DNA of 64,000 nucleotides from Robiginitalea aurantiaca (GTDB lineage Bacteria; Bacteroidota; Bacteroidia; Flavobacteriales; Flavobacteriaceae). Of the stretch, positions 1 through 64,000 are shown piece after piece. The stretch spans positions 1 to 64,000 of the forward strand of contig NZ_JAUDUY010000005.1 in NCBI RefSeq assembly GCF_030380815.1, read 5' to 3'. Under the pieces are notes generated by a model, which was given only the letters and a program-made list of their open reading frames with translations, was not told where the DNA came from and did no database searches. The translations under genes were made by a program, and so were the position numbers. The number at the start of each line of letters is the position of its first letter. Within the stretch, counting starts at the first letter, position 1.

Positions 1-519
1 AATACGGGAATCGGTTTTGACGGAACAAACCTTACGGTGACAGACGCTGGGGGAACCCAGAGTGTAGACATCAGCGGGGTAAGCACAGACGATCAATTGG
101 ATACTGAAGTTAATCTGGCTACACCAATCGACGTTGACGAAGGAGCTGTGTCATCACCGACCAACGAGACAACAGTAGCTGAAGTTATTAATGCCATTGC
201 ACCCATCACTTCTAAAGCAGCACGTGTTTTTTATCCACCTTCCATAGCTATTGACGCTTCGACGAATGGAACAGGTTTTACCGTTGATCTTTATGCGCAG
301 TATATAGCTCAATTTGGGACACCCGCAGTAGCAAGTACTGGCGCCCCTGCGGCCTTGCCAACATATGCCGCTTCAGACCTATACTACTATGTAACCCTTG
401 CAGATCCCGCTGTCTTTGCAAATATGAGTATTGATGCCAATGGGGTGCTGACCTATGATATAATTGGACAACCAACGGACTATAACTCTCTGATCAACGT
501 CGTATTTGTTGTACGATAA
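1..519 (+). CDS. Partial surface/adhesin-like protein (C-terminal end)
   Basis: The frame is open from the first base of the window and ends with TAA at 517-519, so this is the 3' end of a longer gene whose start lies outside. The visible 172 residues are rich in Thr, Ala, Val, Asp and Gly, nearly free of Lys and Arg, and contain no Cys. They include short beta-strand-like segments such as [20 protein letters not shown], as seen in repetitive secreted proteins of Flavobacteriia. No type IX sorting domain is visible at this C-terminus. The next gene begins 22 nt downstream and carries such a domain, so the two probably belong to one surface-protein operon. A specific function cannot be assigned. 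Confidence 0.6.
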
Positions 520-541
520 CAGGAACGGCTCAGCCTTTATT

Positions 542-2554
542 TTGAAAAACATCCTTCGACATATTGTTTCTAAAACCGGGTTGCTCCTGTTGCTATTCTT
601 TAGTATTCAGTCGCAGGCGCAATTTTTGCTGCAGGCTCCTAATTCTGGTGATGAAGGGAATTACCGTTGGTACGAAGCATCGGATACCGTCACGGTCTTA
701 GGTACAGATTTCTTCTATGAGGCAACTCAGCCCGGAATCTATTTTGCTACCTATGACGGAACATTATGTGGTTCTAACGCAACAGACTATTTCATTCTAA
801 CGGATTGCAACAGCCCGGATAATGAGGTAACACTTAATATTACAGCGAGTGTGAATGGTACAGCTACGGTAACCTGGAATCCAGCTGTGAGTGGAGATCC
901 GCTACAACCTCAGGTGATTGCAAGTCAAACGGTTGTGCGATATACAGCGCGTATAACCAAGGCTGGGAATACTACTGAATTACCTTCTTTTGTCGTTGTG
1001 TGTATGCAGCAAGCTGCTGAACTATTCGATGATGTTTTCACCCTGAATGAGGACACTTCAGAAGCAGTACCCATATTTGACAACGATACTTACTTGCCTC
1101 AGGATGGTACGCTGACCGCTACAGATCCTGCAAATGGGACAATAAGTATAGATGACAGTGGCACCCCAAATGATCCTACGGATGACATATTAACCTATAC
1201 CCCCGATCCTGATTTTAATGGGGTTGACACTTTTGACTATACCGTTTGTAATACAATCGGGGATTGTAGCACCGCCACAGTGGGAATTACAGTTTTACCT
1301 ATAGTGGACGCTATCGATGATGCAGTAGCTACTTCTATGGGAGAGCCTGTTACTATTGACGTGCTCGCTAATGACAACGATATTCCGACCCTGGGAACAC
1401 TTACGGTGAGTGATCCGCCAAATGGGACTGTAAGTATTGATGACAATGGGACACCTGATGACCCTTCTGACGATTTACTTGAATATACTCCTGAAATCGA
1501 TTTTGTTGGAGCTGATATATTTACCTATACCCTATGTGATGCCCTGGGTAATTGCAGTACCGCTACTGTAACGATAGTCATCAATATGGAAGACGTAGAT
1601 ATTGACAGTGACGATGACGGAATCGTCGATAGTTTTGAGGATTTGGACCTCGACGGGGATAATGACCCTTCTACCAATCCTGTAGACACGGATTCTGATG
1701 GAATTCCGGATTACCTTGATATCGATTCAGACAATGACGGTATTCCCGACAATGTCGAGGCCCAGTCAACCGGCGGTTATCTCCCGCCTCTGAATGCAGA
1801 TTTGAATGCTAATGGCCTGGACGATGCCTATGAAAATGGAGGGTCCGTAGGGGTGATACCTCAAGATACGGATGGCGATGGGCTACCCGATTACGTGGAT
1901 ACCGATAGCGATGACGATGGTGTGGTAGATGCTATTGAGGGCCATGACTGGGATAGGGATGGATTTCCTGATGTTAGTCCAATCGGTACAGACCAGGATA
2001 ATGACGGGCTGGACGATGGTTATGAAGGGAGTGAGGTAATAGATTCAGATGTCAATGACGAGATTGATGTGCCGGTTTCAGACTTGCCTGATACCGACTC
2101 AAATGGCGAGGCAGATTACCGTGATATTGATGATGACGGAGATCGAATTCCAACATCTTCGGAAGATGCTAACGGGGATGGTATCTTCTCTAATGATGAT
2201 TCGGACAGTGATGGAATCCCGGATTATCTGGATGCCACAGCCGAGGGTGACGGTGTAGTAGTATATAACGCGGTTACACCCAACGGGGATGGCGCCTATG
2301 ACGTGTTAACAATCGCCAATTTAGAAAACTTTCCCAATAACAGCGTTCGGATATACAACCGATGGGGAGTCCTGGTTTTCAGTACCAGATCCTACAATAC
2401 CCAGGGGAATGTGTTTGATGGAACTTCTGAGGGAAGAGCAACAGTTGCCCGTGATAATAAACTCCCTACAGGAACCTATTTCTACATTTTGGAATATCAG
2501 ACGCCGGAAGGAGTAACCCGTCAACGTACAGGATACCTGTATTTAAATAGATAA
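542..2554 (+). CDS. Secreted calcium-repeat protein with gliding-type (T9SS type B) C-terminal domain
   Basis: The chosen TTG start at 542 gives a typical signal peptide ([13 protein letters not shown], then a Leu/Phe-rich core ending SQAQF). An in-frame TTG at 506 would put a hydrophilic stretch in front of it and overlap the previous gene. Two homologous Ig/cadherin-like domains follow (bases about 1021-1300 and 1301-1590), each ending in an FxYTxCxxxGxCSTATV motif. A run of thrombospondin type 3-like DxDxDG calcium-binding repeats spans about 1593-2230. The C-terminus (about 2250-2551, [14 protein letters not shown] then [12 protein letters not shown]) matches the gliding-motility CHU_C family, a type B sorting signal of the type IX secretion system. 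The adjacent downstream gene encodes a PorP/SprF protein, which type B substrates are known to need. Probable exported adhesin; the ligand is unknown. Confidence 0.85.
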
Positions 2555-2558
2555 TGCA

Positions 2559-3518
2559 ATGCTGCAGCTATTGAGCCGAAATATTCAAATCCTTCGCAGT
2601 ATTTTCATTCTGCCAGTTCTCTTAGTTGGGTTTGCCAATGGAGTTTGGGGACAACAAGATGCGCAGTACACTCAGTATATGTACAATACGGTTAGTATTA
2701 ATCCTGCTTATGCCGGATCACGCGGGCATTTGAGTATCGCTGGGTTGCACCGGTCTCAATGGGTTGGTTTGGAGGGGGCTCCCAAGACCCAAACTTTGAA
2801 TCTTCACGCTCCCATAGGTTATAGGGGTGTTGGTCTGGGGTTGTCGATAGTCAATGAGCAGATCGGACCTACCTCTGAAACCTACTTTGATGCGGATTTT
2901 TCATATACGCTTCAACTATCACGGGAATCGCGGCTGAGCTTTGGGCTTAAGGGTAGCCTTCATTTACTGGATATTCGCTTTTCAGAACTCACTCTGGATC
3001 CCAACAATCCTGACTTTTCACTGCAACAGGACATACAAAACCGGATTTCACCAAACGTCGGGGCTGGTGTATACTACCACAACGAGCAATTTTATATAGG
3101 TCTTTCGGTGCCGCGGATTCTTGAGACTACCCATTTTGACGAATCTCAACTCTCCACTGCCCGGGAGCAAATGAACTTCTACTTTATAACCGGGTATGTC
3201 TGGGACATACACCCTTTATGGAAGTTTAAACCAACACTTCTGACTAAATTAACAATGGGTGCGCCCCTGCAGGTAGACCTGTCTGCAAACTTTATGTACG
3301 ATGAAAGTTTCATCATGGGCCTGGCCTACAGATGGGATGCCGCAGTCAGTGCAATGGTGGGGTTTAATCTTACACGGTCCTTTATGATTGGCCTCGCTTA
3401 TGATCGGGAGGTTACAGAATTGGGAGGAACCGCGTTTAACGATGGTTCTTTCGAGGTTATTTTGCGATATGATTTTATCAGCCGCTTAGGGCGGATCAAA
3501 TCCCCCCGCTTCTTCTAG
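2559..3518 (+). CDS. PorP/SprF family type IX secretion membrane protein
   Basis: 319 residues with a signal peptide ending near VWGQQDAQYTQYMYNT. The QYxxYMYNxxxINPAYAG segment is the hallmark of the PorP/SprF family, followed by LHRSQWVGLEGAPKT. The rest is alternating beta-strand sequence ending in an aromatic residue (SPRFF), typical of an outer membrane barrel of about 14 strands. In Flavobacterium johnsoniae SprF is required for secretion or surface attachment of its partner SprB. Type B sorting-domain proteins generally have a SprF-like partner encoded beside them. This gene begins 4 nt after such a protein, so I infer it is the dedicated partner of that gene. Confidence 0.92.
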   Translation: MLQLLSRNIQILRSIFILPVLLVGFANGVWGQQDAQYTQYMYNTVSINPAYAGSRGHLSIAGLHRSQWVGLEGAPKTQTLNLHAPIGYRGVGLGLSIVNEQIGPTSETYFDADFSYTLQLSRESRLSFGLKGSLHLLDIRFSELTLDPNNPDFSLQQDIQNRISPNVGAGVYYHNEQFYIGLSVPRILETTHFDESQLSTAREQMNFYFITGYVWDIHPLWKFKPTLLTKLTMGAPLQVDLSANFMYDESFIMGLAYRWDAAVSAMVGFNLTRSFMIGLAYDREVTELGGTAFNDGSFEVILRYDFISRLGRIKSPRFF

Positions 3519-3658
3519 CTGGACTTCAGCTCCAAAAATTACGGCTGGATAATAGGGGTCGCTACAAGTGATTTCTTACCTGGGTACGGACATCTTATCA
3601 AATTATTTCTGAAGGCATTTTTTATGAATGTCTTAACCGAATTCTTCCTTAAAGGCCT

Positions 3659-3666
3659 TAATTTTG
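3659..3666 (+). promoter_or_regulatory. Bacteroidota -7 promoter element for idi
   Basis: TAATTTTG matches the TAnnTTTG consensus of the Bacteroidota primary sigma factor. It ends only 4 nt before the GTG start of idi, which would place the transcript start at or next to the start codon. I see no convincing -33 TTTG. The intergenic stretch 3519-3658 otherwise shows nothing recognisable. Confidence 0.5.
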
Positions 3667-3670
3667 GGAT

Positions 3671-4198
3671 GTGAGAGAAGAAGAAGTTATTCTGGTGACC
3701 CCTGAGGATTCCGTAATTGGAACAATGCCTAAAATGGAAGCACATCAAAAGGCAGTCCTGCACAGGGCTTTTTCCGTTTTTGTCTTAAATGATAAAGGAG
3801 AGACGATGCTGCAACAAAGGGCAGCTCATAAATACCATTCCCCCTTATTATGGACCAATACATGCTGTAGCCATCAGCGTATTGGGGAAACGAATTTAGA
3901 GGCCGGCAGACGTCGGCTTCAGGAAGAAATGGGGTTTGTTACCGAGTTAAGTGAACTGTTTTCCTTTATATATAAGGCGCCGTTTGACAATGGCCTTACT
4001 GAGCATGAACTGGATCATGTGTTATTGGGGCATTTCAATGGAGCCCCCCAGATTAACCCTGAGGAAGTTGCATCCTGGAAATGGATGAGTCTCGATAAGA
4101 TCAGCAAGGATCTCGACGAAAATCCTGAAAGCTATACGGCCTGGTTTAGAATAATTTTCAACCGTTTTTACGATCACATCGGTCGTGACAAGGCATAG
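3671..4198 (+). CDS. idi: Isopentenyl-diphosphate delta-isomerase, type I
   Basis: 175-residue Nudix-fold enzyme that interconverts isopentenyl and dimethylallyl diphosphate, the last step in supplying isoprenoid precursors (menaquinone, carotenoids, undecaprenyl). WTNTCCSHQR (61-70) carries the catalytic Cys and a metal-binding His. GRRRLQEEMGF (79-89) is the Nudix-like helix, and EHEL (111-114) carries the conserved acidic pair. Length and order match E. coli Idi. The GTG start at 3671 gives the usual short N-terminus MREEEVILVTPED, and a TAnnTTTG element lies directly upstream. It is first in a tight run with the PTPS-like, peroxiredoxin and manA genes; the next gene begins 1 nt after the stop. 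Confidence 0.95.
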   Translation: MREEEVILVTPEDSVIGTMPKMEAHQKAVLHRAFSVFVLNDKGETMLQQRAAHKYHSPLLWTNTCCSHQRIGETNLEAGRRRLQEEMGFVTELSELFSFIYKAPFDNGLTEHELDHVLLGHFNGAPQINPEEVASWKWMSLDKISKDLDENPESYTAWFRIIFNRFYDHIGRDKA

Positions 4199-4199
4199 A

Positions 4200-4613
4200 A
4201 TGATGAAGGTAAAAGTCAGCAGAAAAGCACATTTTAATGCCGCTCATCGGCTATTCCGTCCAGATTGGGACGATGCCCGAAATGAAAGTGTTTTCGGTAA
4301 ATGCAATAATCCCCTCTTTCACGGTCACAACTATGAACTTATCGTAAGTGTTACGGGCCCGATTGATCCCAATACCGGATTTGTAATTGACATGAAAGTC
4401 CTCAAAGACCTCATTAAAGTTGAGGTTGAAGATGTTATGGATCATAAGAATCTCAACGAAGAGGTTGAGGAGTTTAAGGATTTAAATCCTACTGCAGAGA
4501 ATATTGCAGTGGTTATCTGGAATCGGTTAAGACCGCATCTGAATAAGTCGCATGACCTCGAGGTCCAGCTTTTCGAGACGCCTCGCAATTTTGTAACCTA
4601 TACCGGAAACTGA
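4200..4613 (+). CDS. 6-pyruvoyl-tetrahydropterin synthase / QueD family protein
   Basis: 137 residues of the T-fold family that acts on 7,8-dihydroneopterin triphosphate. Zinc ligands are H16 (FNAAHRL), H41 and H43 (HGHNY). C35 in FGKCNNPLFHGH is the catalytic Cys, D81-H82 the catalytic pair and E127 the pterin anchor. The CNNPxxHGH spacing resembles eukaryotic PTPS rather than the shorter CxxxHGH of E. coli QueD, so the product could be 6-pyruvoyl-tetrahydropterin or, for queuosine synthesis, 6-carboxytetrahydropterin. ATG at 4200 was chosen because it follows the idi stop directly; a GTG at 4185 would overlap idi and add nothing conserved. The stop overlaps the ATG of the next gene. Confidence 0.9.
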   Translation: MMKVKVSRKAHFNAAHRLFRPDWDDARNESVFGKCNNPLFHGHNYELIVSVTGPIDPNTGFVIDMKVLKDLIKVEVEDVMDHKNLNEEVEEFKDLNPTAENIAVVIWNRLRPHLNKSHDLEVQLFETPRNFVTYTGN

Positions 4614-5095
4614 TGGGGCTGGCTGTCGGAAGTACAATGCCTGATTTCAGGCTTCGTGACCAGAATGGGAATTGGTTTGATAGCAAGGACCACATAGGCC
4701 AGCGACCTATTGTTCTCTTTTTTTACCCCAAGGATTTTACCCCTGGATGTACGGCAGAGGTTTGTTCTTTTCGAGATCACTTTGAAGACTTCACAGATGC
4801 AGGGGCTATGGTTGTCGGAATTAGTTCGGATTCCCAAAGATCACATCGATATTTCGCAAGAAGGCATCGCCTGCCCTTTGTATTATTGAGCGATCCTAAA
4901 AAGCTTGTGCGAAGAAAGTTCAAAGTGTCGAATCGCTTTATGAGTCTGCTGCCAGGTCGGGAAACTTTTGTAATTGATAAAACGGGTTGCGTGGTTCTGT
5001 CTTTTGAAGCACTTCAGGCTTCAGGACATGTTAAACATGCTCTAAAAATCATAAAAAAAATACAGGAAAATGAATCTTTATCCCCTGAAGTTTAA
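4613..5095 (+). CDS. bcp: Peroxiredoxin, Bcp/PrxQ type
   Basis: 160-residue thiol peroxidase that reduces H2O2 and organic hydroperoxides with electrons from thioredoxin. DFTPGCTAEVCSFRD contains the peroxidatic Cys46 and a resolving Cys51 five residues later, the signature of the PrxQ/Bcp subfamily. FFYPKDFTPGC is the active-site loop and FVIDKTG the C-terminal beta segment. No signal peptide is present, so it is cytosolic. Its ATG shares a base with the TGA of the preceding gene, and its 3' end overlaps manA by 26 nt, which implies translational coupling in the idi operon. Confidence 0.93.
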   Translation: MGLAVGSTMPDFRLRDQNGNWFDSKDHIGQRPIVLFFYPKDFTPGCTAEVCSFRDHFEDFTDAGAMVVGISSDSQRSHRYFARRHRLPFVLLSDPKKLVRRKFKVSNRFMSLLPGRETFVIDKTGCVVLSFEALQASGHVKHALKIIKKIQENESLSPEV

Positions 5096-6038
5096 GCCAA
5101 TCCTCAAGGAACGTCTGTGGGGAGGGGAAAAACTAAGAGAAGTTCTGGGTAAGGATTTTACGAGTGCCGAAATCGGGGAAAGCTGGGAAATCTCGGGGGT
5201 AGAAGGGGATGTTTCTACCGTCGCCAACGGGCCTTACGAAGGAAAATCCCTGAATGACCTGATCAGTGCTCATCCGGAGGATCTACTCGGATCTGATGTC
5301 GTGAATCGTTTTGGATTAGCGTTTCCTATTCTCATCAAGTTTATCGATGCTAAGAAAGACCTCTCCATACAATTGCATCCTGATGATGAACTAGCCCGCA
5401 AAAGGCATAATTCCTTCGGGAAGACGGAAATGTGGTACGTCATGGATGCCGATCCCGGAGCTGAGTTAATTATTGGGTTTAAGAATGACTTGAGCCGGGA
5501 GGAATTCCAAAAGGCAATGGATTCGAAATCCCTTACAGATTACCTGCATTACGAGCCTGTTCAATCCGGCGATACCTATTTGATCAACAGCGGGAAAATC
5601 CATGCGATAGGGGCTGGAATCCTGCTGGCGGAAATCCAGCAGAGTTCCGATGTAACGTATCGCGTATACGATTTTGATCGTCGGGATTCCCAGGGTAACC
5701 TTCGGGAGCTGCACACAGATCTTGCAGTCGACGCAATGGATTTTAAAAAGAAGGATGACTTCAGAATCCAGTACTCCCGTGCATTGAATAGAGAAAGCCC
5801 TATGGTTTCCTGCGAGTACTTCAAAACGTCTTATCTGGATTTGGACTCGGAGACAACTATGGAGTTCGAGGATCAGCATTCCTTTACCGTCCTGATTTGT
5901 GTTCAGGGTAATGCACAACTTGTTATGGGTTCATGGAACGTTCCTGTCGAAAAAGGAGAAACAGTACTTATTCCGGCTTCAGCCAAAAAGCTAGTTCTAA
6001 AAACATCACAAAGCAGCTTTCTGAAGGTTTCTTTGTGA
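5070..6038 (+). CDS. manA: Mannose-6-phosphate isomerase, class I
   Basis: 322 residues. Interconverts mannose 6-phosphate and fructose 6-phosphate, linking sugar catabolism to GDP-mannose for surface polysaccharides. Zinc ligands fit the type I cupin fold: Q101 and H103 in SIQLHPDDE, E120 in FGKTEMWYV and H178 in NSGKIHAIG. The short bacterial form (about 320 residues) lacks the extra domain of the eukaryotic enzyme. It starts inside the peroxiredoxin gene (26-nt overlap). The last residues LKTSQSSFLKVSL are a normal end for this family. Confidence 0.93.
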   Translation: MNLYPLKFKPILKERLWGGEKLREVLGKDFTSAEIGESWEISGVEGDVSTVANGPYEGKSLNDLISAHPEDLLGSDVVNRFGLAFPILIKFIDAKKDLSIQLHPDDELARKRHNSFGKTEMWYVMDADPGAELIIGFKNDLSREEFQKAMDSKSLTDYLHYEPVQSGDTYLINSGKIHAIGAGILLAEIQQSSDVTYRVYDFDRRDSQGNLRELHTDLAVDAMDFKKKDDFRIQYSRALNRESPMVSCEYFKTSYLDLDSETTMEFEDQHSFTVLICVQGNAQLVMGSWNVPVEKGETVLIPASAKKLVLKTSQSSFLKVSL

Positions 6039-6068
6039 ACAGTCACACATATTCTTAAAGGGAAGTTG

Positions 6069-6076
6069 TACTTTTG
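6069..6076 (+). promoter_or_regulatory. Bacteroidota -7 promoter element
   Basis: TACTTTTG matches TAnnTTTG and ends 19 nt before the ATG of the 89-residue gene, which suggests that gene has its own transcript despite following manA closely. No good -33 element at the expected distance. Confidence 0.45.
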
Positions 6077-6095
6077 ACCGAAATAATCAGCTATT

Positions 6096-6365
6096 ATGGC
6101 AAGTATTCGAGACCTGAAAAAGGACATTAATTACGTACTGGGCGACATTATCGAAGCCGTTTATATCATTGAAAACAGTCAGCAAGAAGAAAACTCCAAG
6201 GAGGGTTCTGCTATTATTGATAAGGCGATCGAAACCTTTGACACGCTCATAGCCCAGGTGAATCAGAAAGATGTTGCCGATAGAAAAGAACACTTAAAGG
6301 CTGTCAGGGCATCCCTTGAGAAGGAGGCTACTGAATTGATCGCGCGCTTAAATAAGATGGGATAA
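6096..6365 (+). CDS. Small conserved helical protein of unknown function
   Basis: 89 residues, highly charged, with no signal peptide or membrane segment. The sequence (MASIRDLKKDINYVLGDIIE, then a long Glu/Lys/Asp-rich region) predicts an almost entirely alpha-helical, probably three-helix cytosolic protein. I recognise the type as a small Flavobacteriia conserved hypothetical but know no function for it. It is preceded by its own TAnnTTTG element and converges with the DUF4369 lipoprotein gene, whose stop lies 4 nt away on the other strand. Confidence 0.75.
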   Translation: MASIRDLKKDINYVLGDIIEAVYIIENSQQEENSKEGSAIIDKAIETFDTLIAQVNQKDVADRKEHLKAVRASLEKEATELIARLNKMG

Positions 6366-6369
6366 TACC

Positions 6370-7071
6370 CTAATCCTGCTGTTCCCGTAATCCTTCAAGT
6401 TTCTTACCGTACTTGGAAGTTGCAATTTGCTCCGGTAAGTTGCGGTAGAGGGAATCCAGTAATTTGGGATTCGCATCTGCAATTTCGGACCAGGCTACGT
6501 AGGGCGCAAGCTGGGAGTTCTTATGGGTGTGGGCAAAATTCAGGGTGTAGAGGTATTTACGTCTCAAACTCTGGTCCACTGCCCGCTCAATTGAATCCAA
6601 CGCAGTTGAATCCTCGGGAAGCTGAAGTGGGATCATGGCCCGAGACAACTCTAATTGCCTTAGGTTAAAACGAGACATATTTTTTTTGAACTCCACGTAG
6701 TTTTCCTGATTGACGGTACCCTTTACAACTGCATCTGCCTCAAAGGCATCCCACCGGGTGGTTACCTGGTATTTTCCGGGTTCCCCATAAAAGGAGATAC
6801 GATCGTCAAGGCTGTTGTTGTCCGCCTTATCGAGATAGAGGTAAAAAATATCGGGTTCTGAAACGATCGTTGAAAAAGAAAATTTCCCGTCTCCCCGTAT
6901 TTCAACGGAATCCAGGGTAATAAGGGTGGAATCCGGAATGGCTTGCAGGTATAAAGTACCTTTTTTAAGTCCTTTTACGTTTCCATCTACTTTCATTATC
7001 AGACTTTCGTCCTTACCCTTACAGGAAGAGATCAAAAGTAAGACTCCCAGGAAATAAACAAAGCTTTTCAT
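6370..7071 (-). CDS. DUF4369-type lipoprotein
   Basis: 233 residues. The N-terminus MKSFVYFLGVLLLISSC is a lipoprotein signal with the acylated Cys at 17. The next about 100 residues (VDGNVKGLKKGTLYLQAIPD, then LITLDSVEIRGDGKFSF) match the DUF4369 beta-domain, often found at the N-terminus of thioredoxin-like lipoproteins in Bacteroidota. No thioredoxin CxxC follows; the C-terminal half is helical and charged, so this is a stand-alone form. Probable periplasmic or outer-membrane lipoprotein of unknown role. It lies 55 nt downstream of the DUF819 gene on the same strand. Confidence 0.85.
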   Translation of the reverse strand: MKSFVYFLGVLLLISSCKGKDESLIMKVDGNVKGLKKGTLYLQAIPDSTLITLDSVEIRGDGKFSFSTIVSEPDIFYLYLDKADNNSLDDRISFYGEPGKYQVTTRWDAFEADAVVKGTVNQENYVEFKKNMSRFNLRQLELSRAMIPLQLPEDSTALDSIERAVDQSLRRKYLYTLNFAHTHKNSQLAPYVAWSEIADANPKLLDSLYRNLPEQIATSKYGKKLEGLREQQD

Positions 7072-7126
7072 CGACGCGAATTAAGGCACAAATATGCCAT
7101 TTTTTTTGATAACCTCAACTTTCCTT

Positions 7127-8389
7127 TTACAAGCTTGAAACCACCTCCATAAGATAAGCACAGAGAAGGGCACCCCCGGTTCCGACAACATAACCCAATA
7201 CAGCCAAAAGGACGCCTACTGAACTTAGTGAAGCATGGAATTCAGCTGCTACCACTGGGGCAGAGGCTGCTCCACCGACGTTTGCCTGGCTGCCAACGGC
7301 AAGAAAGAAAAATGGGGCCCGGATCATCTTTGCCACCAAAATAAGTAGTCCGGCATGAATGGATATCCAGATAAGGCCGAGCAAAATCAACCCGGGGTTT
7401 TCGAGTATTCGAGTTAGGTCCATCTTCATGCCAATGGTGGCAACAAGAATATAAATGAAAACCCCGCCCAATTTGCTTGCGCCAGCTCCTTCCAGGTTTT
7501 TCGCCCCTGTAAATGACATCCCAATCCCCGCAAGGGTGGCAATAACGACCATCCAAAAAAACTTTCCTCCCAGGAAGGATAAAAAACTCCTGGGGTTTTG
7601 TACTACTTCATATGCACCACTGAGGTAGGCACTAATCCCATCACCCAAAAAGTGTGCCGCCCCTACGGCGCTGAAAGCCAGTGCTGCCATGAGCATATAG
7701 TCTCTCAGGGTGGGCACCCTTGTAATTTTTTCCGAAAAAGCCGTTACCTTTTTCTTCAAGGCTTCAATGGAGGACGCATCAGCCTTTAACCATCTGTCTA
7801 TTTCTTTATTCCTGCCAACCCCGAGCAGTAGGATCGCCATCCATATATTGGCGCATACTACATCCACCAGAATCATTTCCCCATAGCGGTCCGGGTTGAA
7901 TTTAAAGATTTCAAACATAGCGGCCTGATTCGCACCGCCTCCAATCCAACTTCCTGCTATAGTAGAGAGGCCACGCCAGATGGCGTCAAAATCATGTCCA
8001 CCCAGGGTTTGAGGAGAAATCACAGACATAATCAGGATGGCAATTGGCCCACCGATTATGATTCCGAAGGAACCCGTCAGAAACATGATAAGCGCTTTGG
8101 ATCCCAGTCGTGCAATTGCCTTGAGATCTATACTGAGGGTCATCAGTACTAAGGCTGCCGGAAGTAGATACCGACTCGCCATAAAATATAAATTCGAGTG
8201 TTCATCCGAAACGATCCCTAAACTGGCGAGAATCGCGGGAAGCATATAACACAGCAGAATGGCGGGTACCCAAGTATAGAATTTTTTCCAGAATCCGCTT
8301 TTTAAACCCGAAGTGTAGAAGATAAAGCCCAGGCAAAGGGCAAGCAAACCAAATACGATGGTATCGTTGGTAAAAAGAGGTGTATCCAT
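7127..8389 (-). CDS. DUF819 family membrane protein
   Basis: 420 residues with about ten hydrophobic segments and the family features TIAGSWIGGGANQAAM and VGSQANVGGAASAPVVA, two Gly-rich half-repeats expected of an inverted-repeat transporter fold. DUF819 (YjcL-like) proteins resemble secondary transporters; the substrate is unknown. A cytosolic loop (about residues 195-230) separates the halves. Upstream on the minus strand, CAAAAGATA at 8411-8419 reads as TA-N3-TTTG, a near match to the -7 consensus with a one-base-longer spacer. Inner membrane protein; function not assigned. Confidence 0.88.
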   Translation of the reverse strand: MDTPLFTNDTIVFGLLALCLGFIFYTSGLKSGFWKKFYTWVPAILLCYMLPAILASLGIVSDEHSNLYFMASRYLLPAALVLMTLSIDLKAIARLGSKALIMFLTGSFGIIIGGPIAILIMSVISPQTLGGHDFDAIWRGLSTIAGSWIGGGANQAAMFEIFKFNPDRYGEMILVDVVCANIWMAILLLGVGRNKEIDRWLKADASSIEALKKKVTAFSEKITRVPTLRDYMLMAALAFSAVGAAHFLGDGISAYLSGAYEVVQNPRSFLSFLGGKFFWMVVIATLAGIGMSFTGAKNLEGAGASKLGGVFIYILVATIGMKMDLTRILENPGLILLGLIWISIHAGLLILVAKMIRAPFFFLAVGSQANVGGAASAPVVAAEFHASLSSVGVLLAVLGYVVGTGGALLCAYLMEVVSSL

Positions 8390-8461
8390 TCCTTAGAATT
8401 CTGTTACAGGCAAAAGATACATGAAAATTGAATAATGTATTGATTAATCAGACGGCTGCTA

Positions 8462-10663
8462 TCAAATATTGAGCCAGTAGGTAAACTTCAGATTGATGGA
8501 CCGGACCCTCGGACGGAAGGAGTCAACGTAGTAGTTGTCGGTATAGACAAGGAAGAGATCCGATAAGGGCGCAAATCGCCACTGCAGTCGTGTATTGATC
8601 CCCAAATTGTCCCGTTGATTGCTGTACTGCACTAGGGTAGACCAAAATAGTGATCTTGAAAAAGTGATCTCGAGTCGCGGAACAATAAGCCAAATATCCG
8701 CAGATGGATAGGGGTCCGGAAGGGTTATCTGGTCATAGTTAACCTGCATGGATAGAAAGGCTTTGGGCTGAATCCGAATTGTGGCCCCTCCCTCAAGGGA
8801 AAGTCTTTCGCCATTGAAAAAACCTCCAAAGGTGCTCTCTGCCCGAAAGGAGAATAAACGTCTGCGATCCGAATTATATCTAAGACGCACACTGTTATAG
8901 TGGTAATCGGAATCCGCAGGAAGGGGAATGCCGTCGTCGGACCCGGTCGGATCAAAAGAATCGAACAAATAGGTATATTGACTGCGCCACTGAACTTCGG
9001 CCTGAGATTGATCCCTAAAGCGCGCTCCCCATTCACCCTGTATGCGATAATCCGTTAGCTGCATGTCCAGAGAAGGGCTCCAGATCTGCTGAGCGAAAAC
9101 CCGAAAACTATGATTGTTGACATAGCTGTCTTCGGGCCAGAAAGTTCGTGAAAGACCCGTTGTTCCCTTTACGATATCCGTCCTTCGAATAAAACCAAGG
9201 TCTGATCGAAAGTTTTCTCCTATATAGGTCCAATCGGTAAATCCTCCGTAATATCGGGAATTGTAATTCATCGATGCTCCGGTTGAAAGTTCATTGCCGC
9301 TGACTTCAGGCTGTGTGGATCGATGCAGGTAAAACCGCCCATTCCATCTGTTGTTCACGGATATCAGGTTGTAATCCAACCCGAAAACCCGATTAAAACG
9401 TTCATCACGAGTGATAAAATCATCATTCCCGAATGCGGACCTGTTGATAAAATAAAACCCGATGTTGGAGCGCGCAAAAACGACGTGCTGCAACGCCAGC
9501 ATGGTGTTATTGAAGGCGGGTATTTCATTGTCTGCATCCTTTTCGGTCTGTATGCTAAAAAAACCAAGACGCAGTTTGGGGTTTAATTTCCCGCTGAGTC
9601 TAACCCCGCCTAAAATGGGGTTTTCTATGGTGTTTCCAGAGGTGTCCTGGGCAATCCCAATACGCCTGGAAAAGAAGGGATTGGCGTCCCGCGCCCCTCC
9701 GAAATCTGCGAACAAGTCATTGTTGTCGATAAAGAACTGCCTTTTTTCCGGCAAAGAGACTTCAAACCTGCTTAAGTTGGTCACCTGATCATCGACTTCA
9801 ACCTGAGAGAAATCGGGATTGACGGTAATATCCAGATTCATGCTATTGCCTATAGATAGCTTGGCATCTGCGCCAACTTTTAATCGGTTTTCCTGATTTT
9901 GGTTTTCCCGATCGTTAAACGTACCTGCAGCTATGTAAGGTATAATAGCCATGGGAGTACGGGATTTTCCGAGCGGTTTCTCAAAAATCATATCCCCCAT
10001 AAAAGTCAGACCGTAAATGTTTTGGTTTTGTGGGATACGGGCCCAGGTACTCTGCTCATTTGACTGGGTGTCAAAGCGGTAACTGTTGAATCGCCATTTG
10101 GTTTCCCCCTCCCTGAATTTAAATGAGGTCAAGGGGATGATCAATTCGGAGGTGTAATAATCATCGTAGATTTTGGATTCCCCTTTCCACTTTACATCCC
10201 AGGAAATCGTAAAGCCCCTTAAGTCCAGGCCCCCTCCGGAGACCAGACCTTCCCTGCGTACCCCATATGGGTTGATTCCGAATAAGAAAGCGTTGTTGGC
10301 ATCATTAAAGGTATCGAATAACAGTGTGATGTTATCGGAGTTTCCCGCCCTGAAGTCCCTTTTTAAGGATTCGATGGCATACCTCCGACCGGCCGTATGG
10401 ACCTTTATACCAATGTAAAGGTTGGTGTCATCATACACCATTTTAATCTCTGTCTGCTTGCGTGCCTGAATGCTGTCGACTGGAAAGTATTCCCAAAATT
10501 CATCAGCAGCTTCGGCAATCTCCCAGACATAATCGTCAAGGACGCCGTCGAGTTCTATGCGCTCGGTGACATATTTGACATTGAATGATTTGTAGGGACC
10601 AGTTTGGGAGTATGCAACAAGGGAGCAAAAAAAACAAAGCGCTAGCCGCCAATAGGAGTGCAT
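8462..10663 (-). CDS. DUF5916 outer-membrane protein with CBM9-like N-terminal domain
   Basis: 733 residues. A signal peptide (MHSYWRLALCFFCSLVAYSQ) is followed by a carbohydrate-binding family 9-like beta-sandwich (about 30-220; ELDGVLDDYVWEIAEAADEF and YDDTNLYIGIKV are characteristic). The DUF5916 region follows (SLPEKRQFFIDNNDLF; FFSRRIGI), then a long series of amphipathic beta strands ending LKFTYWLNI, as expected of an outer-membrane barrel. The family is common in Bacteroidota; a role in binding or taking up an extracellular polymer has been suggested but is not shown. The gene is transcribed alone, divergently from the S1/P1 nuclease gene. Confidence 0.88.
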   Translation of the reverse strand: MHSYWRLALCFFCSLVAYSQTGPYKSFNVKYVTERIELDGVLDDYVWEIAEAADEFWEYFPVDSIQARKQTEIKMVYDDTNLYIGIKVHTAGRRYAIESLKRDFRAGNSDNITLLFDTFNDANNAFLFGINPYGVRREGLVSGGGLDLRGFTISWDVKWKGESKIYDDYYTSELIIPLTSFKFREGETKWRFNSYRFDTQSNEQSTWARIPQNQNIYGLTFMGDMIFEKPLGKSRTPMAIIPYIAAGTFNDRENQNQENRLKVGADAKLSIGNSMNLDITVNPDFSQVEVDDQVTNLSRFEVSLPEKRQFFIDNNDLFADFGGARDANPFFSRRIGIAQDTSGNTIENPILGGVRLSGKLNPKLRLGFFSIQTEKDADNEIPAFNNTMLALQHVVFARSNIGFYFINRSAFGNDDFITRDERFNRVFGLDYNLISVNNRWNGRFYLHRSTQPEVSGNELSTGASMNYNSRYYGGFTDWTYIGENFRSDLGFIRRTDIVKGTTGLSRTFWPEDSYVNNHSFRVFAQQIWSPSLDMQLTDYRIQGEWGARFRDQSQAEVQWRSQYTYLFDSFDPTGSDDGIPLPADSDYHYNSVRLRYNSDRRRLFSFRAESTFGGFFNGERLSLEGGATIRIQPKAFLSMQVNYDQITLPDPYPSADIWLIVPRLEITFSRSLFWSTLVQYSNQRDNLGINTRLQWRFAPLSDLFLVYTDNYYVDSFRPRVRSINLKFTYWLNI

Positions 10664-10759
10664 AAATTCATTTTGGTGCCTAAAAGTAATTTTTTCCTGA
10701 CGAAAGAAACCTTTTTTTTATATTCTTTAACGTATCCTTTAGATTTATATCGCCCCTTG

Positions 10760-10767
10760 TAATTTTG
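10760..10767 (+). promoter_or_regulatory. Bacteroidota -7 promoter element for the nuclease gene
   Basis: TAATTTTG matches TAnnTTTG. A weak TTTA at 10738-10741 lies 18 nt upstream as a possible -33 element. The implied 5' leader is about 75 nt, in the divergent region 10664-10846, where I see no other defined element. Confidence 0.4.
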
Positions 10768-10846
10768 GAAGCGGCGAGTTCAGATTGCATGGATTCTATC
10801 CGTAAATTCACGCAGGTTTCGATTTTCAATTACTAATTTTATAAGG

Positions 10847-11635
10847 ATGAAACATTTCTTCCTCCTCGGTTGTATGCTTTTATTTCTGACGCCCTTTGAA
10901 GGGTTTACGAAAATGCTGCCGGATTGGTCCAAAACCGGACATAGGGTCGTCGGTGCAGTTGCACAGAAGCATTTGAACCGCAAAGCCAGAAAGGCGGTTG
11001 AGAAAATACTGGAAGGTGAAACACTGGCTGAGGTCTCCAATTATGCAGACGCGATTAAATCGGATCGGAATTTCGCCCGTTTCAGTCCCTGGCACTATGT
11101 GAATTATCCCGCTGATCAGCAATATCTGGACTCCGAGCCCAGTCCTGAGGGTGATGTGGTCATGGGGATTGAGAAGTGCATTTCTATCCTCAAAAACCCG
11201 AATACGGGCAGGGATGAGGCACTTTTTTATCTCAAAATGCTCATACATCTGGTGGGAGACCTGCATCAGCCAATGCATGTCGGAAAACTCGAGGATAAGG
11301 GAGGGAATGATATTCAGGTTCAGTGGTTCGGGAGAGGGAGCAACCTGCATCGGGTTTGGGATGCAAATTTAATAGATGACTATGGCATGAGTTATTCCGA
11401 ACTGGCAGAGAGCCTGCCCCGATGGGATCGGGATAAAATCAAGAGCGTGATGGACGGGTCGGTTTACGATTGGGTTGAGGAAGTGCAGGAGGTTACCAAC
11501 CGGGTCTACGAGTCTGCCGAATCTGGTGAAAAACTCAGTTACCGGTATCGCTATGTTTGGTGGGATACGGTGGAGGAACAACTTTTGGCAGGGGGGCTAA
11601 GATTAGCTGCAGTTCTTAATGAAATTTACGGCTAG
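10847..11635 (+). CDS. S1/P1 family nuclease
   Basis: 262 residues, exported (MKHFFLLGCMLLFLTPFEGF signal). S1/P1 enzymes are three-zinc endonucleases that degrade single-stranded DNA and RNA. Every usual zinc ligand is visible: W27 and H32 (spaced as Trp1/His6 of nuclease P1), D68, H83, H134, D138, H144, H168 and D172 (LIHLVGDLHQPMHVG and NLHRVWDANL). In P1 the amino group of the N-terminal Trp binds zinc; cleavage immediately before W27 would recreate this, although MLPD just ahead is not a classic cleavage site. Likely acts in the periplasm or outside the cell in nucleic acid scavenging. Confidence 0.93.
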   Translation: MKHFFLLGCMLLFLTPFEGFTKMLPDWSKTGHRVVGAVAQKHLNRKARKAVEKILEGETLAEVSNYADAIKSDRNFARFSPWHYVNYPADQQYLDSEPSPEGDVVMGIEKCISILKNPNTGRDEALFYLKMLIHLVGDLHQPMHVGKLEDKGGNDIQVQWFGRGSNLHRVWDANLIDDYGMSYSELAESLPRWDRDKIKSVMDGSVYDWVEEVQEVTNRVYESAESGEKLSYRYRYVWWDTVEEQLLAGGLRLAAVLNEIYG

Positions 11636-11643
11636 TGAATTCC

Positions 11644-11931
11644 CTAATTCCTCCTTTTGGAAATGGCATTTCCAGAAATGTTCTTTTGACGTGAACACTT
11701 AAAACGAATAACATTTTGGTCGCGAAGTTTTTGATGCTTCGTACTGCGCCCCTGTACTCTTCTGCGCCACCTTTTAAAACTTCCGGGCTTGAGTTCGGTT
11801 CGCATCAGGGAAATTACCTGGTCTTCTGTAATTCCGAATTGATAGGTGATGGCCTCAAACGGAGTCCGATCCTCCCATGCCATTTCTATAATCCGATCTG
11901 TTTGCTCTGGTGTAAATCCTGAATTTTCCAC
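11644..11931 (-). CDS. TIGR03643 family small protein
   Basis: 95 residues from a GTG at 11931. DRIIEMAWEDRTPFEAITYQ and the following helix-turn-helix-like segment (FGITEDQVISLMR), then FKRWRRRVQGRSTKH, match the small uncharacterised TIGR03643 family, which resembles a DNA-binding HTH. A TTG at 11961 would lengthen it by ten residues, but those codons contain a perfect TAnnTTTG promoter element (11936-11943, minus strand), so the GTG is the better start. The C-terminal tail (RQKNISGNAISKRRN) is basic. It is convergent with the nuclease gene and directly downstream of alkB. Confidence 0.82.
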   Translation of the reverse strand: MENSGFTPEQTDRIIEMAWEDRTPFEAITYQFGITEDQVISLMRTELKPGSFKRWRRRVQGRSTKHQKLRDQNVIRFKCSRQKNISGNAISKRRN

Positions 11932-11935
11932 GCCC

Positions 11936-11943
11936 CAAAAATA
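11936..11943 (-). promoter_or_regulatory. Bacteroidota -7 promoter element for the TIGR03643 gene
   Basis: On the minus strand TATTTTTG ends 4 nt before the GTG at 11931, so the transcript probably begins at or beside the start codon. No -33 TTTG recognised. Confidence 0.5.
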
Positions 11944-11979
11944 CGAAGAATCTGAGATCAACTTAAAAAGGCTTAATCC

Positions 11980-12576
11980 TTAGATAATTTTCCTGAAAGT
12001 CAGGTTTATACGTTTCCCCAAAGGTTGACGGGATTTGGGAATCTGATGCAGCCAGAATTCCTGCATAGGCCCTCCCATGAGTAAAAGGCTCCCATGAAGG
12101 AGTTGCATGCGGAAGCGAAGTTTTTTATCCTGTCTGTGTTTAATGTGAAAGATGCGGGTCGCGCCCAGGGATACAGAGGCGATAAAAGGGTGCTTGCCAA
12201 GTTCCTTCTCATTATCGGCATGCCATCCGTTGCTGTCATTTCCGTCTCTATAGAGATTTAGCAGACAGGTTGTGAAGCGCTCACCACTGCTGGTTTCTAT
12301 CCTGGTTTTAAGGTCAGCCAGCTCCCTCGTGAATGGAATGGGGTCCATTTGAATCCCCGAATACGAATACGATTTACCCTCCTCGCCAAAAAGGGCAGTA
12401 AGACGCGGTTGCATGTAGGTTTTGCCAAAAATTCGAATGCTGTCTTCCTTCCAGCTTACCGAATGAAGAAGGTTATGGAACAGGGAGTCTGCTTCTCTTG
12501 TCGAAAGGAAATCAGGATTGTAATGAAGTTTGGCATCTGGTAATATAATTGAACCGCTTTGTTTGAGATCTTGCAT
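11980..12576 (-). CDS. AlkB-like 2-oxoglutarate/Fe(II) dioxygenase
   Basis: 198 residues. AlkB enzymes remove methyl and etheno lesions from DNA or RNA bases by oxidation. The iron triad is H119 and D121 (GWHADNE) plus H177 (WLHQIPK). R189 and R195 (KRINLTFRK) bind 2-oxoglutarate. The substrate-side segment TYMQPRLTALFGE and the compact length resemble the ALKBH2/3-like bacterial group rather than E. coli AlkB. Its ATG overlaps the TGA of the AraC-type regulator by one base, so the two are translationally coupled. The arrangement recalls the ada-alkB operon of enterobacteria. Confidence 0.92.
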   Translation of the reverse strand: MQDLKQSGSIILPDAKLHYNPDFLSTREADSLFHNLLHSVSWKEDSIRIFGKTYMQPRLTALFGEEGKSYSYSGIQMDPIPFTRELADLKTRIETSSGERFTTCLLNLYRDGNDSNGWHADNEKELGKHPFIASVSLGATRIFHIKHRQDKKLRFRMQLLHGSLLLMGGPMQEFWLHQIPKSRQPLGKRINLTFRKII

Positions 12577-13457
12577 CAGCGAACAACGGATTTTAATTCA
12601 TTCCGATACTTGGAGGGGCTCATCCCGGTGAAGCTTCGGAACGACTTGTTAAAATGCGAAAAGTTGTTGAATCCACTCTCGTAGCAAATCTGTGTAATGC
12701 TCAATTTGTTTTCCGACAGCAGGTTTGAAGCATGCACGAGTCGGTATTCATTGACAAACTGAACAAAGGTCTTTTGGGTCACTTTCTTGAAGTATCTGCA
12801 AAATGAAGGTACCGTCATAAATACGAGGTCAGCCATTTCCTCAAGTGCAATGGGCTGACGATAATTCTCTTTAACGTAATTGAAGATTGTATTGATCCGG
12901 TCATTTTCCTTGGATTGAAACTCCATAGATAAATGATCGGCATTCAAAATCTCATACTCCGTCGAACTTGCCAATTCGTTGAGGATGTTCAATATCGCAA
13001 GAAGCCTTTGAAAATCGGTTTTATATTCCAGAATTTCAATTTTCTCACCGATCTTTTTCTTTGAGGTGCCCCCAAAAGCCAGACCACCTTTTGCTTTCTC
13101 AAAAAGGTTCCGGATTTTTGACATTTCCGGGATATCAAAAAAATCAGACCCCAAAAAATCAGCTTTCATCTGAACCACCGACTCGTTGCTGTTCCCGGTG
13201 CTCGCGTCCGTAAAACCGCAATGCGGAAGGTTTGATCCAATCAGAATTAGGTCTCCCTGTGTATAATAGGAGACATGGCTTCCAATTTGTCTCCGACCAC
13301 TGCCCCCGTTGACATATACCAATTCCAGTTCCGGGTGATAATGCCAAACGTTATTCTTGTTTGGCTTTTGAGCACTGAACTTCTGGTACGTAAAAGAATG
13401 TCCAAAGTCCGGGGCGATCGCCTCAAATGCAGGTTTACTCTTAACCAAGGTGTCCAT
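12576..13457 (-). CDS. AraC family transcriptional regulator with cupin sensor domain
   Basis: 293 residues. The N-terminal half (about 15-110) is a cupin-like ligand-binding domain (VWHYHPELELVYV, then GDLILIGSNLPH). The C-terminal about 100 residues contain two helix-turn-helix motifs (IALEEMADLVFMTVPSFCRY and SITQICYESGFNNFSHFNKS) ending FTGMSPSKYRNE, the AraC signature. There is no Ada-type cluster of methyl-acceptor Cys residues. It is coupled to alkB by a one-base overlap and divergent from the small secreted protein gene at 13671. Target genes and ligand are unknown. Confidence 0.92.
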   Translation of the reverse strand: MDTLVKSKPAFEAIAPDFGHSFTYQKFSAQKPNKNNVWHYHPELELVYVNGGSGRRQIGSHVSYYTQGDLILIGSNLPHCGFTDASTGNSNESVVQMKADFLGSDFFDIPEMSKIRNLFEKAKGGLAFGGTSKKKIGEKIEILEYKTDFQRLLAILNILNELASSTEYEILNADHLSMEFQSKENDRINTIFNYVKENYRQPIALEEMADLVFMTVPSFCRYFKKVTQKTFVQFVNEYRLVHASNLLSENKLSITQICYESGFNNFSHFNKSFRSFTGMSPSKYRNELKSVVR

Positions 13458-13606
13458 AGCAATACCAGTTATCAGTCAAATTTACGTAAGACCGCTTTAG
13501 AAGGATTATGCAAAATTAACCCTATTATGTACAATATTACCATTAGGGGGAAATATTGTGACATCATGTGTTAAAATAATACATAAACTGGATAATGTCG
13601 TGCTAG

Positions 13607-13634
13607 TTTGAGCCCTGGTCGCCATGTACTTTTG
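13607..13634 (+). promoter_or_regulatory. Candidate promoter of the small secreted protein gene
   Basis: TTTG at 13607-13610 and TACTTTTG at 13627-13634 are separated by 16 nt, slightly shorter than the usual 17-23 nt of Bacteroidota promoters. The -7 element fits the consensus exactly. The predicted leader is about 32 nt. Confidence 0.5.
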
Positions 13635-13670
13635 GAGTGTAAATCATTTATCAATCTAAAAACGAATGTC

Positions 13671-14030
13671 ATGAAAAACACTTGGAAAAAAGCTAGTACA
13701 GTTCTTATGATTCTCGCGGCTTCAGCGAGTATTCATGCAGCATCACCGGATTCCATAAGTAATCCTGGTGAAAAGGAAGTTAAATCGAGCAGCCCGGCCT
13801 TACAGGTTGTAGGGGAAAAAGTTTTTGTCAATCATTTGAATCTCAATGGCGAAAAGGTCACTTTAAAGGTATATGATGAGGAGAACCGTATCTTATATCT
13901 TAAGGAGTTTGACCAGTCCCCGGTTATTGAAAAGGCCTTTAATTTCGAAAATGCCTATGAAGGAACTTACAGTGTGGTCCTGGTTGGTGCCGATACATCA
14001 TTTACGGCAACGGTAGCCGTAGCACTTTAG
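13671..14030 (+). CDS. Small secreted protein of unknown function
   Basis: 119 residues. MKNTWKKASTVLMILAASAS is a signal peptide, cleaved probably after IHA. The mature part is a single predicted beta-sandwich (LQVVGEKVFVNHLNLNGEKV and VTLKVYDEENRILYLKEFDQ) of the kind seen in small periplasmic proteins of Flavobacteriia. I do not recognise a named family. A consensus promoter, a short leader and a strong GC-rich terminator right after the gene (14061-14087) suggest a self-contained, possibly well expressed transcript. ATG at 13671 was chosen because upstream in-frame codons precede a good signal peptide without adding conserved sequence. Confidence 0.78.
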   Translation: MKNTWKKASTVLMILAASASIHAASPDSISNPGEKEVKSSSPALQVVGEKVFVNHLNLNGEKVTLKVYDEENRILYLKEFDQSPVIEKAFNFENAYEGTYSVVLVGADTSFTATVAVAL

Positions 14031-14060
14031 TTAGTTTAGTTTTAGTTGGTTTAATTCAGG

Positions 14061-14087
14061 AAAAAGGGGCCATTTGGCCCCTTTTTT
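14061..14087 (+). terminator. Intrinsic terminator (probably bidirectional)
   Basis: A perfect stem AAAAGGGGCCA/TGGCCCCTTTT with a minimal loop, followed by T residues on the plus strand and preceded by A residues that serve as a T-run on the minus strand. It ends the secreted-protein transcript and can also end the convergent MOSC gene transcript, whose stop codon lies at 14086-14088. Confidence 0.85.
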
Positions 14088-14721
14088 ATGCGATCCACTT
14101 TTGGAATTGGTTTTTCTTTTCTCCGGAAATCCATGGAAGTTTAAGGACATTCTCAATGAGCTCCCGATCCTTTTCAGGGGCATACAGCAATTTGAAATAC
14201 TCCGATATACTGATCTCTTCCTCTGCTAATTCCAATAGTTCCATTGGATCTCCCTTCTCAACGAACCCGGGCTCAACCACTGAAATATATGTACCGGGAC
14301 GGCCGTGCTTAATAAAGGCGTCGATAATGCCCTGATCTTCGAAGCGAAGTCCAAGTTTGAAACAAGGCTCCCTGGGCGTGGTAATGCGCACGATTGCATC
14401 CCCAATCCTGTACTGGCTTCCAATGAAGAGTTTGGTTTCATCCAATCCCTCAACTGTAAGGTTTTCCCCAAACATCCCGAATTCCCAATTTAGTGAGGGG
14501 TACCTTTCTTTCCAAAAAGAATACAGGTCTTCGGAAAAAAGATACGCTGCTTTCTGGGCTCCTCCATGCACTTTTGGATTCCCAATGGTATCTCCTGTAA
14601 CCCCTTCCGGGCCAAGGTAAATTCCGTCGGTTAGTGGAGTTTTGTAGATGCCTGTGATTTTATCCTCATTATTCCATCTGATCGTCACGGGCTTTGCGAT
14701 GTTTGTGCTAACTATTTTCAT
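14086..14721 (-). CDS. MOSC domain-containing protein
   Basis: 211 residues. MOSC domains are found in molybdenum-cofactor sulfurases and in YiiM/MarC-like proteins that transfer activated sulfur or reduce N-hydroxylated compounds. VHGGAQKAAYLF, FGENLTV and the conserved Cys120 in TTPREPCFKLG identify the family; the length fits the YiiM-like group. The ATG at 14721 was chosen; translating further upstream (to 14853) would read through the GC-rich terminator hairpin of the DUF6249 gene. The 3' end abuts the shared terminator at 14061-14087. Confidence 0.9.
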   Translation of the reverse strand: MKIVSTNIAKPVTIRWNNEDKITGIYKTPLTDGIYLGPEGVTGDTIGNPKVHGGAQKAAYLFSEDLYSFWKERYPSLNWEFGMFGENLTVEGLDETKLFIGSQYRIGDAIVRITTPREPCFKLGLRFEDQGIIDAFIKHGRPGTYISVVEPGFVEKGDPMELLELAEEEISISEYFKLLYAPEKDRELIENVLKLPWISGEKKNQFQKWIA

Positions 14722-14784
14722 GGATTTCGGATTTACTTTAAAGGTAGTACTTATCGGAAAATTTTGAGAACAATATGAAAATGT

Positions 14785-14814
14785 AAAAGGGGTGGGGGCA
14801 AAAGCCCCCACCCC
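14785..14814 (-). terminator. Intrinsic terminator of the DUF6249 gene
   Basis: An 11-bp perfect GC-rich stem (GGGGTGGGGGC/GCCCCCACCCC) with a 4-nt loop, followed on the minus strand by TTTT. It lies about 95 nt beyond the stop of the DUF6249 gene and separates it from the MOSC gene. Confidence 0.85.
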
Positions 14815-14907
14815 CGCAATAACAAAGTTAAGATACAAACCTGCACCCACCAATCAGTAGATTCAAAAAGAATTTGCACAACCCCATTTGCGACTAAGGC
14901 AATAACA

Positions 14908-15258
14908 CTACTCCTCCCGATCCATTTTTCGCGTAACAAAAAATCCAATCAATAATCCGGTTCCGGCCATGAGGAATATAGAACCCGGCATGGCGATATC
15001 CCAGTCTACGCCACCGACCTGTGCGAGGGTCCCACCAATTATTACGCCGGCTCCAATACCCATTAACAAGAGCGCCATATTGACAATTAGGACCTTCCAG
15101 ATGGGTTGTGTCCTTCCCCGACCCTTTAAAAAAATACTCGCGTCCACGCCCTTTTCAATCAGGGCCAGTCGCTCTCTGTTTCGTGTGGAAAAATAGAGGT
15201 AGGTTACACCGAAAATAACTGAGAATAAGGCGATAAAAATAATGACTTCTGATCCCAT
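14908..15258 (-). CDS. DUF6249 family membrane protein
   Basis: 116 residues with three hydrophobic segments (IIFIALFSVIFGVTYLYF; VLIVNMALLLMGIGAGVIIG; GSIFLMAGTGLLIGFFV) and a short basic linker (STRNRERLALIEKG) after the first. This organisation matches DUF6249, a Bacteroidota inner-membrane family found beside ECF sigma factors. It is transcribed divergently from the sigma gene from a promoter that is the mirror image of the sigma gene's own, so it is very probably a direct target of that sigma factor. It may take part in sensing or response at the membrane; the mechanism is unknown. Confidence 0.85.
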   Translation of the reverse strand: MGSEVIIFIALFSVIFGVTYLYFSTRNRERLALIEKGVDASIFLKGRGRTQPIWKVLIVNMALLLMGIGAGVIIGGTLAQVGGVDWDIAMPGSIFLMAGTGLLIGFFVTRKMDREE

Positions 15259-15303
15259 AGTATTGGTTTTAATAGTGGTTTAAAATTTAAATTCATCTTA
15301 TCA

Positions 15304-15333
15304 GACGATCAGATTAAAGGACAGGTTACGAAA
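15304..15333 (-). promoter_or_regulatory. ECF-type promoter of the DUF6249 gene
   Basis: On the minus strand TTTCGTAACC (15333-15324) is followed after exactly 16 nt by CGTCTGA (starting at 15307). The AAC-type -35 and CGTC -10 elements are typical of ECF sigma factors. The predicted transcript start is near 15296, leaving a leader of about 40 nt before the ATG at 15258. The -35 element is the left arm of the inverted repeat shared with the divergent promoter. Confidence 0.8.
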
Positions 15334-15344
15334 TAGTGCGTTTT

Positions 15345-15374
15345 TTTCGTAACCCCCTGGCACCATATTTCGTC
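15345..15374 (+). promoter_or_regulatory. ECF-type autoregulatory promoter of the sigma factor gene
   Basis: TTTCGTAACC (15345-15354) is followed after exactly 16 nt by CGTCTTA (from 15371). It is identical in its -35 arm and spacing to the divergent promoter. The predicted start lies just before the ATG at 15386, so the sigma mRNA would have almost no leader. This implies positive autoregulation of the sigma gene. Confidence 0.8.
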
Positions 15375-15385
15375 TTATAGCTGAA

Positions 15386-15970
15386 ATGAATGTGAATCCG
15401 GTTTCAGATTCGGAGGTTATCAGCGATGTGCTGGCGGGTAATTCAAGAGCATATGCAGTCTTGATCAGCCGGTATCAGCATATGGTATTTACCCTGGCTG
15501 TACGAATGCTGGGCAATCGGGAATTAGCAGAGGAGACAACACAGGATGTTTTTGTAAAGGTTTACAATTCCCTGGAAAAGTTCAGGGGAGAATCTAAATT
15601 TTCGACCTGGCTCTACAGGGTGGCCTATCACCGAATCCTTGACGCCTCACGTCGCGAAACCCGCCAGACAGGTGATTTTATATCAGGGGGCCTCGATATT
15701 CGATCCCTTGGTACAAATGAAAGCACATGGGACTGCTTGATGACCAAAGAACGCCGGGACATCCTGGTCAGCGTTTTGGCACAATTATCCACGGAGGAGA
15801 ATTCAATTATCAGCCTCTATTACTTACAGGAAATGAGCGTAAAGGAAATTTCCGAAATTATAAATCTCGGGCAATCTGCTGTTAAAGTCAGATTGTTCAG
15901 AGCACGCGAGCACCTGAGATCATTACTTGAGGGTACAACCCAGGGAGCCTTGTTAAAAACGTATATTTAG
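15386..15970 (+). CDS. ECF-subfamily RNA polymerase sigma factor
   Basis: 194 residues. Sigma region 2 (about 20-90) includes MVFTLAVRMLGNRELAEETT and the DVFVKVYNSL/FSTWLYRVAYHRILD core. Region 4 (about 130-185) ends in an HTH (MSVKEISEIINLGQSAVKVR). There is no region 1 or 3, as expected for an ECF factor that redirects RNA polymerase to stress or envelope genes. The promoter directly upstream has ECF-type -35/-10 elements mirrored in front of the divergent DUF6249 gene, so I infer autoregulation. The next gene, 14 nt downstream, is a small membrane protein and the likely regulator of its activity. Confidence 0.95.
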   Translation: MNVNPVSDSEVISDVLAGNSRAYAVLISRYQHMVFTLAVRMLGNRELAEETTQDVFVKVYNSLEKFRGESKFSTWLYRVAYHRILDASRRETRQTGDFISGGLDIRSLGTNESTWDCLMTKERRDILVSVLAQLSTEENSIISLYYLQEMSVKEISEIINLGQSAVKVRLFRAREHLRSLLEGTTQGALLKTYI

Positions 15971-15984
15971 AAATACACCTAAAA

Positions 15985-16371
15985 ATGGATACGGAACATA
16001 AACTTAAAGAATTGTTGAGGGAAGTTGCACTGGAGAAAGCCCCTGACACCCTTGTTTCAGACGTTTTGAAGGCAATTCAAACACAATCGGCCCCAGTGGT
16101 GTATGGCCCGCTGATATCCAGAAAGGGATGGGTGCTTATCACAATTGGTGTTCTGCTCCTTTGTAGTCTCACCTATCTCCCATTGTCCTTTTTATCGGAT
16201 CTATCACTTCCTGAAATGCCCGGTTTTTCCTGGACTTACCTGCAATGGCATATACCGGATGTGCCCAGGTTTTCCAGAACCTCATTAATCGGTACTTTGG
16301 CTTTTGCACTTTTTAGTTTAGTTCAGATTGCCTGGCTTAAGAAACTAATCAATAGATCGTTTAGAATCTGA
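15985..16371 (+). CDS. Small membrane protein, probable anti-sigma partner
   Basis: 128 residues. The N-terminal about 45 residues are charged and helical (MDTEHKLKELLREVALEKAP), then two hydrophobic segments (GWVLITIGVLLLCSLTYLPL and LIGTLAFALFSLVQIAWL) separated by a short, probably periplasmic, Pro-rich loop. I do not recognise a named family. Position 14 nt after an ECF sigma gene and a cytosolic helical head on a membrane anchor are what is expected of an anti-sigma factor, so that role is inferred from context only. No zinc-binding HxxxCxxC motif is present. Confidence 0.72.
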   Translation: MDTEHKLKELLREVALEKAPDTLVSDVLKAIQTQSAPVVYGPLISRKGWVLITIGVLLLCSLTYLPLSFLSDLSLPEMPGFSWTYLQWHIPDVPRFSRTSLIGTLAFALFSLVQIAWLKKLINRSFRI

Positions 16372-16418
16372 GGGGTTTTATCACGGGGTAAATAGCGTTT
16401 CGGGATTGCTCCATGCGC

Positions 16419-16772
16419 TCATAGATACATGTATGCCCAATAGATTAGCAATCCCTGAAAGGGGATTCGCAAAAGAAGAATCCACGATGGTATTCCCATA
16501 CGCGCATTCTCATTGCTTATCATATGGGTGTGCACGGGTAAAAAAAGAATAAGGAGCGCGATTATTCCGTAAAGTGCAACCGTTCTGGATTCGATAAAAA
16601 GCAGCGCGAGTCCCAGTACGATCTCCATAAAACCGCTAAGGTAGACCACCAATTTTTTTTGCGGAATCCATCCGGGCATGATCCGCTCATACATTGAGGG
16701 ATACAAAAAATGAAGTATTCCTGCCAGAATGTACAGCCCTGCCATGAAAATTAGGTGCCACGGAGTTTCCAT
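16419..16772 (-). CDS. DoxX-like membrane protein
   Basis: 117 residues with four hydrophobic segments, the layout of the DoxX/MauE-like family (LIFMAGLYILAGILHFLYPS; YLSGFMEIVLGLALLFIESR). The LAGILHFxxP motif at the end of the first helix is characteristic of DoxX-like proteins. These inner-membrane proteins are linked to redox homeostasis in some bacteria, but no activity can be deduced here. It is convergent with the ECF sigma operon and lies downstream of htpG on the same strand, separated from it by a terminator. Confidence 0.8.
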   Translation of the reverse strand: METPWHLIFMAGLYILAGILHFLYPSMYERIMPGWIPQKKLVVYLSGFMEIVLGLALLFIESRTVALYGIIALLILFLPVHTHMISNENARMGIPSWILLLRIPFQGLLIYWAYMYL

Positions 16773-16807
16773 GATCTAAAATTAAGGAATCCTTTTAGCA
16801 CAAATAG

Positions 16808-16838
16808 AAAAAACCGCTCCAATCAGAGCGGTTTTTAT
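16808..16838 (-). terminator. Intrinsic terminator of htpG
   Basis: A stem AAACCGCTC/GAGCGGTTT with a 6-nt loop, followed on the minus strand by a T-run. It lies about 25 nt beyond the htpG stop codon. Confidence 0.85.
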
Positions 16839-16861
16839 TTATGGTCCACTGATACTGGCGA

Positions 16862-18751
16862 TTATTTCACCATATCGTAACTCCTATGAATAAAGGAGGT
16901 CAGCTCTTCACCTTTGAGCAATCCTTTTGACAATCGGGCGAGGTCCAGGCACTGATTAATCAGCCGGGTGCGCTTCTTGCTCGTTTTTGTATTGAGAATC
17001 TCTCCAACCAACGGGTGATTCGTATTGACCACCAGGTTGTACATGTCAGGCATATTCCCCATACCGAACATACCGCCTCCACCTGTTTGTTGCATCTCCT
17101 TCATCCGTCTCATAAATTCCGGCTCGGTTATCATAAAGGGAGAAGCGCTGCTTTCCATAGCTTCCATCTGTACCATATAACTGCTCTTTTCTCCCAAAAC
17201 CCCTTCTACCTGACCTTTGAGTGTTTCAATTTCCTCCTCGGAAAGTTTTGAAATTTGAGTCTCTTCTTTTTGAATCAATTTGTCCAGATGGTCGGCATCT
17301 ACGCGGGCAAAGGAAATTTTTTCCTTACTCGTCTCCAGCTTCTGCATTAAGTGGGCGACAATGGGACTGTCCATCATAAGTACTTCATAGCCGCGCCCTT
17401 TGGCTGCTTCTATATAGGAATGTTGACTTTCCTTATCTGAAGCGTAAAGCAGTACGAGTTTGTCATCTTTGTCCGTCTGCAGATCCTTAACTTTTTCCTG
17501 TAGCTCACTAAAGGTGTAATACGTTCCATCCACAGTTGGGTATAGCGCAAAACTATCAGCCTTTTCAAAAAACTTTTCCTCAGAAAGCATTCCGTACTCG
17601 ATCACCACCTTGATGTCATCCCATTTTTTTTCGAAGTTTTCCCGATCCTCTTTGAAGAGTGAATTCAGTTTGTCGCCAACCTTGCGCGTAATGTATGAGG
17701 AGATCTTTTTTACAGCACCGTCGGCCTGCAAGTATGAACGGGAAACGTTCAATGGAATGTCCGGAGAATCAATCACTCCCCTGAGCATTGTAAGGAACTC
17801 AGGGACAATGCCCTCCACGTTATCGGTAATAAATACCTGATTCTGGTAAAGCTGAATCCGATCTTTTTGATTGGCCAGGTCCTGGTTCAATTTCGGGAAA
17901 TACAGGATTCCAGTAAGATTAAAAGGGTAATCTACATTCAGATGTATATGAAACAAGGGTTCTTCGAATTGCATAGGGTACAATTCCCTGTAGAATGCCT
18001 TGTAATCATCATCAGTGAGATCTGACGGCTTTTTGGTCCATGCCGGAGTTGGGTTATTAATAATGTCATCCACCTCCTGGGTTGGAGCCGGATCCTCTTC
18101 TTTGGCATCCTCCGGCTTGGGAAGCGTTTCGGTCCGCGTTCCAAATTTTATGGGAACTGGCATGAATTTATTGTACTTCTGAAGGAGTTCCCGAATGCGT
18201 CCTTCTTCCAGGAATTCTTCGGAATCCTCTGCAATATGAAGTACAATTTCAGTGCCCCTTTCCGTCCGGTCACTCTTTTCAATGCTAAATTCCGGACTGC
18301 CGTCACAACTCCAGTGCACCGCATCAGCATCCGTGTGGCTTTTTGTGAAAATATCCACCCGGTCTGCTACCATAAAAGAAGAGTAAAATCCGAGGCCGAA
18401 GTGCCCGATAATACCTGCATCCTTACCTGCATCCTTGTATTTGTCAAGGAATTCTTCGGCTCCGGAAAAGGCCACTTCATTGATATATTTTTTCACCTCA
18501 TCCTCGGACATTCCGATTCCCTGATCGATAACGTGCAACTTTTTGCCCTCCTTATCGATTTTTATTTCAATCATTGGATTGCCCAGCTCGACATTAGCCT
18601 CACCGATAGAAACTAAGTGCTTCAATTTAAGCGTCGCATCTGTGGCATTGGAAATAAGTTCCCTGAGAAAAATTTCATGATCACTATAGAGAAACTTTTT
18701 GATCAGTGGAAATATATTCTCAACGGATACATTGATTTTACCTGTTGTCAT
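16862..18751 (-). CDS. htpG: Molecular chaperone HtpG (Hsp90)
   Basis: 629 residues, the usual length for bacterial Hsp90. The ATPase domain begins at the N-terminus (YSDHEIFLRELISNATDA with the catalytic Glu and Mg-binding Asn; DQGIGMSEDEV; GHFGLGFYSSFMVAD lid). The middle domain carries GVIDSPDIPLNVSRSYLQ. The C-terminal dimerisation domain ends ELTSFIHRSYDMVK and lacks the eukaryotic MEEVD tail. A cytosolic ATP-dependent chaperone that remodels client proteins, often with DnaK. It is a single-gene transcript with its own terminator. Confidence 0.97.
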   Translation of the reverse strand: MTTGKINVSVENIFPLIKKFLYSDHEIFLRELISNATDATLKLKHLVSIGEANVELGNPMIEIKIDKEGKKLHVIDQGIGMSEDEVKKYINEVAFSGAEEFLDKYKDAGKDAGIIGHFGLGFYSSFMVADRVDIFTKSHTDADAVHWSCDGSPEFSIEKSDRTERGTEIVLHIAEDSEEFLEEGRIRELLQKYNKFMPVPIKFGTRTETLPKPEDAKEEDPAPTQEVDDIINNPTPAWTKKPSDLTDDDYKAFYRELYPMQFEEPLFHIHLNVDYPFNLTGILYFPKLNQDLANQKDRIQLYQNQVFITDNVEGIVPEFLTMLRGVIDSPDIPLNVSRSYLQADGAVKKISSYITRKVGDKLNSLFKEDRENFEKKWDDIKVVIEYGMLSEEKFFEKADSFALYPTVDGTYYTFSELQEKVKDLQTDKDDKLVLLYASDKESQHSYIEAAKGRGYEVLMMDSPIVAHLMQKLETSKEKISFARVDADHLDKLIQKEETQISKLSEEEIETLKGQVEGVLGEKSSYMVQMEAMESSASPFMITEPEFMRRMKEMQQTGGGGMFGMGNMPDMYNLVVNTNHPLVGEILNTKTSKKRTRLINQCLDLARLSKGLLKGEELTSFIHRSYDMVK

Positions 18752-18900
18752 AATAAGAAGTTTTTACATCCTGCAGAGCAAAAAAAATACCAATAAGCGG
18801 TAAGGTGACAAACTGACATCTTAAAATAGTTGTTTTGGTCGATATCAAAATTTAACAAATATTTCTGTTTAGGAATAAATAAAAAGAGATGAACATTAAT

Positions 18901-19025
18901 TATATTTGTATAACGATTCAAACAAGACTGCTATGAAAAAGCTTTTTTGATTTTGTAATCAGTTTGTTTATTAATTGGTTAGGTTGTTTGAAAGCGTGTC
19001 TTCACTTGGAGGCACGCTTTTTTTT
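18901..19025 (+). ncRNA. Candidate small RNA with intrinsic terminator
   Basis: TATATTTG at 18901-18908 fits the -7 consensus TAnnTTTG, and a strong terminator ends the stretch at 19025. The intervening transcript of about 110 nt has no substantial open frame (a five-codon MKKLF frame starts at 18932). The segment before the terminator (18964-18990) resembles one at a second intergenic terminator in this window. No -33 element was seen. I do not recognise a known RNA family, so the call rests on promoter plus terminator alone. Confidence 0.4.
18991..19025 (+). terminator. Intrinsic terminator
   Basis: A 10-bp stem (AAAGCGTGTC/GGCACGCTTT, one G-U pair) with a 10-nt loop, followed by eight T residues in all. 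No annotated gene ends upstream on this strand, so it must terminate an unannotated transcript, probably the small RNA candidate. Confidence 0.85.
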
Positions 19026-19059
19026 ATGTACAATTTCTCACTTTATTAACACCTATATC

Positions 19060-19087
19060 GTTTAAAGTAAAGTAAATTTGCTTAAAC
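19060..19087 (+). promoter_or_regulatory. Promoter with candidate TetR operator
   Basis: TAAATTTG (19073-19080) fits the -7 consensus, 20 nt before the ATG of the TetR gene. It is flanked by GTTTAA (19060-19065) and TTAAAC (19082-19087), an imperfect palindrome of 28 bp centred on the promoter. TetR proteins usually bind palindromes overlapping their own promoters, so this is a plausible autoregulatory operator. Confidence 0.4.
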
Positions 19088-19100
19088 AATAAATGTCAAT

Positions 19101-19760
19101 ATGAGCGCTAAAAAGAAAACGGCTAAACCCGATAAAAAAACATTGCTCGCTGCCTACATGACGCAATCTCTGGAAAATGAACGTTTTCCTGTCTCCGTCT
19201 TTAAGTTCTGTAAAGAACAGGAGATCGAAGAATCTGATTTCTATTCCCTCTTTGGGTCTATGGAGTCCCTTCAAAAAGAAATTTGGGTCTTCTTTTATGA
19301 AGAAACCATAACACTCCTGGAAAAGGACAAGGCGTATACCGGATATGGTAACAGGGAGCGCATGTTGAGTTTTTATTTCACGTTTTTTGAATTGCTGGGC
19401 CTCAATAGGAGTTACATCCTCTTCGCACTGCGTCAGTCTGGAGAACCTATGCAGAAGCTCAATCAATTGAAAGGACTTCGCAGTCATACCAGGGCATTTG
19501 CCAGGGATTTAATCGAGGAGGCCAATGCGGAAAAAAGCACAAAATTAACCCAGCATAACCCTGAGGTTTTTGCTGAAGGGGCATGGCTGCAACTCATGTT
19601 TTTACTGCGTTTTTGGATAAATGATGATTCTCCCGGATTTGAAAAAACAGATGTAGCCATAGAAAAATCTGTCAATACGATTTTCGACATTTTCGACAAC
19701 ACACCTCTTGAGCGGGTACTGGATTTCGGAAAGTTTTTATTCAAAGAACGGTTCGCCTGA
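19101..19760 (+). CDS. TetR family-like transcriptional regulator
   Basis: 219 residues. The N-terminal about 60 residues are basic then helical (LLAAYMTQSLENERFPVSVF, then KEQEIEESDFYSLFGSMESL), the form of a TetR HTH domain in which SDFYSLFGSMESL replaces the usual xxFYxHFxxKexL. The remaining all-helical part is a ligand-binding and dimerisation domain. It is followed 18 nt later by a UbiB-type kinase gene, a pairing that I believe recurs in Flavobacteriia and that suggests the regulator controls that gene. The ligand is unknown. Confidence 0.82.
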   Translation: MSAKKKTAKPDKKTLLAAYMTQSLENERFPVSVFKFCKEQEIEESDFYSLFGSMESLQKEIWVFFYEETITLLEKDKAYTGYGNRERMLSFYFTFFELLGLNRSYILFALRQSGEPMQKLNQLKGLRSHTRAFARDLIEEANAEKSTKLTQHNPEVFAEGAWLQLMFLLRFWINDDSPGFEKTDVAIEKSVNTIFDIFDNTPLERVLDFGKFLFKERFA

Positions 19761-19778
19761 ACCTGGCAAACATAAGCT

Positions 19779-21092
19779 ATGAAGACCCTCGACAGAATTC
19801 CGACTTCCAAAATAGAACGTGCTGGTAAGCTCGTTCAGACCGGGGTTAAGGTCGGCGGCAATTACATGAAATACTACGGGAAGAAATTACTGAACCCGGA
19901 TTTGGAGCGCGAATCCCTGGATGAGGAAAATGCCAGGGATGTCTACGATGGGTTAAAGAACCTTAAGGGAAGTGCCCTAAAGGTCGCCCAAATGCTGAGT
20001 ATGGAAAAAAATATGCTTCCCCGGGCATATGTCGAGCGCTTTTCTCTGGCCCAATTCTCTGTACCCCCGCTTTCCGGACCCCTGGTGCGGAAGACATTCC
20101 GGAATTATCTGGGCTATTATCCCGACGAAATATTTGATCATTTTGAGGCTGAATCGGTGAATGCCGCCAGTATTGGACAGGTTCACAGGGCGCGGAAGGA
20201 TGGAAAAGAACTGGCTGTTAAAATCCAGTATCCCGGTGTTTCCGAAAGCATCAGCAGTGATTTGGCACTGGTAAGGCCGGTAGCGTTGCGCATGTTCAAC
20301 CTGAAGGGAAAGGATACGGATAAGTATTTCAAGGAGGTGGAGGACAAATTGACAGAAGAGACAAATTACCTGCTCGAATTGAAGCAGAGCCAGGTCATAA
20401 CCGAAGCCTGCGCCCCTTTAGAAGGCATCCGCTTCCCAAAGTACTATCCGGACCTCTCCTGCGAGCGTATTTTGACCATGGACTGGATGGAAGGGGAGCA
20501 CCTGGGTGAATTCACTCAGAAGGATTATGATCCCGAGACCGGAAACCGCCTTGGCCAGGTGCTTTGGGATTTCTATATGTTTCAGATGCACCATCTCAGA
20601 CAAGTGCACGCAGATCCGCATCCGGGAAACTTCCTGGTCGGTAAGGATGGCAGTTTGATCGCAATAGATTTCGGGTGCATCAAAGCGATTCCTGAATCTT
20701 TTTATACTCCGTATTTTGAGCTCGCAAGACAGGCCACCTTTAGCGATGATGCCCTGTTTACCCGGAAATTATATGAACTGGACATTCTAACGCCCACGGA
20801 CAGCGCTGATGAAACTGTGTTCTTTAAAGCGCTCTTCAGGGAAATGCTCGAACTTTTTACCCGGCCTTTTAACCAGGATTCCTTTGACTTTTCATCCCCA
20901 CAATTCTGGGAGCAAATAGGCGCTTTAAGCCAACAATTCAGCGCTGATCCAAAAATCCGCAAGATGAATGCCAATAGGGGGTCACGTCATTTTCTGTATA
21001 TCAACAGGACATTCTTCGGGCTCTACAACCTGCTTCACGATCTCAAGGCAGAGGTTAGGGTACATGACTATGAGCGGTACCTCGGGAATTGA
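19779..21092 (+). CDS. ABC1/UbiB (AarF) family atypical kinase
   Basis: 437 residues. UbiB-like proteins have a protein-kinase-like fold with ATPase activity and support quinone or lipid metabolism. The family's N-terminal KxGQ-type extension is seen as LKGSALKVAQMLSMEKNMLP. ASIGQVHRA replaces the Gly-rich loop, VKIQYPGV supplies the ATP-binding Lys, HADPHPGNF is the catalytic loop and AIDFG the metal-binding DFG. No terminal membrane helices are evident, unlike E. coli UbiB, so it is more like the soluble COQ8-type forms. It is co-transcribed with the TetR-type regulator. Confidence 0.92.
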   Translation: MKTLDRIPTSKIERAGKLVQTGVKVGGNYMKYYGKKLLNPDLERESLDEENARDVYDGLKNLKGSALKVAQMLSMEKNMLPRAYVERFSLAQFSVPPLSGPLVRKTFRNYLGYYPDEIFDHFEAESVNAASIGQVHRARKDGKELAVKIQYPGVSESISSDLALVRPVALRMFNLKGKDTDKYFKEVEDKLTEETNYLLELKQSQVITEACAPLEGIRFPKYYPDLSCERILTMDWMEGEHLGEFTQKDYDPETGNRLGQVLWDFYMFQMHHLRQVHADPHPGNFLVGKDGSLIAIDFGCIKAIPESFYTPYFELARQATFSDDALFTRKLYELDILTPTDSADETVFFKALFREMLELFTRPFNQDSFDFSSPQFWEQIGALSQQFSADPKIRKMNANRGSRHFLYINRTFFGLYNLLHDLKAEVRVHDYERYLGN

Positions 21093-21102
21093 TCCGGCTT
21101 TT

Positions 21103-23553
21103 TTAGCGACTTCCTGACTCGGATGTGTCTTCGGCTTTGAGATATTTCTCAAACCACTGGTCCTGTTCCCAAAGCATATGCATAATGCTTTCCTGGGCCC
21201 TGTAGCCGTGACTTTCCTTTGGCAGCATGACCAGCCTCACTTTAGCACCAAGTCCTTTAAGCGCGTTAAAATAGCGTTCACTTTGCATGGGATACGTCCC
21301 TGAATTGTTGTCCGCTTCCCCGTGTATCAGCAGGAGGGGGGTCTTCATTTTTTCAGCATGCATGAACGGAGACATCGCATAGTACACCTCCGGGGCTTCC
21401 CAGTAGTTCCGCTGTTCACTCTGGAAGCCGAAAGGGGTGAGCGTGCGGTTGTAGGCCCCGCTCCGGGCAACTCCCGCTGCAAACAGGTCTGAATGGGAGA
21501 GGAGGTTGGCAACCATAAAGGCCCCATAACTATGTCCACCGACCCCTACGCGGTTTCGATCGATATATCCCATCCGATCCACAGCATCAATAGCGGCTTT
21601 CGCATTGGCCACTAACTGGGTCCGAAAGCTGTCGTTGGGTTCTGCCTCACCTTCTCCGATGATCGGGAATGCGGCATCATCTAAAACCACGTATCCCCGG
21701 GCAACCCAATAGATAGGGGATCCCCAATAGGGGTAGGTAAATTCGTTGGGATTCTGGGTATTCTGAGCGGCACTGTTTTTATCCTTGAATTCCCTGGGAT
21801 ACGCCCAGAGGATCATGGGCTTTTTCTCAAGGGCGGCCCTGTCATATCCCACAGGCAGATAGAGCGTTCCATTGAGTTCCAGTCCGTCTTCTCGGCTATA
21901 GGTAATGACCTCTTTATGTACTTCCTGAATGCTCTTAAACGGATTGTCAAAAAAGGTCAGTTGGGCAGGAGCTTTCCGTTTGATCAGGCTCTTATAGTAG
22001 TAATTTGGATATTCTGAAGGCGATTCAACCTGAACCAGAAGTTCATCCCGCTCCGGGTTATAGTCCAGCAAGGTTTCCATTTTCCCTGGAATACGCGACT
22101 GGTACAATCGGGTTTTTTCTCGGGTTTTTAAATTAACCTGATCGACAAAAGGGAATTGTCCTTCCTCTGTATATCCGTCCCCGAGCAAATAGGCGTATCC
22201 TTTTTTATCAAAGGCGAGGACATCTTCTTTGAATGAATTTCGCATCGTGGCAAAATTTCCCGGGTCGCTGTACCTGTCCTGATAGCTCCTGTCCGATAGA
22301 ACTACGGGTTCAGTGCCGGGCTTGGAAGGGTTGAAAAGGTAACTTTTGGTATTACGGGTATCCCACCACCAATCCGTTGCTATGGCTACATCATCGGAGC
22401 CCCATAGAATATTGTTGTAGCGGTTTATCGTTTTAAGAACGGGAGTGCCCGCTCCATCAAAAGGGGCATCGAGAAGAAAAACCTGATCCCTGTAAGGTAC
22501 CTCATTTGCAGGATCCCCTCCGTCCAGCGCTTCTGCGTAAACCAGGGTTGCCGCCTTATCCCGGCGCCAACTGATATCGCGCATTCCCGTTCGCTCCGCC
22601 ATAAATCCTTTCGGGAGGTCTTCGATCAGGGGAACCTCCAGGAGGGTGCGGACCAGGGCTCCATTTTTGGAATGTATTTGCGTCTTTGAGGGGAACCGAT
22701 AATAGGGAACCAGGTAGGAAAAGGGTTTTTCCGCAGTTACAACCATAACGTAATTTCCATCCGGGGAGAAACTAATATTGCGATAGAGTGCAGGGCCCAT
22801 CCATGGAGTAATTTCACCCTGGATTCCTACTTTTTTAAGAGCCGACCGGGCTAATTGTTCAAAATTGAAGGCGTCGTCCGTGTTTTTGATCAGATCCTGA
22901 TAGGTGCGGTTTTGGGCCTTTTTCCCATCGTTTGTCGCTATGGTAGGCCCTGTAGGCGTGATATCCAGGCGGTCGATAAGGTCTTTGCGGTCTTCGGGAA
23001 GCGTTTTGACAAGTACAGCCTGGCTGTCTTTAAACCAATTGATCACATCTCCCATATTGCCATTGAGTACCGGCCCGGTTAGTCTGTGGGCTGAGGCTTC
23101 TGACAAGTCGACGATCCAGAGTTCCACCCCTGTCATGGTGGTATGTGTCATCGCCAGGTATTCCTGGTCAGGAGAGAGGGAAAAGTTTGCAAATCTGGGG
23201 TTTTCAGGAAGTCCGGAAACCTGTCGTGATTCACGTTCCTCGGGAGTTTTAATATGGAGATTGTTGTAGTAATTCGTTCGACTGCCAATGTTGGTCACCG
23301 GGTTAATCCGCAGGCCAGCCAGGCGCATTTCTTTTTCCGATAATTCGCTGATGGTCTTATACGGACTTCTGTACATGAGCATCATGTACTGACCGCTGTC
23401 CGTAATCAGGACGCGGGGAGCGAGAGGCGCCTCTGCCAGTTTAAGAATTTCTTCAGGAGGTGTCTGATAGGTGAGTTGTTCCTGTGCCTGTCCCGTCAGC
23501 ATCAGGGCCAAAAGGCACCAAATGGGCCATTTTTTCATCTGTACTTTATTCAT
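21103..23553 (-). CDS. S9 family prolyl-oligopeptidase-like serine peptidase
   Basis: 816 residues from the ATG at 23553. The signal peptide is MNKVQMKKWPIWCLLALMLT, cleaved near GQAQ; an upstream start at 23667 would put a hydrophilic stretch in front of it. A beta-propeller domain (about 50-560) is followed by an alpha/beta-hydrolase domain with the catalytic Ser in GVGGHSYGAFM, Asp in HGEADNNSG and His in LPKESHGYRA. Periplasmic or outer-membrane-associated peptidases of this kind in Bacteroidota trim peptides for nutrition. It converges with the UbiB gene 10 nt away, with no clear terminator between them. Confidence 0.93.
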   Translation of the reverse strand: MNKVQMKKWPIWCLLALMLTGQAQEQLTYQTPPEEILKLAEAPLAPRVLITDSGQYMMLMYRSPYKTISELSEKEMRLAGLRINPVTNIGSRTNYYNNLHIKTPEERESRQVSGLPENPRFANFSLSPDQEYLAMTHTTMTGVELWIVDLSEASAHRLTGPVLNGNMGDVINWFKDSQAVLVKTLPEDRKDLIDRLDITPTGPTIATNDGKKAQNRTYQDLIKNTDDAFNFEQLARSALKKVGIQGEITPWMGPALYRNISFSPDGNYVMVVTAEKPFSYLVPYYRFPSKTQIHSKNGALVRTLLEVPLIEDLPKGFMAERTGMRDISWRRDKAATLVYAEALDGGDPANEVPYRDQVFLLDAPFDGAGTPVLKTINRYNNILWGSDDVAIATDWWWDTRNTKSYLFNPSKPGTEPVVLSDRSYQDRYSDPGNFATMRNSFKEDVLAFDKKGYAYLLGDGYTEEGQFPFVDQVNLKTREKTRLYQSRIPGKMETLLDYNPERDELLVQVESPSEYPNYYYKSLIKRKAPAQLTFFDNPFKSIQEVHKEVITYSREDGLELNGTLYLPVGYDRAALEKKPMILWAYPREFKDKNSAAQNTQNPNEFTYPYWGSPIYWVARGYVVLDDAAFPIIGEGEAEPNDSFRTQLVANAKAAIDAVDRMGYIDRNRVGVGGHSYGAFMVANLLSHSDLFAAGVARSGAYNRTLTPFGFQSEQRNYWEAPEVYYAMSPFMHAEKMKTPLLLIHGEADNNSGTYPMQSERYFNALKGLGAKVRLVMLPKESHGYRAQESIMHMLWEQDQWFEKYLKAEDTSESGSR

Positions 23554-23742
23554 GGATTGGTGTAGTGAGATTAATTGTTTCAAGATACCTAAATTTTTCA
23601 AATCACAGGAAATAGGAATCCTTTGGCCCGCCAAAGTTTTTCGGGAGTTTTTAGGCCAACTTCTCAATTATGGGTACATTTATTTTTCATTCGGAAGCCT
23701 CCAAATTATTTGGTTTTCGACTGCGAACTCAAACGACATATC

Positions 23743-24750
23743 ATGTATAATTCAAAGATCTCAGGCCTGGGCTTTTATGTGCCTGAACGAGTGGTTACTA
23801 ACGACGATCTATCGAAGGTCATGGAGACCAGCGATGCGTGGATTCAGGAGCGGACGGGTATAAAGGAAAGGCGGCATGTGGAAGGGACCGAGGATACCAC
23901 CACATCCATGGGGGTAAAAGCAGCCAGGATTGCCATAGAACGGGCGGGTATTGAAAAAGACAAAATCGACTTTATCGTATTTGCAACGCTGAGCCCTGAT
24001 TATTACTTCCCAGGGCCGGGGGTCCTGGTGCAACGGGATCTTGGCCTTCCGACCGTAGGAGCTATAGATGTTCGAAACCAGTGTTCAGGTTTTGTATACG
24101 CTATTTCTTTGGCCGATCAGTACATCAAAACCGGTATGTATGAAAACATCCTTGTCATCGGATCGGAACTACACTCCCGGGGCCTCGATATGACCACCCG
24201 GGGCAGAGGGGTTTCTGTGATTTTCGGCGATGGGGCAGGGGCCGCAATCCTGAGCCGTGAAGAAAACCCTCAAAAAGGCATCCTCTCCTCTCACCTGCAC
24301 AGCGAAGGACAGCATGCCGAAGAGCTCTCTTTAATCGCACCCGGAATGGGCAAGAGATGGGTGCTCGATATTTTAAAGGACAACGACCCGGACGACACTT
24401 CTTTTTACCCCTATATGAATGGCCAATTTGTGTTTAAAAATGCCGTGGTACGTTTTAGTGAGGTAATAAAAGAAGGCCTTGCCAAGAATCAACTGCAACC
24501 TTCAGATATCGATATGCTCATTCCCCATCAGGCCAATTTGCGTATTTCACAGTTCATTCAGAAAAAATTTGGTTTGTCTGATGATCAGGTGTATAACAAC
24601 ATCATGCGATATGGAAATACAACTGCGGCAAGTATTCCTATCGCCCTTACAGAAGCATGGGAGGAAGGTAAGATCAAAGAGGGTGATCTCGTTGTCCTGG
24701 CGGCTTTTGGCAGCGGTTTTACATGGGGAAGTGTTATCATTCGCTGGTAG
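23743..24750 (+). CDS. 3-oxoacyl-ACP synthase III (FabH-like)
   Basis: 335 residues. KAS III enzymes condense an acyl-CoA primer with malonyl-ACP to start fatty acid or specialised lipid synthesis. The triad is C114 (RNQCSGF), H262 (IPHQANLR) and N292 (RYGNTTAAS). The ETSDAWIQERTGIKERR segment near the N-terminus is typical. The ATG at 23743 was chosen since the frame further upstream lacks conserved sequence. It is not next to other fab genes, so it may be an accessory KAS III (for example for branched-chain primers) rather than the housekeeping FabH; sequence alone does not decide. A CCAAAT-T-ATTTGG palindrome at 23701-23713 lies upstream. Confidence 0.9.
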   Translation: MYNSKISGLGFYVPERVVTNDDLSKVMETSDAWIQERTGIKERRHVEGTEDTTTSMGVKAARIAIERAGIEKDKIDFIVFATLSPDYYFPGPGVLVQRDLGLPTVGAIDVRNQCSGFVYAISLADQYIKTGMYENILVIGSELHSRGLDMTTRGRGVSVIFGDGAGAAILSREENPQKGILSSHLHSEGQHAEELSLIAPGMGKRWVLDILKDNDPDDTSFYPYMNGQFVFKNAVVRFSEVIKEGLAKNQLQPSDIDMLIPHQANLRISQFIQKKFGLSDDQVYNNIMRYGNTTAASIPIALTEAWEEGKIKEGDLVVLAAFGSGFTWGSVIIRW

Positions 24751-24953
24751 TCCCCGGGAACTTCAGGTAAATCGAATACAATGTCTATTATAAACAGGGA
24801 ACCCCGACCGATAAAGTCAGGGTTCTCATAAGGCGGCCAAAAGGAGGTGCAACCAACCAATGCATACCCAGGCCGCAATTTTTTAACTCTGGGATTAAAC
24901 GGAATCAGGACCAAAATCCAATTTTCGCTTTATCCTAATCAGAGTCGTGTTAA

Positions 24954-24997
24954 CAAAAAACCCCGCCAATCCCCAATTTTGGAATGGGACGGGGTTT
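24954..24997 (-). terminator. Intrinsic terminator on the minus strand
   Basis: Outer stem AAACCCCG/CGGGGTTT with further internal pairing (TCCC/GGGA, CCAA/TTGG), followed on the minus strand by six T residues. No annotated minus-strand gene ends near it (the closest stop is at 25486, beyond an opposing gene), so it probably ends an unannotated transcript. Confidence 0.75.
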
Positions 24998-25107
24998 CGA
25001 TCACTGACTGGCCCTACAAAACACTAACCATTAACTAAAGAACAAAGCCGGGTCAGAGACTTCTTGTGTGCCTTATATTAAAGACGAAGGGAATCGAAGT
25101 TCGTTAC
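24954..25107 (-). ncRNA. Candidate small RNA on the minus strand
   Basis: On the minus strand GTAAC (25107-25103) and CGTCTTTA (from 25086) resemble the ECF-type promoters of the sigma gene at 15.4 kb but with a spacer one nucleotide shorter. About 90 nt later comes a segment containing GGTTAG and then a terminator at 24997-24954, giving a transcript of about 120 nt. Alternatively this terminator could end read-through antisense transcription from the sodium:solute symporter gene. No coding frame longer than a few codons is present. Confidence 0.3.
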
Positions 25108-25132
25108 ACCGGTTAACAGTATTTAACAGCCT

Positions 25133-25507
25133 ATGAGAAATACCCTGGTTTTTGGGGCATCTTCCAAACCGAGCAGATATAGCTATATCGCCATTGAACG
25201 ACTCGTTGATGCAGAACTGCCAACTTTGGCTTTTGGATTGCGGGCGGGAAGCGTCAAGGGCGTACAAATACAGACTTCCCTGGAAGGTATTGAGGAGGTG
25301 CATACCCTTACTCTTTATATGCGTCCATCCAGACAGGTTCCTTTTTACGATGCGATCATTGCCATGCGTCCGGAACGGGTCATTTTTAACCCGGGAACAG
25401 AGAATCCCGAGTTTTATGGGTTGCTCCGTAATGAGGGAATCGAAGTAGTGGTAGCCTGTACGCTGGTCATGCTTTCCATGCGGACCTATTTCCCGGACAC
25501 GGTCTGA
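25133..25507 (+). CDS. CoA-binding domain protein
   Basis: 124 residues with a Rossmann-like CoA-binding fold: [20 protein letters not shown] at the N-terminus, then ALRAGS-like [12 protein letters not shown], and [12 protein letters not shown] as the second nucleotide-binding loop. It matches the small YccU-like CoA-binding group rather than the large acetyl-CoA synthetase subunits. Its biochemical role is not established. The last 22 nt overlap the 3' end of the sodium:solute symporter gene on the opposite strand. There is no signal peptide, so it is cytosolic. Confidence 0.87.
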
Positions 25508-26967
25508 GTTTTGGGAATCCGAATAAGCCAGAGACCTATAAAGGTAAGTAGCCCGTTCAGGGGAAGGAGTTCATACCCTATCTGATATCCGCCAAGCCAA
25601 TCCTGTGGCAGGTTGGCAATGCCCACTACACTAAAGATGACAAGCAGAGCGACGATCCACACCAAGTTGTCCCTGAGTTTGTAGGATGTAAGTATTCCAA
25701 AAGAGAATAAGCCGAGTAATGGGCCGTAGGTATACGTGGCCACGGTCAGCAGTCCGTCGATGACATTGCGATCCAATACGTATTTAAAAAGGATTACGAC
25801 CGCTATTAGGAGCAAACTCATCCCGATATGGGTCCGTTTTCTCAGGGTCTTTTTACGGGGTTCCGGTAGGTGTTCCATGCCCAAAAAGTCGATGCAAAAT
25901 GAAGTGGTCAGAGAGGTAAGAGCGCTATCTGCACTGCTGTAGGCTGCCGCGATCAGCCCGAGTAAAAAAGTTATGGCCACTCCCAGACCCAAACCACTAT
26001 TGAGAGCGATTTCGGGAAAAAGCAGGTCTGTTCTGGGTTTGCCATCCATTATAGGCATTCCGATATTGATAGCATCGGCGTATATAAAGAGCAGGGCACC
26101 CAAGAGGAGGAATAGAAAATTCACAATCACCAAAACCAGGCTAAAGGAAATCATGTTTTTACGCGCATCTTTAAGGCTCTTGCAGGTGAGGTTTTTCTGC
26201 ATCATGTCCTGATCGAGTCCGGTCATGCAAATAGTGATAAACATCCCTCCGAGAAATGATTTGACCAGATGATTTCGCGCATTCCAATCTGAGGTAAACC
26301 AAATTTTATTATAGTCCCTGAGTTCTTCTGAATTTAGAAAATCAATGAGATTCCACCCGAGTTTCTGATTGATAAAATAGATGGAAAGGCCTACAGAACA
26401 AAGCATGAAGAGGGTCTGCAGGGTATCGGTCCAGACAATGGTTTTTATGCCACCCCGGAAAGTGTACACCCAGATGAGCACTATGGAAAGTACGACAGTA
26501 AGTTCGAAGGGTACCCCCCAGGCATCAAACACAAATTGTTGCAGGACGATAGCGACTAAAAAAAGCCTGAAAGAGGCTCCGAGAACCCTGGAGATAAAAA
26601 AGGACAGGGCACCCAGCTTATAACTATGCCAGCCGAATCGTTCCTCCAGGTATTCATAGATGGAGGTAACGTTCATCCGATAATAAATGGGCAGCAAAAC
26701 AAAAGCGATCACAAAGTATCCGGCCAGGTAACCAAATACGACCTGCATATATGAAAAAGAAGTCGCTTCTACACTTCCGGGTACAGATATGAAGGTTACA
26801 CCGGAGAGTGAGGCACCAATCATCCCGAAGGCGACCAAAAACCAGGGAGCCGATTTACCGGCCCGAAAAAAGTCCTCGTTAGAGTCGTTCCGTCCCGTAA
26901 AATATGAAATGAGAAGGAGCAGGAGAAAGTAAATACCGATCAGGAGTAGGATATGTATCGGAGTCAT
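25486..26967 (-). CDS. Sodium:solute symporter family protein
   Basis: 493 residues with about 13 hydrophobic segments. An N-terminal [19 protein letters not shown], then [14 protein letters not shown] and the later [20 protein letters not shown] (the Na+-site region of the LeuT-fold SSS family), identify it. SSS transporters couple Na+ entry to uptake of sugars, amino acids, vitamins or carboxylates; the substrate cannot be read from the sequence. It is a single gene, divergent from recR, and its 3' end overlaps the CoA-binding gene by 22 nt. Confidence 0.93.
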
Positions 26968-27073
26968 AGGGGTTGCAATGCAATCAATACCCTTGTGGTT
27001 TAAAGCCGGCAGGCCGTGCGTAAAAAGGGGTATTTTATTTTGAGGCCAAAGTACAAAACTTAAAATAGATACG

Positions 27074-27081
27074 TAGTTTTG
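27074..27081 (+). promoter_or_regulatory. Bacteroidota -7 promoter element for recR
   Basis: TAGTTTTG matches TAnnTTTG and ends 5 nt before a GTG (27087) and 11 nt before an ATG (27093) in the same frame. The predicted transcript begins at about the GTG, so recR mRNA has either no leader or one of a few nucleotides. Confidence 0.5.
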
Positions 27082-27092
27082 TAGCTGTGGAA

Positions 27093-27704
27093 ATGTCGTC
27101 CAAACTGTTGGAGAAAGCTGTCTCGGAAATGGCCCACCTACCCGGTATCGGGAGGCGTACGGCCCTGAGACTTGTCTTGCACCTGTTGCGTCAACCCCAG
27201 GGTCAAACGGAATCCCTGGCCGATGCCCTTCTGGAATTCAGAACCCAGATCCGCCAGTGTAAGGAATGTCACAACATTTCGGATGCAGCGTGTTGTGAAA
27301 TATGCAGCAGCCCAAAGCGCGACAGGTCCATGGTTTGTGTGGTAGAGGATATCCGGGATGTGATGGCTATCGAGAACACGGGTCATTACAGAGGTCTGTA
27401 CCATGTACTTGGCGGAAAGATATCCCCTATGGAAGGTATGGGTCCCCATGACCTCACCATAGGATCGCTCGTCAGCAAGGTAAAGGAAGGAGAAATCAGG
27501 GAATTGATATTTGCCCTGAGTGCGACCATGGAAGGGGACACTACAAACTTCTATATTTACCGACAATTGGAGGGCCTTCCCGTAAAGCTTTCCACAATAG
27601 CCAGAGGAATACCCGTGGGAGATGAGTTGGAGTACGCCGATGAGGTTACCCTGGGCAGGTCAATCGTCCAGAGAATACCATTTGAAGGCTCTTTGAAAGG
27701 GTAA
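27093..27704 (+). CDS. recR: Recombination protein RecR
   Basis: 203 residues from the ATG at 27093 (a GTG two codons upstream is possible). RecR works with RecO and RecF to load RecA at gaps. The N-terminal HhH ([20 protein letters not shown]), the zinc finger ([16 protein letters not shown]) and the Toprim domain ([20 protein letters not shown]; then PMEGMGP) are all present, with the C-terminal [10 protein letters not shown]. Divergent from the symporter gene and first in a plus-strand block extending to the amidase. Confidence 0.97.
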
Positions 27705-27743
27705 TACCTCGAAAATTTATCAATAAATTGAGGGTGATTTTAT

Positions 27744-27751
27744 TATTTTTG
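27744..27751 (+). promoter_or_regulatory. Bacteroidota -7 promoter element for the E2 gene
   Basis: TATTTTTG matches TAnnTTTG and lies 37 nt before the ATG of the acyltransferase gene, giving a leader of about 33 nt. No exact -33 TTTG at the usual distance. Confidence 0.5.
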
Positions 27752-27788
27752 CAAAAAATATCGTTAATAAAGGAATCTGAGTACGAAT

Positions 27789-29135
27789 ATGTCAAAATTT
27801 GAACTGAAATTACCGCAAATGGGGGAGAGTGTAGCTGAAGCCACACTGACCTCCTGGTTGAAGGAAGTGGGAGATTCCATTGAAGCAGATGAAGCCGTAT
27901 TTGAAATTGCAACAGATAAGGTGGATTCCGAAGTACCCAGTGAAGTGGATGGTGTGCTCCTGGAGAAGTGCTTTGAGGTTGACGATGTTATTAAAGTGGG
28001 ACAGGTTGTAGCCGTTATTGAGGTCGCCGGAGACAGCGACGGTACAGCTGACAGTAAGGCCGTCCAGACTACTGAAAAGGCCGCTGAAACTCCTCAGGCA
28101 GTTCCCGAAGTCATTCAGACCGTTGTAGCTGCAAAGGAAATAACAACCCCTGCTCAAACTCCTGCCAAATCTACGGGCACAGAACGTTTTTATTCGCCCC
28201 TTGTTCGGAATATGGCCAGAGAAGAGGGTATTGGTCAGGAAGAACTGGACGCGATTCCGGGATCCGGAGCCGCTGGTCGGCTGACCAAGGATGATATGCT
28301 CGCATACATTGGGAATCGTAAACAGGCTCCTGCATCTGGCGGAAAAATCCCCGAGACCAAAACAGCTTCAGAACCTGTTCACAAGCCCGAATCCCCTGCA
28401 CAGAAAACCCCGGTTCCCACCGGAAAGGGTGATGAAAAAATCCCGATGACGCGTATGGGCAAGCTCATCGCCAAACACATGACAGACAGTGTGGCCACCT
28501 CGGCCCACGTCCAGAGTTTTGTGGAGGTTGATGTAACCAATGTCGTCGAGTGGCGTAATAAAGTAAAGGATGCATTCCAGAAACGGGAAGGTGAAAAACT
28601 CACGTTTACCCCTATATTTATGGAAGCTGTGGCCATAGCGCTCAAAAAGTACCCGATGATGAATATCGCCGTGGATGGTGATGCGATTATCAAAAGACGA
28701 AACATTAACCTGGGTATGGCAGCAGCCCTGGGCGATGGCAACCTTATTGTCCCGGTGATCAAAAATGCCGATCAGCTGAATCTCGTCGGAATGGCAAAAG
28801 CCGTTAATGATTTGGCCAGTCGCGCACGAAATAATGCTCTTAAACCTGATGAAATTCAGGACGGTACTTATACGGTAACCAATGTAGGCACCTTTGGCAG
28901 TGTTTTTGGCACCCCTATTATCAACCAGCCACAGGTAGGAATACTCGCCCTTGGGGCCATTCGGAAGATTCCATCCGTCATTGAAACGCCATCCGGGGAT
29001 TTTATCGGCATTCGCTCAAAAATGTTCCTGTCACACAGCTATGACCATCGGGTAGTAAACGGTGCGCTGGGTGGAATGTTTGTCAAGTCCGTTGCCGATT
29101 ACCTCGAGGCATGGGACGTGAATCGGGAAATCTAA
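27789..29135 (+). CDS. Dihydrolipoamide acyltransferase (E2 of a 2-oxoacid dehydrogenase)
   Basis: 448 residues. Domains in order: lipoyl domain with lipoylated K44 (IATDKVDSEVPSEVDG), an Ala/Pro/Thr-rich linker, the peripheral subunit-binding domain (FYSPLVRNMAREEGIGQEEL, about 135-175), another linker, and the acyltransferase domain with catalytic His420 (SHSYDHRVVNGALG). It forms the core of a multi-enzyme complex that transfers acyl groups to CoA. One lipoyl domain and the GMFVKSVADYLE end fit a branched-chain-type E2, though 2-oxoglutarate or pyruvate use cannot be excluded. No E1 or E3 gene is nearby. Confidence 0.92.
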   Translation: MSKFELKLPQMGESVAEATLTSWLKEVGDSIEADEAVFEIATDKVDSEVPSEVDGVLLEKCFEVDDVIKVGQVVAVIEVAGDSDGTADSKAVQTTEKAAETPQAVPEVIQTVVAAKEITTPAQTPAKSTGTERFYSPLVRNMAREEGIGQEELDAIPGSGAAGRLTKDDMLAYIGNRKQAPASGGKIPETKTASEPVHKPESPAQKTPVPTGKGDEKIPMTRMGKLIAKHMTDSVATSAHVQSFVEVDVTNVVEWRNKVKDAFQKREGEKLTFTPIFMEAVAIALKKYPMMNIAVDGDAIIKRRNINLGMAAALGDGNLIVPVIKNADQLNLVGMAKAVNDLASRARNNALKPDEIQDGTYTVTNVGTFGSVFGTPIINQPQVGILALGAIRKIPSVIETPSGDFIGIRSKMFLSHSYDHRVVNGALGGMFVKSVADYLEAWDVNREI

Positions 29136-29159
29136 ATCAGACTTTAAACAGTAACGGGT

Positions 29160-29933
29160 ATGAAATTGAATTTAAGCAGACCGATCTGTTTTTTTGATTT
29201 GGAGACCACCGGAACGAATGTGGCTACGGATCGCATCGTAGAGATGGCCATTTTGAAGGCGTATCCAAACGGGAATACGGAGAGTAAGCGATGGTTGATC
29301 AATCCGGAGATGCCTATTCCCCCAGAAGTTACCGCCATCCATGGAATTACAGATGAGCAGGTGGCGCAGGAACCTACTTTTAAAGAGCGATCCCGGGAAA
29401 TACAACAAATGATACAGGGCTGCGACCTCGCAGGGTTTAACTCAAACCGTTTTGATATACCACTTCTGGCGGAAGAACTTTTAAGGGCTGGTTTGGATTT
29501 CGACATGAAAAATACGGTTGCTGTAGATGTGCAGACCATTTTTCACAAAAAGGAAAAGCGGACCTTGGAGGCAGCCTATCAGTTTTATTGCGATAAAACC
29601 CTCACCGATGCCCACAGTGCTGAAGCAGATACACAAGCCACCTATGAGGTGCTTCTGGCGCAACTTGAGCGGTATCCGGATCTTGAGAACGATGTGAAAT
29701 CCCTGGCGGCCTTCTCGACGCATTCTGAGTTTGTAGATTTTGCCGGGTTTATTCGAAAGGATAAATCGGGAGACCCGGTTTTTGGTTTTGGAAAACACAA
29801 GGGACGCAAAGTAACCGAGGTGCTCGAGGCAGAACCCGGGTATTTTGGCTGGCTGCTGAATGCCGATTTCCCAAGGTACACCAAAAAGGTTCTTACCCAG
29901 ATCCGACTGGCCGCTATGAACACAAAATTATAG
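29160..29933 (+). CDS. DEDDh 3'-5' exonuclease with C-terminal DUF3820-like domain
   Basis: 257 residues. The exonuclease domain (1-170) shows ExoI FFDLETTGTN (catalytic D13, E15), ExoII AGFNSNRFDIPLL and ExoIII with HSAEADTQATYEV, as in the proofreading subunit of DNA polymerase III. After a linker, VFGFGKHKGRKVTEVLEAEP and YFGWLLNADFP form a DUF3820-like small domain seen fused to exonucleases in Bacteroidota. Likely acts in DNA repair or proofreading. It starts 24 nt after the E2 gene. Confidence 0.92.
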   Translation: MKLNLSRPICFFDLETTGTNVATDRIVEMAILKAYPNGNTESKRWLINPEMPIPPEVTAIHGITDEQVAQEPTFKERSREIQQMIQGCDLAGFNSNRFDIPLLAEELLRAGLDFDMKNTVAVDVQTIFHKKEKRTLEAAYQFYCDKTLTDAHSAEADTQATYEVLLAQLERYPDLENDVKSLAAFSTHSEFVDFAGFIRKDKSGDPVFGFGKHKGRKVTEVLEAEPGYFGWLLNADFPRYTKKVLTQIRLAAMNTKL

Positions 29934-29968
29934 CCACCCGGGCTCTCCGGGATTTCAAATATTTTCGA

Positions 29969-30580
29969 ATGAAACTCATTTGTGCCGGGCGCAACTACGC
30001 CGAACATATCGAAGAATTAGAGAATAGTCGACCGGAATCCCCTGTCCTGTTTATAAAACCAGACTCTGCAATTCTTCCTCGAGAACAGGACTTTTTTATC
30101 CCGGAATTTTCAAATTCCATTCATTATGAAGTCGAACTTCTGGTAAAAATCAAAAAAGTTGGAAAACATATCAGCGAGGCTTTCGCGTCCAGATACTACG
30201 ATGAGATTTCCCTGGGGATTGACTTCACGGCCCGGGACCTGCAGAATGAATTAAAGTCGAAAGGTCTGCCCTGGGAAAAAGCGAAAGGCTTTGACGGGGC
30301 AGCTGTTATTGGCAACTGGGTACCGAAAGACAGGTTCGGCGACCTCAAGGAACTGAATTTCACACTGGAGAAGAACGGGAGTGTTGTTCAGCAAGGCAAT
30401 ACGGCACATATGCTTTGGAGCGTTGACCAGTTAATCGCTTATGCCTCAACCTTTTTTACCCTAAAAAAGGGAGATATCCTGTTTACGGGAACACCTGCCG
30501 GGGTTGGACAGGTGGCACCAAATGATTATCTTACAGGTAAGTTGGAAGGGGAAATGTTGTTTTCTTTAAACGTGCGTTGA
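29969..30580 (+). CDS. Fumarylacetoacetate hydrolase family protein
   Basis: 203 residues. The FAH fold binds Mg2+ and cleaves or isomerises C-C bonds in diketo-acid substrates. The metal ligands are the Glu pair in HYEVELLVKI and the Asp in LGIDFTARDLQ; GKGFDGAAVIG-like AKGFDGAAVIGNW and GDILFTGTPAGVG complete the family signature. The short form resembles acylpyruvase/YcgM-type enzymes rather than mammalian fumarylacetoacetase. The substrate is uncertain. It is followed by the Hpt gene 1 nt after the stop. Confidence 0.9.
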   Translation: MKLICAGRNYAEHIEELENSRPESPVLFIKPDSAILPREQDFFIPEFSNSIHYEVELLVKIKKVGKHISEAFASRYYDEISLGIDFTARDLQNELKSKGLPWEKAKGFDGAAVIGNWVPKDRFGDLKELNFTLEKNGSVVQQGNTAHMLWSVDQLIAYASTFFTLKKGDILFTGTPAGVGQVAPNDYLTGKLEGEMLFSLNVR

Positions 30581-30581
30581 T

Positions 30582-30920
30582 ATGATTTACGGATTGAACA
30601 AGATTAATGAAATGGCTGAGGGGGATTCGGATTTCATCAATTCGGTGATTGGTGTTTTTCTCGAAGAAGTCCCGGATGATTTGAAAACACTGGAGGCAGC
30701 TGTAAACTCCGGGGATTTCCAGCAGATTTACCAGCTCTCCCACAAGCTTAAGCCGAACGTGGACTTACTGGAAATGGAGTCGACCCGTGCCCTTGCGCTC
30801 GAGATGGAGACCATGGGTAAAAACCAGGAGGACCTCGAAGGCATCAGAGCCCGTTTTACACGTCTAAAACAGGATGTCGATCAGGCTGTTGTCGAATTAA
30901 AGCGGGACTTCGACCAGTAA
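30582..30920 (+). CDS. Stand-alone Hpt (histidine phosphotransfer) protein
   Basis: 112 residues, a single four-helix Hpt domain. The phospho-accepting His54 lies in YQLSHKLKPNV, the canonical HxxKP context. It relays phosphate between a hybrid histidine kinase and a response regulator. No kinase or regulator gene is in this window, so its partners are encoded elsewhere. It lies between the FAH gene and cinA; its stop codon shares a base with the cinA start. Confidence 0.88.
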   Translation: MIYGLNKINEMAEGDSDFINSVIGVFLEEVPDDLKTLEAAVNSGDFQQIYQLSHKLKPNVDLLEMESTRALALEMETMGKNQEDLEGIRARFTRLKQDVDQAVVELKRDFDQ

Positions 30921-32167
30921 TGCGGGCAGAAATCGTCACCATTGGCGATGAGATTCTCATCGGTCAGATCGTAGATACAAATTCTGCATTTCTCGCTTCC
31001 GAGCTCCGGAAAACAGGTATAGCCGTACATCAGATTTCATCGGTACAGGACGAGAGAGCTCATATCCTCACAGCCTTAAAAGAAGCCGAATCCAGGGCCG
31101 ACCTCATTATCATCACCGGGGGCCTGGGTCCCACAAGGGACGATATCACCAAACGCGTACTCTGTGAATACTTTGATGACAAGCTCATCGAGGATCCCGA
31201 TGTACTGGGGCATATCGAACACCTTTTCAGTACCTATATAACCACTCCAATTTCCGATCTGAACCGAAGGCAGGCACTTGTGCCTTCAAAGGCTGAGGTC
31301 CTGAAGAATGCGTATGGTACGGCTCCGGGGATGTGGATGGAAGGGTCCAATGCGATTTTTGTTTCCCTGCCCGGTGTACCCTTCGAAATGAAGCACCTTT
31401 TTATGGATCAGGTCAGGCCGCGCATTCTATCCTCTTTTACCCTACCGGTTTTACTCCAGCGTACCTTGATCACCTATGGTTTAGGAGAGAGTGCGATAGC
31501 TGAACGCATTGAGGATTGGGAGGACGATTTGCCCGGTCACATGAAATTGGCATACCTGCCGAACCTGGGGCGGGTGAGGTTAAGACTATCAATTTCGGGC
31601 ACGGATTTGGAGGCTTTGGAAAAAGAACTCAATTCCCGCACAGCGAGTTTAAAATCGAGAATTTCGGATATCCTCTTTGGTGAGGAAGACGGAGAGGCCC
31701 TCGAGGAGACCTTAAAAAAATCCTTTACCAGTCGAAAGATGACCCTTGCAACGGCTGAGAGTTTTACAGGAGGCCGGATCGCTTCTCAAATTACTTCAGT
31801 TCCGGGAGCCTCGGCCTATTTCAAAGGGAGTATAGTCAGCTATGCCACGGCGGTCAAAACAGATGTCCTGCGTATACCGGAAGAACTGGTCAGGCAACAT
31901 TCCGTGGTGAGTGAACAGGTTGCAAAAGCCATGGCAGAACAGGTTCGCACGCTTATGAATACAGATTTTGCCATAGCCACTACGGGAAATGCGGGCCCGG
32001 ATAAAGGGGATTCTGATTCTCCGATTGGACGTGTTTTTATAGGAATTTCAGGCCCTGATGGAGCCTTTGCGTCTGAATTTACCATGGGAAATCACCGGGA
32101 TCGGATCGTCCAGAAATCGGTGCATAAGGCCATGGAATTGATGCAGCAGGAAATCCTAAAATTCTGA
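30920..32167 (+). CDS. cinA: CinA family protein (nicotinamide-nucleotide amidase)
   Basis: 415 residues, full-length two-domain form. The N-terminal MoCF-like/COG1058 domain (about 1-240) begins MRAEIVTIGDEILIGQIVDT and contains ITGGLGPTRDDIT. The C-terminal amidase domain contains TAESFTGGRIASQITSVPGA and ATTGNAGPDKG. The protein deamidates nicotinamide mononucleotide (pyridine nucleotide recycling) and in some bacteria is competence- or damage-induced. Its ATG overlaps the stop of the Hpt gene by one base. Confidence 0.94.
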   Translation: MRAEIVTIGDEILIGQIVDTNSAFLASELRKTGIAVHQISSVQDERAHILTALKEAESRADLIIITGGLGPTRDDITKRVLCEYFDDKLIEDPDVLGHIEHLFSTYITTPISDLNRRQALVPSKAEVLKNAYGTAPGMWMEGSNAIFVSLPGVPFEMKHLFMDQVRPRILSSFTLPVLLQRTLITYGLGESAIAERIEDWEDDLPGHMKLAYLPNLGRVRLRLSISGTDLEALEKELNSRTASLKSRISDILFGEEDGEALEETLKKSFTSRKMTLATAESFTGGRIASQITSVPGASAYFKGSIVSYATAVKTDVLRIPEELVRQHSVVSEQVAKAMAEQVRTLMNTDFAIATTGNAGPDKGDSDSPIGRVFIGISGPDGAFASEFTMGNHRDRIVQKSVHKAMELMQQEILKF

Positions 32168-32175
32168 AAAAGAAG

Positions 32176-32207
32176 TTTGGGCGTACAATAAAAATGCCGT
32201 AAATTTG
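32176..32207 (+). promoter_or_regulatory. Bacteroidota promoter of the rpmB operon (best match in the window)
   Basis: TTTG at 32176-32179 and TAAATTTG at 32200-32207 separated by 20 nt is a full match to the Bacteroidota consensus (TTTG, 19-21 nt, TAnnTTTG). The leader is about 29 nt. Confidence 0.75.
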
Positions 32208-32239
32208 CACCCTGTTTTGAACTAAGTAATAAAAGCGCA

Positions 32240-32479
32240 ATGTCAAAAGTCTGCGATATCACAGGGAAAAAGGCGATGTTTGGGAACAACGTTTCCTTCT
32301 CCATCAATAAAACGAGAAGACGGTTTGATGTAAACCTTTCTAAAAAGCGGTTTTACATCCCTGAAGAAGATCGATGGATTACCCTTCGGGTATCTACCCG
32401 TGCCCTCAAGGCGATAAATAAGAAAGGAATTTCAGCGGTTTTGAAGGAAGCGAAGCAAAAAGGAATGCTCATAAAGTAA
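32240..32479 (+). CDS. rpmB: 50S ribosomal protein L28 (bL28)
   Basis: 79 residues. [20 protein letters not shown] and [20 protein letters not shown] are the standard L28 sequence. The ribosomal large-subunit protein lies near the tRNA exit site. It is the first gene of rpmB-rpmG-DUF4295, driven by the consensus promoter at 32176-32207. The single N-terminal Cys is the only one, so this is a non-zinc form. Confidence 0.97.
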
Positions 32480-32498
32480 ACTGCTAAAGCGAAGCACC

Positions 32499-32681
32499 AT
32501 GGCAAAAAAAGGCAACAGAGTACAGGTGATACTGGAGTGTACTGAGCATAAGGACTCCGGAATGGCGGGTACTTCCCGATATATCACGACAAAAAATAAA
32601 AAGAACTCCCCTGACCGGATGGAGATCAAAAAGTATAATCCCATCCTCAAAAGGATGACAGTGCATAAAGAGATAAAATAA
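32499..32681 (+). CDS. rpmG: 50S ribosomal protein L33 (bL33)
   Basis: 60 residues. [20 protein letters not shown] and [20 protein letters not shown] fit bL33. Only one Cys remains (LECTEHK), so the zinc ribbon of the C+ paralogue is absent and this is the C- form. It lies 19 nt after rpmB and 7 nt before the DUF4295 gene. Confidence 0.97.
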
Positions 32682-32688
32682 AAGTATT

Positions 32689-32841
32689 ATGGCAAAGAAA
32701 ACGGTAGCATCCCTTCAGTCTTCCTCAAAGCGTTTGACCAAAGCCATCAAAATGGTTAAATCTAATAAATCAGGTGCCTACACTTTTGTGGAATCAGTTA
32801 TGCCTCCTGAAATGGTAAACGAATGGCTTTCGAGTAAATAG
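32689..32841 (+). CDS. DUF4295 small ribosome-associated protein
   Basis: 50 residues: MAKKTVASLQSSSKRLTKAI then KMVKSNKSGAYTFVESVMPP, ending in NEWLSSK. The family is nearly confined to Bacteroidota and lies after rpmG. From memory, a protein of this family was found as an extra large-subunit protein (bL38) in the Flavobacterium johnsoniae ribosome; I cannot check that here. It is very basic, as expected of an RNA-binding protein, and is followed by a strong terminator. Confidence 0.88.
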   Translation: MAKKTVASLQSSSKRLTKAIKMVKSNKSGAYTFVESVMPPEMVNEWLSSK

Positions 32842-32864
32842 CATTACCATTCATTAAAGCATTG

Positions 32865-32894
32865 AGCCGCCTTCTTCAAAAAGGCGGCTTTTTT
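32865..32894 (+). terminator. Intrinsic terminator of the rpmB operon
   Basis: A 9-bp stem AGCCGCCTT/AAGGCGGCT with a 7-nt loop, then a T-run. It separates the ribosomal genes from ftsY, which has its own promoter element. Confidence 0.88.
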
Positions 32895-32953
32895 ATGCGC
32901 CTCAATCCCAGTTCCATCTGCGAATACCCTTATGTCCAAACCTATTAAAGTAC

Positions 32954-32961
32954 TATCTTTG
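32954..32961 (+). promoter_or_regulatory. Bacteroidota -7 promoter element for ftsY
   Basis: TATCTTTG matches TAnnTTTG and ends 19 nt before the ATG of ftsY, just after the preceding terminator. Confidence 0.5.
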
Positions 32962-32980
32962 AAAGCATAGTGAGTGATCT

Positions 32981-33943
32981 ATGAGTCTGTTTAAAAAATT
33001 GTTTTCGTCGGAGAAGAAGGAGAGCCTGGATAAAGGACTTGAAAAGTCCAAGACAAGTTTCTTCAACAAGCTCAGTAAAGCTGTAGTAGGCAAATCCCGG
33101 GTTGACGACGAAGTCCTGGATGAACTGGAAGAGGTTCTGGTAACTTCTGATGTGGGCGTTGAAACGACCTTAAAGGTGATCAGCAGAATCGAGGAACGCG
33201 TTTCCAGGGATAAGTATGTGGGCACGGAAGAATTAGATCGGATTCTCAGGGAAGAGATTGCGGGATTGCTCGCAGAGACCCATACGGGAAATGCTACCGA
33301 GTTCGAACTGCCAGATTCAAAGAAACCCTATGTGATCATGGTCGTTGGGGTCAATGGGGTTGGGAAAACCACCACTATCGGTAAAATGGCTTATCAGTTT
33401 GAAAAGCAGGGAAAGAAGGTTGTTCTTGGGGCAGCCGATACCTTTCGCGCCGCTGCAATTGACCAGTTACAGATTTGGGCTGACCGGGTAGGCGTTCCTT
33501 TGATAAAACAAAAAATGGGCAGCGATCCGGCCTCCGTTGCGTACGACAGCCTGAGCGCTGCAGTCGCCCAGGATGCTGATGTGGTCCTGATCGATACCGC
33601 GGGGAGATTACACAACAAAGTGAATCTGATGAATGAGCTCTCCAAAATAAAACGGGTAATGCAGAAAGTACTGCCCGATGCCCCTCATGAAGTGCTGCTG
33701 GTACTCGATGGGTCTACCGGACAAAATGCCTTTGAACAGGCCAGGCAATTTACAAAGGCTACTGAGGTGACTTCACTGGCGGTGACCAAACTCGATGGGA
33801 CGGCCAAAGGCGGAGTGGTGATTGGTATTTCAGACCAGTTCAGAATACCGGTAAAGTATATCGGGGTGGGGGAAGGAATAGAAGACCTGCAGGTTTTCAA
33901 TAAGTTTGAGTTTGTGGATTCCTTCTTCAGTGCGACTTCATGA
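32981..33943 (+). CDS. ftsY: Signal recognition particle receptor FtsY
   Basis: 320 residues. The N domain is short (about 20-110) and there is no long acidic A domain as in E. coli. The G domain carries GVNGVGKTTTIGK (P-loop), DTFRAAAIDQLQIWADR (I-box region), IDTAGR, TKLDGTAKGG and GVGEGIEDLQVF. The GTPase docks SRP-ribosome complexes to SecYEG. Its last 4 nt overlap the DUF2911 gene start (ATGA), implying coupling. Confidence 0.97.
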   Translation: MSLFKKLFSSEKKESLDKGLEKSKTSFFNKLSKAVVGKSRVDDEVLDELEEVLVTSDVGVETTLKVISRIEERVSRDKYVGTEELDRILREEIAGLLAETHTGNATEFELPDSKKPYVIMVVGVNGVGKTTTIGKMAYQFEKQGKKVVLGAADTFRAAAIDQLQIWADRVGVPLIKQKMGSDPASVAYDSLSAAVAQDADVVLIDTAGRLHNKVNLMNELSKIKRVMQKVLPDAPHEVLLVLDGSTGQNAFEQARQFTKATEVTSLAVTKLDGTAKGGVVIGISDQFRIPVKYIGVGEGIEDLQVFNKFEFVDSFFSATS

Positions 33944-34791
33944 GAATAATCCTTACCCTCGGGTTCTTATGGGCCGGCCTTCTGGTACATGCTCAACTCA
34001 GCCATCCGAAGGCCAGTCCATTTCAGGAAATTATACAGGAGGTAGGCCTCAGCCAGGTCCGCGTTCGGTATTCACGTCCGGCAGTAAAGGGCCGGGAAGT
34101 ATTTGGCAACCTCGTACCCTACGGTCGAATCTGGAGGGTAGGCGCAAATGAATCTACCAAAATTTCACTTTCCCATAACATGACTTTGGGTGGGGAAGCG
34201 GTCCCAGCCGGGACTTATGCGCTCTATGCCTTTCCTGAAGCGTCCGTATGGAACATCGTAATCCATAAGGATACGACCCTATGGGGAGACGGGCGGGATG
34301 CCTATAAGCGCGAAAATGACCTGGTCCGGTTTGCCGTAGCCCCTGAGTCCTGGCCAGAGGTTCAGGAAAATTTTCTTATCACCTTTGATCAGATAACCCA
34401 CAATGGGATGCAGATGCTCCTCATCTGGGACCGGACATGCGTCCGGATTCCCATCGCGGTCAATACCATTTCTCTGATGGATCAACGCATAGAAAAGGCT
34501 CTGGGAAATGAACCTACCCCCCAGACGTATTATGAAGTGGCGCGCTACCTGCAGGAGGAGGGAAGGGACTACCAGCGTGCGCTGGAGTATATTAACAAGT
34601 CCCTGGAAGGAGGGGACACCTACTATTTTTATCGTGTCAAATCCTTAATTTTAGAGGGCCTGGGTGCGTATTCTGAGGCTATAAGGGCTGCGAAACGATC
34701 GGAAGCCCTGGCCGCAGCTGAGGGTAAAGACGAGTTTGTACGAATGAACCAACAAAACATTAAAAAATGGACCGGCTATTTAAAAGAGTGA
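33940..34791 (+). CDS. DUF2911 periplasmic protein with C-terminal TPR-like helices
   Basis: 283 residues. The signal peptide is MRIILTLGFLWAGLLVHAQ. The DUF2911 domain (about 20-170) has RYSRPAVKGREVFGNLVPYG, RVGANESTKI and LIHKDTTLWGDG-like IVIHKDTTLWGDG. The C-terminal about 90 residues form TPR-like helices (YQRALEYINKSLEGGDTYYF). The family is widespread in Bacteroidota and of unknown function. It is coupled to ftsY by a 4-nt overlap and is followed by the amidase gene. Confidence 0.88.
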   Translation: MRIILTLGFLWAGLLVHAQLSHPKASPFQEIIQEVGLSQVRVRYSRPAVKGREVFGNLVPYGRIWRVGANESTKISLSHNMTLGGEAVPAGTYALYAFPEASVWNIVIHKDTTLWGDGRDAYKRENDLVRFAVAPESWPEVQENFLITFDQITHNGMQMLLIWDRTCVRIPIAVNTISLMDQRIEKALGNEPTPQTYYEVARYLQEEGRDYQRALEYINKSLEGGDTYYFYRVKSLILEGLGAYSEAIRAAKRSEALAAAEGKDEFVRMNQQNIKKWTGYLKE

Positions 34792-34799
34792 ATTTACAC

Positions 34800-36569
34800 A
34801 TGACAGGGGCGCGTATCCTGCTTCTGGCGATAACGCTTTCCTTTTCTGCCTGCAATCAATTCTCAAAAAAGTCAGACTCCGGCACGGAAGAAGAAATCGT
34901 GACCGAAGAGGTTTCAACAGATACTCCTGCGGCTGAGGAGGATACAACACAGGACGCAGTACCCTCTGAGGGCATGCTGTGGACCCGATACGACGAATCC
35001 GGGGAGTTAGAGGCAAATGCGGAGCACCCTATTGCACGTATGCGTTATAAACTTATACAGTCCAAAGTGCTGGACAAAAATGAGGTGTTTATGCCCCTGT
35101 ATCCCGAGGTGGGCAAAATGGCTCAAACCGAGTATGAACGCCTGAAGCCCCAGATCATGGGCCGTACAATTCCCGAGGTCCAATCCGCTGTAAAAAGTGG
35201 GGCATTTTCATATGAAGACCTTACGCGATTTTTCCTTTACCGAATCTATGCTTTCGAACTCGATAATCGCACAACATTAAATACGATAATTGCCCTGAAT
35301 GCAGATGTGATTCGGGAGGCAAAGCGAAAGGATTCTGCCCTAAAGGCCTCCCCGGGGATGGAACGCCACCCGATATTCGGCATGCCTATCCTGCTAAAGG
35401 ACAATATCAACACCGCCGGGATGCATACCACAGCAGGTGCTATAGCGCTTATGAACAACCAAACAGACGACGCTTATATCGTTGAACGTTTAAAGGAGCG
35501 GGGGGCTTTAATACTCGGTAAGGTCAACCTGAGTGAATGGGCATATTATATGTGTAGCGGCTGCCCTGTCGGCTATAGTGCAGTGGGCGGACAGACCCTG
35601 AACCCTTATGGGCGGAGGGCATTTGAAACCGGGGGTTCAAGTTCGGGAAGTGGGACCGCAATGGCAGCAGGCTATGCCATGGGTGCCGTAGGTACTGAAA
35701 CTTCGGGCTCGATCCTCTCACCATCCAGTCAGAATTCCATAGTAGGTTTAAAACCGAAGGTAGGTATGCTGAGCCGCAATGGAATTGTCCCCATCTCAAG
35801 TACACTGGATACCCCTGGTCCGATGACGCGTTCAGTGACCGATGCGGCCATCCTTATGGATGCCATGCTCGGATACGATATCCTGGATCCCGTTGCCTTT
35901 AACGTGAATTGGGGAGCGGATTGGTATCTGAAACCCACACCAAACGCCATAGGTGGATTGCGACTGGGCGTATTTGAATCCTTAATGGAATCTGATCAAC
36001 TTTACCGCAGTACCGTTGAAAACCTTAAAAAAGCCGGGGCCAAAATCATTCCATTTAAGGCTCCGGAAGTTGAACGGGAAGGATTTCTTACCCTGTTAAA
36101 CCTGGATATGAGAAAGGATTTGCCCGAGTACCTCAATACCCAGATACGGGATACCACTGAGGTAACGGTACGTTCAGTGGCAGATGTCGTGGCCTTCAAT
36201 AATGCAGATCCTGAATTGAGGATCCCCTATGGGCAGAAGTTACTTGAAGGGATCGTGGCGGATACAACTTCAGAAGAAGCATTTCTAAAAATCAGGAAGG
36301 CACTTTTGGACGGGGGCCGTCAGTTTTTTGACGAACCCTGGGAAGCCCATCAGTTAGACGGTATTCTTTCTGTAAATAACCTCCATGCAGGTTATGCTGC
36401 TACCGCAAGAAACCCTGCACTTACAATTCCAATGGGTTACAGGGAAAGCGGAGAACCCGCAGGACTTACCATCATCGTAAGGGGGTTTCAAGTACCCCTT
36501 GCTTTTCAGCTTGCCTATGCTATTGAAGCGATTCAGCCGGCACGCAAGGCGCCTGAAGGATATGAATAA
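34800..36569 (+). CDS. Amidase-signature lipoprotein
   Basis: 589 residues from the ATG at 34800. The N-terminus MTGARILLLAITLSFSAC is a lipoprotein signal (acylated Cys in LSFSAC); in-frame starts at 34767 and 34788 would lengthen it and overlap or touch the preceding gene. After an acidic, low-complexity linker the amidase signature follows: the catalytic Lys in PILLKDNIN, cis-Ser and nucleophile in GGSSSGSGTA and GTETSGSI. Hydrolyses an amide such as a side-chain amide; substrate unknown. As a lipoprotein it is probably on the outer membrane or periplasmic face. Confidence 0.9.
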   Translation: MTGARILLLAITLSFSACNQFSKKSDSGTEEEIVTEEVSTDTPAAEEDTTQDAVPSEGMLWTRYDESGELEANAEHPIARMRYKLIQSKVLDKNEVFMPLYPEVGKMAQTEYERLKPQIMGRTIPEVQSAVKSGAFSYEDLTRFFLYRIYAFELDNRTTLNTIIALNADVIREAKRKDSALKASPGMERHPIFGMPILLKDNINTAGMHTTAGAIALMNNQTDDAYIVERLKERGALILGKVNLSEWAYYMCSGCPVGYSAVGGQTLNPYGRRAFETGGSSSGSGTAMAAGYAMGAVGTETSGSILSPSSQNSIVGLKPKVGMLSRNGIVPISSTLDTPGPMTRSVTDAAILMDAMLGYDILDPVAFNVNWGADWYLKPTPNAIGGLRLGVFESLMESDQLYRSTVENLKKAGAKIIPFKAPEVEREGFLTLLNLDMRKDLPEYLNTQIRDTTEVTVRSVADVVAFNNADPELRIPYGQKLLEGIVADTTSEEAFLKIRKALLDGGRQFFDEPWEAHQLDGILSVNNLHAGYAATARNPALTIPMGYRESGEPAGLTIIVRGFQVPLAFQLAYAIEAIQPARKAPEGYE

Positions 36570-36589
36570 TCATTGATTCAGGGCGTTTT

Positions 36590-37723
36590 TTACAGGCCGA
36601 TCATATCGGAAATACGTTCCCAAAGGGCACTGTCAAAACTCGATGGTCCCAGAAGCGCATCCCCGGTATCGTTTCCCATCCGAACAATCACGAGATTTTG
36701 GGAGGGGACGATATAGAGTTTTTGATCGTTTTTACCCAGTCCGGCCACCAGGTCACCCGGGGCCGAAGGAATCAATTCCCCAGGGAAAACTACCTGGCTG
36801 CCCGGGGCCATAAAGCGATCCTGACCGTTTAACCACCAGAGATACCCATACGCCTGGTTAAATGATTGGGAAGGGCGGAGCATATCCCTGTAATAGTTCA
36901 TATCTGTGAGGACGGGTTCGGAATCCCATTTCCCCTGCCCAAGGATAAGGAGGCCAAACCGGGCCATGGCGCGTGCACTACTGTAGTACACGTTGTTGCC
37001 TTGGCCCTGGGCGAGCCAGAATCCATCCATCCCTATCCGGTTTCGCAGGCGACTGTTGAAATAGGTGTTAAAATCTTCAGATACGGCATTCGAGATTACG
37101 GATTGCAGCATGGTATAGGGGCCGTTGTGGTAGGCCCATCGCGTCCCGGCGTCTGCAGTAAACTGCAGGCAATTCGGCGTGGTACACTCAAAGATGTTTT
37201 CATCCAGGCCGGAGGTCATGCGGAGTTGGTCTATAATTCGGATTTTTTGTTCTTTCTCTGCTAGGGCAGAGGTCCAACCCTGGCCCAGATGGTCTGAAGT
37301 GCGGTCATCAACTGAAAGCTTGCCCTCAGCAGCTGCAATACCAATCAAAAAGGAAGTCAGGGTTTTACCGGCCGAGGCCCAGTACCAAAGACTCTCCTTG
37401 GTAGTGGTTCCAAAATAGGATTCCATAGCAATTTTACCGTCTTTCAGGATGAGAAAGGATTGTGTTCCTTCGGCTTCCAGAAAGGCATTCAGATCCGTGG
37501 CGGCTGCCGTGTCCCAGTTCAGGCTTTCTAAAGAAACGGTTTCCCATGCCTTACTGGCGGAAATGGGCGGATAGTAAAGATCCTGGGACTGGTCCGGGGT
37601 ATTTTCGGGATCAGTCTCAGATTCGGTTTCAGATTTGGTACAGGTAGCCAGAATAAAAACCAGTAAAAAGCTCCCTATAATCTTAAATGACGATTTGGAT
37701 ATGAATGTTGATGCCCATTTCAT
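36590..37723 (-). CDS. Serine hydrolase of the beta-lactamase / penicillin-binding protein family
   Basis: 377 residues with a lipoprotein signal (FIL ATC, acylated Cys about 28) and an acidic spacer (SETESETDPENTPDQ). The class C-like active-site Ser lies in WASAGKT (SxxK), followed by YHNGPY (YxN). Members include D-aminopeptidases, esterases and unknown hydrolases; beta-lactamase activity is possible but not indicated. It converges with the amidase gene and is divergent from rimO. Confidence 0.88.
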   Translation of the reverse strand: MKWASTFISKSSFKIIGSFLLVFILATCTKSETESETDPENTPDQSQDLYYPPISASKAWETVSLESLNWDTAAATDLNAFLEAEGTQSFLILKDGKIAMESYFGTTTKESLWYWASAGKTLTSFLIGIAAAEGKLSVDDRTSDHLGQGWTSALAEKEQKIRIIDQLRMTSGLDENIFECTTPNCLQFTADAGTRWAYHNGPYTMLQSVISNAVSEDFNTYFNSRLRNRIGMDGFWLAQGQGNNVYYSSARAMARFGLLILGQGKWDSEPVLTDMNYYRDMLRPSQSFNQAYGYLWWLNGQDRFMAPGSQVVFPGELIPSAPGDLVAGLGKNDQKLYIVPSQNLVIVRMGNDTGDALLGPSSFDSALWERISDMIGL

Positions 37724-37785
37724 AGTCGTAAAACGTAAAAACCGGATATTTCTTTCAAAAAACTCGACAAAACGAGGGTATATCG

Positions 37786-37793
37786 TATTTTTG
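37786..37793 (+). promoter_or_regulatory. Bacteroidota -7 promoter element for rimO
   Basis: TATTTTTG matches TAnnTTTG and ends 16 nt before the ATG of rimO. No exact -33 TTTG seen. Confidence 0.5.
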
Positions 37794-37809
37794 CGGCCTA
37801 TAAAATCCT

Positions 37810-39132
37810 ATGAGAACCAAAACACGTACCAAGAACCGCATAAACGTCATTACGCTGGGATGTTCAAAGAATCTGTACGATTCAGAGGTGTTGATGGGAC
37901 AGTTACGAGCAAACCAGAAAGAAGTTGTACATGAAGAAGATGGCAATATCGTGGTTATCAATACGTGTGGGTTTATCGCCAATGCCAAGGAGGAAAGTGT
38001 CAATACAATTCTGGAGCAGGTACGTGAAAAGGAGGCGGGTCGCGTGGATAAGGTCTTTGTCACTGGCTGCTTGAGCGAGCGTTATAAGCCTGATCTCGAA
38101 AAGGAAATACCCAATGTGGACGCCTATTTTGGTACCCGGGACCTCCCGAGGCTCTTAAAGGCCCTTGGTGCGGATTACAAACACGAGCTCGTGGGGGAAC
38201 GTTTGACCACTACTCCTTCCAATTACGCCTATCTCAAGATTGCCGAAGGATGTGATCGTCCGTGTTCTTTTTGTGCGATTCCCCTTATGCGGGGTGCGCA
38301 CAGGAGCACGCCTGTCGAATCCCTTGTTGATCAGGCACATTCTCTGGCGGCAAAAGGAGTTCGTGAACTCATATTAATTGCCCAGGACCTGACGTATTAC
38401 GGCCTGGATATTTATAAAAAAAGGGCGCTGGCCGACCTTCTCAGGGCGTTATGCGGGGTGGAGGGAATCGATTGGATTCGACTGCATTATGCTTTCCCCA
38501 CGGGTTTTCCCATGGACGTACTCGATGTGATGCGGCAGGAGCCAAAAATTTGTAATTATATAGACATTCCCTTGCAGCATATTTCAGACCCTATTCTCAA
38601 AAGTATGAGAAGAGGGACGACACATACCAAAACAAATGCCTTATTGGAATCCTTCCGAAAGGAAGTTCCCGGGATTGCCATACGGACCACCCTTATTGTT
38701 GGATACCCGGGTGAAACCGAGGCGGATTTTGAGCTTCTCAAGGAGTGGGTCCGTTCCCAGAGATTTGAGCGACTCGGTTGTTTTACCTATTCTCATGAGG
38801 AACAAACCCATGCTTTTGCGCTCGAAGACAATGTACCCGAAGCCCTTAAGCAGGAACGGGCAAATGAAATCATGGAGATTCAATCCCAGATTTCATGGGA
38901 AGCCAATCAGGAAAGAATCGGTGGGGTGTACAGATGTATGATCGATAGGGTAGAGGGTGGCTATTTTGTTGGACGCACAGAATTCGACTCTCCAGATGTG
39001 GACAATGAGGTTCTTGTGGATGCTTCCAAATGGTATCTTCGTCTTGGGGAGTTTGCGGAACTTAGGATCACCGGAGCCTCTGATTTTGACTTGTATGCAG
39101 AGCCGGTTGAACCAACCCAGCCTATGTCTTAG
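37810..39132 (+). CDS. rimO: Ribosomal protein S12 methylthiotransferase RimO
   Basis: 440 residues. RimO adds a methylthio group to an Asp of ribosomal protein S12. The N-terminal UPF0004 domain supplies C18, C53 and C87 (LGCSKN, NTCGF, TGCLS) for one 4Fe-4S cluster. The radical-SAM domain has C148/C152/C155 (GCDRPCSFC). The C-terminal TRAM domain (about 375-435) binds the substrate. LGCSKNLYDSE and IPLMRGAHRSTP fit RimO better than MiaB, whose motifs are LGCQMN and VPYTRGRE-like. Confidence 0.95.
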   Translation: MRTKTRTKNRINVITLGCSKNLYDSEVLMGQLRANQKEVVHEEDGNIVVINTCGFIANAKEESVNTILEQVREKEAGRVDKVFVTGCLSERYKPDLEKEIPNVDAYFGTRDLPRLLKALGADYKHELVGERLTTTPSNYAYLKIAEGCDRPCSFCAIPLMRGAHRSTPVESLVDQAHSLAAKGVRELILIAQDLTYYGLDIYKKRALADLLRALCGVEGIDWIRLHYAFPTGFPMDVLDVMRQEPKICNYIDIPLQHISDPILKSMRRGTTHTKTNALLESFRKEVPGIAIRTTLIVGYPGETEADFELLKEWVRSQRFERLGCFTYSHEEQTHAFALEDNVPEALKQERANEIMEIQSQISWEANQERIGGVYRCMIDRVEGGYFVGRTEFDSPDVDNEVLVDASKWYLRLGEFAELRITGASDFDLYAEPVEPTQPMS

Positions 39133-39140
39133 GCAGGGGT

Positions 39141-41597
39141 TCAATCAGTGTTTTCCGAAGCTTCCGAATTGGATTCATCCGGACTTTTTTCATCATTATT
39201 AAGGCTATTCCTAAGAATATTGAGCTTTTTCAGCTTTGCATTCCAGTTCTCCAGACCTTTTTTCTTCTTTTCAAGGTTTTGGAGTACTTCCTTTACCAGC
39301 GGATTATCCTCTGAAGGCTCCGAGAAAAAGTTGAGGTTGTTTTCCAATTGCCGGATTTCACCTTTGACTTCTTCAATCTTCTTACGCACGAACTGCCGTT
39401 CCTGGGCAATGGCTCGGGAATCCTCCTCTTTGGCCAAATCCGCAATCCGATCCCCGTATTTCAGGATTTCTGCTTCTTGTTTGCCCACATCCAGTTTTCT
39501 GAACAGGGCATCCAGAATCTTGTTAAATTTAGAAGTGATGTGTTTCCGGTTACGTGGAACATGACCAACAGCCTTCCATTTACCGATGTAATCCTGGAGG
39601 GTTTTCAGGTCTTTTTCCCGATTACCTTCCAGTTGGAAACCACGCAACTCGTCAAGGAGTTTCGATTTGAGCTCCAGGTTCTTTTTTTCTTCTGCAAAGG
39701 CACTGTTTTTATTGCTGTGCAGGCGATCAAAATAGTGGTTGCAGGCCGTCTTAAATTCTTTCCAAATCGCATCTGAATATTTCCTGGGAACGTGTCCGAT
39801 TTCTTTCCATTCCCTTTGGATTTTTTTCATCTCTGAGGTTGCCGTATCCCAGTCTTCGCTATCCTTAAGGGCTATGGCCTGTTTGAGCAGTGCTCTTTTC
39901 AGATCCAGGTTTTCCTGTTGTTCTTTTTTGAGTGTTTTGTAGAAGGCATTCTTACTGCGGTTAAAATTACGGACAGCACCCTTAAAAGATGCCCAGGTAG
40001 CTTCATTATCCTTTTGGGGGACCTTACCCGCTTTAAAGAACTGATCCCGAAGGGTTTCAATTTCCCGAATTTGTTTTTGAATGCCTTTATGATTTTTGGC
40101 AACCGTGTTGCTTACTTCTTCAATTCGGGCAATGATTTTCTGTTTTTCCTCCAGATTGCCCTCATAGCGTTTGTCGAGTTCCTGAAAATGTCTTTGCCGG
40201 CGTTCGTGCATTTTACGTGTTGCCTCGCTAAACTTTTCCCAAATGGCCTCCCGATGTTCCTTGGCTACCGGACCAATGTCCTCTTTCCAGATTTTGTGAA
40301 GGATCTGTAATTCCCGGAAAGCTTTGTTGATATCTTCTTCCTGCAGCAATGCCTCAGCACGGGCACTCAGTTTTTCTTTTTCCTCCAGGTTGTACTTAAA
40401 ATCGAGATCCCTGAGTTCCCGGTTCAGGGAGAGAAAATCATAGAAAATCTCCAGGTGATGTTGGTATGTGCGCCAGACATCATTGTAATTGGCCCGGGGC
40501 ACCGGCCCCGCTTTTTTCCAGCGTTCCTGAATTTCTTTGAAACTCTTGTAGGTGGAATTCATGTCCTCTTCAACATTTACCAGCCCTTTTAAATCCTCGA
40601 TAATGATGAGTCGCTCCTGAAGGTTTTCATCGAGTTGTTTCTCCAGATTCTTGTAGTACTGCGACCGCTTCTCCCGATACTCTGAATACAGTTCGTTAAA
40701 CTGCCTTTTGGTAACGGAGTTGTAACTAAAATCGGAATCTTCCCCACCCCGGCCGATGAACTCTTCCTTTTTCTCCTCAATAAAGGCCTGAAACTTCTGG
40801 TTGAATTCCCGGCGGATTGCTTCCACATGTCGGCGGATAGACTGTACTTTTTCGGCCCGTAACAAGCGCTGCAATTCTCCCACGAGATTTTCCATGGAAA
40901 GCGAATGGTAGTCCAAAAATGGGATGTGATGTCTGCGTTGGTTTTCCGTATCCTCGGCATCCTCGGCAATGGTTTTATCTATGTCGGCTTCTTCTGCGTC
41001 GTCATCCGGATCTTCATTGGAATCTGTATCCGGGTCTTCTGATGACTCAACTGTTTTTTCGGGCTGAAGCTCAACCTGAGCGGGCGATGCAGCATCGGCA
41101 GATTCATCCTCCGGTTCAAGGACAGCAGGTGCCTTCTTTCCGGAAGTGGTTTCGATTTTGTTTTGAGTCGCATCAGCGGTATCTGCGTCCTCATTTTTAT
41201 CGGAAGTCTTCTGTGGGTTTTCAGCCGTGCCGTTGACTTCATTTTCATCCGAAGTCTTCTGTGGGTTTTCAGCCGTGCCGTTGACTTCATTTTCATCCGA
41301 AGTCTTTTGGGGTATGGGAACCGACTCTGCAAGTGCTCCGGCAGCGTCCTCCGCCTGGGCACTTGAATCCTCCACGGTTTCACTGTTAGGGACTTCTTTC
41401 AGTGCATCCGGACTAGCCTGCTCCGATTGGGCCGGGGATTGCTCTTGCGGTTCGTTTTCCGGTTTCACATGGCCGGTATCCACAATAACCTCTGTGCGCT
41501 CGTCAGGTTCGGTGCTCGAGTTTCTTTTAGGTGTTTCTGTTGGTACTTTCCCCCCTGCAGGTTTTTTCTGCAGTTCATTGTTATCCGCTTCAGACAT
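39141..41597 (-). CDS. DUF349 repeat protein with long acidic N-terminus
   Basis: 818 residues from the ATG at 41597. The first about 230 residues are very acidic and disordered, rich in Glu, Asp, Ser, Ala and Pro, and include an exact duplication of a 16-residue unit (PQKTSDENEVNGTAEN). The rest is helical and coiled coil with about five DUF349 units, each with a WKxxGxVPR-like core (RWKKAGPVPRANYNDVW; REWKEIGHVPRKYSDAIW; GKWKAVGHVPRNRKH). The family occurs in Bacteroidota and Actinobacteria with no known biochemical role. It converges with rimO and lies downstream of aroE. Confidence 0.88.
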   Translation of the reverse strand: MSEADNNELQKKPAGGKVPTETPKRNSSTEPDERTEVIVDTGHVKPENEPQEQSPAQSEQASPDALKEVPNSETVEDSSAQAEDAAGALAESVPIPQKTSDENEVNGTAENPQKTSDENEVNGTAENPQKTSDKNEDADTADATQNKIETTSGKKAPAVLEPEDESADAASPAQVELQPEKTVESSEDPDTDSNEDPDDDAEEADIDKTIAEDAEDTENQRRHHIPFLDYHSLSMENLVGELQRLLRAEKVQSIRRHVEAIRREFNQKFQAFIEEKKEEFIGRGGEDSDFSYNSVTKRQFNELYSEYREKRSQYYKNLEKQLDENLQERLIIIEDLKGLVNVEEDMNSTYKSFKEIQERWKKAGPVPRANYNDVWRTYQHHLEIFYDFLSLNRELRDLDFKYNLEEKEKLSARAEALLQEEDINKAFRELQILHKIWKEDIGPVAKEHREAIWEKFSEATRKMHERRQRHFQELDKRYEGNLEEKQKIIARIEEVSNTVAKNHKGIQKQIREIETLRDQFFKAGKVPQKDNEATWASFKGAVRNFNRSKNAFYKTLKKEQQENLDLKRALLKQAIALKDSEDWDTATSEMKKIQREWKEIGHVPRKYSDAIWKEFKTACNHYFDRLHSNKNSAFAEEKKNLELKSKLLDELRGFQLEGNREKDLKTLQDYIGKWKAVGHVPRNRKHITSKFNKILDALFRKLDVGKQEAEILKYGDRIADLAKEEDSRAIAQERQFVRKKIEEVKGEIRQLENNLNFFSEPSEDNPLVKEVLQNLEKKKKGLENWNAKLKKLNILRNSLNNDEKSPDESNSEASENTD
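41203..41298. repeat. 48-bp tandem duplication in the DUF349 gene
   Basis: Two identical 48-bp units (41203-41250 and 41251-41298), with a third degenerate copy starting at 41299, encode the repeated 16-residue acidic unit PQKTSDENEVNGTAEN. Perfect identity points to a recent in-frame duplication of the disordered N-terminal region. Confidence 0.92.
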
Positions 41598-41660
41598 TGC
41601 TGTAAATTTTCGGAATCCTTCGTTCTCCTTTTCCAAGATACTAACATGTAGGCTCACCAC

Positions 41661-41690
41661 AAAAGGTATCTCAATTCTTTTTTCCCAAAT
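41661..41690 (-). promoter_or_regulatory. Near-consensus promoter of the DUF349 gene
   Basis: On the minus strand TTTG (41690-41687) is followed after 17 nt by TACCTTTTG (41669-41661), a TA-N3-TTTG variant with one extra base in the spacer. Predicted leader about 60 nt. Confidence 0.35.
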
Positions 41691-41696
41691 TCGGAT

Positions 41697-42443
41697 TTAG
41701 GGTAAATCCGTGGGCTCGGTATTCCAGATTTCCCAGGAAGCCTCTGCCTGCAAATGGAGCATTTCCAGACCATTTTTTACACGGCATCCGGCCTTACTTC
41801 CCTTCTTTAAAAAGGCGGTTTTCTCAGGGTTGTAAATGAGGTCGTAAAGCAGGTGGGTTGTATTCAGGGCATCGTAGGGTATAGGGGGCGCCTCATCCAC
41901 CCGTGGGTACGTCCCACAAGGGGTGCAGTTGATAATTAGCTGATAGTCGTTAAGGATGGTTTGGTTGAGATCTGCATAGCCGAGCGCACCGTCCTTGGCG
42001 GACCTGGAAACAAATCGAAACCGAATCCCAAGTTTGGTCAGTCCATAGGCAACGGCCTTAGAAGCTCCTCCGGTTCCCAGGATTAGGGCAGCAGTATCCT
42101 CAGGATAGAGCATGGGTGAAAGGGACCTGGTAAATCCGATTACATCCGTATTGTATCCCACGAGTCCTTTCCTTGTGAACCGAATCGTATTTACAGCCCC
42201 AATTTCTGCGGCGTCCGGGTCCAGGCGGTCCATGAACGAACAAATGGCGGTTTTGTAGGGGATTGTAACATTGAGTCCGCACAGATCCGGCTGGGACAAA
42301 ATCTCTGAAAATCCGGAAATTTCGGGAAGGTCAAATATTTCATACGAACACTCCTTCAGGCCCAGGGATTCAAATTTTGCACTGAAGTATCCTGGAGAAA
42401 AAGAATAGGAGATGTCTTTGCCTATGAGCCCGAACCTACGCAT
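41697..42443 (-). CDS. aroE: Shikimate dehydrogenase
   Basis: 248 residues. Reduces 3-dehydroshikimate with NADPH in the aromatic amino acid pathway. GLIGKDISYSFSPGYFSAKF is the shikimate-binding start, NVTIPYK holds the catalytic Lys, GYNTDVIGF the Asp of the active site and GTGGASKAV the NADP-binding loop. INCTPCGTYP and KNGLEMLHLQA complete the family. It overlaps the DUF368 gene upstream by 8 nt. Confidence 0.95.
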   Translation of the reverse strand: MRRFGLIGKDISYSFSPGYFSAKFESLGLKECSYEIFDLPEISGFSEILSQPDLCGLNVTIPYKTAICSFMDRLDPDAAEIGAVNTIRFTRKGLVGYNTDVIGFTRSLSPMLYPEDTAALILGTGGASKAVAYGLTKLGIRFRFVSRSAKDGALGYADLNQTILNDYQLIINCTPCGTYPRVDEAPPIPYDALNTTHLLYDLIYNPEKTAFLKKGSKAGCRVKNGLEMLHLQAEASWEIWNTEPTDLP

Positions 42444-43455
42444 CTTTCAATCTGTATTTACCATACCATTCCAGGGCTACAAGGATAACGATACCCAGGA
42501 GTATGTAGACCAAAGCCCACCAGGTCTGGGGATCTCCCGGATCAGGTAGGAATCGCGTGTAATTCACAATAATTCCGTCCCCATTGGAATCCAGTATCCG
42601 GTTCCCGGCCTCATCCAGAAGGAAGATTGTTTTTTTCCATGGCCAGACCACGCCCAGTGAACCTGTAATAAAGCCTATAATAACGGCGGTAGTTATGCTC
42701 TTGAAATGCTTTAGCACATACCCCAGCAGATGGGAGAGCGTCACCAGGCCGACCGCCGATCCCAGTGTAAAAACAGATAGAATAAGCAGGGTCCTTTTTC
42801 GTTCCCCATTGTTGACGACACTGAAATCTCCTACCAGGAATTCAGCCATGGTATCGTACAGGGCATTTACAGAATCCACAAGGAGGAGGACATAATTACC
42901 AAGTAATATGAGTATAAACGAACCCGAAAGCCCGGGTAACGTCATCCCGGAGACGCTGATGATTCCACAGAAAAAAATAAACCACAGGTTATCATTTTCC
43001 CGGGCCGGGCTCAGGAAGCTGATGGAAATACCCACCACAAGACCGACAATCCCGGCAATTACAGTCTTTCTGTTCCAGTCCTCAAATTCACTGGAAATAA
43101 AATAGATCGATCCGATGATCATACCAAAAAACAGGGACCAGACATAAAGCTCCCTCCGATCCAAAAAATAGTCCAGGACTTTTGAGACGCTGAAATAACT
43201 GAATAACATTCCAAGGATGAGAATCGATAGAAAAGGACCATTCACATACCGGTAAAAACTCTTAAAACGGCCATTGAATAAAAGCCTGAACGCAGTGAGG
43301 TTTATGCGCCTGAGGGAGTCTATAAATTCCTCATAAAAGCCGACAACAAACGCTACAATCCCTCCCGAGACCCCGGGAACCTTATTGGCTGCGCCCATGG
43401 CTAACCCCTTTATAAACAACAAAATCTTGTCGCCGAATGTCCTGATTTCGTCCAT
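42436..43455 (-). CDS. DUF368 membrane protein (PopT-like), copy 2
   Basis: 339 residues from the ATG at 43455; translating further upstream (to 43698) reads in an unrelated frame of the neighbouring gene. About nine hydrophobic segments. The family signature is IKGLAMGAANKVPGVSGGIV, repeated in inverted-repeat fashion as SVSGMTLPGLSGSFILILLG. DUF368 proteins were recently described as undecaprenyl-phosphate translocases that recycle the lipid carrier. It follows a paralogue (43460-44383) by 4 nt and overlaps aroE by 8 nt. Confidence 0.88.
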   Translation of the reverse strand: MDEIRTFGDKILLFIKGLAMGAANKVPGVSGGIVAFVVGFYEEFIDSLRRINLTAFRLLFNGRFKSFYRYVNGPFLSILILGMLFSYFSVSKVLDYFLDRRELYVWSLFFGMIIGSIYFISSEFEDWNRKTVIAGIVGLVVGISISFLSPARENDNLWFIFFCGIISVSGMTLPGLSGSFILILLGNYVLLLVDSVNALYDTMAEFLVGDFSVVNNGERKRTLLILSVFTLGSAVGLVTLSHLLGYVLKHFKSITTAVIIGFITGSLGVVWPWKKTIFLLDEAGNRILDSNGDGIIVNYTRFLPDPGDPQTWWALVYILLGIVILVALEWYGKYRLKDA

Positions 43456-43459
43456 CGGA

Positions 43460-44383
43460 TTAGGTAGTCTTTTTTGAAGCCAGTCGCTCCAGCATAAAAA
43501 TAAGGCAAAAACCGAGGATAGCCAGGATAATGGCCGGTACCCATTGGGGGTCCTCCGGAAAATTCCATGGGGCCACCACAGATTCCGCAACGACGATCTC
43601 TTTGTCATCAAAAACTTCGGTCTCACGCACAATCTTCCAGGGCCAGATTTTTGGCAGTGAACCAATAATAAAACCTGTGAGCAGGCCGAGGGTCGCATTC
43701 TTAAATCGGGAAAACATCCATTTTAAAAGGCGTGCAAAACTCAACAGACCAATAATTGCACCCACACCCACAACGGCAATAATTTTAAGATCCCGCTCGT
43801 GAACTGCGTCCAGTATGGTTTTGTACGATCCCAGAAGAACGAGGATAAATGCCCCTGAAATCCCCGGCAGAATCATAGCACATATGGCAAGGGCCCCGGA
43901 AAGGAAGAGAAAGGGCATTCCCGCTTCCCTTTGCGAAACCGGGAGAGATGCTACGGCGTAGGCGATAACTGCACCGAGTAAAGCCATGATGAGGATATTC
44001 AGCTTCCATTGATCGATCGATCTGGCGACATAAAATACACTGGCAACTACCAGTCCGAAGAAAAATGACCAGAGTAAGACAGGCTGGTGGATCAGTAGCC
44101 AGCTAATGCTCTTGGCCAGGGTAATCACACTTATGGCAATACCGGTTAGTAAGGCCAGGAGAAAGCTGCCGTTCAGTTCCCGCCAGAAAGCCTTGAATCC
44201 CTCTTTTTTCAACACGCCGATCAGCGAGGGTCGAATGTTGTTTATGGATCGGATCAATTCCTCATAAATCCCTGAAATGAAAGCAATTGTACCTCCGGAA
44301 ACCCCAGGGACAACATCGGCTGCGCCCATGGCCATTCCTTTGAGAACTACCCATAGATACTGAATCGGAGTGCGTCCTTCCAT
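43460..44383 (-). CDS. DUF368 membrane protein (PopT-like), copy 1
   Basis: 307 residues with about nine hydrophobic segments. It shares with its neighbour the motif LKGMAMGAADVVPGVSGGTI at the start and CAMILPGISGAFILVLLG in the middle, but overall identity is moderate, so the duplication is old. The probable role is flipping undecaprenyl phosphate back to the inner leaflet, supporting peptidoglycan and polysaccharide synthesis. A TAnnTTTG element directly upstream (44397-44404) suggests the pair can be transcribed separately from the TPR gene. Confidence 0.88.
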   Translation of the reverse strand: MEGRTPIQYLWVVLKGMAMGAADVVPGVSGGTIAFISGIYEELIRSINNIRPSLIGVLKKEGFKAFWRELNGSFLLALLTGIAISVITLAKSISWLLIHQPVLLWSFFFGLVVASVFYVARSIDQWKLNILIMALLGAVIAYAVASLPVSQREAGMPFLFLSGALAICAMILPGISGAFILVLLGSYKTILDAVHERDLKIIAVVGVGAIIGLLSFARLLKWMFSRFKNATLGLLTGFIIGSLPKIWPWKIVRETEVFDDKEIVVAESVVAPWNFPEDPQWVPAIILAILGFCLIFMLERLASKKTT

Positions 44384-44396
44384 AGTTTTAAAAAAG

Positions 44397-44404
44397 CAAA
44401 AGTA
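44397..44404 (-). promoter_or_regulatory. Bacteroidota -7 promoter element for the DUF368 pair
   Basis: On the minus strand TACTTTTG matches TAnnTTTG and ends 13 nt before the ATG at 44383. It lies between the TPR stop and the DUF368 start. Confidence 0.45.
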
Positions 44405-44410
44405 GCCTTT

Positions 44411-45811
44411 TTATTTGGAAGCTTTCCCGGACTCCCGAAGCAGGCGCTGCACCCATAAAGCACGGGAGATTTCGGGAAATCTGGTTTCAAAATAGGGGTA
44501 TTTATCGGGAGCCTCCTTCAGGGCTTTCTGCAAGGTTCTTTTACCCTTGTCCGGGAAGTGTTGCCGCAGATAGACTCCGGCCAGCTGATACTGGAGTTCA
44601 GCGGATTCCGGGTGGAATTCACACCCCTGCCTCAGCACCACCTCCGCTGCTTCGAGCTCATCGCATTCGCAGAGGATCTCAGCCCAGTTCAGCCAGGTAT
44701 CTACCTCGTAGTTCCCGAGTTCTGTGGCTTGTTTAAAGGCAAAATCAGCTTCATGGACTTGTTTTAGCGCCTTGTGAATCATTCCGGAACGCTTCCAGTA
44801 GATCGCATTTTCCCCGTCAATGCTCAGGGCTTTATCGATATATTCCTGGGCTTTCTGGTAGTCTTTCTTCTTCAGGTAATGGTCGGTTATGGCAAGCCAT
44901 CCCTTATCCAGAAGTGGGTCTTCGTGTACGGTCAAATAGAAGTAGTAACGGGCTTTTTCCGGCCGGTCCAATTGCTCATAACACTTTCCGATACGCAGGT
45001 AGGCGTGGGAGGTCGGATCTTCTAATTCCGTGGTTGTATTGTAATTTTCAATGGCCTCCTCATACCTTCCAAGTTTTTCAAGGACTTTCCCCTTTTCAAA
45101 ATACGCCCCTAAAAAGCTGTCATCAGAAATAATCGCAAAATCAAAGGCAGCAAGAGCCTCAGGGTACATTTTAACGGCAAAGTACTGTTTTCCCAACTGA
45201 TGCCAGGCAATCTGGCAGTACGGATTGCTGTCCAGATAGGTGTTCAGGTAGCTAATGGCGCCTTCGTGTTCGTCCAGGAATTCGTAGCAATAGATGGTAT
45301 TATAGAGGGATGCGTAATCCTCAGGGTCTGCTTCCAGGCATCGGATAAAGCATTTCCTGGCCATTGTATAATCGTCGATGAACAGGTATTCCATCCCGAG
45401 AAGAGAGTATAGGTCAACCACGTCATCGGTCATTTCAAGGGCCTGATGCAGGAGGGCAATCGCAGCCAGGTGATTGTCTTGTTTGGACTGGATATTGGCT
45501 CTCTGTACAAATATCTCCTCGTTGTTGGGTTCCAGGATCTGTAATTCATCAAGCACGCCTTCCGCCAGGTCAAACTCGTTTTCAAAAACCATTACCTCAA
45601 CATCCAACAAGCGAATATCGAGGGAATTCGGGTGCTGCTGCAGTCCCATTTTTATCGCCTTTTTGGCGAGAGAAACTTTTCCGTGATTCAGATAATGGTG
45701 GATGATTTCTTCGAAATCTTCTGCATCGAAGAAATAAACGTCATCCGTTCTGAGCATGGATTCGAATTTTGCAATCGGTGGACCCGGTTGTTCACTGGAG
45801 TCTAATGCCAT
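44411..45811 (-). CDS. Tetratricopeptide repeat protein
   Basis: 466 residues, no signal peptide. About ten TPR units can be seen, with the usual W/Y-x-G-A-Y-F-A-P pattern (LYSLLGMEYLFIDDYTMARK; SLYNTIYCYEFLDEHEGAIS; AWHQLGKQYFAVKMYPEALA; AYLRIGKCYEQLDRPEKARY). TPR stacks form a scaffold for protein-protein contacts. No catalytic domain is present and no partner is evident, so only a scaffold role can be given. It is in the middle of a long minus-strand gene run but follows the aminotransferase gene by about 90 nt. Confidence 0.9.
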   Translation of the reverse strand: MALDSSEQPGPPIAKFESMLRTDDVYFFDAEDFEEIIHHYLNHGKVSLAKKAIKMGLQQHPNSLDIRLLDVEVMVFENEFDLAEGVLDELQILEPNNEEIFVQRANIQSKQDNHLAAIALLHQALEMTDDVVDLYSLLGMEYLFIDDYTMARKCFIRCLEADPEDYASLYNTIYCYEFLDEHEGAISYLNTYLDSNPYCQIAWHQLGKQYFAVKMYPEALAAFDFAIISDDSFLGAYFEKGKVLEKLGRYEEAIENYNTTTELEDPTSHAYLRIGKCYEQLDRPEKARYYFYLTVHEDPLLDKGWLAITDHYLKKKDYQKAQEYIDKALSIDGENAIYWKRSGMIHKALKQVHEADFAFKQATELGNYEVDTWLNWAEILCECDELEAAEVVLRQGCEFHPESAELQYQLAGVYLRQHFPDKGKRTLQKALKEAPDKYPYFETRFPEISRALWVQRLLRESGKASK

Positions 45812-45901
45812 ACATGACTTCTTGGATACTGTTCGTATGGATTTAAAAATATTTTTTTTAGGCAGCGTTATGGCCTGTCCCGGTCCTTTCTTATCAACAA
45901 A

Positions 45902-47113
45902 TTAGTTAACAGGGTTTGTGGAGTACCGCTCAAGAACCTTCAGAATAAGGTCGCAGCCCCTTCTTATCTCAGCTTCAGAGAGGGTCAGAGGCGGGCTAAT
46001 ACGAACAGCCCTGGGTTCAAAAAGCAACCAAAACAACAACAGGCCTTCCTTTTTAGCCTCGAGGACCAGGAATTCGGCCTGGGCCGGAGTTTCTAAAATC
46101 AGGGCCAGCATCAGGCCCCTGCCGCGGATTTCCAATATGGAAGGGTGCAACAGGCGTTCGCGAAAAAGCGCTTCCTTACGCAGCGTATCCGCTATCAGGC
46201 TGGATTCCTGAAGGATCTGGAGTGTTTTGAGGGCCGCCGCAGCCACTACAGGATTCCCTCCAAAGGTGGTGATATGTCCCAGTTTCGGGTCTAGCATCAA
46301 ACTATCCATATGTTCTTTGGATGCGGTAAACGCCCCAATGGGCAATCCTGACGCCATTCCCTTGCCCATGACCAGGATATCCGGGATGCATTGAAATTGC
46401 TGAAAAGCGAAGAGGGTGCCGGTTCGCCCGAATCCCGGTTGAATCTCGTCCAGAATAAGTAAGGATCCGGTTTCATGGCAGCGCTGCCTGACCTGCCGGA
46501 GGTAATCCGGATCGGGGAGGATAAAGCCCGCCCCGCCCTGAATGGTTTCCAGAATCACCGCCGCCGTCCTGGTACTTATGGTTTCAAGGTCTAAAGGGTT
46601 ATTGAATTCAATATGACGTACATCTGGGATCAATGGTCGGAAAGGCGCCTTCCGGGATTCAAAGTCCATGAGGCTTAAACTCCCAAGCGTGTTGCCGTGA
46701 TATGCATTCCGGGCGGCGATCAACTCTGATCGCCCGGTAACGCGTCTCGCCAGTTTAATGGCACCTTCCATTGCTTCGGTACCCGAATTTACCAGATATG
46801 TGGTTTGCAGGGGTTCGGGAAGTGCTTCTGCAAGGGCCTTGCAGAGGCGGAGGGCCGGTTCCTGTATGAACTCTCCATAGACCATGACGTGCATGTACAA
46901 AGCCGCCTGTTTCTGGACTGCTGCGACCACCTCCGGGTGGCAGTGTCCAAGGGACACCGCGGAAACACCTGCAATAAAGTCGAGGTACTCCTTCCCATCT
47001 GCGTCGTAGAGGAAACTGCCTGAGGCGTGCGAAATCTCCAGGCCCAGCGGATGCGGAGTAGTCTGGCTTTGAAAAGCACGAAAATCAGCATTCATGTCCT
47101 CAAGAGAATTCAC
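45902..47113 (-). CDS. Class III (PLP-dependent) aminotransferase
   Basis: 403 residues. Fold type I aminotransferases of class III use PLP to move an amino group to an oxo acid. Seen: YLVNSGTEAMEGAIKLAR (cofactor phosphate site), ILDEIQPGFGRTG (Asp for the PLP pyridine N) and the Schiff-base Lys in VMGKGMASGLPIGAF. Length and motifs resemble acetylornithine aminotransferases but no arg genes are nearby, so the substrate is open. GTG at 47113 overlaps the OstA-like stop; an ATG at 47095 is the alternative start. Confidence 0.9.
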   Translation of the reverse strand: MNSLEDMNADFRAFQSQTTPHPLGLEISHASGSFLYDADGKEYLDFIAGVSAVSLGHCHPEVVAAVQKQAALYMHVMVYGEFIQEPALRLCKALAEALPEPLQTTYLVNSGTEAMEGAIKLARRVTGRSELIAARNAYHGNTLGSLSLMDFESRKAPFRPLIPDVRHIEFNNPLDLETISTRTAAVILETIQGGAGFILPDPDYLRQVRQRCHETGSLLILDEIQPGFGRTGTLFAFQQFQCIPDILVMGKGMASGLPIGAFTASKEHMDSLMLDPKLGHITTFGGNPVVAAAALKTLQILQESSLIADTLRKEALFRERLLHPSILEIRGRGLMLALILETPAQAEFLVLEAKKEGLLLFWLLFEPRAVRISPPLTLSEAEIRRGCDLILKVLERYSTNPVN

Positions 47114-48786
47114 GCCCTGGGTAATTTGTGCTTGGCAGCTGGTTCTGAGGTTTTAGAACCCTTGGGTAGCGGGTCTTCCCCCGCGGATTCCGATTCCGGA
47201 TTTTCCAGGTCGATAGGTTCTGTAATACCCCGTATAACAGGCAAAACAAGGTTGTTGTCGTCTGTATCAAATATGTCTTCCGGACTGCGAATACGTTCAT
47301 CTCCCCTCCATATAAACCCTTCCAGTTTTTTGCTATTCGGTGGAAAGTCCTTCTCAGGGGTGATATCCCCATCCGGTTCGGTTATAAAAGTGATGTCTTC
47401 AATATCGCTTTGTTCTAAAGTCAGGCGGATTTTACTGCATTTGGTTTTGTTGATTCCAATCAGGGCGCCATCGTCGTCATACATGTAATAGATGACCTCG
47501 GTATTCCTGACAAGATCGACGAGTTTTAATTCATTTTCGATGAATTTTCCAAACAGGTCTTTGCCCTTTGCCTGATTAAAACCGCGCTGGCCTACCGTAT
47601 CTTCGGATATGATAAAGGCATTATTTATGACCTTCAGCGAATCCAATTTATCCGTCTCCATGTCACTGAGCAGGTGTATACTGTCACCGGTCATCTGGTT
47701 CTCAAGATTCCAAAGTACCGGATTTCGGATCAGTTCGGTCAACCCTGTTCGCTCCTCAAAATGAATACTGTCGCATTTCCCGCTCATATCCGTTTTGTAA
47801 AACTTTGCGTTGCGGAATGCTCTTAGGGAACGGGCATCAGGGGGCCCGGTAACCATTAGCGTATCTCCGTGCATATACACCGAGTCTTGCTCCATCAGGC
47901 TGACTGAAACGGCTCTTCGGGTCGCAAAAAGGGAGTCTTTAGCCCGGTGCACTTCCGCATATTGCGCCCGTATGATTCCCTGGTTAATGGTATCTGTGAC
48001 TTTTATATTGTTGGTGGCTGAAGCAAATTCCCGGGCTTTGTCAAAATAGACGCTGTCTCCTTCAATGATGCGGTTGCTGTAATGGATTTCCGTATTCTTA
48101 ATGCCGTATCCCTGTTCTGCCTGTGTATCGTAATATCCGCGTTCACAATAGAGCTGGTACGTTTCCCCTGTAATCGTTGAGGGTCCGTACATATAGGCAT
48201 TTTTGGAAGTTGTGTAATAATCCAGGCGACTCGATTCCATCGTGTACTCCGGATTCTCGATCAGGACACTGTCCTGAAACTGGTATTTTTCCGGAATCAT
48301 ATAGTACCTGCCCACCCGGCTGGTAAGTACATTTGCTGAATCTACGATCTTTCCGTAATCCCTGTAGTAGGACTCCTGCTTTTCGCGATCAAAATACAGG
48401 GTATCCGTGGTCAGGGTCATGCTGCTGTTGGTCAGCCGGACTTCCTTATAGGCCTTTGCCAGTTTACTGTTGCCATCATACTCGATATACCCGCTGGTCA
48501 TCAGGATGGAGTCACCCTGCTTTAAACGGACATTCCCGATGGCTTCAAGGCGATTTTCTTTTTGATACAGCAAAGCATAATCGCACCAGAGATCAGCACC
48601 CTGATGCTCAAATTGCACCTGTTTCTGGTCTTTTGAAAAAATAGAAGCTCCCGGTCTGAGGGTTTCGTCTTTGGTAAAACTACCCCCATAGACGATAGTG
48701 ATCTTTTTGCCCTGATCCGTGTTCTGCTGACTCCAAAGTCCTGTAGTCAGGATACAGATTCCGAGAAAGAGGATGAAGGATTTCAC
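47110..48786 (-). CDS. OstA-like periplasmic protein
   Basis: 558 residues with a signal peptide (MKSFILFLGICILTTGLWSQ). The N-terminal region (IVYGGSFTKDETLRPGASIF, then the WCDYALLYQKENRLEAIGNV strand) has the beta-jellyroll repeat of the OstA/LptA domain, continued over most of the protein. There is no LptD C-terminal barrel. Bacteroidota OstA-like proteins probably bridge the periplasm in lipopolysaccharide or related lipid export, inferred from the fold. Its stop overlaps the aminotransferase start, and it starts 27 nt after purA. Confidence 0.85.
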   Translation of the reverse strand: MKSFILFLGICILTTGLWSQQNTDQGKKITIVYGGSFTKDETLRPGASIFSKDQKQVQFEHQGADLWCDYALLYQKENRLEAIGNVRLKQGDSILMTSGYIEYDGNSKLAKAYKEVRLTNSSMTLTTDTLYFDREKQESYYRDYGKIVDSANVLTSRVGRYYMIPEKYQFQDSVLIENPEYTMESSRLDYYTTSKNAYMYGPSTITGETYQLYCERGYYDTQAEQGYGIKNTEIHYSNRIIEGDSVYFDKAREFASATNNIKVTDTINQGIIRAQYAEVHRAKDSLFATRRAVSVSLMEQDSVYMHGDTLMVTGPPDARSLRAFRNAKFYKTDMSGKCDSIHFEERTGLTELIRNPVLWNLENQMTGDSIHLLSDMETDKLDSLKVINNAFIISEDTVGQRGFNQAKGKDLFGKFIENELKLVDLVRNTEVIYYMYDDDGALIGINKTKCSKIRLTLEQSDIEDITFITEPDGDITPEKDFPPNSKKLEGFIWRGDERIRSPEDIFDTDDNNLVLPVIRGITEPIDLENPESESAGEDPLPKGSKTSEPAAKHKLPRA

Positions 48787-48813
48787 CAGGGTTGTTTCTA
48801 CAAAAGTAACATT

Positions 48814-50085
48814 TTACCGATGGATGGTCTGCGTCCGATCCGGACCAACAGAGACAATCCGTATCGGGACCTGAAGCTCCGATTCGAGATACTGGATGTA
48901 AGCTTCGAGTTCCTTAGGAAGCTGAGAAGCCTCAGTCATTTTGGTGAGATCTTCTTTCCAGCCTGGTAACTCCTTGTAAACAGGGGTTAAAAATGGTGCC
49001 TCGATAGAATAGGGGAGGTGGTCGATCTGTTTGCCCTGATAGTGATAGGCGGTACATACTTTAAGGGTTTCAAACCCACTGAGCACGTCGGCTTTCATCA
49101 TCATCAGCTGGGTTACCCCATTGATCCTGACGGTGTATTTAAGCGCAACCAAATCCAGCCAGCCACAACGTCTGGGCCTTCCGGTGGTTGCCCCGAATTC
49201 ATTGCCAACCCTCGCCATCGTCTTCCCATCCTCATCAAAGAGCTCCGTTGGGAAGGGGCCGCTTCCAACCCGGGTGGTGTAGGCTTTAAAAATACCGAAG
49301 ACCTCCTTTATACTTCCCGGTGAAATCCCAAGGCCGGTACAAGCTCCGGCTGCGGTTGTATTTGAGGAAGTTACATAGGGGTATGTGCCGAAATCAATAT
49401 CGAGCAGGGAGCCCTGTGCACCTTCAGCCAGCACTTTTTTCCCAGAACTCAGAGCCTGATACAGATATTCCTCACTATCTATAAATTCAAGCGCTTTCAG
49501 ACGCTCTACAGCCGTAAAGAATTCCGCTTCAAGTTCCTGAAGGTTGTACTGTATGTCCACGTCGTAGAAATGGATCATGGCCTGGTGTTTTTCGGCCAGG
49601 GCATTGTATTTGTCCTTCCAGTCCGGTAATTCCAGGTCGCCGACCCTGAGCCCGTTGCGCCCGGTCTTGTCCATATATGTCGGCCCGATTCCCTTTAGGG
49701 TGCTTCCGATCTTCGCCTTACCTTTCGAAGCTTCCGAAGCCGCATCGAGCAACCGGTGCGTCGGCAGTATAAGGTGTGCCTTTCTCGATATCAGGAGTTT
49801 TTTCTGAATGTCGATATCAAAGCCTTCCAGCTTTTCGAGTTCTTTATCAAAGATCACAGGGTCGATAACGACCCCATTGCCTACGACATTTGTGGCATTC
49901 TTATGAAAGATACCTGAAGGGATCGTATGCAGAACGTGCTTTATCCCATCGAACTCCAGGGTATGGCCTGCGTTAGGCCCCCCTTGAAAACGAGCGATAA
50001 TATCGTAATCCCGTGTTAGAACATCAACAATTTTTCCTTTTCCCTCGTCTCCCCATTGGAGGCCGAGCAGCAAATCTACGCGCAT
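48814..50085 (-). CDS. purA: Adenylosuccinate synthetase
   Basis: 423 residues. Condenses IMP with aspartate using GTP, the first step to AMP. LLGLQWGDEGKGKIVDVL is the GTP-binding P-loop with catalytic Asp, GPNAGHT, then GPTYMDKTGRNG (IMP loop), TSSNTTAAGACTGLGISP and the C-terminal TTGRPRRCGWLDLVAL are all present. It lies 12 nt after the Fur-family gene. (p)ppGpp made by the Rel protein encoded nearby is a known inhibitor of PurA in other bacteria. Confidence 0.97.
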   Translation of the reverse strand: MRVDLLLGLQWGDEGKGKIVDVLTRDYDIIARFQGGPNAGHTLEFDGIKHVLHTIPSGIFHKNATNVVGNGVVIDPVIFDKELEKLEGFDIDIQKKLLISRKAHLILPTHRLLDAASEASKGKAKIGSTLKGIGPTYMDKTGRNGLRVGDLELPDWKDKYNALAEKHQAMIHFYDVDIQYNLQELEAEFFTAVERLKALEFIDSEEYLYQALSSGKKVLAEGAQGSLLDIDFGTYPYVTSSNTTAAGACTGLGISPGSIKEVFGIFKAYTTRVGSGPFPTELFDEDGKTMARVGNEFGATTGRPRRCGWLDLVALKYTVRINGVTQLMMMKADVLSGFETLKVCTAYHYQGKQIDHLPYSIEAPFLTPVYKELPGWKEDLTKMTEASQLPKELEAYIQYLESELQVPIRIVSVGPDRTQTIHR

Positions 50086-50097
50086 GATATGGCTGGG

Positions 50098-50550
50098 TTA
50101 GTCCGTGACTTCTTCTTTCTTTTTACGAGTTCCGTAAAAGTAAAGTGAGTGGTTGTTAATTTCAATGTCAAAAACCTCTTCAATGGTTTTTTTAATCGAT
50201 TCAATTCTCGGATCGCAAAACTCGACGACTTCTCCTGTATCCGTCAGGATAACGTGATCGTGCTGGCGGTCAAAATAGGATTTTTCGTATTGCGCCTGGT
50301 TTTTTCCAAATTGGTGTTTGCGCACCAGTTTGCATTCAAGGAGCAATTCGATGGTGTTGTAGAGTGTAGCCCGGCTGACGCGATAATTCTTGTTTTTCAT
50401 TTTGATATAGAGTGACTCGATATCAAAATGGTCGTCATTATCGTAAATTTCCTGTAAAATCGCATAGCGCTCCGGGGTCTTCCGATGCCCGTTTTCCTCC
50501 AGGAAGGAAGTGAACACGCTTTTTACGATTTCCTGATCTTTCCGATTCAT
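50098..50550 (-). CDS. Fur family metalloregulator
   Basis: 150 residues. The winged HTH is at the N-terminus ([38 protein letters not shown]). The metal site has HDH in the dimerisation domain ([20 protein letters not shown]) and the later NNHSLYFYG. Neither CxxC pair of E. coli Fur is present (DTG in place of DCG, and the C-terminus ends EEVTD), so there is no structural zinc of that type. It is adjacent to rel and purA. Could be Fur, Zur or PerR; the sequence does not decide. Confidence 0.88.
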
Positions 50551-50574
50551 AAAAGAGGGCTTGCAATCCGGTTA

Positions 50575-50582
50575 CAAAAGTA
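50575..50582 (-). promoter_or_regulatory. Bacteroidota -7 promoter element for the Fur-family gene
   Basis: On the minus strand TACTTTTG matches TAnnTTTG, 24 nt before the ATG at 50550, within the 90-nt gap after rel. No -33 element found. Confidence 0.45.
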
Positions 50583-50640
50583 CATTTAAAAAAAGGAAAA
50601 GGGGCCGATTCTATGCCTGAATTTGATACCTAAAAGGGTG

Positions 50641-52848
50641 TTAAACCCGCGTAACCTTATCGATTCCGTTAATTCGTTTAAGATTATCCAGCAGCTTTTT
50701 CAAAATGGACTTATTCTTGACAACCAGTTTGATACGGCCTGTAAAAGTTCCTCCGTCTGTACTGAAGTTGATATTTCGCATATTGACATGCATCTCATCT
50801 GATATAATATCGGTTATGGAGTTAATCAGGCCGAGGTTGTCGATGCCACTCATTCGGATTTCGGCGATGAATTCTTCTTGTGAGGAGTCGATCCATTTTG
50901 CTGAGATTATCCTGTAGGCAAATTTGGATTGCATGGAAATCGCATTAGGGCAGTCTTTCTTATGGACCTTAATGCCTTCATTTACGGTAACAAATCCGAA
51001 GACAGGGTCCCCGGGTATGGGGTTGCAACAATTCGCCAGGGTATAGCTGAGTTTTTCTTCCTCCTTTCCAAAGACCAGCATGTCATAGGTCGCGGTAATT
51101 TCATCCCGGTCAATCCCTTCAGGCGCACCTTTTCGGCGCATCCGATTTTTGAAAAAATTGAGGAAGGCGTTGTTGTATGAAGCCGCAAAATCCCGTATCT
51201 GTTTATTGTCTATGACTCCGTTACCTATGCGATAGAACAAGTCAAGACTGGTCTTGAGCTTAAAGTAGGTGACCATCTTATTGATGACATCCTCATTTAA
51301 GGTAATCTTCAGGGACTTAAGTTTACGCCTGAGGATTTCCTTACCTTCCGTAGCTACTTCCTTTTTCTCTTCCCTGAGCGAGGAACGGATCTTGGAACGC
51401 GCCCTTGCCGTGGTTGCATAATCCAGCCAGTTCTGGTTTGGTTTTGCATTGTCCGAGGTGATTATTTCCACCTGGTCACCACTCTTCAGAACCGTATTCA
51501 GGGGAACGAGCTTTCCGTTTACCTTGGCTCCCCGTGTGTGCATTCCCACTTCCGTGTGAATGTTGAAAGCAAAATCAAGGGGGGTGGCTCCTTTCGGAAG
51601 GGCTTTGAGCTCTCCGTTGGGTGTAAACACAAAAATCTCTTTGGAGTAGAGGTTGAGTTTGAACTCCTCCACAAAATCCACGGCACTTCCGTTGGAGGTT
51701 TCCATGGCTTCCTGTAGCCGGTTGAGCCATATTTCGATTCCCTGTTCTTTCTGGTCCCCGTGCTTGTATTTAAAGTGGGCCGCATAGCCTTTTTCGGCAA
51801 TCTCATGCATGCGCTCACTTCGGATCTGTACTTCGACCCAGCGTCCCATGGGTCCCATCACGGTAATATGCAGCGCTTCGTAACCCGTCGATTTGGGTGA
51901 AGAAATCCAGTCCCTCAGGCGAACGGGATTTGGGGTGAAGTTATCCGTTACAATGGAATAAATTTTCCAGGCGAGGAATTTCTCGTTTTTCCGGTCCGAT
52001 TTATAGATGATCCGAATCGCAAACTTGTCGTAGATCTCTTCAAAGGTTACATTTTGCGACTGCATTTTGCGCCGGATGGAAAAGGTGGACTTCATCCGGC
52101 CTTTGATTTCGTAATTCAGTCCTTCCTTATCCAGGGAATCCTGGATAACCTTAGAAAAATCCTGAATATATTTTTCCTGGGCTTCCTTACTGCCTTCTAT
52201 TTTCCCCTGTATATCCTTATACACTTCGGGTTCCGTGTATTTAAGGCTTAGGTCTTCGAGTTCTGTTTTAATATTGTAAAGCCCTATACGATGCGCCAGA
52301 GGGGCATAAATATAAAGCGTTTCTGAAGCGATTTTGACCTGCTTGTGTTCCGCCATTGAATCCAGGGTGAGCAGGTTGTGATACCGATCTGCGATCTTGA
52401 TGATAATTACGCGGACATCGTCATGTAGAGTCAGCAGCATTTTACGGAAGTTCTCCGCCTGCTGAGAAATATTCATGTCTTTTTTAAGGTGACCTATTTT
52501 GGTCAGCCCATCGACGATCCTTGCGATGGTCTCTCCAAATATCTGCTCGATGTCATCAAGGGTATACGGGGTGTCTTCTACAACGTCGTGAAGCAGTGCT
52601 GCGGCTATGGAGGTGGCATCCAACCCAATTTCTGAGGCCACGATTTTTGCCACCGCAATAGGATGGAAAATATAGGCTTCCCCGGATTTTCGCCTCTGAT
52701 CCTTATGGGCATCAACAGCTACGTCAAAGGCCTGGCGAATCAGTTTCTTGTCCTCATTGGTAAGGTTTTGATAACTGATGCGCAGCAGTTCTTTGTACTC
52801 CCGGGCGATTGCCTTGTTTTCTTCTTCTATGACTGCCTGTGTGGCCAT
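50641..52848 (-). CDS. rel: Bifunctional (p)ppGpp synthetase/hydrolase (Rel)
   Basis: 735 residues, the full-length stringent-response enzyme. Domains: HD hydrolase (about 45-200; the HD pair in AALLHDVVEDTPYTLDD), synthetase (about 240-360; FAIRIIYKSD, STGYEALHITV), TGS (about 395-460; EIFVFTPNGELKALPKGATP), a linker with ANCCNPIPGD, and the C-terminal ACT domain. Both catalytic sites look intact, so it can make and degrade (p)ppGpp. It heads the rel-fur-purA run. Confidence 0.96.
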   Translation of the reverse strand: MATQAVIEEENKAIAREYKELLRISYQNLTNEDKKLIRQAFDVAVDAHKDQRRKSGEAYIFHPIAVAKIVASEIGLDATSIAAALLHDVVEDTPYTLDDIEQIFGETIARIVDGLTKIGHLKKDMNISQQAENFRKMLLTLHDDVRVIIIKIADRYHNLLTLDSMAEHKQVKIASETLYIYAPLAHRIGLYNIKTELEDLSLKYTEPEVYKDIQGKIEGSKEAQEKYIQDFSKVIQDSLDKEGLNYEIKGRMKSTFSIRRKMQSQNVTFEEIYDKFAIRIIYKSDRKNEKFLAWKIYSIVTDNFTPNPVRLRDWISSPKSTGYEALHITVMGPMGRWVEVQIRSERMHEIAEKGYAAHFKYKHGDQKEQGIEIWLNRLQEAMETSNGSAVDFVEEFKLNLYSKEIFVFTPNGELKALPKGATPLDFAFNIHTEVGMHTRGAKVNGKLVPLNTVLKSGDQVEIITSDNAKPNQNWLDYATTARARSKIRSSLREEKKEVATEGKEILRRKLKSLKITLNEDVINKMVTYFKLKTSLDLFYRIGNGVIDNKQIRDFAASYNNAFLNFFKNRMRRKGAPEGIDRDEITATYDMLVFGKEEEKLSYTLANCCNPIPGDPVFGFVTVNEGIKVHKKDCPNAISMQSKFAYRIISAKWIDSSQEEFIAEIRMSGIDNLGLINSITDIISDEMHVNMRNINFSTDGGTFTGRIKLVVKNKSILKKLLDNLKRINGIDKVTRV

Positions 52849-52984
52849 ACTTTAAAAATAGGATAAAACCTTCTTACAACCTACAAAAATCGTGCCTCCG
52901 CCAAGTTGTCATGATGAGTTGCGCATGTGCGATAAATACGTTGCTTCCGGAGATTCTCTATGGGTGCCAAGATGGTTCGGTCCA

Positions 52985-53028
52985 TAAAAAACCCTGCAAG
53001 GCTCCGGTTTTCCGTTGCAATGCAGGGT
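52985..53028 (-). terminator. Intrinsic terminator after the DUF6515 gene
   Basis: An 8-bp outer stem (ACCCTGCA/TGCAGGGT), with partial inner pairing, then a run of T residues on the minus strand. It lies about 35 nt beyond the stop of the DUF6515 gene. Confidence 0.8.
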
Positions 53029-53061
53029 CTAAGGACGATTTGTCCTTATTAGAATATGTAT

Positions 53062-54177
53062 TTAGGAGGTTTCCTCTTCCTTCATTTCAACAATCTCATA
53101 CATGTCCTTACCATCTACCTGTACAGGCTGGTAATAGGTGTCTCCGAACTTTACATACGTCCGATCACCCGCTTTTACTTCTTCGCCTCCCTCGGGCAGG
53201 GCGGGAACGATGGTACCCGCAGTAGCCGGAACAACGGTGTAACCCTCCTCGGTTTTGTCGTAATATGCTCCGCCGTAGTAATAATTATAGGTGTCGCCGA
53301 CCTGTACCTGTTCCGCCGATTCGGGTATGTTGTTGACCGTAGCCCCAACAGGCGCCTGGACCACTTCGTATCCTTTATCTGTTTTGATGTAGTAGTTTCC
53401 TTCGTCGTAATGATACTCTTCTTCCTGCCCGCTATCATTGACAATACTCACCACGATGGCTGTTGTGACCATGGTGGTCACAAAATAACCCCAGGGATGC
53501 CAGACGGGTCCCCAGTAAAAGGGTCTGTACGGGTGATAGTAATAAGGTCTGTGGCAATAGAATCCCCAGCCGCCATATCGGTACGGGGGCCTTGTATAGC
53601 GCACGGGACTCGTCCGTACGTACGTGTTTCGCCTGTTGACATTGACGTTCCGGCTGTTGTCGATATTTATATTGGTATTCCCCCTGCGGCTGTTATCGAC
53701 ATTTACCCGGTTGTTAGAGTTTCGGTCGCCAGCGCGATCCCTTGTATTACTACCGCGGTCCCCGGGCCGGGTGACATTGGAGGTTTTGTCCCTTGAGGAC
53801 CTGTCCACAGCCTTATTCCTGTCCGAACTGGACGCGCGGTCTCTGGCATTCGAGGCACTCCGATCCGTTGTCGCTGGTCTTGTCGACGTGGATGGTCTGG
53901 AAACATCCCTTGACGACTTATTGTATCCTCCATTTACGGAGGGTTTTGAGGAGGGCCTGGATGTAGTAGCCCTTGTATTTGTTGATCGCGTATTCCGACT
54001 GGTTGATGGCCTGCTTTGGCGTGTAGATGGAGTACTGGCCGGTCTGCTGCTCGGTCTGGACATGCTGCTTCTGGAACTTCTGTGTCCCATCCGTTGTGCT
54101 TCCAGTTCAACTGGAGCCAGAAGTAGGAGTAGAGCCGGGACAGCTATTTTTAAAAGTGTTTTACTAACCGATTTCAT
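53062..54177 (-). CDS. DUF6515-type Ser/Arg-rich secreted protein
   Basis: 371 residues. After a signal peptide (MKSVSKTLLKIAVPALLLLL, cleaved near EAQ), about 150 residues are of low complexity and rich in Ser, Arg, Thr, Asn and Pro (SSRSSMSRPSSRPASTPS). A Tyr/Pro-rich stretch (RPYYYHPYRPFYWGPVWHPW) leads to one hydrophobic segment (TTMVTTAIVVSIV). The C-terminal third has three Tyr/Gly/Val units (YYIKTDKGYEVVQAPVGATV and two more), the DUF6515 pattern. Function unknown; it is probably in the cell envelope. It is 16 nt after the DUF2092 gene and has a terminator. Confidence 0.82.
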   Translation of the reverse strand: MKSVSKTLLKIAVPALLLLLAPVELEAQRMGHRSSRSSMSRPSSRPASTPSTRQSRPSTSRNTRSTNTRATTSRPSSKPSVNGGYNKSSRDVSRPSTSTRPATTDRSASNARDRASSSDRNKAVDRSSRDKTSNVTRPGDRGSNTRDRAGDRNSNNRVNVDNSRRGNTNINIDNSRNVNVNRRNTYVRTSPVRYTRPPYRYGGWGFYCHRPYYYHPYRPFYWGPVWHPWGYFVTTMVTTAIVVSIVNDSGQEEEYHYDEGNYYIKTDKGYEVVQAPVGATVNNIPESAEQVQVGDTYNYYYGGAYYDKTEEGYTVVPATAGTIVPALPEGGEEVKAGDRTYVKFGDTYYQPVQVDGKDMYEIVEMKEEETS

Positions 54178-54193
54178 AGGGTGTGTCTTAATT

Positions 54194-54919
54194 TTAATTC
54201 TTAGGCATTATGCTGATCAGATCCGCGTTTGCAGGAGGATTAAATTCAAATATCTCATCGGGGAGCTGCGGATTTGTGTCCCAATTCTCAAAAGTACCCT
54301 CTACCACTGAAGGGGAGTCCCCTTTTTTGATAAACAGGAACTTCTTTGGAAGGTAAAACGCCCCGTTCTCAATCCAAATTTGGAAATTATCTGTTTTGGT
54401 CTCTGCGATTATATGGTGACATGCTACGCCTTCTACATTTTTAATCCCCATATAAGTGACGTTGCCAAAGTATTCCAGCAGGTCATCCCCGAAGGATGGA
54501 TAAAAAAGGTCAGCCGCCGGGAATTCCATACCGAATTTGGAATTGACACTATCAATGGTTTTAATAATGCTCTCGGGAGCCGGAAGCGTTACATAGTTGT
54601 TCTCGTCGAAGGAGTACCAGGTTATGTATTCCCCATTGTACCAATAGCCCGTACTTCCTTTATCTCCTGAGTTATAGACCGCCATCCGGTCCGGTCCTCT
54701 AAAGTAGACTTCATGAGCGGTGAAAGTACGTTCCATGAGGCCCAACTGATTCCTGTCATCATTTACTGACCTCAGGTGAAAGCTGATCGCTTCCATCCCG
54801 CCAATTACTTCTCCCATTTTATCAATAAGTGAAATGGCAACTGGATCTATGTTGTCGGTCGTTTGGGAAACCCCGGTAAAGGGAAGTATACTTAGGAAAC
54901 AAATCAGAATTCGTGTCAT
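54194..54919 (-). CDS. DUF2092 periplasmic protein
   Basis: 241 residues, signal peptide MTRILICFLSILPFTGVSQ. The DUF2092 body (DPVAISLIDKMGEVIGGMEA; YFRGPDRMAVYNSGDKGSTG; WYNGEYITWYS; FWIENGAFYLPKKFL-like IWIENGAFYLPKKFLF) resembles LolA/LolB-type lipoprotein-carrier folds. Members are predicted to be periplasmic and often lie beside DUF6515-like genes, as here (16 nt upstream). A lipid- or lipoprotein-handling role is possible, but only by fold resemblance. Confidence 0.85.
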   Translation of the reverse strand: MTRILICFLSILPFTGVSQTTDNIDPVAISLIDKMGEVIGGMEAISFHLRSVNDDRNQLGLMERTFTAHEVYFRGPDRMAVYNSGDKGSTGYWYNGEYITWYSFDENNYVTLPAPESIIKTIDSVNSKFGMEFPAADLFYPSFGDDLLEYFGNVTYMGIKNVEGVACHHIIAETKTDNFQIWIENGAFYLPKKFLFIKKGDSPSVVEGTFENWDTNPQLPDEIFEFNPPANADLISIMPKN

Positions 54920-55260
54920 CGGATTGACGATTTAAAATGGTTGGATAAGATACATAAAAGTTCTCAGGAGTAAAATATCGGAATTTTATGAATTTGACAA
55001 AGGAAATCAAGTTTAATGAACCCTGCGGGATCATATTTGCCTTTGGAGCTTTATCATTTCTTCTGGGGCAACGGTTTGTTCGAGGAACCTTGTAAAACAG
55101 GGAGTAGGACAAAGTATAAAGGGCAGGATGTTAGTCCTGCCATTTATACTTTAAAGGCTTGAGGCTATTGGGTTTAATGTGTCATCATGACACGCCGTGC
55201 TTTGGCCTCCGGATTCCTGTAGGGTCTCCTTTCCGCGTTAGAGCCCATTTTGTAAAGCGA
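54920..55260. other. 341-nt intergenic region
   Basis: It contains the long hairpin at 55111-55152 and the upstream region of the DUF2092 gene, in which I find no exact TAnnTTTG. The stretch between about 54960 and 55110, and that from 55160 to 55260, show no open frame I would call and nothing else recognisable. Confidence 0.5.
55111..55152. other. Long inverted repeat (hairpin)
   Basis: AAAGTATAAA and TTTATACTTT form a perfect 10-bp outer stem, then a mismatch and a 7-bp inner stem (GGCAGGA/TCCTGCC) around a 6-nt loop. It is nearly symmetric, so it could act as a bidirectional terminator (for the 55261-55830 gene on the minus strand), although the T-run is weak. It could also be a remnant of a small mobile element. 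Confidence 0.5.
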
Positions 55261-55830
55261 CTATTCTACAATCATCTCCAGGCGGTAATCGGCAGTTTCA
55301 CCCCGCCGCGCCGCGCTGCGCATCATGTAGACACGGATGGTGTAGTCCCCGCTTTTGGCAGCCGTACCTTCGAACTGGTTCCCACTGGTGGATCCGTTAT
55401 AGATCGCAACGTATGCTTCCCCGGGTTCCATAACATTAAAATAGGTGGCGCCGTGTTGTGTGGCCATACTAATGTTCATATACTGGCCTTCCTGTCCGTT
55501 AAGCACGTAATCCACGGTTTCCCGCCCGGAAATGCTGCTTTCAATGGTTTTACTGTTGGCTCCGGAATCAAATTGAATGCGCACTTTTTTGATTTCATCT
55601 TTGACGGCCTCAGCGGCATCCCCGACAGCTTCACCTGCTTTTTCAGCGGCTTCCCCGACGGCTTCCCCTGCCTTCTCGGCGGCATCTCCAACAGTTTTTG
55701 CGGCTTCTTTGGTCTCTTCTACAACAGCCTCCTGGGCCTGATTGATCTTGTCCTTGGTATCCTGCTTACATGAGGTCAGGGAAATGGCAAGGAGTAGCGC
55801 CATTGGAATCAAATAGTCGTTTCTTTTCAT
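55261..55830 (-). CDS. Lipoprotein with Ala/Glu-rich repeats and a conserved beta-domain
   Basis: 189 residues. The lipoprotein signal ends SLTSC (Cys 21). Residues about 25-85 form amphipathic helical repeats (AAEKAGEAVGEAAEKAGEAV), like apolipoprotein- or LEA-type segments. The C-terminal about 100 residues are a beta-domain shared with the neighbouring gene: ISGRETVDYVLN, NVMEPGEAYVAIYNGS, GNQFEGTAAKSGDYTIRVYM and DYRLEMIVE. I do not recognise a named family. It lies 92 nt downstream of its paralogue, with a hairpin (55880-55896) between. Probably on the outer membrane or periplasmic face. Confidence 0.82.
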   Translation of the reverse strand: MKRNDYLIPMALLLAISLTSCKQDTKDKINQAQEAVVEETKEAAKTVGDAAEKAGEAVGEAAEKAGEAVGDAAEAVKDEIKKVRIQFDSGANSKTIESSISGRETVDYVLNGQEGQYMNISMATQHGATYFNVMEPGEAYVAIYNGSTSGNQFEGTAAKSGDYTIRVYMMRSAARRGETADYRLEMIVE

Positions 55831-55879
55831 AATTGGGTTCTGTTAATAAATAGGTGTATTTCGTTTCTTTTGCTATGAG

Positions 55880-55896
55880 CAGCCTTCAAAAGGCTG
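55880..55896. other. Hairpin between the two paralogous envelope genes
   Basis: A perfect 7-bp stem CAGCCTT/AAGGCTG with a 3-nt loop (CAA). No T-run follows on the minus strand, so it is not a standard terminator. It may be a stabilising or processing hairpin in the shared transcript. Confidence 0.45.
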
Positions 55897-55922
55897 AAAA
55901 TTATGGAGTTAAATCAGTTTGC

Positions 55923-56684
55923 TCAGCCTCCGTAAATTACGGCTTCTGGGATTTCGTATCGTTCACTTCCTATATGGATAATATACAGATCCGATTCTTT
56001 GGTGGCGCGGAATTCACCCGTATCGGCCTGGCTGCGGTCGTATCCGACTGCCTTACCATTTTGGAAGTAGATGTATCGCATTCTCCCATCGGATAGGGTG
56101 ACCTGTACATCTGCATCTCCATTCCCACGCCGCATAACCCCAAAGGGGCAGTTTCCGGCGGGTTGCCCGTTCCCCAGACTGCATGGGATATTGCCAGTGG
56201 CATTGAAGTCCGTTCCTGCTACCGTGGCATCGCCTGATGTTACTGAATTTCCGGAATCCCCGGACCCGCCGACAATCATCTCGAGGCGGTAGTTGGCGGA
56301 TGTATTTTGCGCGCCCTTCATCAGATATACGCGAATTCGGTAATCCCCGCTTTTGGCAGTGAACCCTTCGAACTGGTTCCCGTTGACGGAACCATTGTAG
56401 ACAGCCACGTATGCTTCGCCTGGCTCCATAATATTGAAATAAATACCGGCATTTTGGGAGGCCAAACTGACATTCATATTCTGGCCTGCACGAACGTTTA
56501 ATAGGTAGTCGACGATTTCCCGCCCGCTGATCGCGCCCTCTACGGTTGCACTGCTCGCTCCCTTCTGGAAAGCGACGCGTTCGGTCCGCATATCCTGGGC
56601 CTGGAGCGTTTCTCCGGAAGTACTCATAAGTAGCATCCCGAACAAAATCATTAAAAACAGGTTGGGTTTGAAAAAGGCTTTCAT
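55923..56684 (-). CDS. Secreted protein with the same beta-domain plus a C-terminal extension
   Basis: 253 residues, signal peptide MKAFFKPNLFLMILFGMLLM cleaved near LQAQ. Residues about 35-145 match the beta-domain of the adjacent gene (ISGREIVDYLLN; NIMEPGEAYVAVYNGS; GNQFEGFTAKSGDYRIRVYL; NYRLEMIVG). A Gly/Ser/Thr linker follows and then a second small domain (about 165-253; CSLGNGQPAGNCPFGVMRRG; VTLSDGRMRYIYFQNG) that contains two Cys, perhaps a disulfide. The pair looks like a two-gene operon encoding envelope proteins of unknown role. Confidence 0.82.
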   Translation of the reverse strand: MKAFFKPNLFLMILFGMLLMSTSGETLQAQDMRTERVAFQKGASSATVEGAISGREIVDYLLNVRAGQNMNVSLASQNAGIYFNIMEPGEAYVAVYNGSVNGNQFEGFTAKSGDYRIRVYLMKGAQNTSANYRLEMIVGGSGDSGNSVTSGDATVAGTDFNATGNIPCSLGNGQPAGNCPFGVMRRGNGDADVQVTLSDGRMRYIYFQNGKAVGYDRSQADTGEFRATKESDLYIIHIGSERYEIPEAVIYGG

Positions 56685-56848
56685 ATGATCGAAGTTTATT
56701 TGGATTTAAGAAAGAAAAACAACCGTTGAATTTACTAATTTTTTCTTTTTAATGGGTGGCAAAATTTTAAAATAAGGCGGGCCATTTTTGGGGACCTTGA
56801 GATATGCTTTTATAAGATCACAGGACTATTCAGATCCCGGTAAACCCA

Positions 56849-57391
56849 TTAATTTGCTTCTTCGTAGGCAGCTTCGAGCCAACTCCTGAGTTCGGCATCC
56901 ACCTGGTTAACCGCTTCCAGCCGGACGCGGTGCGTGCACATGGTGCCAAAGGGTCCGGAACCTTCCAGCCGGCCGGCAGGTTCCTTTTCCCGAAGTTTCA
57001 GGCCGAGATCAATTCGTGTTTTCGTAGCAGGTTTTATAAGGGCAAACTGTTTTTTCCGCACCAGGCTAACAGTGGTTTTCTTAGGTGAGATCTGTACATC
57101 CGGACCAAAGTCCCGGACTACTTCCAGGAGCTTTTCGTAAATCGGGATCAGGGATTCTTTTCCTTTATATTGATTCTCGACATGATCCTCGGGAGATTCT
57201 CCCCCATCCCTGAAAAGCGCCACAATGGTGTTGGCAAACCCATGGGTAACTCCATGCTCCTTTTTAAGGAAATTCAGGGCCTCAGAATGCTTGTTAAATG
57301 CCTTTGTGCGGAGTATATTTTTCCATTCGTCCAAAGATTTGCCCGTTTTCTCAGGCATGTTTTCGATCATTGATTTCAGTGCGGAATCCAT
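56849..57391 (-). CDS. DUF4287/DUF5655 domain protein
   Basis: 180 residues, no signal peptide. The N-terminal DUF4287 segment (MIENMPEKTGKSLDEWKNIL; KEHGVTHGFANTIV) resembles a small helical domain. The C-terminal DUF5655 part (PIYEKLLEVVRDFGPDVQIS; KKTTVSLVRKKQFALIKPAT; TRIDLGLKL) is related to a YdhG/DUF1801-like fold. The combination is common in Bacteroidota and Actinobacteria and its function is not known. It is cytosolic and transcribed separately from its neighbours. Confidence 0.85.
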   Translation of the reverse strand: MDSALKSMIENMPEKTGKSLDEWKNILRTKAFNKHSEALNFLKKEHGVTHGFANTIVALFRDGGESPEDHVENQYKGKESLIPIYEKLLEVVRDFGPDVQISPKKTTVSLVRKKQFALIKPATKTRIDLGLKLREKEPAGRLEGSGPFGTMCTHRVRLEAVNQVDAELRSWLEAAYEEAN

Positions 57392-57503
57392 AGCAGGGTG
57401 CTTTAGGGTTAATGGATTTATTTTACAACTTCAAGGGGGATACTCCTAAAGATACGAAACCCGTGCAATACTATTCTTATGGGCTGCAGAAGCCCTGAAA
57501 CGT

Positions 57504-58745
57504 TTAGTGGGTGGCCTTGTTGAGCGCCCGTATCCGTTTTATCAGGGGCGGATGGGAATAGTGCACAAAGACGTAGGCTGGGTGGGGGGTAAGGTTGCTG
57601 AGGTTTTTACGCGAAAGCTTTTTCAGGGAATCGATCAGTGGCTGGGCGGCGTAGGTTTGCCGGGCATATCGGTCTGCCTGATATTCGAACTTCCTTGAAA
57701 AGTAATTCATAACCAGTCCGGTGAGTTCACTGATGGGGCTGTAGAGCATACCAAAACCAAGTAACGAGGCATGAAAACTGGGTTCTTTAACACCTATGGC
57801 CAGGGAAAGCTCCGGATGGTTTATAAAGAGCGAGAGTATATAAAGCGTTAGTCCGGTGAGGATAATGGAGGCAAACAAATTGAAGAGGATATGGTGTTTT
57901 TTGTAATGGCCTACTTCATGGGCCAAAACCGCCACGATTTCCTCTTCCTTAAGGTCATCGATCAGGGTATCATACAGGGCCACCCGTTTCTCCCGCCCGA
58001 AACCTGAGAAATAAGCATTCGCCTTTGTCGATCGTTTCGAGCCATCGATCACAAAGATGTTTTTGAGTTCAAAACCGACATTGTGGACATACTTTTCAAT
58101 ACGGCTTTTCAGGCCACCCGACTCCAGGGGAACCTGCTTGTTGAATAGGGGAACGATAAGCCGGCTGTAAAATAGGTTCATCACCAGGGTAAAAAGTGTG
58201 ATCAGGCCCCAGGCATAGAGCCAGAAATGTATCCCTGCCCAGGCATAAAACCACATAATCAGTGCGAGGATTCCCCCGCCAATAAACATCAGGAGGCCCC
58301 AACCCTTTATTTTGTCGGCAAAAAAGAGTGCAGGGGTGCTCTTGTTGAAGCCAAAGCGCTCTTCAATTACAAAAGTGTGGTAATAGCTAAAGGGGGTTGA
58401 CAGAAGGTCGCTGCCCAGAAAGATCAGTCCAAAGAAAATCAGGGCGTGGGGGATGGGGGCTGGTGTGATGGAGCCAGCCAGTGCGTCCAACCACCCGAAA
58501 CCGCCGGAAAGCAGAAAAAGGAGGGTTACCGCAAGGGAGAGTCCTGAGGAAAGCAGACCAAAGCGGTAATTCACTTTTTTGTACTGCTGCGATTTAAGGT
58601 ATTCTTCCGGATCGTAAATACCTTCCAATTCGGCAGGGACAGGATCTGAAAATCTCCGGGCATTCAGCATTTCCAGGACGGTGTCCAGAAAATAATCCAG
58701 AATAAGGATGCCAACAATGGCATATAAGAGCGTTTCTGAAGTCAT
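57504..58745 (-). CDS. M48 family metalloendopeptidase (Ste24-like)
   Basis: 413 residues with about six or seven hydrophobic segments. The zinc site is HEVGH in VLAHEVGHYKKHH, with a later Glu in EYQADRYARQ. The N-terminal membrane region (YDPEEYLKSQQYKKVNYRFG) matches the Ste24/CAAX-prenyl-protease branch, whose members in bacteria may process or degrade membrane-anchored substrates. Inner-membrane enzyme; physiological substrate unknown. Confidence 0.92.
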   Translation of the reverse strand: MTSETLLYAIVGILILDYFLDTVLEMLNARRFSDPVPAELEGIYDPEEYLKSQQYKKVNYRFGLLSSGLSLAVTLLFLLSGGFGWLDALAGSITPAPIPHALIFFGLIFLGSDLLSTPFSYYHTFVIEERFGFNKSTPALFFADKIKGWGLLMFIGGGILALIMWFYAWAGIHFWLYAWGLITLFTLVMNLFYSRLIVPLFNKQVPLESGGLKSRIEKYVHNVGFELKNIFVIDGSKRSTKANAYFSGFGREKRVALYDTLIDDLKEEEIVAVLAHEVGHYKKHHILFNLFASIILTGLTLYILSLFINHPELSLAIGVKEPSFHASLLGFGMLYSPISELTGLVMNYFSRKFEYQADRYARQTYAAQPLIDSLKKLSRKNLSNLTPHPAYVFVHYSHPPLIKRIRALNKATH

Positions 58746-58829
58746 TGCATCGAAGTAAGGGAGGCAAAATAGAAATAATATCCGTAGTCCCGTAATTTAT
58801 TAGGTCAATGACAAGGGGACATTGCGCAT

Positions 58830-59645
58830 TCAGCCTGGAAACCCGCGTTGTCTGAGACCTTCAAATATCAGGATTGCAGCGGCTACAGAAACATTCATGG
58901 AATCGATTACTCCTCCCATCGGAATCTCGATAAGCTGATCAGCGCCTTCCTTCCAAACCGAAGTGAGTCCCGTAGCCTCTGTGCCCACAACTATGGCTGT
59001 TGCTCTGGTATAATCTGCCTTATGGTATGGAATGGAAGCACCCAATGCAGCTCCCAGGACCTGGAAATCTGATGTTTTCAGGAAGTCGAGGATTTCAGCA
59101 CTGTCGCCTATGGCAACGGGTACGGTAAACAAACACCCCACACTGGAGCGGATTATGTTCGGATTGTAGAGATCTCCTTTGAGATCTGCTATTAAAACTG
59201 CATCGAGTCCGGCTGCGTCAGCGGTCCGGAGGAGGGCTCCGATGTTTCCTGGTTTTTCCGGGGCCTCTGCGACCAGAATAAGCGGGTTTTTTCGCTTCCA
59301 GATCAGGTTTTGAAGTCTGTGATCCCCAGTGCGCATCAGGGCGATAACTCCTTCAGTTTTTCCCCTGTAGGCCAGATGGCCATATACGTCCGGGCTAAGG
59401 CTTGCCCTGGAGCAATCCTCCAGTCCGAGAATGTCATTCAAGACGGATTCATCCAGGATTTCAGGGCAGAAATAGAGTTTCTCAGGCTGATACCCTCCTG
59501 AGAGGGCAAGCTGGAGCTCCCGCAAACCTTCCAGTACAAAAACGCCGTCTCGTCTCCGGTTACGGGATTTTCGGTTCCAGTGTTCTATTTGCCGGACTTC
59601 CGGGTTTTGTATGCTGCTGATGAATTTCATCCCAGGTTGTGTCAT
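58830..59645 (-). CDS. SpoU/TrmH family RNA methyltransferase
   Basis: 271 residues. Methylates rRNA or tRNA with SAM. The N-terminal substrate-binding domain (RNRRRDGVFVLEGLRELQLA) is followed by the SPOUT trefoil domain: EAPEKPGNIGALLRTADAAG, IVVGTEATGL and the C-terminal IPMGGVIDSMNVSVAAAILI with the knot motif. ATG at 59645 gives MTQPGMKFISS; a downstream ATG at 59630 (MKFISS) is equally plausible because the terminator of the upstream amidohydrolase gene abuts the first ATG. The RNA target is not predictable. Confidence 0.92.
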   Translation of the reverse strand: MTQPGMKFISSIQNPEVRQIEHWNRKSRNRRRDGVFVLEGLRELQLALSGGYQPEKLYFCPEILDESVLNDILGLEDCSRASLSPDVYGHLAYRGKTEGVIALMRTGDHRLQNLIWKRKNPLILVAEAPEKPGNIGALLRTADAAGLDAVLIADLKGDLYNPNIIRSSVGCLFTVPVAIGDSAEILDFLKTSDFQVLGAALGASIPYHKADYTRATAIVVGTEATGLTSVWKEGADQLIEIPMGGVIDSMNVSVAAAILIFEGLRQRGFPG

Positions 59646-59679
59646 AAAAAAACGGAACGGTTCAATGAACCCCTCCGTT
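59646..59679 (-). terminator. Intrinsic terminator of the amidohydrolase-like pair
   Basis: Stem AACGGA/TCCGTT with a further inner stem (GGTTC/GAACC), followed on the minus strand by seven T residues. It lies about 25 nt beyond the stop of the 59703-60998 gene and abuts the start of the methyltransferase gene. Confidence 0.8.
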
Positions 59680-59702
59680 GTTAAAGATACACATGTCAGG
59701 GT

Positions 59703-60998
59703 TTACTCCCTGGCATATTTGCCCATGTAGCGTTTCCAGAGCTCGGTCTGATGTGTTTCCAGGGAAAGTTCGCGCCCATCGATAAAGGCATGGGTCAATT
59801 GATTCCCACGCATATCCAGGGCATCCCCTTCCGAAATAAAGAGGGTTGCACTTTTCCCGGTTTCCAGGGTGCCATATTTGTCGTCAATCCCCAGAATCCG
59901 AGCCGTATTCCCACTGATCATCGCCAGGGCCTTTTCTTTATCGAGTCCCTGTCCGACAACCTGGCCCGCGTAAAACGGGAGGTTCCGGGTTTGGAAATTC
60001 GATGCATCGGCATTCTGAATACCTACAAGGAGCCCCGCATCAGCGAGTAATTTTGGGAGGCGGTACGGCAGGTCGTAGGCATCGTCATTCAGGTTAGGCA
60101 GGGTATGGGTGAAATTCACCAGAACCGGAATATTGTGCGATTTCAGGAAATCGGTAATCTTATGTGCCTGATACCCCCCTACAAGAACAACTTTCTGAAT
60201 ACCGGCAGCCTTCGAGCGGGTGACCCCATCGATAATCTCCTGTTCTCCATCCGCGTACAGGTAAAGGGTTTGTGTTCCCTTAAAGAGTCCCTGCATCGCT
60301 TCAAACGCCGGATTGACCTCCTCCGCTTTACCAGAGCCGTATACTTTGGAATTGCTGATAAAGGTGAGTACTTCCTGCTTCTGGGATTCATAGTCCTTAT
60401 TAGGCTGGAAACCGCGGGGTTCCCCCATCCACCAGCGGCCTCTTCGAAAGGCCCCTGGCCAGTGAAGGTGTATGCCATCATCTTCATGTACTACGGCGTC
60501 TTCCCAATTCCAGGCATCGAATTGAACTATGGAAGAAGTCCCTGAGATACGTCCACCCTGAGGCGTTATCTGCCCGAGTAAAACCCCGTTAGGCCGCATG
60601 CTTTCCACCAGCTGAGATTCAGCGTTGTAGGCAATGACACTGCGGACGTGCGGTATGAGCGATCCGATCTCATCCTGGTCGTTACTCGCACGAACTGCAT
60701 TGATCTCAATAAGCCCGAGGGATTTCCCCGGGGCGATGAAGCCCGGATAGACGTGTTTGCCGCTGCCGTCGATAACGCGCCCGGATCCCTGTAATCCTGC
60801 TCCGATCGCGGTTATGGTGCCCTCGGTAAAAGTCACCGTGCCATTTTCGACGATTTCCCCATTACCCAGGTGGAGTGTCGCCCCGGTGATGCTGATCGTT
60901 TCACTCTGGGGGAGGGCAGGAGTTTGTTGCCCCCATCCCGTTGCGGTCATTATCACGGCTAAAAGTGTACTTGCTATATATGATTTCATATTTTTCAT
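59703..60998 (-). CDS. Amidohydrolase-like protein lacking the HxH motif
   Basis: 431 residues, signal peptide MKNMKSYIASTLLAVIMTAT, cleaved near GWGQQ. The N-terminal beta-sandwich and (beta/alpha)8 start match the amidohydrolase family (TVTFTEGTITAIGAGLQGSG; VIDGSGKHVYPGFIAPG), and the C-terminus keeps the GTLETGKSATLFI strand that rejoins the sandwich. The normal metal-binding HxH after PGFID is replaced (FIAPGKSLGL) and the usual catalytic Asp segment reads IQNADASN. It may be a non-catalytic or altered-activity paralogue. It starts 15 nt after the larger amidohydrolase gene and shares its transcript. Confidence 0.85.
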   Translation of the reverse strand: MKNMKSYIASTLLAVIMTATGWGQQTPALPQSETISITGATLHLGNGEIVENGTVTFTEGTITAIGAGLQGSGRVIDGSGKHVYPGFIAPGKSLGLIEINAVRASNDQDEIGSLIPHVRSVIAYNAESQLVESMRPNGVLLGQITPQGGRISGTSSIVQFDAWNWEDAVVHEDDGIHLHWPGAFRRGRWWMGEPRGFQPNKDYESQKQEVLTFISNSKVYGSGKAEEVNPAFEAMQGLFKGTQTLYLYADGEQEIIDGVTRSKAAGIQKVVLVGGYQAHKITDFLKSHNIPVLVNFTHTLPNLNDDAYDLPYRLPKLLADAGLLVGIQNADASNFQTRNLPFYAGQVVGQGLDKEKALAMISGNTARILGIDDKYGTLETGKSATLFISEGDALDMRGNQLTHAFIDGRELSLETHQTELWKRYMGKYARE

Positions 60999-61013
60999 AA
61001 TTACGTCTTGCTT

Positions 61014-63959
61014 TTAGAGGCTGTTACAAGTAAAGGCTCTTTTCTGTTTTTGTCTCGGAGGCTGTACGGACGCCCCTCCTGCTTTTTCATCGAGCATCAT
61101 CTCAACCAGCTTACTCCGCTCCGATGCCATGCGTTGCTGGAGTTTGGCATCCTCGTTCCTGTCAAAGTAGGGAACCCCTTCGATATAGGTGGTTTCAGCA
61201 ACGGCATATATGGAGAGCGGATGGTCCGTCCACAGGACCAAATCGGCGTCTTTCCCCACTTTTATGCTTCCAACGCGGTCGTCGATATGAAGCAATTTTG
61301 CGGGATTCAATGTTACTGTTTTCCAGGCTTCTTCCTCCGAAAGCCCCCCGTATTTTACAGTTTTACCCGCTTCCTGATTCAAACGGCGCGACATTTCCCT
61401 GTCGTCGCTGTTGATGGCTACTGTTACCCCCTGACTATGCATGATGGCTGCGTTGTAAGGAATGGCGTCTTTAACTTCGTATTTATAGGCCCACCAGTCA
61501 CTGAAGGTGGAACCACCAGCACCGTGTTCAGCCATTTTATCGGCTACCTTGTACCCTTCGAGGATATGGGTAAAGGTGTTGACCTTGAAATCCATGCGAT
61601 CGGCCAGTTTCATCAGCATATTGATTTCGCTCTGAACATAGGAGTGACAGCTTATATAGCGTTCTCCCCTGAGAATCTCTGCCAGCACTTCCATCTCCTC
61701 ATCGTACCGGTAAGGTTTTCCCGAATCTTTCAATACCTGGTACTCTTTGGCGCGCTGAAAGTAGTTTTCAAATACCTGTTCCACCCCCATACGGGTCTGT
61801 GGAAACCTGTCAAAGCTCTGCCAATTGGATTGCTTAACGTTTTCACCCAAAGCAAACTTGATGAATTTGGGCATATCCGTGTAGATCATCTCAGAAGCAC
61901 TCTGTCCCCATTTCAGCTTAAAGATTGCCGAGCGGCCCCCTATGGGATTGGCCGACCCGTGGAGGAGCTGAGCCGAGGTCACGCCCCCGCCCAGGTTTCT
62001 GTAGATGTTGATATCCTCAGAATCCAGCACATCGGTCATTTTTACCTCTGCCGAAGAATTATGACCGGCTTCATTTATGGCAAGACCGGCGATGTGCGTG
62101 TGTTCATCGATAATTCCGGCCGTCAGGTGTTTGCCGGTCGCATCGATGACCTTAGCCCCTCCAGCTGAGAGATTTGTTCCCACCTTGGTGATCTTGCCGT
62201 TTTTGATCAGGACGTCTGCATTCTGCAGGATCCCTTCGGCTTCCCCAGTCCAAACTGTGGCATTTTTAAAGAGCAGGTTTTGCTGTTCCGGGACTTTCTG
62301 ATACCCATATCCGACGTTGGGGTAGCTCAAAGGAAGCAATTCCGGTGTTTTTTTATCCTTTGACTTTTCCTCTTCAGGTTTAAAGGGGCCGGTTTTTCGG
62401 GCTGTAAAACGCGTTTCTTTTCCGTTGGGTAAAATCATCTTGCCGCTGAGGTTGTCCGATTTTGGATCTGCCAAAGCCGAAGTACGGTACGAATCACTGC
62501 CGTCCGAAAAGGAGACCATGACCCAGTCATTGTCGTAACTCATTTTTGATTTCAGGACTTCCTCACCTTTTTTGACTTCGAGTTTTGGGCTGCTTGCCTT
62601 CCCGCTTACCGAAAGGGCGAATTCTTTTCCATCCGCGCTAAGGGCATATTCGCCCCGGATATCTTTTTTATCCATATCCGCCAGTACATGCCGTTTACCC
62701 ATCACCCAGTTTTCATAAAGGGTTGTCTCTGATCCGAAAACGGGCCCGGAAGTGATCAGGAAGTTGGCATACCGCCCTTGTTGCAAGGTGCCTATTTCTT
62801 CGGATTTCCCCAGTATTCGAGCCGGTTCAGCCGTCAGGGCTTCAAGGGCCCTTGTCTCCGAAAGCCCGTATTCCATGGCTTTCCGAATCATTTTGTGGAC
62901 GTCCTTGGTGTTTTTTAAATCCTTTAGTGTGAAGGCAAATGGAATGTCATTTTCCTCAAGAACGCCGGGGTTGGAAGGCGCATGGTTCCAGTGCCTCATA
63001 TCCTCGAGACTTACGTATCCGGCCTGATAAGGATTGGAAACGTCAAATGCCTCGGGAAAGTTCAGTGGCACAACAAGGGGGGCCATCGTCGCTTTTACAT
63101 CCTGGATGTTCTCATACTCCTGACCTCCGGCCAGAATCACGTATTGAATTCCGAAGGCATCACCAATGCCATCTGCCCTGAGGATATGTCCATTATCTCC
63201 GGCTGCGAAAAATTGCACCTGGTTCTTGTTTTTGAGCAGGGCCTCTAGGGAACGGTCGGTTGTTGAAACGTTTCCGCCTTCGTACCAGGAAGCATCATGG
63301 TACATTTGGCGCAATAAAGCCATCGAACCCATTAGGGAAGTAGGGTAGGATTGCGCTTTTGCAATACTGCGATCAAAAGACAGATACTGTCCTGAGGCGT
63401 CTTCCAGTATGCGCTCAGAATCATTGCCTTCTTCATTTAGGGCGAGCAACACCCCTGTTCCCCGAACAATGCCATCCTGAATATGGCTGTTGACCACGCC
63501 AAAACCGAGTCCGCGCAAGTCTTTGGCTTCTTTGGTATCGAACTTATATTTGGAAACTGCATTATTTTCAGGCATTATATGGTCATTCCAATAGAAACCC
63601 TCGCGGCTGGGTCCGTATTGGGCAGATCTGCCGCCTGACGGGTTTCGTTTGGCCTGTTCCACGCCAAATGAAGAAAAGATATCGATAAAAGAAGGATAAA
63701 CTGATTTTCCTTCCAAATCCAGTACCATGCTATTAGCCGGGACATCCACGCGCTTGCCCACACTAACGACTTTCCCGTCGTGTATCAGCAGGGTGCCTTT
63801 ATCGATCACTTCTGTTGGGCTTACATAGATGCGGGCGTTGGTAAGGGCCGTGTAGTTGCTGTTGCTGGCTTTAACCCCGTCGTTTTTTGGGAAATATTTC
63901 TGGGCATAAGAGCCATAACTCAGGCCCAATAGGGCGAGGAGCAATAGTTTCCATTTCAT
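61014..63959 (-). CDS. Double-domain amidohydrolase, first half degenerate
   Basis: 981 residues, signal peptide MKWKLLLLALLGLSYGSYAQ. Two amidohydrolase modules are joined. The first (about 25-430) begins like the smaller neighbour (VIDKGTLLIHDGKVVSVGKR; SVYPSFIDIFSSFG) and lacks HxH. The second (about 560-960) keeps the metal site: IIDEHTHIAG (HxH), FTHILEG and AEHGAGG (His ligands) and INSDDREM (catalytic Asp). Only the second half is likely to be catalytic; the substrate, probably a cyclic amide or peptide-like compound, is unknown. Periplasmic by its signal peptide. Confidence 0.88.
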   Translation of the reverse strand: MKWKLLLLALLGLSYGSYAQKYFPKNDGVKASNSNYTALTNARIYVSPTEVIDKGTLLIHDGKVVSVGKRVDVPANSMVLDLEGKSVYPSFIDIFSSFGVEQAKRNPSGGRSAQYGPSREGFYWNDHIMPENNAVSKYKFDTKEAKDLRGLGFGVVNSHIQDGIVRGTGVLLALNEEGNDSERILEDASGQYLSFDRSIAKAQSYPTSLMGSMALLRQMYHDASWYEGGNVSTTDRSLEALLKNKNQVQFFAAGDNGHILRADGIGDAFGIQYVILAGGQEYENIQDVKATMAPLVVPLNFPEAFDVSNPYQAGYVSLEDMRHWNHAPSNPGVLEENDIPFAFTLKDLKNTKDVHKMIRKAMEYGLSETRALEALTAEPARILGKSEEIGTLQQGRYANFLITSGPVFGSETTLYENWVMGKRHVLADMDKKDIRGEYALSADGKEFALSVSGKASSPKLEVKKGEEVLKSKMSYDNDWVMVSFSDGSDSYRTSALADPKSDNLSGKMILPNGKETRFTARKTGPFKPEEEKSKDKKTPELLPLSYPNVGYGYQKVPEQQNLLFKNATVWTGEAEGILQNADVLIKNGKITKVGTNLSAGGAKVIDATGKHLTAGIIDEHTHIAGLAINEAGHNSSAEVKMTDVLDSEDINIYRNLGGGVTSAQLLHGSANPIGGRSAIFKLKWGQSASEMIYTDMPKFIKFALGENVKQSNWQSFDRFPQTRMGVEQVFENYFQRAKEYQVLKDSGKPYRYDEEMEVLAEILRGERYISCHSYVQSEINMLMKLADRMDFKVNTFTHILEGYKVADKMAEHGAGGSTFSDWWAYKYEVKDAIPYNAAIMHSQGVTVAINSDDREMSRRLNQEAGKTVKYGGLSEEEAWKTVTLNPAKLLHIDDRVGSIKVGKDADLVLWTDHPLSIYAVAETTYIEGVPYFDRNEDAKLQQRMASERSKLVEMMLDEKAGGASVQPPRQKQKRAFTCNSL

Positions 63960-64000
63960 AAGAGGACTGTAGTTTGAATGAGTAGTGTGAATTTTGGGTA

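Follow-up and report, generated by a model that had tools for sequence, protein, structure and literature searches.

Genes and promoter elements of the locus

The analysed window, a 64-kb stretch from Robiginitalea aurantiaca, contains a gene for an ECF sigma factor on the plus strand, followed by a gene for a small membrane protein, and, divergently on the minus strand, a gene for a membrane protein of the DUF6249 family (Table 1). A preliminary description of this DNA had called the two divergent genes, and Pfam matches above cut-off uphold both calls. The sigma protein also matches TIGR02937 (E 5.9e-32), again above cut-off. It has regions 2 and 4 only and a length near the ~200 aa typical of ECF (group IV) sigma factors. 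Its best NCBIfam ECF models, NF007223 (SigW) among others, score below their cut-offs.

Table 1 Coordinates of the sigma/DUF6249 locus in the window.
Feature	Position	Strand	Details
Divergent target gene, encoding a 116-aa DUF6249 membrane protein with three predicted helices	14908..15258	-	PF19762
-10 CGTC, DUF6249 promoter	15304..15307	-	CGTCTGA to 15301
-35 arm, DUF6249 promoter	15324..15333	-	GGTTACGAAA; core GTAACC 15324-15329
Spacer between the two -35 cores, 19 bp	15330..15348		
-35 arm, sigma-gene promoter	15345..15354	+	TTTCGTAACC; core GTAACC 15349-15354
-10 CGTC, sigma-gene promoter	15371..15374	+	CGTCTTA to 15377; family consensus CGTCwTA
Sigma -10 to ATG, 11 nt	15375..15385	+	predicted near-leaderless mRNA, probable start ~15381-15384
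ECF sigma factor, 194 aa	15386..15970	+	Sigma70_r2 E 3e-18, Sigma70_r4_2 E 5e-13
Putative anti-sigma factor, 128 aa	15985..16371	+	two predicted membrane helices, no Pfam match

Between the divergent genes, GGTTACGAAA and TTTCGTAACC form an inverted repeat whose 10-bp arms match exactly across an 11-bp loop, centred on position 15339. Outward of each arm, exactly 16 nt are followed by CGTCT, at 15303-15307 on the minus strand and 15371-15375 on the plus strand. The arrangement had been described in these terms, and its coordinates, centre and outward spacing on both strands were all verified. The equal distance of the two -10 elements from the centre, to which the preliminary description also drew attention, is real on both sides; it adds no further information, because any divergent pair of promoters with equal spacers for one sigma factor yields it.

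AAC and CGT elements are found in ECF promoters, and autoregulation is usual for ECF sigma factors (PMC3426412). GTAACC-N16-CGTC fits an autoregulatory promoter of this kind, with AAC in the -35 element, CGT in the -10 element and a spacer within 16 ± 1 bp. The pattern TTTCGTAACC-N14-18-CGTCT has two matches in the window and none in 100 shuffles, and TTTCGTAACC-N15-17-CGTC returns only the two promoter sites from the whole 3.46-Mb genome (reversed control, 0).

Two membrane proteins encoded beside the sigma gene

An ORF of matching size lies directly downstream of the sigma gene in 77 of 79 loci from relatives. No Pfam domain above cut-off was found in the downstream protein of 25 relatives. 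An hhalign comparison matches a PSxxFTxxVMxxI stretch, which precedes the membrane helices of the 128-aa protein, to anti-sigma-like proteins encoded in the same position across the class (probability 97.8%). In the AlphaFold model (mean pLDDT 76) the membrane helices are preceded by two short helices at the N-terminus, and the N-terminal three-helix RseA_N-/zf-HC2-like domain that defines class I anti-sigma factors (ASDI) is absent. Some of the class-level homologues have an N-terminal region with sub-cut-off matches to zf-HC2 or RseA_N; this region is missing in the Flavobacteriaceae and in locus L210. The 128-aa protein looks like a putative anti-sigma factor that has lost its class I domain, a conserved candidate missed by domain searches. 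A class I anti-sigma factor is encoded near only 6% of Bacteroidetes ECFs, and other classes have been suggested to dominate (PMC7406223); the 128-aa protein may represent one of these.

The DUF6249 protein matches PF19762 with E 1.5e-13 and 51.1 bits, against a gathering score of 33, and is the only member of the family in this genome. Its model comprises three helices (mean pLDDT 81). Foldseek gave no match to it at E 0.001 or better, and VIA-align 2 found common helical arrangements only, with a best Z of 8.0. The most conserved part, STRNRERLALIEKGADASIF, comes after the first membrane helix and is predicted to be cytoplasmic from the positive-inside rule. The literature searched names DUF6249 only in a plant gene-family study. 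Among the control genomes, those of Caulobacter vibrioides, Bacteroides ihuae and Haloferax volcanii also gave matches to PF19762; the domain reaches far past its pairing with ECF sigma factors.

DUF6249 might be a part of the sensor rather than an output of the sigma factor, with STRNRERLALIEKGADASIF at the inner membrane face and the 128-aa protein together forming a two-part anti-sigma factor. We consider this rather doubtful. If true, it would account for the co-expression and for the loss of the class I domain in Flavobacteriaceae, and would be one answer to the scarcity of class I anti-sigma factors near Bacteroidota ECFs (6%, PMC7406223). Below, DUF6249 is treated as the output. A third member of the module was sought among the flanking genes and rejected: the commonest extra gene, present at 27 of 80 loci, seems to reflect local synteny.

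Conservation of the promoter pair among relatives

We searched 199 Flavobacteriaceae genomes, nearly one per genus, for the sigma protein and inspected the flanks of the 83 best matches, which come from 80 of these genomes. The matching proteins are 33-46% identical to the R. aurantiaca sigma factor. A DUF6249-like gene lies upstream on the opposite strand in 80 of the 83 loci (in L089 past a 1-kb insertion), and both strands carry GTAACC-N16-NGTC or a close variant in 79. The preliminary description had proposed conservation at orthologous sigma/DUF6249 pairs as a check on its reading, and the motif is thus present on both sides of nearly all of them. With sigma factors just 33-46% identical, this conservation is not passive similarity.

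The spacers match on the two sides in every locus with both promoters (N16/N16 in 78, N17/N17 in L091). Exact GTAACC-N16-CGTC occurs on the sigma side in 63 and on the DUF6249 side in 69 of the 79 intergenic regions, in which 300 letter-permuted motifs gave no match. From 78 aligned promoter pairs, the family consensus for both genes is TGTAACC-N16-CGTCwTA; GTAACC is present in all 78, as the motif search itself demanded. The base before GTAACC in the sigma-gene promoter is T in 97% of the 78 aligned promoters and C in R. aurantiaca. Between the cores the DNA of relatives is A+T-rich (84% A+T where this stretch is at most 40 bp), possibly comprising two UP-like elements.

A second sample of 80 named genomes, reached through DUF6249, has both promoters in 76 of 80 loci, and the same locus is present in another species of Robiginitalea (G191). 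In other families of the class the divergent pair is kept, in some cases with matching altered -10 elements (CATC/CATC in L210 and L221). Covariation of the -10 elements between the two sides gives p 1.2e-4 when relatedness is ignored; the independent pairs that the tree offers are too few, and the signal does not survive phylogenetic correction. We regard it as suggestive and not as proof of a single sigma factor. The triad of sigma, downstream and DUF6249 genes is conserved, and the pairing of sigma and DUF6249 with paired promoters recurs in ~80 genera; the perfect mirror does not.

Spacing of the two promoters

In the preliminary description the repeat was a single mirrored cis-element over which two polymerases might compete or cooperate. 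Such a functional mirror, with two holoenzymes on the shared repeat coupling both genes, draws on the short distance between the GTAACC cores: 18-36 bp in 69 of 79 loci and 19 bp here, less than two full polymerase upstream footprints. In the other 10 loci, however, the distance is 45-237 bp, and this wide-gap state arose ~9 times on the sigma tree, each time with both promoters retained. The sigma gene (C1:952473) and the DUF6249 gene (C1:1020383) of G135 are 67 kb apart, each with an intact promoter, and in G016 a ~1-kb insertion separates the genes and DUF6249 keeps its promoter site. Arms that match perfectly over at least 10 bp are found in just 6 of the 76 named loci; the usual length is 7-8 bp. 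The inverted repeat is a by-product, because two divergent -35 elements of one sigma factor must look so. We therefore consider a functional mirror unlikely and abandon the single cis-element for two promoters with free spacing. Competition or interference between polymerases is possible at short gaps such as the 19 bp here, and obligatory cooperation is unlikely.

The probable sigma factor for both promoters

The proposal that the adjacent ECF sigma factor drives its own gene and DUF6249 through both promoters is strongly supported by comparison of sequences, with both promoters in 79 of 83 loci. Genomes with the sigma gene contain 2.51 TGTAACC-N16-CGTC sites each, against 0.54 in genomes without it. 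The motif is at none of the promoters of 12 DUF6249 genes that have no ECF neighbour within the sequence examined around them, all from small-genome Flavobacteriaceae. More distant ECF/DUF6249 pairs have either no motif (L235, L237, L238) or variants of it (L236, with CATC on both sides, and L239).

A different ECF with a similar specificity might recognise these sites, and the promoters might be served mainly by another such sigma factor or by several with overlapping regulons. There are several ECFs per flavobacterium, and in Flavobacterium psychrophilum a CGT-type -10 motif has been reported, along with the suggestion that ECF regulons overlap (PMC9723704). Against this, the motif tracks the sigma clade across genomes, and is absent both beside the DUF6249 genes that lack an ECF neighbour and from the distant pairs without the motif named above, which makes reading by another ECF distinctly improbable. 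Operators usually take the form of an exact inverted repeat flanked by divergent genes, as seen here, but an operator for a dimeric transcription factor, with incidental CGTC matches, is extremely improbable and was rejected, as the half-site distance is not fixed among loci, each half-site has N16-CGTC outward, and one full half persists where the genes have parted.

Extent of the regulon

The motif had been put forward as a signature with which the regulon could be found genome-wide, and it fails in this role. Six other exact GTAACC-N16-CGTC sites occur in the R. aurantiaca genome, all within coding sequences, and the motif is in no excess over the reversed pattern there. Nor do relatives have a clear excess: the 67 that bear the sigma gene average 0.90 sites per genome outside the locus, against 1.76 for the reversed-pattern control (ratio 0.51), and the corresponding ratio in genomes without the sigma gene is 0.43. 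Single relatives (e.g. L094, L095 and L096) have some extra sites upstream of genes, and no recurrent extra target was found among the inspected sites. A genome-wide regulon defined by the motif is thus not supported. With the extra sites here intragenic and no recurring target, the strict-motif regulon seems to be essentially the two promoters of the locus, weaker non-consensus targets being beyond the reach of these strict pattern searches.

Start of the sigma gene and its transcript

In the two samples, 73 of 79 and 72 of 76 loci have the ATG of the sigma gene 9-11 nt downstream of CGTC; for DUF6249 the distance is mostly 40-50 nt. Transcripts from ECF promoters are expected to start 6-9 nt past the -10 element, so the sigma mRNA is predicted to be leaderless or nearly so. 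Leaderless mRNAs are uncommon in this family, accounting for 5.5% in F. psychrophilum (PMC9723704), and 87% of predicted F. johnsoniae leaders are longer than 10 nt (PMC6847099).

Over the first seven codons after the ATG, the A+C content is 74% for sigma, compared with 48% for DUF6249 and 67% for the putative anti-sigma gene (79 loci). The A+C-rich start, at 15386-15410 in the R. aurantiaca sigma gene, resembles ATGACCACCAAC in many relatives. Such early codons may help translation to start on a near-leaderless mRNA. The TAnnTTTG housekeeping -7 box is absent from the intergenic region here and is not above control in relatives; sigma expression therefore probably rests on the sigma factor itself plus leakage.

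A proposed self-amplifying module

The locus very probably comprises two ECF promoters that diverge, act independently and share one specificity, TGTAACC-N16-CGTCwTA, and these would serve the sigma operon and DUF6249 as a self-amplifying module. In the proposed mechanism, a signal would free the sigma factor from the membrane-bound anti-sigma factor. Rightward, the freed sigma factor would then transcribe its own operon, with the gene for the 128-aa putative anti-sigma factor; leftward, it would transcribe DUF6249. Only a few bases would separate the 5' end of the sigma mRNA from its AUG, and the DUF6249 mRNA would have a leader of ~35-40 nt. Positive feedback of the sigma factor on its own synthesis would be restrained by the downstream membrane protein. 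As the strict-motif regulon consists of the two promoters, the module would work as a switch that amplifies itself and has DUF6249 as its single conserved output.

For DUF6249, a family of no known function, the locus thereby supplies a candidate regulator together with a promoter motif that many Bacteroidota genera share, and the role of the family becomes approachable through deletion or induction of a single sigma gene. The locus would also be an example of an ECF sigma factor with a conserved regulon that seems limited to its own locus.

Comparison with known ECF systems

SigW-RsiW of Bacillus subtilis and RpoE-RseA of Escherichia coli are the classical autoregulated operons of an ECF sigma factor and its anti-sigma factor. 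The R. aurantiaca locus resembles them in its AAC-type -35 and CGT-type -10 elements with a spacer of ~16 bp, in its apparent autoregulation and in the membrane protein gene directly downstream. It differs from them on three points: a class I anti-sigma domain is not recognisable in the downstream protein, the strict motif defines a regulon of about two promoters, and the sigma mRNA is predicted to be near-leaderless.

In the ECF41 group (PMC3426412), as here, the conserved neighbour (a COE gene) is the only detected target of the ECF, and promoters with a CGTC -10 element and a 16 ± 1 bp spacer precede both sigma and target. However, the -35 element there is TGTCACA and the target COE, in place of TGTAACC and DUF6249, so that the locus falls outside ECF41. 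Sigma and target are divergent in less than 20% of ECF41 cases, in contrast to nearly all loci here, and ECF41 sigma factors have a fused C-terminal regulatory domain where this locus has a 194-aa sigma factor with a putative membrane anti-sigma factor downstream. The SM6 motif of F. psychrophilum (PMC9723704), from the same family, shares an ECF-type CGT -10 element, and one ECF/anti-sigma operon is among its targets. Its targets also include T9SS genes, and the text of that paper makes no link to DUF6249.

Other arrangements of sigma and DUF6249 genes

In L214 and L217, from other families of the class, DUF6249 and sigma are on one strand, likely as an operon. The same arrangement is seen in L237, L239 and L097, likewise from other lineages or paralogues, and in L097 and L239 a GTAACC-type promoter precedes DUF6249. 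The sigma frame of L234 (G006, 1648-1938) ends after 96 aa, with no sign of damage to either promoter or to the neighbouring genes; this may be a recent pseudogene or an assembly error. Most of the DUF6249 genes that have no ECF neighbour (L222-L233) are followed by a gene for a ~70-aa XRE-type HTH regulator, and this neighbourhood is a second conserved context for the DUF6249 family.
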